Shown in pieces: positions 1-21,655 of a stretch of 21,655 nucleotides of DNA; within the stretch, counting starts at the first letter, position 1, and every line of letters begins with the position of its first letter. This DNA is from a virus. The DNA lies in the IMG/VR virus record IMGVR_UViG_3300018634_000001, positions 1-21,655 of that record, one strand, 5' to 3'. Made by a program: the position numbers and the translations under genes. Below the pieces are notes generated by a model. That model was not told the origin of the DNA, did not search any database, and worked only from the letters and a program-made list of their open reading frames with translations.

Positions 1-22
1 GGATTTGAAAATAACTAGCACG

Positions 23-38
23 TTAAATGTACATTTAA
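23..38. promoter_or_regulatory. 16-bp perfect palindrome, candidate operator
   Basis: TTAAATGTACATTTAA is a perfect inverted repeat ending 20 bases upstream of the -35 box at 59-64. Its half-site resembles the nearby AAATGTAAAT at 42-51. The position fits an operator or activator site for the promoter of the 112-1177 genes. That role is inferred from symmetry and location only; AT-rich DNA does produce chance palindromes. Confidence 0.45.
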
Positions 39-40
39 AT

Positions 41-64
41 AAAATGTAAATAAAAATCTTGACA
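41..64 (+). repeat. promoter-element repeat, copy 1
   Basis: These 24 bases match 672-695 at 20 positions. The shared parts are AATGTAAATAAAAA followed two bases later by TTGACA. The copy ends exactly at the -35 box of the first promoter, so the repeated unit looks like a regulatory element that was duplicated or is shared. Confidence 0.7.
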
Positions 65-86
65 GAATGCAAACAGATGATATAAT
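59..86 (+). promoter_or_regulatory. strong sigma70-type promoter for the small-gene block
   Basis: A perfect -35 box (TTGACA, 59-64) and a perfect -10 box (TATAAT, 81-86) are separated by 16 bases. AGGAG follows at 101-105, six bases before the ATG at 112. This is the clearest promoter in the window. It needs no phage-specific factor, so the genes could be expressed in a lysogen unless repressed. Confidence 0.85.
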
Positions 87-111
87 TACCACATAAACCG
101 AGGAGAACATT

Positions 112-393
112 ATGAAAAATGAACAAATTTTAGATCAAATAATTATTGATATTAGCAAAATCGGAGCTGAGCTATTAGATTGTAAATATGATAGTGAGGT
201 TTCGCCGGCGATGTATGCAATATATGAAAACAGAATACCTGATGGCTTAAGAGAAACCGCAATAGACGCAACAAAATGCGGAGATATCGATGATATGAGC
301 AATTTAATCTATTTATTTTGTGAGGACGGTCTAATTCAAATTAGAGATGCGCAATATATAGCAATGGAAAACGCTCAAGAGTTACAATCATGA
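112..393 (+). CDS. small acidic hypothetical protein (93 aa)
   Basis: I do not recognise this protein. It starts at an ATG with AGGAG six bases upstream and lies behind a near-perfect sigma70 promoter, so it is very probably expressed. It has 19 Asp/Glu against 7 Lys/Arg (net about -12), three cysteines, and no signal peptide or membrane segment. The strong negative charge is of the kind seen in DNA-mimic, anti-restriction and some anti-CRISPR proteins, but that is only an analogy. The stop overlaps the next start (ATGA, 390-393), so the two genes are translationally coupled. The gene sits past the tail-fibre genes, a common place for accessory genes in phages. Composition is far more AT-rich than the late operon. 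Confidence 0.75.
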   Translation: MKNEQILDQIIIDISKIGAELLDCKYDSEVSPAMYAIYENRIPDGLRETAIDATKCGDIDDMSNLIYLFCEDGLIQIRDAQYIAMENAQELQS

Positions 394-653
394 AAAAAAA
401 CAAAAAAAATAGAAATAAAAAAATTGCAAAAATTCTTAAAATTAGAAGAAAAGCAAGAATGATGAGTGATAAAAAATTAGAGCATTTTTATGATCTTGAA
501 AAAATGTATTCTTTTTTAAGTGATGACATCAGCGATGATGATAGAGAAAATTTATCACAATTAATTGATTGCGCAAGAAATGAATATTACGCAGCAATTA
601 ATGATTTAGAAAAAACAGGCGCTTATACAGGAGACACAATAATGATTTTTTAA
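390..653 (+). CDS. small hypothetical protein with basic N-terminus (87 aa)
   Basis: Unrecognised. Charge is split in two. Residues 2-27 are dominated by Lys and Arg, while the rest is acidic with an Asp-rich stretch at about residues 45-52. The basic arm could bind nucleic acid or an acidic partner. The upstream protein is strongly acidic and translationally coupled to this one, so a complex between the two is an attractive inference, but it is untested. No membrane segment or known motif is visible. The ATG at 390 overlaps the upstream stop by four bases; no independent strong ribosome binding site is needed. Confidence 0.7.
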   Translation: MKKNKKNRNKKIAKILKIRRKARMMSDKKLEHFYDLEKMYSFLSDDISDDDRENLSQLIDCARNEYYAAINDLEKTGAYTGDTIMIF

Positions 654-671
654 TCAAATATTTATTTGAAT

Positions 672-695
672 TTAATGTAAATAAAAAGGTTGACA
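672..695 (+). repeat. promoter-element repeat, copy 2
   Basis: Matches 41-64 at 20 of 24 positions, including the terminal TTGACA, and lies in the gap between the first and second gene pairs of the plus-strand block. Confidence 0.7.
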
Positions 696-718
696 CGCTG
701 AACGAAACATGAAATAGA
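672..718 (+). promoter_or_regulatory. second promoter-like element, poor -10
   Basis: This region carries the second copy of the repeated element (672-695), ending in a perfect TTGACA at 690-695. No good -10 hexamer stands at 16-18 bases spacing: 713-718 is AATAGA, and TGAAAT at 710-715 leaves only 14 bases. An inverted repeat TTTATTT/AAATAAA (661-667, 679-685) overlaps it. It may be a weak or activator-dependent promoter for the 729-1177 pair, or a decayed copy of the first promoter. Confidence 0.4.
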
Positions 719-728
719 GGGTTTAATA

Positions 729-911
729 ATGATTCTAGACAACACGTTTGCAGCTGCTGTATATGAGCAGAATACAATAGATGAAATGATTGACGCATTA
801 ACGCGAGACGCTGACAGCTATGATTGTGAGCAATGGTGTTTAACTAAAAATGAATATTTTGAGTCTATTATTTTTGCGCTCAAATGCAGAAAAAAAGGGG
901 ATATAAAATGA
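729..911 (+). CDS. small hypothetical protein (60 aa)
   Basis: Unrecognised small, mildly acidic protein (12 Asp/Glu against 7 Lys/Arg) with three cysteines and a central segment containing QWCLTKNEYFESI. The ATG at 729 has AGAGG at 716-720 as a plausible ribosome binding site. Its stop overlaps the ATG of the next gene (ATGA at 908-911), mirroring the coupling of the first pair. No signal peptide or membrane helix is evident. A minus-strand reading frame covering 598-798 overlaps the start and was rejected because it has no ribosome binding site and crosses the promoter region. Confidence 0.65.
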   Translation: MILDNTFAAAVYEQNTIDEMIDALTRDADSYDCEQWCLTKNEYFESIIFALKCRKKGDIK

Positions 912-1177
912 GTGCACGAATAATTCTTGACAACGGTAAACAAATTTTTTTATCTAAATTTGAAATTTACGATGATAAAAAAACAGCAAAATGTTGTTGT
1001 ATTTTAGAAAAATCTGCAGATGTTAGCTCTGATATATTTACTGCTAGAGCGCATGTCCGGTCGATTAATTTAATTGATAATGACGAAAATGTTTATCAAG
1101 TTAAAAAAATATATCTTGCTGACATAAATGCATTTAGCTCATATCAGCAAGTCAATTCAATTTTAGAGCTGTACTAG
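908..1177 (+). CDS. small hypothetical protein with CCC motif (89 aa)
   Basis: Unrecognised. The start at 908 is preferred over an in-frame ATG at 884 because 908 is preceded by AGGGG at about 896-900 and overlaps the upstream stop in an ATGA. The N-terminal half looks like short beta strands; three consecutive cysteines stand at about residues 29-31, and a few hydrophobic strands follow. Its TAG stop (1175-1177) directly abuts the stop of the convergent tail-fibre gene at 1178. Its 3' part (1103-1151) also encodes, on the other strand, a hairpin plus T-run that looks like the late-operon terminator, so this stretch of coding sequence seems to do two jobs. Confidence 0.65.
   Translation: MSARIILDNGKQIFLSKFEIYDDKKTAKCCCILEKSADVSSDIFTARAHVRSINLIDNDENVYQVKKIYLADINAFSSYQQVNSILELY
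1103..1151 (-). terminator. candidate rho-independent terminator of the leftward late operon
   Basis: Read on the minus strand, CTTGCTGA (1151-1144) and TCAGCAAG (1122-1115) form a perfect 8-bp stem. The 21-base loop contains a 12-bp palindrome, TAAATGCATTTA. After ATATA comes a run of seven T (1109-1103). It begins 27 bases beyond the stop of the last fibre gene. The long loop and the five bases before the T-run make it less than ideal. No comparable T-run follows on the plus strand, so it would act on leftward transcripts only. Confidence 0.5.
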
Positions 1178-2377
1178 CTACACATGAAGCACAGTGACTT
1201 GAAACGTTCCTTGAGTCGCTGTTCCTTGCGTCACTGTCGCAATTATCTGCTCGTCAGATGAAAGCGGTTTATTGACATTGATAATTGATACGCCAGAGTC
1301 ATATAAATCAATTGCAGATGATGCAGCATATTTATCAGTATCACCTGACACGCCTATTGTCATTGTGCAGCCGCTACCATTTGCTACTGTTGTTGGTGTT
1401 ATCATTACAGTTGTTAATACACGACCTGATTTAATTGCGTCACCAACGTTTTGCGTACCTGCGTCATGCGCTGCTGATAGCGTGCGACCCGCATTATCAT
1501 CTAAATGCAATTTTAACGTACTATCTGCTTGCGATAGTTGCCCGACGATCGTGGTTGTTGTTAAAAAATTAGTTTGTGCAGCAATAGAGCTTTCATTATC
1601 AGAGTCAAACGATCCGCCAATTGCTGTTTGAATGTTGGGGATATTGGTGTCGTGCAAGGCTTCAGAGTTAGCTAACTTAGCTTTAACACCTGCGCTCATC
1701 TTAGCTTCTGTTACTGCATTAGCTGCAACTTTATCAGTAGTGACAGCCGCTGCCGCTAGTTTTGCATCAGTGACTGCTAAATCATCAATTTTTACAGTAG
1801 TTACTGCTAAATCGTCAATTTTTGCAGTAGTGACTGCTGAAGCTGCAACTTTATCAGTGCTCACGCCTCCGTCTTTAATGAGTAATTTTCCTTCTGCTGC
1901 GTCAAGCGTTGTTCCGTCTGCTAAATCGCCTGCTGTTCGTCTTTCATCATGAATCCAATCCGTATTTGATGATGTATTATCACTAACGTCTGCATTAGCT
2001 ACGAGCGCAATAATAAAATCGCCCACTTCAGCTGTCTCACCTAAAAACGTGCCTGCGGTGCCCACTTTGTACGTATCACCGTGTCGAATTGCACCTGATA
2101 CACCTGATCCCTGTCCTGATAGTTGTGAAATGTTGCTGCTCGCGTCATAGCTATATGATAAATAGCCGCCCGATTTGCCAGCGACTACATCGAGCTGAGC
2201 TTGTGTTACTGCGTGAGTTGATGCAGTTGCGGCTGCAATTTCAAAATTTATTAGAGTTGACCCGTCTGCCTGGGTCGCTGAAATCTTACCAGAGGCAGAA
2301 TTAAGCTTGTTCCCATTTTTTCCCATCTCGAGCGTTTCGTTAACGCCTTGCAGATTATGTTGATTTGTATAACCCAT
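1178..2377 (-). CDS. tail fibre-like protein with decapeptide repeats (399 aa)
   Basis: Probable host-recognition fibre or fibre tip, the last gene of the leftward operon. ATG at 2377, with AAGGA shortly upstream. Residues 172-231 consist of six 10-residue repeats of the form V-T-T-x-K-[IVL]-x-x-x-A, a pattern widespread in phage fibre shafts, where trimeric beta-helical structure is expected. The N-terminal part is rich in Ala, Thr, Gly and Ser; the C-terminal ~160 residues look like a separate beta-rich domain with a short Q-G-T-A-T-Q-G-T repeat near the end. No enzyme motif is visible. It follows the large fibre gene at 2392 after a 14-base gap. It could instead be a fibre-associated structural protein; the shaft repeat favours fibre. 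Confidence 0.7.
   Translation of the reverse strand: MGYTNQHNLQGVNETLEMGKNGNKLNSASGKISATQADGSTLINFEIAAATASTHAVTQAQLDVVAGKSGGYLSYSYDASSNISQLSGQGSGVSGAIRHGDTYKVGTAGTFLGETAEVGDFIIALVANADVSDNTSSNTDWIHDERRTAGDLADGTTLDAAEGKLLIKDGGVSTDKVAASAVTTAKIDDLAVTTVKIDDLAVTDAKLAAAAVTTDKVAANAVTEAKMSAGVKAKLANSEALHDTNIPNIQTAIGGSFDSDNESSIAAQTNFLTTTTIVGQLSQADSTLKLHLDDNAGRTLSAAHDAGTQNVGDAIKSGRVLTTVMITPTTVANGSGCTMTIGVSGDTDKYAASSAIDLYDSGVSIINVNKPLSSDEQIIATVTQGTATQGTFQVTVLHV
1685..1864 (-). repeat. six 30-bp coding repeats (decapeptide shaft repeats)
   Basis: Six imperfect 30-base units encode VSTDKVAASA, VTTAKIDDLA, VTTVKIDDLA, VTDAKLAAAA, VTTDKVAANA and VTEAKMSAGV. Units 2 and 3 are the closest pair at the DNA level. 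They are in frame, so change in copy number would lengthen or shorten the fibre shaft without breaking the gene. Confidence 0.85.
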
Positions 2378-2391
2378 AGTTAATTTTCCTT

Positions 2392-4659
2392 TTATGCTGT
2401 TGTGCGTAATTCACTGAATAAATTATTGCGATACGTGATACTCGCCCCGTTGCCCGCTCCGCTGTTATGCAGCTTCAAAACAATAGACCCTGTGTCCAAA
2501 TATGCGCTGAATTTCGTTGGCACGCTGCCGATGGGTCTTGTTATTGCATCAACTACATACGTGTGCGAGTCGTCTGCTCTGTATATGTCAAGTCTGCCAG
2601 CTTCTTTATATCCACCGTCCGCTGAATTAATTCTATAGAGCACTTGCAGACTGTCATATGTAGCTGTCGCAACAGGTATTATAGTATCTATTGAATCATC
2701 GTAATCAATTTTTGTTGACTGCATGCGTTTTTGCAGCTCTGCTTCAATGATATCATCGGCAACATTGTCAATAGCGTCATCTAGTTCAGTTTTTTGAACA
2801 TAATTGTTTTTTATTGCTAGCTGTTCATCTTGAAGTTCTGATATAGCTTGAGCATTAGCCGATACTTTAATCCCCAACGCTTCAGCAGCTGTTTCTGTAA
2901 CATAACTTAGCTCTGAATACGTACGAGGGAACGCCATAAACAATTTTTTAACATTGAACGTTCCGCCCCCGATTTTTCCTTTGAACACAAACCAATCGGA
3001 ATTCGGATCTTCAATAAATGTTGTGTCAGTATCATCACTAGCATAAACAGCATAGCCCTTGTACGCTATAGTCGGACCTACTACAGACATTGCTCCGAAT
3101 GAATACGTTGCAGCTTGAGCTGCGTCAAAACTTGATACAATTTCCCCATTTTTATCTAAATACTCATCATGTGTTTGGTCGTTTGCATCTTCCGTGTTCG
3201 GTATTAATCGACCATTTGAATCCCAGATTGCATCATCTGCAAACGTTGTGGAAACTTGATTTGATTTGCCGATCGCCCCTTTTGCGGTTCCGCTTAATTC
3301 AAAAAACGCAAGCGCATTGTCTTGAACTTCAGCAGGAAACAATGATTTGTGCAGAATATGAAAACCGATTGTCGAATCTGTTTTTTCATGTATAAAAAAC
3401 CATTTGCCGTATGTCAAATCGGGCACAATATTACCTGGCGACACGCCAAAATAGCTAATTTTTGTTCCATCTTTTCCGTAACCGCCAGATGCATCTTGGT
3501 TTCTTAAATCAATCTCATAATTCGGTTTTTCAACGCTAGATTCGACAGCTTGAGCAAATGCAGCATCTATCATGCGCTCTGTTTGCAAATGTGTTGTAGC
3601 GTCTTGTTCGTCAATCGCGTCTTCAATGTTTTGAATTCGTTTATTGCGCGCATCAATGCCGCTTGAGCTGATAATCAGCCGATCTTCATTATTTGTTTGT
3701 ATTTTTAATTCAGAATCAAATGATATCTGATTAATTTTAGCATCTGATTTTAATCTACTATTATCAGTTAACTGCACCCATCCTGTACAGGTTTCTGCAT
3801 CTGCTGTGCTTGATGATATGATGTATATCTCAGATGTGCGTTTACTAATTGCTGTTGCTGATGCTCTGCTAAAAACATCGCAGTTTATATTTAATCTAGA
3901 ATAATCGATTGGACTGATGCGCTCGTCAGCACCGACAGTTAAACGAGCTTCAGACCCCTCACCCATGGCGGTTATAATTGCAATAAAATTATTAATTCTT
4001 ATTTGGTCGTTATTAATTCCGTCCAAATCTTGCAATTCAACATCTATATCATTTAGTGATGTATAAATGCGATAAGGTGCGTTTTCGTCAACTGTTTCCG
4101 TCAGTTCGTCAATACTGCTTGTTAGTGTTGCAACATCGCTATCTATTCGCGCGTTGATAGTATCAGCACTTGTGCTTATGGCTGTGTCGACTTCTGCTGT
4201 TGTGTATGCGCCGATATTTGACGGTGTTATAGATATGTCACCCTGCGCGTCGGGGTCCTGCCCTGCAACTTTTTTAACGTATGCAATATCAGTTGCTGTT
4301 GACGTTGCGCTAGTGCCATCATCTAAAGCAACTGTAGTAACTAATTCTTTGTCTGTGCGAACGTTATCAACAGATGTTATCTTAACTGTTTCACCCTTTG
4401 CACCCGTGCTTCCGATAAAATTCGTGGTAACATCAACCCAATCTCCGTCTCTTCGCACGTACGCATAATCTACTTTTTCATTATCAACACCAAGCGCAAC
4501 CGCCTGATTTGCTGGAAGAGAGTTGGCCCAGCTTGGATGCGTTGTTGTGTAGCTATCTAATGCAGATTTATCAGCAAAAACAGCTGTTGTGCCGTCCGCT
4601 TTTGCTGCAATCTTGAGCGCACCGCCACCGCCACCGCTTTTAATTACTGTAGAGACCAT
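2392..4659 (-). CDS. large tail fibre protein (755 aa)
   Basis: Long fibre likely to contact the host surface. The start at 4659 is chosen over an in-frame codon at 4692 because GGAGG lies seven bases before 4659 and the upstream gene stops at 4661. In order: a Gly-rich stretch (about residues 9-13), a small N-terminal domain, a collagen-like GSTGAKGE (about 84-91), and a likely coiled coil at about 150-200 (heptad-like Leu/Ile/Val spacing). Mixed beta regions follow, then a second short helical segment at about 615-650 and a beta-rich C-terminal domain of roughly 100 residues. No peptidase or chaperone motif was recognised. The order baseplate, collar fibre, acyltransferase, small protein, this fibre supports a receptor-binding role. 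The exact receptor is unknown. Confidence 0.75.
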   Translation of the reverse strand: MVSTVIKSGGGGGALKIAAKADGTTAVFADKSALDSYTTTHPSWANSLPANQAVALGVDNEKVDYAYVRRDGDWVDVTTNFIGSTGAKGETVKITSVDNVRTDKELVTTVALDDGTSATSTATDIAYVKKVAGQDPDAQGDISITPSNIGAYTTAEVDTAISTSADTINARIDSDVATLTSSIDELTETVDENAPYRIYTSLNDIDVELQDLDGINNDQIRINNFIAIITAMGEGSEARLTVGADERISPIDYSRLNINCDVFSRASATAISKRTSEIYIISSSTADAETCTGWVQLTDNSRLKSDAKINQISFDSELKIQTNNEDRLIISSSGIDARNKRIQNIEDAIDEQDATTHLQTERMIDAAFAQAVESSVEKPNYEIDLRNQDASGGYGKDGTKISYFGVSPGNIVPDLTYGKWFFIHEKTDSTIGFHILHKSLFPAEVQDNALAFFELSGTAKGAIGKSNQVSTTFADDAIWDSNGRLIPNTEDANDQTHDEYLDKNGEIVSSFDAAQAATYSFGAMSVVGPTIAYKGYAVYASDDTDTTFIEDPNSDWFVFKGKIGGGTFNVKKLFMAFPRTYSELSYVTETAAEALGIKVSANAQAISELQDEQLAIKNNYVQKTELDDAIDNVADDIIEAELQKRMQSTKIDYDDSIDTIIPVATATYDSLQVLYRINSADGGYKEAGRLDIYRADDSHTYVVDAITRPIGSVPTKFSAYLDTGSIVLKLHNSGAGNGASITYRNNLFSELRTTA

Positions 4660-4660
4660 G

Positions 4661-4930
4661 TTATCCCTCCAGCTCTGAAACAGCAATCTCACCCGAGCCG
4701 CGCACCCACACGTCAGTGTCGGTTGTGTCGGTTGTTGCTGGATTTAGTTTATAAAAGACGGGTATGCCAGACTCTTCGTCATCTGGTTTATTTGCTCGCG
4801 ACAACACCGCAATAGGCGATTTTGATGCAGTTATGGGTGTTATTACAACAACGTTGCCTTTATTTATGCCAGTCAAATCATAAACTGATTGCCAAGTTGA
4901 ATTTATCGTTACTTTTATCGTTTCAGACAT
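4661..4930 (-). CDS. small tail-region protein of unknown function (89 aa)
   Basis: Not assigned to a named family. Short, apparently all-beta protein with the N-terminal phrase SVYDLTGINKG and an acidic C-terminus. I chose ATG 4930, with GGAGAG five bases upstream, over the in-frame GTG at 4936, which almost touches that ribosome binding site. Its stop is one base before the fibre start at 4659, so it is probably co-translated with the fibre and may be part of the fibre attachment. It is the first gene of the fibre cluster to the left of the acyltransferase. Confidence 0.65.
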   Translation of the reverse strand: MSETIKVTINSTWQSVYDLTGINKGNVVVITPITASKSPIAVLSRANKPDDEESGIPVFYKLNPATTDTTDTDVWVRGSGEIAVSELEG

Positions 4931-5046
4931 TTGCACTCTCCATTTTTTTCAATTCTTGCATCATGTTCTTTAATTATAGCTCGTTGTTCTTAATATCGTT
5001 TTAACTATGTTATTATTATGTCTATTTAATAATAAATGGATTTGCT
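4931..5046. promoter_or_regulatory. divergent intergenic region between fibre cluster and acyltransferase
   Basis: The only gap between divergent genes. For the plus-strand acyltransferase, TTGTTC (4984-4989) and TGTTAT (5008-5013) at 18 bases spacing are a possible but weak sigma70 promoter; TTAACT (5001-5006) with a -10-like sequence at 5023-5030 is an alternative. On the minus strand a perfect TATAAT stands at 4978-4973, but with no good -35 box. The region is AT-rich with no clear operator. Confidence 0.35.
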
Positions 5047-6921
5047 ATGCGCCCATTATTTAGATTAGACATTAATGGAATTAGAGCCCTTGCGGTATTA
5101 GCTGTAATGCTTTTTCACTTTAATCCTAACTGGCTACCTGGTGGCTTTGCTGGGGTGGATGTGTTTTTTGTGATTTCTGGTTTTTTAATGACTCAAATTA
5201 TTTTTCGTGGCTTAGAGCAAAACAATTTCAACCTTTTTGCTTTCTATGTTGCCAGAGCTAATCGCATTATACCAGCATTGGCGTTTATGTGTATGGTCCT
5301 TCTTGTTTTAGGAGTTATTTATTTATCACCACTTGACTTATCTTCACTAGCTCGCTCGACGAGCTACACGCTTTCATTTATTTCTAATTATCAATACCTA
5401 AGAGAAGTTGGTTATTTTGCTCCCGTTGCGCAGACTCAATGGTTGCTTCATACTTGGTCTCTTTCAGTTGAGTGGCAATTCTATCTTTTTTATCCCGTCA
5501 TATTGATGTTGTTTGGGCGCATCATGCCACTTAGATGGATTAAATGGATGATTGCGGGCATGGCTTTGATTGGTTTTATCATGTATTTAGAACTATCTAA
5601 ATATTATGCGCATGCCGTTTTTTTTAGCCTTCATACCAGAATTTGGGAATTGCTCTTTGGTGGTTTGGCTTACTGCTTCCCTGTAACACTGCAATCAAGG
5701 TGGAAACGCCGTTGTAGTTGGCTCGGTATTGGCGCGATATGTATTAGTTTTTTTACATTAGACCAATATATTCTACCTGGGCCTATGGTTCTCGTTCCTA
5801 TATTGGGTGCGTATCTGGTGATTATCGCTGATACACATAATCAGTTATTAAACCACAGTATCAGTCAAACCTTGGGACGTTACTCTTACTCTTTATACTT
5901 ATGGCATTGGCCCATTGTTGTCGCAGCCCATGTGTTAGACATCCCTTATCTACCCTATTGGGGCATTCCTCTTGCGTTTGCATTAGCAGGGTTGAGCTAT
6001 CGACTCGTTGAGCAATTTCATTGGAAAAAGTTTGATCGCTGGGCTGACTTGATCAAAGTAAAGCCTGTTTTATTTGCCTTGTTGCTCATTGGGTGTAGCA
6101 AATTTATCAACAAACATAATTTTATTTTTAGTGATTATACATTAGAACAAAAAGATAAAATCTCAAAAATAGATAGTTTTTTTAAACTACCGGAATACAG
6201 ACGATTAACTAAAAATAATGAGAAATGCATTAACCGTAGAGTGTCAAATTCTTGTTCTTTTGGCGATAACCGCTGGATAGCTGTAGGCGACAGTTTTGCT
6301 GGGCAGCTCGGCAGAGCATTGCTAGATGCAAGCAAATACAAAGGGTTTTTATTTTTAGTTAAAGAACAGTGTCCCCTTGTTAGTTCAAAAATTTGGTTTA
6401 GCTCTGTTACAGATTGCATGCAATACAACGCAAATAGAATTAAATATTTATCGAACCTCAAAAACAAAAATATCATTGTCTCTGTAAATTATGCGCAATT
6501 TAATGAACCCAGGACCAATAAAAATAATGCAAATTTTGCATGGATTAGCTTTGCTGAACAAATAAAAATGTTACTAAAAAACAATAAAGTTTTTTTAGTG
6601 TACCCGATACCAAGATCATTGATAGAGCCTAAAAAAATAGCGTTATCTCAAATTTTTGAAGAATCTCCAAAAAAAACCATATTCTCTCATCGTTTGAAGC
6701 GGTACGCGTTGAACAAAAACATGAGCAAAAAACTTGATACGCTTTTACCAAAATCAAAAAATTTAATTGTGATAAAGCCAGCAGATCATCTATGCAACAA
6801 CAATCGATGCTATATCGTTAAAGATGCTCATGTTTTGTATACAGACAAAAATCATTTGTCGTATGCTGGAGCTAGCATAATCGTTAACGCTATAAATAAA
6901 GCATCTCATTATAAGTTATAA
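5047..6921 (+). CDS. OafA-type O-acyltransferase with C-terminal SGNH domain (624 aa)
   Basis: Integral inner-membrane acyltransferase, probably acetylating O-antigen or another surface glycan. Residues 1-330 form an acyltransferase-3 domain with about ten hydrophobic segments and the family hallmarks R-x6-R-A at 6-14, His24 and GGFAGVDVFFVISGF at 32-46. Residues about 390-624 form an SGNH domain with a GDSF block (Ser416 as nucleophile) and D600-K-N-H603 near the C-terminus, so both catalytic blocks look intact. Length is typical for the fused form. ATG 5047 has only a weak TGGA upstream. The gene runs opposite to the tail genes on both sides, as expected for an independently expressed lysogenic-conversion gene, as O-antigen acetylases are in Shigella phages such as Sf6. 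The 3' part appears more AT-rich than the 5' part. The acyl group and sugar substrate are not predictable. Confidence 0.92.
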   Translation: MRPLFRLDINGIRALAVLAVMLFHFNPNWLPGGFAGVDVFFVISGFLMTQIIFRGLEQNNFNLFAFYVARANRIIPALAFMCMVLLVLGVIYLSPLDLSSLARSTSYTLSFISNYQYLREVGYFAPVAQTQWLLHTWSLSVEWQFYLFYPVILMLFGRIMPLRWIKWMIAGMALIGFIMYLELSKYYAHAVFFSLHTRIWELLFGGLAYCFPVTLQSRWKRRCSWLGIGAICISFFTLDQYILPGPMVLVPILGAYLVIIADTHNQLLNHSISQTLGRYSYSLYLWHWPIVVAAHVLDIPYLPYWGIPLAFALAGLSYRLVEQFHWKKFDRWADLIKVKPVLFALLLIGCSKFINKHNFIFSDYTLEQKDKISKIDSFFKLPEYRRLTKNNEKCINRRVSNSCSFGDNRWIAVGDSFAGQLGRALLDASKYKGFLFLVKEQCPLVSSKIWFSSVTDCMQYNANRIKYLSNLKNKNIIVSVNYAQFNEPRTNKNNANFAWISFAEQIKMLLKNNKVFLVYPIPRSLIEPKKIALSQIFEESPKKTIFSHRLKRYALNKNMSKKLDTLLPKSKNLIVIKPADHLCNNNRCYIVKDAHVLYTDKNHLSYAGASIIVNAINKASHYKL

Positions 6922-6922
6922 G

Positions 6923-7723
6923 TTACGCTGTACGTTTCCACCACACGCCATTGAGCACCCGCCCCTGCACACTAAAAGTCCCCGGTGGGTCTCCTGCTGC
7001 ATTTACCGTGACTGTTCCGGTCGGTGTTCCAGCAGTCGCAGGCTGTGTGTCAGCAAAACCCGCTTTGATTATATCATTTTGATCAGCGTTACCATCGTAT
7101 GCCGGTTGTCCTTCTGTCGCTTGATATCTAGCACTATGCGCATGCGGCGGTAGCTCATCACCGGTAAATGTTGCTGTATGCGTGTGCTGTAAAAGTGGCA
7201 CGGGCGGTGTATTATCTCCCGTTACTGTGCCGATTGCATCATCTCCTGGTTCAACAGCTGCAAGAGATGCACCTGCCTCGATTGACACCCATGTGCCAAC
7301 GTATCCGAGCTGATTCGGGGTCAAATCAACAGTTAAAAATAATGTCTCACCGACTGCTAACTGCGGCCGTACCTCTTGCCACAACGCTGGAGAGGTCATC
7401 GGGTTTGCGTTTAATGATGAAGATAGCGCTCTATATTCAATTCCGTTGTCTGCGATTACTCTAGCATTTGTTATATAACTAGTCTCAGCATTCCAACCGA
7501 GGATGCCTGTCCTCTCAATCAAATCCACTAGTGTTGACAGTCTGTATAAATACTCGTTTTCAATCGCACTACCAGCAAGCGTGTCAAATTTTTTGAGCGC
7601 TGCTTGTATTTGAGCATCTGTTATTGTCGTGTCTCTGTACCCGTTTCCAGTGCTCGGACTAGATGTGTCAGTGCTAGCTGCCTCACCGTACACAGCTGGC
7701 CCCTTGAAGATTCGTGTTGCCAT
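6923..7723 (-). CDS. collar-type tail fibre or tail tip protein (266 aa)
   Basis: Probable short fibre or tip protein. ATG 7723 follows AGGAG by six bases. A stretch at about residues 75-118, with W-x-A-x-T-x-Y, a hydrophobic-NGIEYRAL strand and a closing SPALWQEV, resembles the small carbohydrate-binding modules of the CBM5/12 type. Residues about 180-200 contain H-T-H and, a little later, PPHAHS; such histidine pairs are typical of the collar region of phage fibres, where HxH motifs bind metal in trimers. The protein ends in VWWKRTA, a common terminus of such fibre proteins, so it is complete. It directly follows the DUF2612-type baseplate gene. Its stop is one base from the stop of the convergent acyltransferase. 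Confidence 0.75.
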   Translation of the reverse strand: MATRIFKGPAVYGEAASTDTSSPSTGNGYRDTTITDAQIQAALKKFDTLAGSAIENEYLYRLSTLVDLIERTGILGWNAETSYITNARVIADNGIEYRALSSSLNANPMTSPALWQEVRPQLAVGETLFLTVDLTPNQLGYVGTWVSIEAGASLAAVEPGDDAIGTVTGDNTPPVPLLQHTHTATFTGDELPPHAHSARYQATEGQPAYDGNADQNDIIKAGFADTQPATAGTPTGTVTVNAAGDPPGTFSVQGRVLNGVWWKRTA

Positions 7724-7735
7724 TTTTTCTCCTCA

Positions 7736-8428
7736 TTAAACAGCGTAATTAGCTTGGTCGTACCCCTTGTTGGGCAATATGCTATCATATGTAAATGCCG
7801 GGTTCGGTCTAAATATTACATCAACTATGCGCCCTGTGGAAGGTATCGGCAAAAAGTATACTTTATCAGTTGTCACTGTGTCAGTGACTTTTGTCAGATT
7901 CTGAACAATGTATGTCGGCGTGTTCGCCGGGACGATTAAACTGATGTCACTCATCCCTTCTTTGCGAATCGATATGTTTATACCGTAAACTAGCTTAACA
8001 ACCTGCAAAATCTCAGGCACTGAACCGTATTTGACGTGATTTTTAAATATACGAGCGTATATCAGCTGTCGATACGTAAAATCACTAGCAATCAAATTGC
8101 CGCCAATCGGGGCACCTTCTATATAGCAGATTCCTTCTTCATATCCAACATTTTTAGTATCATACGCAAACCAATTCTTATTGCCATAGTTCTCTAGCTC
8201 TCTGCTCTGCCCCACGATGCGACCTATGATGTCAAGCTGAACGCCAACTGCATCATCTAAGCAGCGTAATTGCATTGCATCTATTAATGATTGATACAAA
8301 TCAATTGATTGATTATTGATTGCAGATTGCGCTCCAAGCAGTATTTGAGAGCGTCTAAATTGAGAGAGAGTCAAATCACACGCTTGCTTGACTTGGTCTT
8401 TGTCGTAAACGCTAAAATCACAACTCAT
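7736..8428 (-). CDS. DUF2612-type tail protein I-like baseplate protein (230 aa)
   Basis: Baseplate-to-fibre connector occupying the position of P2 gpI. The N-terminal half has the conserved pattern of a helical region followed by LDDAVGVQLDIIGRIVGQSR, and the middle contains RQLIYARIFKNHVKYGSV followed by a hydrophobic segment and YGINISI; these are features of the DUF2612 family. The C-terminal 60 residues are beta-rich and likely contact the fibre. The ATG overlaps the gpJ stop by four bases (8425-8428), and the fibre gene follows 12 bases after the stop. Family assignment is from motif recall. Confidence 0.8.
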   Translation of the reverse strand: MSCDFSVYDKDQVKQACDLTLSQFRRSQILLGAQSAINNQSIDLYQSLIDAMQLRCLDDAVGVQLDIIGRIVGQSRELENYGNKNWFAYDTKNVGYEEGICYIEGAPIGGNLIASDFTYRQLIYARIFKNHVKYGSVPEILQVVKLVYGINISIRKEGMSDISLIVPANTPTYIVQNLTKVTDTVTTDKVYFLPIPSTGRIVDVIFRPNPAFTYDSILPNKGYDQANYAV

Positions 8429-9636
8429 GATACTGTTACCGTGATGTTTGATGCATCAAATATAGCGACCTCGTTAAATGCGATGGGTATTTGCGTTGTC
8501 GAACCATTTACAGTGATACTGTTAATTCTATGACCTGACACCTGATTGACTGGCGTATATAGCCGACTCACGATAACATCTGTGCCCGGTGGGAATCCGT
8601 TTTGATCAAATCCATCAGTAATGCCAAACGCATCAGCCCCTTCTAGCGAGTACAGCACAATGTTGTCTTTGATTTGTTGGTCTCCATCTGTTGGATAGAC
8701 AGCCGAATTAACGACTGTAATATCAACATCAACTGTCATCGGGACCTGCGTAGGTCGACTAAATCGCACTGGGTTAGGTTCACCCTGAGCGTCAAATAGT
8801 ATGACCTCGATATCACCAAAAAATTCTGCTGTGCAACCCGAACGCTGCAATATTGTTTTTGCGATCTCTGTATCATCGCCACCTAAAACAATGCACGCCT
8901 GCTGTTTTGCAGGTATACCATCCGCATCCGTTGTTAGCGTGTTATTGATTTTGACGCGAGCAAATGTGACATTTTCTAGATTAGCAAGATTTGCTTGCAC
9001 GCTATCGCTGGGCGCAGCACTAGGCGCAGCGTTAGAGCTCCTGCGCCTAACCTCCGCTTGTGTGTCTGTCTCTACATTTACTCCCGTAACTATAGTTGAG
9101 GTATTCGTAACACTATCCCAGTTTGGTTGAGGTGTTTTGATTTTAGTAATAGTACCGTTGGTAACAATGATTGGACCGTCAACCGTTGCGGTTGCGGTTG
9201 CGGTCGCAACGCCCGATTCGTCAAATGTTACAGTTTGATCAGTTGTAAACAGATTACTATCAAATACATCTGATATTGTCTGACCTGCTAACACTGTTGC
9301 TCCTGCTGTGCCAATCATTTCTATGCTTAAAATTGTTGGAGAAGAGGGTATCCGTGATATGCCAGTTATCTCTAATAACCCGTCGACAGCAGGACCGACC
9401 GCTAACAAGGGATTAAACTGATTGTACGCAAGCTGCGCTGCTTCCCAGCCCTGTGCTGTTTGATTGAGCGGGACTTGTACAATCTGCATAGCGGGGTCGT
9501 CACTATTAAAATCTGGATTGAGACGATTACCAGTTTTTTGATCAACTATTTCTGCGAGCTCTACGCTTGTTTCATCAAGAATATCTGCTAAACGCTTGGC
9601 TTCCCAGCCTTTGGGCGTGACACCATATTTTGACAT
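8425..9636 (-). CDS. baseplate J/gp47-family wedge protein (403 aa)
   Basis: Baseplate wedge protein (P2 gpJ, Mu gp47, T4 gp6 family) that links hub, wedge and fibres. The N-terminal helical part has the family's LNQTAQGWEAAQLAYNQFNP-type segment at about residues 57-76. The core shows QAEVRRR near residue 193, followed by SDSVQANLANLENVTFARV, the classical J-domain signature. The C-terminal third includes the segment from PVNQVSGH into beta strands typical of the family. A hexamer repeat at 9185-9208 encodes an Ala-Thr run. ATG 9636 starts three bases after the lipoprotein stop, with GGTGA as ribosome binding site. Confidence 0.88.
   Translation of the reverse strand: MSKYGVTPKGWEAKRLADILDETSVELAEIVDQKTGNRLNPDFNSDDPAMQIVQVPLNQTAQGWEAAQLAYNQFNPLLAVGPAVDGLLEITGISRIPSSPTILSIEMIGTAGATVLAGQTISDVFDSNLFTTDQTVTFDESGVATATATATVDGPIIVTNGTITKIKTPQPNWDSVTNTSTIVTGVNVETDTQAEVRRRSSNAAPSAAPSDSVQANLANLENVTFARVKINNTLTTDADGIPAKQQACIVLGGDDTEIAKTILQRSGCTAEFFGDIEVILFDAQGEPNPVRFSRPTQVPMTVDVDITVVNSAVYPTDGDQQIKDNIVLYSLEGADAFGITDGFDQNGFPPGTDVIVSRLYTPVNQVSGHRINSITVNGSTTQIPIAFNEVAIFDASNITVTVS
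9185..9208 (-). repeat. in-frame hexanucleotide repeat in the gpJ-like gene
   Basis: Three perfect copies of GTTGCG (plus-strand reading) and one variant copy encode an Ala-Thr run. Slippage by whole units would keep the frame. Confidence 0.8.
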
Positions 9637-9639
9637 ATA

Positions 9640-10011
9640 TCACCATTTCAATTTTTTGTGCTTCGCTTCTAGATTATGCGCGTACATTCTGTTTAATGTA
9701 ACATAGCTGCACATATTTAAACCGCCATTGCAATATTGCCTAATCATCGTTTTTAACAAATTCTTGTCTTTAGTTTGCAAAAGCGCCTGAAACGCTTCAA
9801 GATTTGCTCGCTCCATTCTTCTAAGAGATGCGGGTGAGCACATTTTGAGTGCGCTTCTGCAGTATTGATCATGAACGCGAGCTTCTATGTATGATACTAC
9901 GCGCTGCCTGTTTGCTTGTGTGTCTATATACCCAATCGGGCTAATAAACCTAGCCGTGCTCGCGCACGCGCACGCGCTAATTATATACAGTATAAATAAT
10001 CTTTTATGCAT
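9640..10011 (-). CDS. putative lipoprotein with duplicated Cys-x6-Cys motif (123 aa)
   Basis: Unrecognised exported protein. The N-terminus (MHKR, then a hydrophobic run) ends in I-S-A-C at residues 11-14, a good lipobox, so Cys14 may be lipidated; cleavage by signal peptidase I near ACAS is the alternative. The mature part contains two related segments 43 residues apart, each with QYC-x3-L-x-MCS, then L-x-RM and NLEA (residues 49-73 and 92-116, 14 of 26 positions identical). The paired cysteines (51/58, 94/101) suggest periplasmic disulfides. The start overlaps the upstream wedge-gene stop by eight bases and the gpJ gene starts three bases after its stop, so it is a full member of the late operon. 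Candidates: superinfection exclusion, a baseplate-associated lipoprotein, or a lysis-related protein. No match to spanin or known exclusion families was recognised. Confidence 0.75.
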   Translation of the reverse strand: MHKRLFILYIISACACASTARFISPIGYIDTQANRQRVVSYIEARVHDQYCRSALKMCSPASLRRMERANLEAFQALLQTKDKNLLKTMIRQYCNGGLNMCSYVTLNRMYAHNLEAKHKKLKW

Positions 10012-10384
10012 AAATTACTACCTTTTTTTCTGTATTGTCTGTCTCAACTATTACACTAGCAACAATTGACGCTGTTCGCACTGTTGCGCTATATGATATC
10101 TCAAATTTATCGATACGTTTAACGTTATCAACATCAAGAATTTGACGTCTAAAAATAGCAGATATCTCATCTGCCTGCATTTTGCTGCCTAATATGCCGT
10201 CTTGTGATTCATCGTTATTATAGTACGGTATACCTATTTTCGTATCTAGGAACCACTCGCCCAGCTCAGTTTGTACGCGAGTCTGTATTGCGTCTGTTGT
10301 TGCCTGCTCGCCGACGCTCAAAGACACACGACCGCCCTCGCTTATTTCAAAATCGTTATCTACTAATTTTAAACTAAAAATCAT
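10004..10384 (-). CDS. gp25/gp46-like baseplate wedge protein (126 aa)
   Basis: Small baseplate wedge protein related to Mu gp46 and T4 gp25/P2 gpW. The signature is T-x-A-I-x-T-R-V-x-T-E-L-G-E-W-F followed by a short strand and GIPYYN (about residues 29-56), then the I-x-R-R-Q-I helix and beta strands of the C-terminal half. Length fits the family. The ATG overlaps the spike-gene stop by four bases (10381-10384). The place between spike and gpJ genes is the expected one, except that the lipoprotein gene separates it from gpJ. Confidence 0.85.
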   Translation of the reverse strand: MIFSLKLVDNDFEISEGGRVSLSVGEQATTDAIQTRVQTELGEWFLDTKIGIPYYNNDESQDGILGSKMQADEISAIFRRQILDVDNVKRIDKFEISYSATVRTASIVASVIVETDNTEKKVVIYA

Positions 10385-11208
10385 TGCGGAGCTCCCGAAG
10401 TGCCCGTTACAGCTACAGGATTACCATTAACCATTACGCTATATGAACCCGCTGCATGTGTATGATCGGACGGTAAATCAACACCGCCAATTGATAGCGC
10501 GCCAGCGGCCACCGCTGGCGCGTTAACTGCCGCGCCTGTAACCGTGCCCGTTACGACCAACTCGCCATTTATTGTTACCGTTGCAGATGTTATTGTTGTT
10601 GTAGATGCGTTAATTGATGCGCTAGATGTCGCATCAATAGTTGCGTCAGAGCATGATATTGATGCATTAGATTCTGCTGTTACTGTCACGCTGTTTGCAT
10701 TTATATTTACGTCAGAACCGTTTACTGTTATGTTTACTGTTGGTGTTCCAATTTGTATCGCATCATTGTTGTATGTATCGAGCGATGCAACTGTAAGCGC
10801 GTTTGGTATACATAAACAATCAGTCATGTCATGATGCCGTATTTCTGCCTCATCGGCAGGTCGTTGCGGTCCTTTTTGTAGCTCCCAATTATCTATTGGT
10901 CTATCTGATACTAACAGTATAACATCATCGCCTGATTTTATCGGCACTGTCATTGATAAACCAGTGGATGCAGATGAAGGCAAAACAATCGGTACGCCTG
11001 TCAATTTTGGAAAATCTTGATATGTGCGCTCACCATCAAGCTCAACAATTTGTTGAATAGTCGGCAGGACATCGATGCACCAAATGCGCCCAGATTTATA
11101 AGGCTCGCTGTCTGCTATGCCGAGTGTCACTGTTCGACATCTGAGTAAATGACGACTTATTGTTGTTGATAGTGCGTCTGATTGCGCTGTGCTAAATGTT
11201 GTTTTCAT
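10381..11208 (-). CDS. Gp138-like baseplate spike protein (275 aa)
   Basis: Membrane-puncturing spike at the tip of the tail (Gp138/gpV/Mu gp45 group). The first ~130 residues form an OB-fold-like N-terminal domain with V-P-I-x-S-G-D-D-V-I-L-L and D-x-W, as in Gp138. Residues about 155-225 are a Thr/Ala/Ser/Asn-rich run of alternating beta strands typical of a triple beta-helix spike. A D-H-T-H-A-A-G motif at about 250 resembles the metal-binding tip histidines of spikes. ATG 11208 is chosen: it overlaps the hub stop in a TAATG arrangement and has AAAGAG upstream, whereas the longer in-frame start at 11244 is a TTG without a ribosome binding site. Confidence 0.85.
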   Translation of the reverse strand: MKTTFSTAQSDALSTTISRHLLRCRTVTLGIADSEPYKSGRIWCIDVLPTIQQIVELDGERTYQDFPKLTGVPIVLPSSASTGLSMTVPIKSGDDVILLVSDRPIDNWELQKGPQRPADEAEIRHHDMTDCLCIPNALTVASLDTYNNDAIQIGTPTVNITVNGSDVNINANSVTVTAESNASISCSDATIDATSSASINASTTTITSATVTINGELVVTGTVTGAAVNAPAVAAGALSIGGVDLPSDHTHAAGSYSVMVNGNPVAVTGTSGAPQ

Positions 11209-12065
11209 TAAAATCTCTTTAGCGATTTGAGTGACATTTTCCAATCACTACCGTGCGTGCTGCCCCCGATTTGGCATTCATCTATAACGTATTTCCCATT
11301 TAAATTTGGTGAGACGTTAGATGTTACTTTTACTGTATCCCCAGGTGTGATTTTTGGATTCAAAACAGTCTCAATTTGAACGCCAACTTGAGCTTTGATT
11401 ACTCCATTCAACAGTGGGCTTATGCTAATCAAATTATCTTCAGGTGTTATAGAATACAGTTTTTTGCTTGATTTATCATCATCAATAGCTTGAAAAACGT
11501 TGTTTTGTATAGACCAGCTAAAACCGAATGCTCGAGCTAATGAATCAAGCGAATCAATCGCGCGTCCGTTAAAAATGCGACCTTTGTTTGCTAGCTTACC
11601 TGTAACGTTAATCTCTCCAATCGTTACGCCCTCCATTTTTTCAGCAATCTCTTTTATTATAGTAGATACAGCAATGCTTCCCGTATATGATTTATTATAA
11701 AATGAACGTAGACTTGCACCCATGCCATCCATCACGTATATAGTTGTTACTATCTCACTGCCAGCGCGTTGGGTCGGCGCCGCTAATATGCCGCCTTTAC
11801 TGATTAAATTGAGCTCTTGACCAACATATCCACCATATAGTTCAACACTAAGCCCCTGCTGCTGAAGCGCGTTTCGTGTGTTTTGCGATAAGTTGGTTAA
11901 TGTTAACTGTGTTTCGTTTGGTGAGCCAGTGATATGCTTGTTTACACTAAAATCAATGCGCAGGTCGGAGCTCAGGCCGTTCGAGTCAATGACAATCGCG
12001 CTTTTAGTTCCCTTTTTTTCATAGTCTTTAAATGGGCCTATTCTCACCTGAACTTGTCTGATCAT
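11208..12065 (-). CDS. baseplate hub protein (Mu gp44/T4 gp27-like) (285 aa)
   Basis: Baseplate hub that joins tail tube and spike. Recognisable parts are the N-terminal beta strands with a basic GPFKDYEKKGTK, then S-P-N-E-T-Q-L-T-L-T-N-L-S, a pattern seen in Mu gp44-like hubs. A middle helical portion around IIKEIAEKMEG follows, then LARAFGFSWSIQNNVFQAI, and a closing G-K-Y-V-I-D-E-C near the C-terminus. The position directly before the spike gene supports the call. Start and stop overlap both neighbours (ATGA at 12062-12065; TAATG at 11208). Confidence 0.82.
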   Translation of the reverse strand: MIRQVQVRIGPFKDYEKKGTKSAIVIDSNGLSSDLRIDFSVNKHITGSPNETQLTLTNLSQNTRNALQQQGLSVELYGGYVGQELNLISKGGILAAPTQRAGSEIVTTIYVMDGMGASLRSFYNKSYTGSIAVSTIIKEIAEKMEGVTIGEINVTGKLANKGRIFNGRAIDSLDSLARAFGFSWSIQNNVFQAIDDDKSSKKLYSITPEDNLISISPLLNGVIKAQVGVQIETVLNPKITPGDTVKVTSNVSPNLNGKYVIDECQIGGSTHGSDWKMSLKSLKRF

Positions 12066-12451
12066 AGCTGTAGCCTTGGAGGAAATAGCGCGTCAAAATC
12101 ATATGTGATGGGTAGTGTTGCAGTGTCTCCAATTTCATCAATTGCTAGAGCTTCAAACTCACCAGCCTCAAACCACATCATCTTTGCAGTTGTTCCGAGT
12201 GAGCCAAACCCGAACGCTGGGGCAGTCATGCGTATCTGCCCATACCGCGCTGTAAGCGATTTGGTGAGCATTAGATTAAAAAACCCCTTAAGCGTAATGC
12301 CAAGCTCAATCGGTTCTTCTTGCTCTGTCAGTATGTCCATGTAATAATACTGACTAATTGAATTATAATATGTTCGTATTTGAACAGTGTTGTCACCTAA
12401 TGTTATTAAAATGACTCTATCGGCATCTGGTGTTGTCGGGATCTCTTTCAT
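12062..12451 (-). CDS. baseplate plug protein, Pam3 gp18-like (129 aa)
   Basis: Small baseplate plug-type protein, of the kind found between the Dit-like protein and the hub in similar contractile tails, including cyanophage Pam3. An N-terminal dipeptide-rich beta region (VQIRTYYNSISQYYYMDI) and a later beta-strand pair support this family. ATG 12451 overlaps the previous stop by four bases. The name follows position and general resemblance, so it is less sure than its neighbours. Confidence 0.7.
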   Translation of the reverse strand: MKEIPTTPDADRVILITLGDNTVQIRTYYNSISQYYYMDILTEQEEPIELGITLKGFFNLMLTKSLTARYGQIRMTAPAFGFGSLGTTAKMMWFEAGEFEALAIDEIGDTATLPITYDFDALFPPRLQL

Positions 12452-12993
12452 AATAAACCAAACCCCTTTGCAATTTGATCTGCGACACTATCATCATTTT
12501 TTACCTCAGCAGGCTCAACTTTACCTGCATCCACTTTTTTACTTGCTGTTTGTTTCGCTGAGCTTGACAGCTGTTTGACCGTAACAACCTGAAAATCAAC
12601 CTCATTAATACGCACAAAAGAAACGCGTCCGCGTAACTCACCAACTAAGGGGCTTGTGTTTTCAGCTGATATCGACACTAGTGCCATATTTTTGTATAGA
12701 TAATGTCTTGTCACTACATCATACAGATCGCGCGCTTTCAATGCGTTTTTAATCTGCTCAAATGTTGTTGCTGCTCGAGTGCCGTATGCGCTCAATGAGT
12801 TGTCTATATTTGATATCATCCAGGAAATTTCAACAGTTTCAGGTGTTAAGACGATGTGGTCTGATATCGTTGCGCCAGATTCAACAGCAAACGCCGTAGG
12901 TTGTGCTGATTCGTCATGAAATTCAGCTGTGATTTGATCAACAGGTATTGTTGCAATTAATTCGGGATTTCCAGCGTTGAATATTGATGTCAT
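12448..12993 (-). CDS. Dit-like distal tail protein (181 aa)
   Basis: Baseplate protein that probably forms the ring between tail tube and hub. Residues 1-140 have the alternating strand pattern of Dit-like N-terminal domains, with I-S-D-H-I-V-L-T-P-E-T-V-E-I-S-W near 43-58 and a helix T-x-F-E-Q-I-K-N-A-L-K at about 75-85, followed by more strands. The last 40 residues are a Lys/Ala/Val-rich, probably flexible tail. Gene order (tape measure, Dit-like, plug, hub) supports the call. ATGA overlaps occur at both ends. Confidence 0.75.
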   Translation of the reverse strand: MTSIFNAGNPELIATIPVDQITAEFHDESAQPTAFAVESGATISDHIVLTPETVEISWMISNIDNSLSAYGTRAATTFEQIKNALKARDLYDVVTRHYLYKNMALVSISAENTSPLVGELRGRVSFVRINEVDFQVVTVKQLSSSAKQTASKKVDAGKVEPAEVKNDDSVADQIAKGFGLL

Positions 12994-14456
12994 TGTACTA
13001 ATGGGACCTGAGTTGCAAGTGTTGAAAAGTCGCTTACCGATTCTTTGGCGACCGCCATTGGGCTGCCTGCCCCGCTTATATTTTGAGTGAGCGAAAATGA
13101 ATTGTTATTGTTTGTGTTTGCGCTTGAATTTTGAATTACTTGTGCGGGAACGGGTGCAGATTGAGTTGATGATAATGTTTTGCTTTGTGCCCCCCCATCT
13201 TCACTGCCAATATACTCATCCAAGGCGTCAAGTCCTTTTCCAATCATGTCGCCAACAAATGAAAATACCGACATGATTTTTTTAAATCCATCTTTTATTG
13301 AGTCTATGTAGACAGAAAAAAAGTCCTTGACTGAATCAATGATTGAGTTAAATGCTTTTTTAACTACTCTCGAAATGTTTGGAAATCTTTCAGTGAATGC
13401 ATCAACAAATTTTCCAATTATGCTATCACCGCCCCTAAAGTAGGCCCAGATGTCCTCCATGACCAGCACTAATCCCGCAATGCCAATTGCGGCAGCAACA
13501 AAGGGCGCTGCAATGAGCGCAGCCTGCGCTGCCATCGACGCGAGACCCCCAGCGACAAGGACTGCTATCGCTTTTGTTGCGTCTAGATCGCCCGAAAATT
13601 TATCCAAATCGGGCAAAAACGATTTTATAAAATCCCAAGCTTTGCTTATTGCGTCACTAAAAAGTTCAAAACCAAGTCGCGCACCATCAATGACTTGCGT
13701 GATGCCCAAATCAATAAATTTCCGATTAACATCAATGAAATTCTGCCATTTTTTTGCCATCTCGGTCAGAACAGGGAAAAATTTACTAACAGCTGTATTG
13801 ACAACTCCAGTGACTGTAAATCTCAAATTAAACAGTGCGTCATCTAAATCGGCAGCCGATTTTGCTGTTTTTTCGGATAGAACGCCGCCTAGCTCTCTAG
13901 CTCTATCTGTTAATTCCTTTACACCGTCGGAGCCTGATTGTAGCAGTCTAATCGTTGATTTAGAGAGCCCCAACTTGTTACCAAAATCTTGCGCCTTTTT
14001 GTTGCTCATCGTGCCGAATTTTTCAGCTAAATCACCAAACAACTCTGTTGCTGTTTTTATATCACCATTGGATTTACGTGCGCTAATTCCTAGCTGAAGA
14101 AGCGCTTCGCTGTATGCGCCTGGGTTTGACGTGTCGACAATTTTAGAGAGCGTCTCTAGATCTTTGTTCATGTCATCTACAGAGCCGCCCGATAATACCG
14201 AAGCATAACCGAGCTCTTGCAACTTCTCAAAAGTGACGCCAATGCTTGCTGAAAATTTGCCCTGAGCGTCCACAGAATTAGCAAGAACTAGCGCGTACCC
14301 TTGGGCCGCAGTTGCTGCAACATTTAAAGCTTTACCAAGCTGGGCAGCTTTTTTACCCATGTCGACAAGATTTTTTTTAAAGTCAGCCGCTTCTTTTTTT
14401 GAAGAAGGATCAACTTCAAGCCCAAGTATCGTCACAAACTCATCGACTATGCTCAT
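12990..14456 (-). CDS. tail tape measure protein (488 aa)
   Basis: Sets tail length and is ejected with DNA. The N-terminal third is mainly helical with many Lys/Ala/Leu. The region around residues 290-335 is strongly hydrophobic and Ala/Gly-rich, as expected for the membrane-inserting part of tape measures. It is followed by M-E-D-I-W-A-Y-F-R-G-G-D-S at about 332-345, a recurrent signature of such proteins. The tail end is Ser/Asn/Gln-rich. At about 0.15 nm per helical residue, 488 residues imply a tail shorter than about 75 nm, small for a myovirus. It starts by ATGA overlap with the chaperone frameshift extension, the universal position. Confidence 0.88.
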   Translation of the reverse strand: MSIVDEFVTILGLEVDPSSKKEAADFKKNLVDMGKKAAQLGKALNVAATAAQGYALVLANSVDAQGKFSASIGVTFEKLQELGYASVLSGGSVDDMNKDLETLSKIVDTSNPGAYSEALLQLGISARKSNGDIKTATELFGDLAEKFGTMSNKKAQDFGNKLGLSKSTIRLLQSGSDGVKELTDRARELGGVLSEKTAKSAADLDDALFNLRFTVTGVVNTAVSKFFPVLTEMAKKWQNFIDVNRKFIDLGITQVIDGARLGFELFSDAISKAWDFIKSFLPDLDKFSGDLDATKAIAVLVAGGLASMAAQAALIAAPFVAAAIGIAGLVLVMEDIWAYFRGGDSIIGKFVDAFTERFPNISRVVKKAFNSIIDSVKDFFSVYIDSIKDGFKKIMSVFSFVGDMIGKGLDALDEYIGSEDGGAQSKTLSSTQSAPVPAQVIQNSSANTNNNNSFSLTQNISGAGSPMAVAKESVSDFSTLATQVPLVQ

Positions 14457-14734
14457 CGTTTGTTTCTCTCTGCCTCAGTTTGCGCCATTTTGTGTTGCTC
14501 CCACTCTAACCAACTGTTTAGCTCTATCATGCTCATCATGTCGCGCATATCGTACCAATCGAGCTTTCCGCTATTTAATTCGATGTACGTGCAGTATCCT
14601 GCTGTGACAACCGAGCTAACCATGTACTCAACAGTCCAATCTTCGGGAATTTGAACAGTTAATCCCCTGTTTTGCTGGGGAAGCTCTTTCCCAAGCCCAA
14701 AAAATAACCTCCGCACACTTCTTTTATAAGCCAA
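14453..14734 (-). CDS. tail assembly chaperone, -1 frame extension (gpT-like)
   Basis: Reading frame overlapping the end of the 137-residue chaperone gene by 76 bases in the -1 frame. Its apparent first codon at 14734 is TTG with no ribosome binding site, so independent initiation is unlikely. Translation most probably enters from the upstream gene at the slippery heptamer 14692-14686, adding 77 residues to residue 129 for a fusion of about 206 residues. The part beyond the slip contains a P-E-D-W-T-V-E-Y motif and a Trp-rich end with YDMRDMMSMIELNSWLEWEQ. This is the G-T fusion of lambda-like and other tailed phages, which binds the tape measure during tail assembly; the tape-measure gene starts at its stop. 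Confidence 0.85.
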   Translation of the reverse strand: MAYKRSVRRLFFGLGKELPQQNRGLTVQIPEDWTVEYMVSSVVTAGYCTYIELNSGKLDWYDMRDMMSMIELNSWLEWEQHKMAQTEAERNKR

Positions 14735-15072
14735 ACAAGAAAAGGAAAAAGATTTTCAGGCTGGTCATTAAAATGCACATCAAGTACATCACTTTCAATA
14801 CGCATGTCGCTCCCATCTTTATACACTTTTGACATGTCTAATAGTTCAATAGCAGAGTCATATATCATATCAGTGTCTACTGAGTTTAGTGCTGAAACAA
14901 GCATCGGAATGGCTTTGTTATTATCGCTAATTTCACTCAATTCGCTAGTATTTATACTTGTGAGTAGCCCGCCCAGTTGTGTAGCTAGCCGCGCTGCAAC
15001 ACGGCCCGATTTTAAAATAGGAGGGTTTTCTAGTATGATGTACGTTGTGCTTGCTATTGTGTGTTTTTTCAT
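14659..15072 (-). CDS. tail assembly chaperone (gpG-like) (137 aa)
   Basis: Zero-frame product of the chaperone pair, by position and by the frameshift signal at its 3' end. It lies between the tube gene and the tape measure gene, where such chaperones are always found. It is a mixed helical protein with an N-terminal beta strand region (TIASTTYIILENPP) and helices further on. The last nine codons lie after the slippery site, so most ribosomes would make this 137-residue form and a minority the longer fusion. The start is ATG 15072, 14 bases after the tube stop, with a weak GAGAA. Sequence similarity alone did not identify it; the assignment rests on context and frameshift. Confidence 0.8.
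   Translation of the reverse strand: MKKHTIASTTYIILENPPILKSGRVAARLATQLGGLLTSINTSELSEISDNNKAIPMLVSALNSVDTDMIYDSAIELLDMSKVYKDGSDMRIESDVLDVHFNDQPENLFPFLVWLIKEVCGGYFLGLGKSFPSKTGD
14663..14704 (-). other. programmed -1 ribosomal frameshift signal (lambda-type slippery heptamer)
   Basis: On the minus strand the upstream frame reads TTG GGA AAG, giving the heptamer G GGA AAG at 14692-14686, identical to the phage lambda G-T site and in the correct frame. A second slippery heptamer, T TTT TTG, sits a few codons earlier at 14704-14698, also in frame. A possible stimulatory hairpin follows: TCCCC (14681-14677) pairs with GGGGA (14667-14663) around a nine-base loop, about four bases after the heptamer. 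Slippage leads into the -1 frame that stays open to 14453. Confidence 0.85.
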
Positions 15073-15085
15073 ATTATTCTCATTA

Positions 15086-15496
15086 TTATATAGTATCTAT
15101 GCGCTCACAGCCAAAAACAACTGCTTGTGTACCATGCTGTGGTCCACCTGTTGTGATATCACCCTGGTTTTGAATTGAGCATCCAAACGCGTTAACAACA
15201 ACCCCTGATGGATCGTTGATTAATATGTCAATTGGCAAGCTAACGCCCTCTTGCTGTGCAATTTGAAGCGCTCTTATTAATTTTAGAGACGGACTCACGC
15301 TTTTGTATGTTAGTGTAATCGTCCCTGTACGTCCATTTGCTATAGACGTTGTTCCGCGTGTTGCGCCCACGCCTGGCGGTGTTATTGATGACGTGTCTTG
15401 AGATTGACTAACTACAACAGAATCGCCCTCTGTTAGCTCTTGTTGCGCTACTCCATCGATTAGAACGCTAATACGTTTTTGATTATATGCTGCCAT
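15086..15496 (-). CDS. tail tube protein, DUF3277-like (136 aa)
   Basis: Tube protein that polymerises inside the sheath. It has the expected size, a beta-rich sequence, and the central T-x-G-T-I-T-L-T-Y-K-S-x-S-P-S-L-K-L-I-R-A-L pattern (about residues 58-80) typical of small myoviral tube proteins in which a Ser-Pro-x-x-x-x-L follows a strand. A Gly-rich N-terminal region leads into it. ATG 15496 follows AGGGGG. The position directly after the sheath gene and before the chaperones is characteristic. Confidence 0.82.
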   Translation of the reverse strand: MAAYNQKRISVLIDGVAQQELTEGDSVVVSQSQDTSSITPPGVGATRGTTSIANGRTGTITLTYKSVSPSLKLIRALQIAQQEGVSLPIDILINDPSGVVVNAFGCSIQNQGDITTGGPQHGTQAVVFGCERIDTI

Positions 15497-15510
15497 TTTC
15501 TTGCGCCCCC

Positions 15511-17016
15511 TTAGTTATAGACGGATAGAGTTATTGGTAGTTTGTGAATTGCGCCAGCTAAGTACACGCCGATTTGCATTGGCGGAGCTAAACGCTCAGC
15601 TCTATCTGATGCTGATGCAGTTGCTGTACTAAGCATTGACACGCTGTATGCGGGCTCTAGAGCTATTCCGCTGTCACTCTCAAAATCTTCTACTGCTCTA
15701 TCATTTAGTGAGCCATTTCGTTTAAATCGCTCACAAACTCTAGTAGCTGCAGCAATCATTTTACCCTCGCCCATTGCACCATCTGAGTAGAAAATTTTAT
15801 TGTTTTTCAAGAACACGTTATATTCTGCTGTTTGGAGCTGCTCGACGAGATTATCTAGATTAATTCTATCATCTATATAGTATGATTCAGATATCATAAT
15901 GCCGTCCCTGAACGTTCTAGACGAATTACCCACCGCTGTAAATAAATTATATCGTTTATTTTGTAGTACTAGTAAATCGCTAGTCTCAACACCCTGCGTC
16001 GGAATACCGACCAAATTTTTAAATTTTGCGGTTTTAGTCGTATTTTCGCCCGAGTAGTTAACGCTGAGCATTTGCGCAATAATCGCGGCATCTGGATAGT
16101 ACTCAGAGTCCTGCATCCAAATTGCACAAGTTTTTTCATATGCGAGCGGTGTAAGTAGCGCGCCCACATCGTTAACCGACGCGCTGTTTTTGGCCTGCGG
16201 ATCGTTAGATGTTGTTAGATGAATCGCTTTGTCGATAGTTTCAATATATGCTGCCGCTGTAAGCACATCCGCGCTATCTCTATATGATTTTTCTAGTATC
16301 CAAGCGTATATGTATTCTTTTGTGCATCCAGCTGCCTGCTGTATTAAGTTTATCTCGCCATCTATGCCTGTAGGTGTATATCCTGCCTGTGGTATGCCTG
16401 TACCTTCTTGCCCGTTCAGTATGCCGAATCCAGATATGTCAGAGCCAGAACCGACTGAGCTTAGCACGCTAACGCTCGAACCGTCACCGCTCAATGCTGA
16501 TGTAAATGTGAATTTGGTGCCGTCATGCGTGACGCTAGCCGCGCCACCTGCTGATGTAATTGCTGATTGAATAACGAGACAAACAGCTGCAAAATCGCCA
16601 GCGTCGCTAAAATCGCAACCAGTGACGTCGTACGTAATACTATCAATAGCAACAGAGAAAGAACCATCTTCAATAGATGTGAATGACTCTAGTGCGCCAC
16701 CTTGACCGCACGTCATATAGCCAGCCTGAGCCACGCTAAAAGCCTGCGCTATGGCAATTTTTTCAGGATGCTCGCTTTGTGAGAAAAAATCTCTTGCAAA
16801 CTTGTATGCTTCTGAATCGCTACCCCACTCATCCATCACATCAGCCGCACTTGTGTAGAATTTAACGCGACCAGGACCAATAGGCAGCTGACCAGTTGAC
16901 GTCACTAGGCACGCTATCGTTAAATCAGTTGCTCGCTCAGTTTGTGACATAGAAACGGTCACGGGCACATCAGTAGATCGAGGCAAGCTTTTATCACCGC
17001 AGTTAATCACATCCAT
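15511..17016 (-). CDS. tail sheath protein, DUF3383 family (501 aa)
   Basis: Contractile sheath subunit. The N-terminus contains S-Q-T-E-R-A-T-D-L-T-I-A-C-L and Y-T-S-A-A-D-V-x-x-E-W, then A-x-D-F-F-S-Q-S-E-H-P-E-K-I-A-I-A, the recognisable start of DUF3383 sheaths. A central beta insertion spans about residues 110-215. The C-terminal half carries YYIDDRINLDNLVEQLQTAE and the closing strand region that forms the conserved sheath core. Two starts are possible: ATG 17022 overlaps the upstream stop, while ATG 17016 has AAGGAG six bases before it and was chosen. It confirms a contractile tail. Confidence 0.9.
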   Translation of the reverse strand: MDVINCGDKSLPRSTDVPVTVSMSQTERATDLTIACLVTSTGQLPIGPGRVKFYTSAADVMDEWGSDSEAYKFARDFFSQSEHPEKIAIAQAFSVAQAGYMTCGQGGALESFTSIEDGSFSVAIDSITYDVTGCDFSDAGDFAAVCLVIQSAITSAGGAASVTHDGTKFTFTSALSGDGSSVSVLSSVGSGSDISGFGILNGQEGTGIPQAGYTPTGIDGEINLIQQAAGCTKEYIYAWILEKSYRDSADVLTAAAYIETIDKAIHLTTSNDPQAKNSASVNDVGALLTPLAYEKTCAIWMQDSEYYPDAAIIAQMLSVNYSGENTTKTAKFKNLVGIPTQGVETSDLLVLQNKRYNLFTAVGNSSRTFRDGIMISESYYIDDRINLDNLVEQLQTAEYNVFLKNNKIFYSDGAMGEGKMIAAATRVCERFKRNGSLNDRAVEDFESDSGIALEPAYSVSMLSTATASASDRAERLAPPMQIGVYLAGAIHKLPITLSVYN

Positions 17017-17018
17017 TA

Positions 17019-17558
17019 TCATCTCCTTGTTACTAGTGTGTCACTGATAACATCATCGTTTTCTGCATCTATCACTACTAAATGCGCATTCTCTATATAA
17101 TCAGCATTATCAATGCTGGAATTTATGATTGCATGAATTATAAAATCAAAATTCCAACGCGCTCTATTCGTTCCGAGCATTGATGATGTTATGTTCTGAG
17201 GTTGTATCTGTATTTGACCGAATCCGCACACACGCCAAAGGTCTAGATACCGTTTTTGTGAGTGCAACGTACTCGCTATATATCGTATATCGCTTTCGCA
17301 CGAGTGACCGAGAGTTCCGTCACCCACGCATTCAATGCCCACTGTCATTGTATGACGTTGCTCGATTGTCTCGACATCATTATCATCAATGTGTGAAACC
17401 GGATTGCCAGCTACTTCTATTCTTTTTATACCGAACGTCAAATACGGATGGTTTGGTACTTCAGCATTATTGTTGCTAGCGATTGCTGTTCGATTCGGTA
17501 TGACGCTATACAGCCAGTCGTACAGAGTATTGTGCAATTCAATGAGTGTTGTTGACAT
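17019..17558 (-). CDS. tail terminator/neck protein, LIC_12616-like (179 aa)
   Basis: Completes the tail top and joins it to the neck. The N-terminal helix (L-H-N-T-L-Y-D-W-L-Y-S-V-I-P-N) is followed by N-N-N-A-E-V-P-N-H-P-Y-L-T-F, the typical opening of these terminators (helix, then Pro-x-x-Pro-Tyr-Leu-Thr). Strands follow, ending in a conserved R-A-R-W-N-F-D-F. The gene overlaps the previous one by 20 bases and the sheath gene follows at once. The ribosome binding site is weak, suggesting coupling. Family name is from motif memory, position strongly supportive. Confidence 0.75.
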   Translation of the reverse strand: MSTTLIELHNTLYDWLYSVIPNRTAIASNNNAEVPNHPYLTFGIKRIEVAGNPVSHIDDNDVETIEQRHTMTVGIECVGDGTLGHSCESDIRYIASTLHSQKRYLDLWRVCGFGQIQIQPQNITSSMLGTNRARWNFDFIIHAIINSSIDNADYIENAHLVVIDAENDDVISDTLVTRR

Positions 17559-17919
17559 ATTTTATCGCTATGTATTTATTGATATTACCTATTGTATAGT
17601 CTGACCAGTTTTCAACTGATGCAAATCGCCAAATTTCACCATGTCTATTCAAAAACGTCTGCTTTTTTTCTTCAGTATTTTGCGAGCTATCTAGTAAATA
17701 TATATCTGCTGCTGTATGTATAAGTAATGCGCCATCTGACTGTATACCACCCAGCGAATATTGCTGTTCTTTTGCGCTAGCTGGCTGCACAATTGCACGA
17801 ATAACCCTGTCATCACCTTGTACGCTCTCAGAGCGTCCTTTGACTCTAACTGTTGTTGTATCATATACTGTTACGTTAATTGCTAAAACGTTAAACGTGA
17901 CGTTAACGGGCAGTTTCAT
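17539..17919 (-). CDS. putative head closure protein (126 aa)
   Basis: Small beta-rich protein between the gp10-like and tail terminator genes. No signature motif was recognised, so the name rests on position and size, which match the head-closure protein of comparable phages. A D-D-R-V-I-R-A-I-V-Q-P-A segment (about residues 36-47) followed by more strands fits the SH3-like beta barrels of closure proteins. ATG 17919 overlaps the upstream stop by four bases. Alternative: an undefined neck protein. Confidence 0.55.
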   Translation of the reverse strand: MKLPVNVTFNVLAINVTVYDTTTVRVKGRSESVQGDDRVIRAIVQPASAKEQQYSLGGIQSDGALLIHTAADIYLLDSSQNTEEKKQTFLNRHGEIWRFASVENWSDYTIGNINKYIAIKYVNNTH

Positions 17920-18380
17920 GATTTTCTCACTATGTATCTAACAGACTCAAACATTAAATCAGTATCAACTAAAGGATTGTCCGATTTTTTTCTTTTTATC
18001 GTTTCTTCTGAATTAGGCGGGTCTCGCAATTTAACAATTGATTGAGCTATTTCGCCTGCACCAACATTTCCCGCCACTTCCAACTTGCTCTCGTATGACT
18101 CAATACCGTTTTTATTTAAATCAATAACTGCTGAGCGCAAAATTAACGCAGTTTTATTTTTAATTTTTGGACCTGCGCGATTCATAAAATCACGCTTGGG
18201 CACGCCTTGGCCGTAGTTGTTTGCTAATGCAACATCTACAACCCTCGGGCCGTCTGGGTATCTTACTGTTGCTGCCTCAGTTCCCTCGGGAAAGCCGCAG
18301 GCAACAACACGATTCGCGCTTGCGTATCGTTTTTCCAGCTTGTTGAACCAGCCTTTATTTTTCTGTTTAACTTTTAACAT
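17916..18380 (-). CDS. HK97 gp10-like head-tail connector/tail completion protein (154 aa)
   Basis: Contains V-D-V-A-L-A-N-N-Y-G, then V-P-K-R-D-F-M-N-R-A-G (about residues 49-69), matching the A-x-x-N-E-Y-G-x-x-x-x-P-x-R-P-F motif of the HK97 gp10-like family, which bridges head and tail. The N-terminus is basic; the C-terminal part has a helix and the I-V-K-L-R-D-P-P-N-S motif also seen in relatives. It starts with ATG 18380, overlapping the DUF4054 stop by seven bases. Good motif support, but the exact role in neck assembly is inferred. Confidence 0.75.
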   Translation of the reverse strand: MLKVKQKNKGWFNKLEKRYASANRVVACGFPEGTEAATVRYPDGPRVVDVALANNYGQGVPKRDFMNRAGPKIKNKTALILRSAVIDLNKNGIESYESKLEVAGNVGAGEIAQSIVKLRDPPNSEETIKRKKSDNPLVDTDLMFESVRYIVRKS

Positions 18381-18757
18381 ACAACTAGTCTAGCGCGCGG
18401 TATACATGACGATTTGAGCGCTTGAAATGCTATTCCGTATTGAGTTTGCGCTAACCAATGACCAATGTCTGTGTTTGAGGACGGCATTTGACCAAATGCG
18501 AAAGAAAGACCTGCAGCTGAGCCCGATGACAAAACCCCAGAAACGCCCGCACCACCGCCGCCAGCGTCAATTCTGTTAATTGATAATTGAAGTTTGTGAG
18601 CAGCTAGAACAAGAACCGCCTTACCCCAGCAATCGCCCCAGTTTTTTTTCGATAATTCATCTATAGAGTCTTGTAAATATAAATTTATTCGAACATCTTC
18701 TTGACCCGCAAGCTCGGGATAATACAGTTTAAAATTATCAATCGTCGGGTCAATCAT
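18374..18757 (-). CDS. head-tail adaptor, DUF4054 family (127 aa)
   Basis: Adaptor that sits under the portal. The N-terminal F-x-x-Y-Y-P-E-L-A and the helix containing W-G-D-C-W-G-K-A-V-L-V-L-A-A-H-K-L are hallmarks of DUF4054, followed by a Gly/Ser-rich loop and a closing Y-G-I-A-F-Q-x-L-K helix. Length fits. ATG 18757 lies one base after the upstream stop, with GAGGT seven bases before it. Confidence 0.85.
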   Translation of the reverse strand: MIDPTIDNFKLYYPELAGQEDVRINLYLQDSIDELSKKNWGDCWGKAVLVLAAHKLQLSINRIDAGGGGAGVSGVLSSGSAAGLSFAFGQMPSSNTDIGHWLAQTQYGIAFQALKSSCIPRARLVVC

Positions 18758-18758
18758 A

Positions 18759-18956
18759 TTATCTACCTCGTTTTTTGCTCACTGCGTTTGGATTCCGCGC
18801 TTGAATACGACCAGCTAGCACGTCTTCTTTCGAAGACGGGTTTGAGGCGAACTCTCTCCAGTCCGCTTCAGTTATCTCAAACTGCTCACTTGGTTGTATC
18901 GTAATGCTACCAACCACTACGGGCAGTTTTTTTCGGTTTTTGACTAATAGCATCAT
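18759..18956 (-). CDS. small hypothetical protein of the head operon (65 aa)
   Basis: Unrecognised short protein. The first ~30 residues (with VGSITIQPSEQFEITEADW) look like a small beta fold; the C-terminus is basic (K-K-R-G-R). AAGGGG precedes the tandem ATGs at 18956 and 18953. The gene is tightly packed between its neighbours (2- and 1-base gaps), which supports expression. Small proteins at this site in related phages are often of unknown function. Confidence 0.6.
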   Translation of the reverse strand: MMLLVKNRKKLPVVVGSITIQPSEQFEITEADWREFASNPSSKEDVLAGRIQARNPNAVSKKRGR

Positions 18957-18958
18957 TA

Positions 18959-19276
18959 TTATTTGCCCCTTGATGCTTTGCCCGCATCGGATTCAGAAAG
19001 TATTTTTTTGTCTTCATCCAATTCTTGAGAAAGTTTACCTTTTACTTTTGGTGATACAGTTTTTTGAGCTGGTGCATCTTCAACTTTTTTATTTTCGCTG
19101 TTTTGAAATACTAGACAACCTTGCTCCACTAATGCTGCGACAATTTTATTTTTTTTCCAAACGTTAGCTAAATTATCATCAACCTGAATCCAGCTCATTG
19201 AGAGTACGCGCGCGCACTCTCCTTTTTCATTATCCGGACCGATGAAATCTCGTTGCATTTTATTGTAAATGATCAT
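18959..19276 (-). CDS. hypothetical head-region protein (105 aa)
   Basis: Not recognised. The N-terminal ~55 residues are compact (W-I-Q-V-D-D-N-L-A-N-V-W-K-K-N-K-I-V), and the remaining half is Lys/Glu/Ser-rich and likely disordered. I prefer ATG 19276, which follows the capsid stop directly (TAATATG) with GGGG seven bases before it. A start at 19294 would give 111 residues and overlap the capsid gene by 17 bases, with no visible ribosome binding site. It may be a capsid-associated or connector-related protein by position. Confidence 0.6.
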   Translation of the reverse strand: MIIYNKMQRDFIGPDNEKGECARVLSMSWIQVDDNLANVWKKNKIVAALVEQGCLVFQNSENKKVEDAPAQKTVSPKVKGKLSQELDEDKKILSESDAGKASRGK

Positions 19277-19277
19277 A

Positions 19278-20243
19278 TTAAACCCCATCGACATAAAGCG
19301 CTTTTTTCGGAATCATGCAAGAATAAGGACCTATGGTGTGAATTCCAAAAAATTTAGTACCTAAATCAACAATTTGAGGCGCCAGTAAATTAGGTTGCTC
19401 GGGAAATGGGAACCAATCGGTCTCTTTATCCATTACTTTCACTACCATTCGATCGCTTGTTCCGTCCGCAGCAGCCTCAGTTAAGTATGTTAAATCGACA
19501 ATTTTTGGTCGTTGACCTGTTTTAGTTAAGCACAAATTATTGTCTAAAAAGTAATTTAATGCACTAATTCCAGTGCCGTCCATGCGTTTTGAGTTTAAAG
19601 CAGCAAAAGCAGATGGAGGCAACGCAATGAAATTAGGAACAAATATACCTTTGGTTTGAGCATAAACTTCAAGCATTGCTGTTTGCAGTTTTTGAACGCA
19701 TTCGTCAGCTGTTGCACTAGCAAAATCAGTTCCGCCACCCGCTGCATTTGATGTCGCGGTTTTTATTGGAATACTTGGAGAGTTTAAAAAACCGTCCATA
19801 CCGAAATCGGGGTATCCGAAAAAGAAAACATGCTCAATATGGCGGTCTTCTGCTAGTTTAATTGATTCTGATGTAGCTGTTACTAGATTAATATTTTGAC
19901 CAAAATTAAACGCACGCACATCTTCAATAGTCACTGTACCAGATACTGCTGCTATTCTGAGAGGGACAGTTAACGCATCGACGCCAACACCCACGGTATT
20001 GATATTTGAACCTTCGGAATCAATAAACGATGCAACACCTGACATATCTCGAATTCGTTGCATTGCTGTCTGAGAACCAAGCGGAGGAGTAGTGTCAACA
20101 GACTCTTGAGCAATACAGTCAAACGCACGCATTTCGCTGTATTGAGTGTCTATATAAGTGCTTCTAATTGCTGTGAGCAAGTCGATTGATAGATTGCCGA
20201 CCCCCTGGGTCGCTGAGCCTTGTCCGATTGAATAAGCTGGCAT
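19278..20243 (-). CDS. major capsid protein, DUF2184 family (321 aa)
   Basis: Shell protein of HK97 fold in the DUF2184 group. Recognisable parts are D-T-Q-Y-S-E-M-R-A-F-D-C-I near residue 32, then a V-G-V-G-V-D-A-L-T-V-P-L-R strand region, A-E-D-R-H-I-E-H-V-F-F-F-G (about 131-143) and Y-P-D-F-G-M-D-G-F-L-N. The C-terminal beta region contains F-F-G-I-H-T-I-G-P-Y. The ATG overlaps the cement-protein stop (TAATG at 20243). Placement after the protease/scaffold and cement genes is canonical. Confidence 0.88.
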   Translation of the reverse strand: MPAYSIGQGSATQGVGNLSIDLLTAIRSTYIDTQYSEMRAFDCIAQESVDTTPPLGSQTAMQRIRDMSGVASFIDSEGSNINTVGVGVDALTVPLRIAAVSGTVTIEDVRAFNFGQNINLVTATSESIKLAEDRHIEHVFFFGYPDFGMDGFLNSPSIPIKTATSNAAGGGTDFASATADECVQKLQTAMLEVYAQTKGIFVPNFIALPPSAFAALNSKRMDGTGISALNYFLDNNLCLTKTGQRPKIVDLTYLTEAAADGTSDRMVVKVMDKETDWFPFPEQPNLLAPQIVDLGTKFFGIHTIGPYSCMIPKKALYVDGV

Positions 20244-20812
20244 TATTCACCCCCTCCGTTTTCTACAATAATTTGTCGTGTGTCTATAACTGCAACCTGA
20301 CTACTACCCGAGTTACCCATAAAGAATTCATGAGGCAATTCAAGCATACCTGTTTTACCGCCTGCCCCTGCTTCATTAGTGAATTCGCCCAATTCAATAG
20401 ATGCGTCATTAGTTGCATTAACAGCGACGTACACTTTGTCACCAGCGGCTATAGTGCCGTTTGCTTTAACTATAACTAACCCGCCCAAGCCAAAGCGCAT
20501 GACTGAAACCATTCGGTTTTTATCAAGAAAAGCCGCGCCAGCTTCGTTAACTTTTGCTGTTTTGTTTAGCATGACGATACCAACAAGCTCCTTGGCTTCC
20601 GTTACGCCTGAAGCGTCTTCTATGACGTTACCCGCGTTGTTTCCGTAGTCAGAGCTAACTGCCGCGCCTTTTTTTACCGCACGCGCAACATACAAATCTG
20701 TTTTTGATGGATAGGAAAAAATATAATTGCCATCTCGTGAAGCGTCATTGAATGGCTCGCCCGGAAAGCCAATGTCTGGCGCATTTGTAAACTGTTGTTG
20801 TAATGAAGCCAT
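20243..20812 (-). CDS. capsid decoration/structural cement protein, Gp24-like (189 aa)
   Basis: Beta-rich, Gly/Ala/Val-rich protein with F-P-G-E-P-F-N-D-A near residue 16, then V-x-K-G-A-A-V and V-G-I-V-M-L-N, and G-D-K-V-Y-V-A-V-N near residue 124. These are features of structural cement proteins that clamp DUF2184-type capsids. ATG 20812 has AGGAG seven bases upstream and lies one base after the scaffold stop. Location between protease and capsid genes is typical. Confidence 0.82.
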   Translation of the reverse strand: MASLQQQFTNAPDIGFPGEPFNDASRDGNYIFSYPSKTDLYVARAVKKGAAVSSDYGNNAGNVIEDASGVTEAKELVGIVMLNKTAKVNEAGAAFLDKNRMVSVMRFGLGGLVIVKANGTIAAGDKVYVAVNATNDASIELGEFTNEAGAGGKTGMLELPHEFFMGNSGSSQVAVIDTRQIIVENGGGE

Positions 20813-20813
20813 T

Positions 20814-21655
20814 TTATGCTCCTTTTTTATTGAAATATGAAATCAAATTGACAGCGACATCTTGTTGCTTGCTATTTTGAACCGTGGTATCTACTAGATT
20901 AGCAACACCTACTGATTTAGATGCTGGCTGTGCTGTTGCTGCTAGTGCATTGAAATAACCAGAAACAAACGCATGATCGTTCAACTGCTCTTGGTTTGGT
21001 TGCTTACCGTTTTGAATCATGATTTGATTAACAACATATGATTTTAGCTCATGACCGCGCCTGCGCACACCGTCTTTTTTAAGAGATGCCGCATTCATTA
21101 TTTTTTCAGCATCATCTTCATTTTGAACCATTTCGTCAGCAGCTGCTTCAATGGCTTCTGGTGACAGCGCTTGATTTAACTTGTCCATCGTTGCTGAAAG
21201 CTCTCCTTCCAGCCTGCTGACCTCATTTCGAGCTTCTTTTAGTTTTGCCATTGTCTCATCAAGAGCTGATTGGTCAACCATGTTGTTAACTTTTTCATCT
21301 AGCTCTTCTATGTCATCAACTGATTCATTAGCAACATAAATTGACTTTTTGCTATTTTTCAGTTTGACGCATACAATATTTTGCTTAGTCTCACTCATCT
21401 GCATGTCCTCTTTTGCTTTGTGATTTAAAATACGTATATCATGCCCGCCTCTTCCGCACCCAGAAGGCAATAAGGCAATATGGTTAAATTTGATATTCTT
21501 TTGCGTTGCATCTACATCATCGCGACCGCCATCAAAATCTATTTCAGAGCGATAAGCTGCTGAAACCTCGACCAGCTCGTTATTTTTTACTTTATCAATC
21601 GTCCACTCATCAGTTATAACAACGTCGCAACATAGCGTATCAATTCCGTCAATAT
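20814..21655 (-). CDS. prohead protease-scaffold fusion, DUF2213 family (5' end beyond window)
   Basis: The gene runs off the right edge; 279 codons are visible. The upstream part has S-A-A-Y-R-S-E-I-D-F followed by D-x-T-Q-K-N-I-K-F-N-H-I-A-L-L and G-R-G-G-H-D-I-R-I, the conserved core of DUF2213 proteases, with Ser and His plausibly in the catalytic centre. From about codon 120 of the visible part, a long Leu/Lys/Glu-rich helix (A-L-D-E-T-M-A-K-L-K-E-A and on) indicates a coiled-coil scaffold. It ends with L-I-S-Y-F-N-K-K-G-A. ATG codons in the visible part are internal, so a short version starting at 21470 is not a separate gene. Confidence 0.88.
   Translation of the reverse strand, partial: IDGIDTLCCDVVITDEWTIDKVKNNELVEVSAAYRSEIDFDGGRDDVDATQKNIKFNHIALLPSGCGRGGHDIRILNHKAKEDMQMSETKQNIVCVKLKNSKKSIYVANESVDDIEELDEKVNNMVDQSALDETMAKLKEARNEVSRLEGELSATMDKLNQALSPEAIEAAADEMVQNEDDAEKIMNAASLKKDGVRRRGHELKSYVVNQIMIQNGKQPNQEQLNDHAFVSGYFNALAATAQPASKSVGVANLVDTTVQNSKQQDVAVNLISYFNKKGA

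What the first reader, a model, noticed from the sequence alone, without database searches (positions are those of the whole stretch)
9640..10011. Lipoprotein with duplicated Cys-x6-Cys motif inside the baseplate operon
A 123-residue protein with a lipobox (I-S-A-C, Cys14) is translationally coupled between the gp25-like wedge and gpJ genes, where no exported protein is expected. Its mature part holds two related segments 43 residues apart (14 of 26 positions identical), each with QYC-x3-L-x-MCS and NLEA. It could be a superinfection-exclusion lipoprotein, an envelope factor made late in infection, or a tail-associated lipid-anchored protein. I recognise no family.
Basis: partly seen in the sequence, partly recalled or inferred. 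Interest (0 to 1): 0.7.

Follow-up and report, generated by a model that had tools for sequence, protein, structure and literature searches.

The report
Secreted cargo protein of prophages
A small secreted protein sits inside this phage's tail-baseplate genes; it belongs to an unnamed family that prophages of many gut- and plant-associated bacteria carry as extra cargo, probably to change the bacterial envelope or block rival phages, though its function is untested.

Summary
The gene, its duplicated Cys-x6-Cys segment and its place between the gp25 and gpJ genes are real (14/26 identities between segments, 0 of 10,000 shuffles). It is not a family of one: full-length relatives (31-46% identity) occur in 42 viral contigs (including the window phage itself) and scattered gammaproteobacterial genomes. 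Pfam, NCBIfam, PHROGs and the PDB hold no convincing match. All 33 aligned relatives have a signal-peptidase-I site and none a lipobox. The phage protein keeps that site (STA|RFISP), so its ISAC 'lipobox' is probably incidental. The confident model is four helices: two disulfide-capped hairpins. Relatives sit in at least four kinds of phage location: between antiterminator Q and lysis genes, between tape-measure and DNA-circularisation genes, at the int/ogr end of P2-like prophages, and beside a repressor. About half are followed by a terminator-like hairpin. Distribution is sporadic (9 of 246 family genomes; 1 of 369 class-wide). Four related phages have gp25 and gpJ directly abutting, so it is an insertion. 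Best reading: an exported phage moron, most likely blocking superinfection in the periplasm; lysogenic conversion is nearly as likely. The function is inferred, not shown.

The parts
9640..10011 (-). gene of the 123-aa exported cargo (moron) protein
   Evidence: ORF; full-length relatives; alignment
9952..10011 (-). signal peptide, residues 1-20, predicted signal-peptidase-I cut STA|RFISP
   Evidence: all 34 rows have Ala at -1 here
9970..9981 (-). ISAC, lipobox-like stretch (Cys14), probably incidental
   Evidence: absent in all 33 relatives
9790..9867 (-). repeat 1 (residues 49-74): Cys51-x6-Cys58, end of helix 1, loop, helix 2
9661..9738 (-). repeat 2 (residues 92-117): Cys94-x6-Cys101, end of helix 3, loop, helix 4
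10004..10384 (-). upstream neighbour: gp25-like baseplate wedge / sheath initiator, overlaps the cargo gene by 8 nt
   Evidence: phrog_120 E 1.2e-15
8425..9636 (-). downstream neighbour: gpJ-like baseplate wedge, starts 3 nt after the cargo gene
   Evidence: phrog_6, Baseplate_J

Best explanation
The gene is a moron: a cargo gene not needed for the virion, carried by phages and prophages of Gammaproteobacteria and, in this phage, inserted between the gp25 and gpJ baseplate genes so that it is made with the late tail proteins. Shown by sequence and comparison: it carries an export signal, is conserved over its full length, has moved between unrelated phage locations, and is inserted here. Inferred: after export and signal-peptidase-I cleavage it folds in the periplasm as two disulfide-capped helical hairpins, with Cys51-Cys58 and Cys94-Cys101 closing the turns. 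There it most likely blocks a second phage at the genome-entry step, by binding a tail tip, tail lysozyme or tape-measure protein that crosses the periplasm. Rough weights: exported moron of this family 0.9; periplasmic rather than lipid-anchored 0.75; superinfection exclusion as the function 0.35-0.4.
For: Family: tblastn hits in Aeromonas, Pseudoalteromonas, Pseudomonas, Pantoea and Yersinia records; 10 GTDB loci and 42 viral contigs; 25 invariant columns over 34 rows. Export: Ala at -1 in all rows, no lipobox in relatives. Moron: directly after antiterminator Q and before endolysin in lambdoid prophages; between tape measure and DNA_circ_N in a tail operon; next to CI repressor, integrase or ogr; terminator-like hairpin within 8-44 nt of the stop in 22 of 49 genes against 58 of 1,200 control windows; 1 of 369 class genomes and 9 of 246 family genomes; 15 context changes on the tree. 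Insertion: gp25-gpJ abut in four related phages. Fold: four helices, mean pLDDT 94.7 for a mature relative, 84.3 for the whole window protein. Paired cysteines: L105 has lost both Cys of repeat 1 and kept both of repeat 2. Precedent: T4 Spackle, a periplasmic disulfide-bonded helical bundle that inhibits the incoming tail lysozyme (PMC7677548); Ltp of TP-J34, anchored repeat domain (PMC3952083); HK97 gp15 and P22 SieA (PMC10883804).
Against: No experiment and no homolog of known function. No sequence or fold match to Spackle or Ltp appeared, though these searches cannot exclude a distant one. Some relatives stand alone on chromosomes beside pqq, frm or flagellar genes, which fits a host benefit as well as phage exclusion. 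In the window the gene is placed for late expression, whereas exclusion genes are often expressed in lysogeny; no promoter or terminator of its own was found here. Cys14 could still be lipidated.
Confidence: 0.42

Rival explanations
1. Lysogenic conversion for host benefit: the protein alters the envelope or survival of the lysogen (for example binding a host envelope or secretion component) and has nothing to do with other phages.
For: Stand-alone chromosomal copies beside unrelated housekeeping genes; recurrent DUF6694 lipoprotein neighbour outside prophages; a copy next to type III secretion genes on a Yersinia plasmid; the window phage carries another envelope-modifying cargo gene, an SGNH O-acetyltransferase.
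Against: No conserved chromosomal neighbourhood apart from DUF6694, and a sporadic distribution.
Confidence: 0.33
2. Periplasmic lysis-timing factor (an antiholin or endolysin regulator) made with the late genes.
For: In lambdoid prophages it is the first gene after Q and lies directly before holin and endolysin.
Against: Elsewhere it is far from lysis genes: tail operon, int/ogr end, repressor region, bare chromosome. It would have to act on unrelated holins.
Confidence: 0.1
3. A true outer-membrane lipoprotein anchored through Cys14, unlike its relatives (a question of location; it can combine with any of the functions).
For: ISAC fits the lipobox pattern, with a short hydrophobic stretch before it.
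Against: 0 of 33 relatives have a lipobox; the signal-peptidase-I site STA|R is retained, and Ala20 and Phe22 are invariant. Some relatives carry Cys in the hydrophobic stretch without a lipobox (L074, L028).
Confidence: 0.2
4. A baseplate or tail structural or assembly protein, as its position suggests.
For: Translational coupling to gp25 and gpJ; relatives in a second tail operon.
Against: Signal peptide in all members; related phages build the baseplate without it; most relatives are outside tail operons.
Confidence: 0.04

Closest known systems
T4 Spackle (gp61.3), periplasmic superinfection-exclusion protein
   Same: Small phage-encoded periplasmic helical protein with a disulfide (PMC7677548).
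   Different: 75-aa mature protein with one long-range disulfide (Cys29-Cys81) and no duplication known to me; no sequence or fold match found here.
Ltp of Streptococcus phage TP-J34, superinfection-exclusion lipoprotein
   Same: Phage-encoded envelope protein whose active part is a repeat domain (PMC3952083); its target is the tape measure protein.
   Different: Lipid anchor and serine-rich spacer, Gram-positive host; the present family is secreted with disulfides and no lipobox.
HK97 gp15 and P22 SieA
   Same: Prophage cargo genes acting at the inner membrane against DNA entry (PMC10883804).
   Different: Inner-membrane proteins; the present protein has only a cleavable signal and a soluble helical domain.
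Lambdoid late morons between Q and lysis genes
   Same: Same place in seven lambdoid loci on the tree and the same logic.
   Different: This family also occupies tail-operon, int/ogr and repressor sites and chromosomes.
DUF6694 (PF20404) lipoproteins
   Same: Direct neighbour in at least four loci.
   Different: A separate family, with a real lipid attachment site; absent from the window.

Membership tests
Unnamed family 'HPMDFDG / YC-x6-C twice / LxW-end' | Full-length similarity with signal peptide, four Cys, C-terminal L-x-W | tested here: met
   25 invariant columns including C51, C58, C94, C101, L121, W123; the window copy departs from HPMDFDG (SPIGYID)
Phage moron (cargo gene) | Insertion between genes that are adjacent in related phages | tested here: met
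   gp25-gpJ abut or overlap in four phages
Phage moron (cargo gene), strict sense | Own promoter and terminator | tested here: not met
   Window: no terminator behind the gene and promoter-like sites at chance number, so the window copy is a moron in the broad sense only. Relatives: 22 of 49 have a terminator-like hairpin. Own promoters were not established.
Phage moron (cargo gene) | Sporadic presence in unrelated phage contexts | tested here: met
Bacterial lipoprotein | Lipobox Cys conserved as residue +1 in the family | tested here: not met
   ISAC only in the window copy, none of 33 relatives
Bacterial lipoprotein | Lipid modification of Cys14 in this copy | not testable with these tools
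   needs labelling or mass spectrometry
T4 Spackle-type lysozyme inhibitors | Sequence homology to Spackle | tested here: inconclusive
   profile search of the PDB found no such hit
T4 Spackle-type lysozyme inhibitors | Same fold | tested here: inconclusive
   no match above Z 3.4; these lists cannot exclude a fold
Superinfection-exclusion proteins (function) | Blocks superinfecting phage | not testable with these tools
   needs a plating assay
Curated families (Pfam, NCBIfam, PHROGs, PADLOC) | Match above curated cut-off (Pfam, NCBIfam) or a significant, consistent match (PHROGs, PADLOC) | tested here: not met
   none; weak SspB hits in 5 of 34 members (best E 2.3e-4), none for the window copy, judged not convincing

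The most novel reading that the evidence does not exclude
An unrecognised, mobile family of secreted, disulfide-braced proteins that works, together with a DUF6694 lipoprotein where present, as an envelope-level anti-phage system that prophages and bacterial chromosomes exchange.
Probability: 0.15. Interest if true: 0.8.

Novelty: new member of a known kind. Interest (0 to 1): 0.5.

Why it matters
It defines an uncatalogued family of exported prophage cargo proteins with no convincing match in Pfam, NCBIfam, PHROGs or the PDB and none in 50,697 phage records, yet recurring in at least four kinds of prophage location. That is the pattern expected of a gene giving lysogens a real advantage. It is small, soluble and confidently modelled, so exclusion, envelope change and lysis timing can be tested directly in laboratory strains. 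The DUF6694 neighbour gives a first candidate partner.

Tried and rejected
PHROGs, Pfam, NCBIfam and PADLOC with the window protein or relatives: only weak, scattered hits, including SspB in PADLOC for 5 of 34 members. PDB by sequence: nothing of value. Foldseek and VIA-align on two models: best Z 3.4, rows tied and unrelated. T3SS pilotin InvH appeared at Z 3.3 (66 residues, 4.9 A) in one model only and was not taken as kinship. Phage records with two family proteins: no hit. E. coli genomes by nucleotide search: no hit with a relative's gene, and only neighbouring Q or holin DNA in a second search. First scan of genome contigs with the single sequence failed; the alignment was needed. DUF6694 search in the window: none. 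An empty Q-lysis site was not found as one clean match. Literature on DUF6694: none held.

Full report
Observation. The ORF at 9640-10011 on the minus strand is real, 123 aa, and set tightly in the tail operon: its ATG overlaps the stop of the gp25-like gene by 8 nt (ATGCATAA), and the gpJ gene starts 3 nt after its stop. The duplicated segment (residues 49-74 and 92-117) has 14 of 26 identities; none of 10,000 shuffles reached more than 10.

A family exists. The window protein has no hit in phage records and no convincing hit in Pfam, NCBIfam, PHROGs or the PDB. A translated search of plasmid records gave five full-length relatives at 34-40% identity in Aeromonas, Pseudoalteromonas, Pseudomonas, Pantoea and Yersinia. 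An alignment of these reached 10 GTDB genome loci and 42 viral contigs, one of which is a near-identical copy of the window phage. Over 34 aligned members 25 columns are invariant, including all four Cys of the mature part and the C-terminal L-x-W. The window copy is the most diverged row on the tree (end branch 1.56).

Export and the lipobox. All 34 rows have Ala at position -1 of a signal-peptidase-I site immediately before x-F-[IV]-x-P; the window reads STA|RFISP. None of the 33 relatives has a lipobox. I therefore read the protein as secreted to the periplasm and the ISAC at Cys14 as probably incidental, but lipidation of this one copy is not excluded. No trained signal-peptide predictor was available.

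Structure. AlphaFold2 gives four helices; the mature part of the window protein scores about 77-98 per ten-residue block and a mature relative averages pLDDT 94.7. Each Cys-x6-Cys spans the turn between two helices, so the protein is two similar hairpins. In L105 both Cys of repeat 1 are gone while both of repeat 2 remain, which fits pairing within each repeat; the model coordinates themselves were not inspected for the sulphur distances. No solved or viral model matched; for small helical bundles that does not prove a new fold.

Where relatives live. (a) Lambdoid prophages: directly after antiterminator Q (PF03589, or DUF1133) and before the endolysin (PF00959 or GH19). (b) A tail operon between tape measure (PF10145) and DNA_circ_N (PF07157). 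(c) The int/ogr end of P2-like prophages. (d) Beside a repressor in Aeromonas. (e) Alone on chromosomes beside pqq, frm or flagellar genes (these host genes were named by eye from their translations). On the tree the context labels need 15 changes, against a least possible 5. Of 49 genes with downstream sequence, 22 are followed within 8-44 nt by a terminator-like hairpin, against 58 of 1,200 random windows; members of one clade share hairpins, so these are not 22 independent events. Presence is sporadic: 1 of 369 genomes across the class, 9 of 246 in one family.

Insertion in the window. In Psychrobacter phage pOW20-A, Vibrio phage CP-T1, Elizabethkingia phage EKP1 and Pantoea phage SSEM1 the gp25-like and gpJ genes abut or overlap. 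The gene is therefore extra in the window phage. Unlike about half of its relatives it has no terminator there and is coupled to its neighbours.

A recurrent neighbour. A DUF6694 lipoprotein gene (PF20404) lies next to the family gene in three of nine family genomes and near it in a P2-like prophage (L056). It occurs in 24 of 246 genomes overall, so adjacency by chance is very unlikely. Its function is unknown, and the window does not carry it.

Mechanism. Shown: export signal, conservation, insertion, repeated capture by different phages. Inferred: periplasmic, disulfide-braced, acting on the envelope. I commit to superinfection exclusion at genome entry as the single most likely function (0.35-0.4), because phage-encoded exported envelope proteins with tested functions include Spackle, which inhibits the incoming tail lysozyme (PMC7677548), Ltp (PMC3952083), and gp15 and SieA (PMC10883804). 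Host-directed lysogenic conversion is almost as likely (0.33), given chromosomal copies and the DUF6694 neighbour.

Verdict. A real, uncatalogued family of exported prophage cargo proteins; a new member of a known kind (morons in the broad sense), with an untested function.

Noticed in passing
L102:8822-9172(-), L104:9546-9938(+), L103:9653-10060(+), L056 about 6919-7233(+): A DUF6694 lipoprotein gene lies directly beside the family gene in at least four separate loci, inside and outside prophages.
   Followed up: partly
window 5047-6921 (+): An acyltransferase-3/SGNH O-antigen acetylase gene sits on the opposite strand among the tail-fibre genes: a second envelope-modifying cargo gene in the same phage.
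   Followed up: partly
window 14453-14734 and 14659-15072 (-): Two small ORFs before the tape-measure gene overlap in different frames, like a frameshifted tail assembly chaperone pair.
   Followed up: no
L105:9279-9656(-), L106:9114-9440(+): Degenerate family members at the end of P2-like tail remnants near trmD/ffh; L105 has lost both Cys of repeat 1 only, and L106 looks like a fusion of tail-gene and family fragments.
   Followed up: partly
L016, L017, L091-L094: Wohlfahrtiimonas genomes hold shortened or broken relatives, some in several copies, next to a roughly 714-aa gene that looks like an amino-acid decarboxylase.
   Followed up: no
L007:7950-8315(+): In Yersinia frederiksenii a plasmid copy lies just after type III secretion needle-tip genes.
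   Followed up: no
L058:7640-8282(+): In one tail-operon relative the family gene is broken into two frames by an inserted segment.
   Followed up: no

Follow-up and report, generated by a model that had tools for sequence, protein, structure and literature searches.

The closest described systems include the tail chaperone genes of phages lambda and P2. In lambda, gpG and gpGT occur at a ratio of 30:1, bind the tape measure and recruit the tail-tube protein, and neither is present in the mature virion (PMC5009743); in P2, TTTTTTG is the slip site of E/E+E', and no hairpin is predicted downstream of it or in the relatives KS5, KS14 and KL3 (PMC3091744). Regarding slippery motifs in Escherichia coli, G GGA AAG ranks in the top three for efficiency when stimulators are present (PMC4066793), an efficiency class also given by PMC5009743, while U_UUU_UUG lies outside the high-efficiency bacterial class, GGN codons in the A site are on average poor shifters, and SD-like stimulators act 6-17 nt upstream of the motif (PMC4066793).

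The window, that is the whole stretch of 21,655 nucleotides analysed here, comprises positions 1-21,655 of the IMG/VR record IMGVR_UViG_3300018634_000001 and carries its tail genes on the minus strand. Pfam and PHROG searches revealed a contractile-tail gene set of sheath, tube, chaperone, tape measure and baseplate proteins. The DUF3383 contractile tail sheath gene (15511..17022; PF11863, 202 bits; PHROG 205, tail sheath) is adjoined by the gene for the tail tube protein (15086..15496; PHROG 280, virion structural protein, E 3.9e-18), and between this and the tape measure gene (12990..14456; PHROG 8125, E 5.6e-46) lies the gene for a tail assembly chaperone, the zero-frame product of which has 137 aa (14659..15072; Pfam PF21822, Phage_TAC_15, 32.7 bits against a cut-off of 22 bits). 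With a DUF3383 sheath and a TAC_15 chaperone in one operon, the phage is, by these profile matches, a member of the TAC_15/DUF3383-sheath lineage. From homology and gene order, the zero-frame chaperone would be the analogue of lambda gpG and P2 gpE.

The plus strand at 5047-6921 encodes a fusion of an AT3 acyltransferase with an SGNH domain (Pfam, 104 and 106 bits). This gene is opposite in strand to the tail operon and lies among genes of the tail-fibre side, and its product is a candidate modifier of host surface polysaccharide during lysogeny. Between the sheath-initiator and baseplate J genes, the minus strand at 9640-10011 encodes a protein of 123 aa that has paired cysteines and probably a signal peptide; it had no match in a Pfam search and is possibly the product of a cargo gene. 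A search with the baseplate J protein found only the record IMGVR_UViG_3300018519_000003 (11,948 bases), the baseplate J protein of which is 100% identical to that of the window. Its source may be the same phage or one nearly identical to it, and the record begins downstream of the frameshift site.

Towards its end the zero frame of the chaperone gene reads GGT TAT TTT TTG GGC TTG GGA AAG AGC TTC. It thus holds the lambda-type heptamer G GGA AAG (14692-14686, minus strand) in phase and, upstream of it, a second in-phase heptamer, T TTT TTG (14704-14698), as an earlier note on this DNA had read them, with all coordinates correct. A third heptamer of the form X XXY YYZ, which that note did not list, overlaps in phase at 14701-14695 (T TTG GGC), and is probably weak as a slip site since its A-site codon is of the GGN type. 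The -1 frame is open from 14755 through to the TGA at 14455-14453, a stop codon overlapping the ATG of the tape measure gene at 14456, and the end at 14453 and the fusion of about 206 residues that had been proposed both stand: the 77-aa extension after the shift (14453..14685, minus strand), the putative analogue of lambda gpT and P2 E', added to 129 zero-frame residues gives 206 aa whichever heptamer is shifted at. The +1 frame is closed 29 nt beyond the chaperone stop. The statement that the -1 frame has no usable start was nearly right, in that it does contain a TTG (14734) and an ATG (14623), but neither is preceded by a recognisable SD. Among the other minus-strand genes of the window, 40 of 5855 codon pairs (0.7%) form an in-phase heptamer and neither TTTTTTG nor GGGAAAG is found in phase, while both are found in phase inside a stretch of 33 codons in the chaperone gene. 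However, at least one heptamer also appears in the overlap in 16% of codon shuffles of the chaperone gene, so that the match in the window, taken alone, is only suggestive.

The case becomes compelling through the conservation of heptamers in relatives. A tblastn search with the window chaperone detected no relative among phage records, and searches for close relatives of the chaperone, sheath and capsid in IMG/VR, and of the sheath also in genome contigs, found none; the window's sheath and capsid match many phages at about 25% identity, and through these two proteins the chaperone regions of 23 relatives were reached and compared, five of them near-identical Vibrio phages (the loci of Pantoea AAM22 and Vibrio 1.278.O were left out, as the chaperone gene was not reached). 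The -1 frame extends 141-207 nt past the chaperone stop in all 23, and in 22 of them an X XXY YYZ heptamer lies in phase within the overlap; counting the window, heptamers are found at 23 of 24 loci, against about 4.9 expected by codon shuffling (the sum of the per-locus values). The sole exception, pOW20-A, possibly has a T_TTT tetramer at the aligned place, as read from the alignment. The heptamers of the relatives are TTTTTTG, TTTTTTC, TTTTTTT, CCCTTTT and GGGAAAT, and a heptamer ending in AAG is used by none of the 23. The earlier note would have taken the lack of both heptamers in related phages as a refutation of frameshifting; the comparison shows that the identity of the heptamer varies, yet nearly always one is in phase at the same place. 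In the alignment of the fusion with those of 22 relatives, which is unbiased by the choice of site because the fusion sequence is the same for either, all junctions fall in the same columns. The window's T TTT TTG falls there too and is therefore the heptamer that corresponds by position to the slip site of the family, with G GGA AAG four codons further downstream.

Regarding annotation, the record of Magia includes a frameshift product. The -1 extension is filed as a separate hypothetical ORF in Vibrio phage XM1 (gene 2_9, L003 4177-4317), CP-T1 (gp55, L023 14384-14506) and PSTCR3 (L013 4950-5075), and in most other relatives the stretch carries no annotation. In BUCTT20 (L009 6712-6724, TTTGGGAAATTTT) and SEN34 (L012 6496-6508, GGGAAATTTTTTG) three overlapping in-phase heptamers follow in a row at the chaperone junction, with products that differ by at most one residue.

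Both halves of the predicted fusion are homologous to those of the relatives. A profile of the -1 products of 22 relatives scored 26.7 bits against the window's -1 peptide (best of 200 shuffles, 4.5 bits; hhalign P 5e-8), and the profile of their zero-frame chaperones scored 26.8 bits against the window chaperone, with none of 200 shuffles above 5.6 bits. In a six-frame search of all the sequences examined, the extension profile matched no frame of the window other than this -1 frame, and found the extension of pOW20-A at 51 bits although pOW20-A is not in the profile. This six-frame and profile homology is the strongest evidence at the locus that the -1 frame truly codes for protein. The assignment of the two frames to a tail chaperone in the earlier note accordingly agrees with the TAC_15 match, with the position between tube and tape measure and with the homology of the -1 peptide to the extensions of the relatives.

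The locus is thus, with high confidence, a programmed -1 frameshift cassette of a contractile-tailed phage, of the lambda/P2 type and with an unusual tandem site. We infer that slipping takes place and, from homology and gene order, that the product serves as a tail chaperone in this phage. The majority of ribosomes would terminate after the 137-aa chaperone, and a minority would shift back by one base on G GGA AAG or T TTT TTG, giving a 206-aa chaperone with the 77-aa extension. As in lambda and P2, the short and long forms, in a set ratio, would then load the tape measure and bring in the subunits of the tail tube.

As to which of the two sites would set most of the rate, G GGA AAG is on balance favoured as the main one, since it is the stronger motif, has a GGAGG at a permitted distance and is followed at short spacing by a hairpin. 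The GGAGG (14708..14712, minus strand), an SD-like candidate stimulator by the published distance criterion (PMC4066793), lies 16-17 nt before G GGA AAG, within the stimulatory range at its edge and outside the 10-14 nt seen in the relatives. Of 18 non-redundant relatives, 10 carry an SD-like motif 10-14 nt before a slip site, where in-frame positions drawn at random from these loci would give 1.3 (nominal P about 1e-7). As this expectation ignores conserved residues near the site and shared ancestry, the recurrence of such motifs in the relatives at a distance that would stimulate -1 shifting is suggestive. The 5-bp hairpin described earlier, TCCCC (14681-14677) pairing with GGGGA (14667-14663), is indeed present (14663..14681, minus strand) 4 nt after G GGA AAG, but the predicted folds of the region are no more stable than those of shuffled sequences (z -0.7 to +0.2, and -1.5 in another test), and a competing hairpin, GGGGAUU/AAUUCCC, was favoured in two of the three stretches folded. 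Downstream RNA structure was considered as a necessary element and rejected as unsupported by the folds, which covered stem-loops only.

The main competitor is that T TTT TTG alone works, as in P2 and the XM1-like Vibrio phages, G GGA AAG being a chance heptamer. This is a doubtful reading that nevertheless keeps some weight: T TTT TTG sits at the family's junction columns, the same heptamer serves P2 with no predicted downstream hairpin (PMC3091744), and none of the sampled relatives has an AAG heptamer. It is opposed by the far greater strength of G GGA AAG in E. coli together with its being in phase, by the lack of GGGAAAG in phase anywhere else in the window's genes, and by the GGAGG, which is only 4-5 nt from TTTTTTG and outside the range that stimulates -1 shifting. 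Returning to the favoured reading, with G GGA AAG as the main site, T TTT TTG is probably the ancestral site, possibly kept as a second contributor.

Slipping at either site, after the A-site codon has been decoded, gives the identical fusion protein, because the stretch between the shifts is a synonymous bridge (14686..14697, minus strand) that reads GLGK as GGC TTG GGA AAG in frame 0 and as GGG CTT GGG AAA in frame -1. The bridge codons being synonymous in both frames, one protein results, and the rates of the two sites would add up to the total rate of frameshifting. Elsewhere among the window's minus-strand genes, the residues read in the two frames coincide at 5.5% of codons, and a four-codon run identical in both was found at 0 of 5807 positions. 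Two of the four matches (GGA/GGG and AAG/AAA) follow almost automatically from the second heptamer, so that the remaining coincidence is modest, about 0.3% for the two free bridge codons, and it was noticed after the fact. That the two sites and the GLGK bridge form a selected redundant cassette, in which two independent chances to slip together supply the required chaperone ratio, or keep it steady in hosts whose tRNAs differ, is an idea we put forward tentatively and consider rather improbable; if true, it would represent a two-site design that none of the 23 relatives shows. The suggestion that tandem slip sites are less usual is borne out there, a separate second site being present in 0 of 23. 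Across IMG/VR, the tandem pattern TTTTTTGGNNTNGGGAAAG, with exactly this spacing and these bridge codons, was found in 32 contigs, and since none of these carries a homologue of the chaperone or of the extension, the matches look like chance. The largely non-subscription literature searched yielded nothing on point about slip sites that are redundant or arranged in tandem in the tail genes of phages.

The identity of the products also bears on how frameshifting could be followed at the bench. Mass spectrometry cannot separate the two sites, except that F would replace L if slipping at T TTT TTG preceded the decoding of the A-site codon, whereas mutants could. Trypsin cuts after the lysine exactly at the junction, giving EVCGGYFLGLGK and then ELPQQNR, so that no tryptic peptide spans it; since the lambda chaperones are moreover absent from virions, the mass spectrometry of tail preparations that the earlier note had proposed would fail as written.

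The remaining explanations do without ribosomal slipping altogether. Translation of the -1 ORF from a start of its own would fit the TTG at 14734 and the ATG at 14623 and the separate small ORF annotated here in several relatives; it is very improbable, as neither codon has an SD, an in-phase slip site is kept at one position in the relatives and the homology of the extension reaches beyond any common start codon. Just as improbable is slippage of RNA polymerase on the run of six T, by which the -1 product would be made from altered transcripts. A T-rich run is conserved in most relatives, but several lack it at the site, among them IFTN9 (GGGAAAT) and Magia (CCCTTTT), and six T is short for transcript slippage. 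That the gene is truly one continuous ORF, its frame broken at the T6 homopolymer of the junction by a mistake in sequencing or assembly or by a genuine inactivating indel, can be dismissed, because the same broken frames are present in 23 of 23 relatives from independent projects, each zero frame ending at its own stop near the same place.

As frameshifting in tail chaperone genes is textbook biology, the main value of the analysis lies in correct annotation: in nearly all relatives examined, XM1 included, the -1 half is omitted or filed as a separate hypothetical gene, and the paper on the XM1 structure makes no mention of it. Since the product is the same either way, the tandem site in addition lends itself to asking whether the contributions of two slip sites are additive; it also bears on the way in which slipping could pass from a P2-type to a lambda-type heptamer within one lineage.

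In comparison with known systems, the window shares with P2 gpE/gpE+E' the contractile tail, the -1 shift late in a small chaperone gene that is flanked by those for tube and tape measure, the heptamer T TTT TTG and the lack of a convincing RNA structure downstream; it differs in adding a separate G GGA AAG four codons later and in its chaperone of the TAC_15/DUF3383-sheath lineage. With lambda gpG/gpGT it has in common the heptamer GGGAAAG, the direction of the shift, the gene order and a minor long form with an extension, whereas the lambda tail is non-contractile and in the window this heptamer is found downstream of the place where the lineage usually slips. The DUF3383-sheath phages, such as Vibrio XM1, Salmonella SEN34, Acinetobacter BUCTT20, Burkholderia Magia and Pseudanabaena Pam3, have a homologous chaperone and -1 extension, the same gene order and an aligned slip position; where they have multiple heptamers these overlap codon by codon (for example CCCTTTT and TTTTTTG), whereas the second site of the window is separate and gives the same product. 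The lambda/P2-type cassette is ordinary and known, and the tandem same-product arrangement, not seen in the 23 relatives, is its unusual detail.
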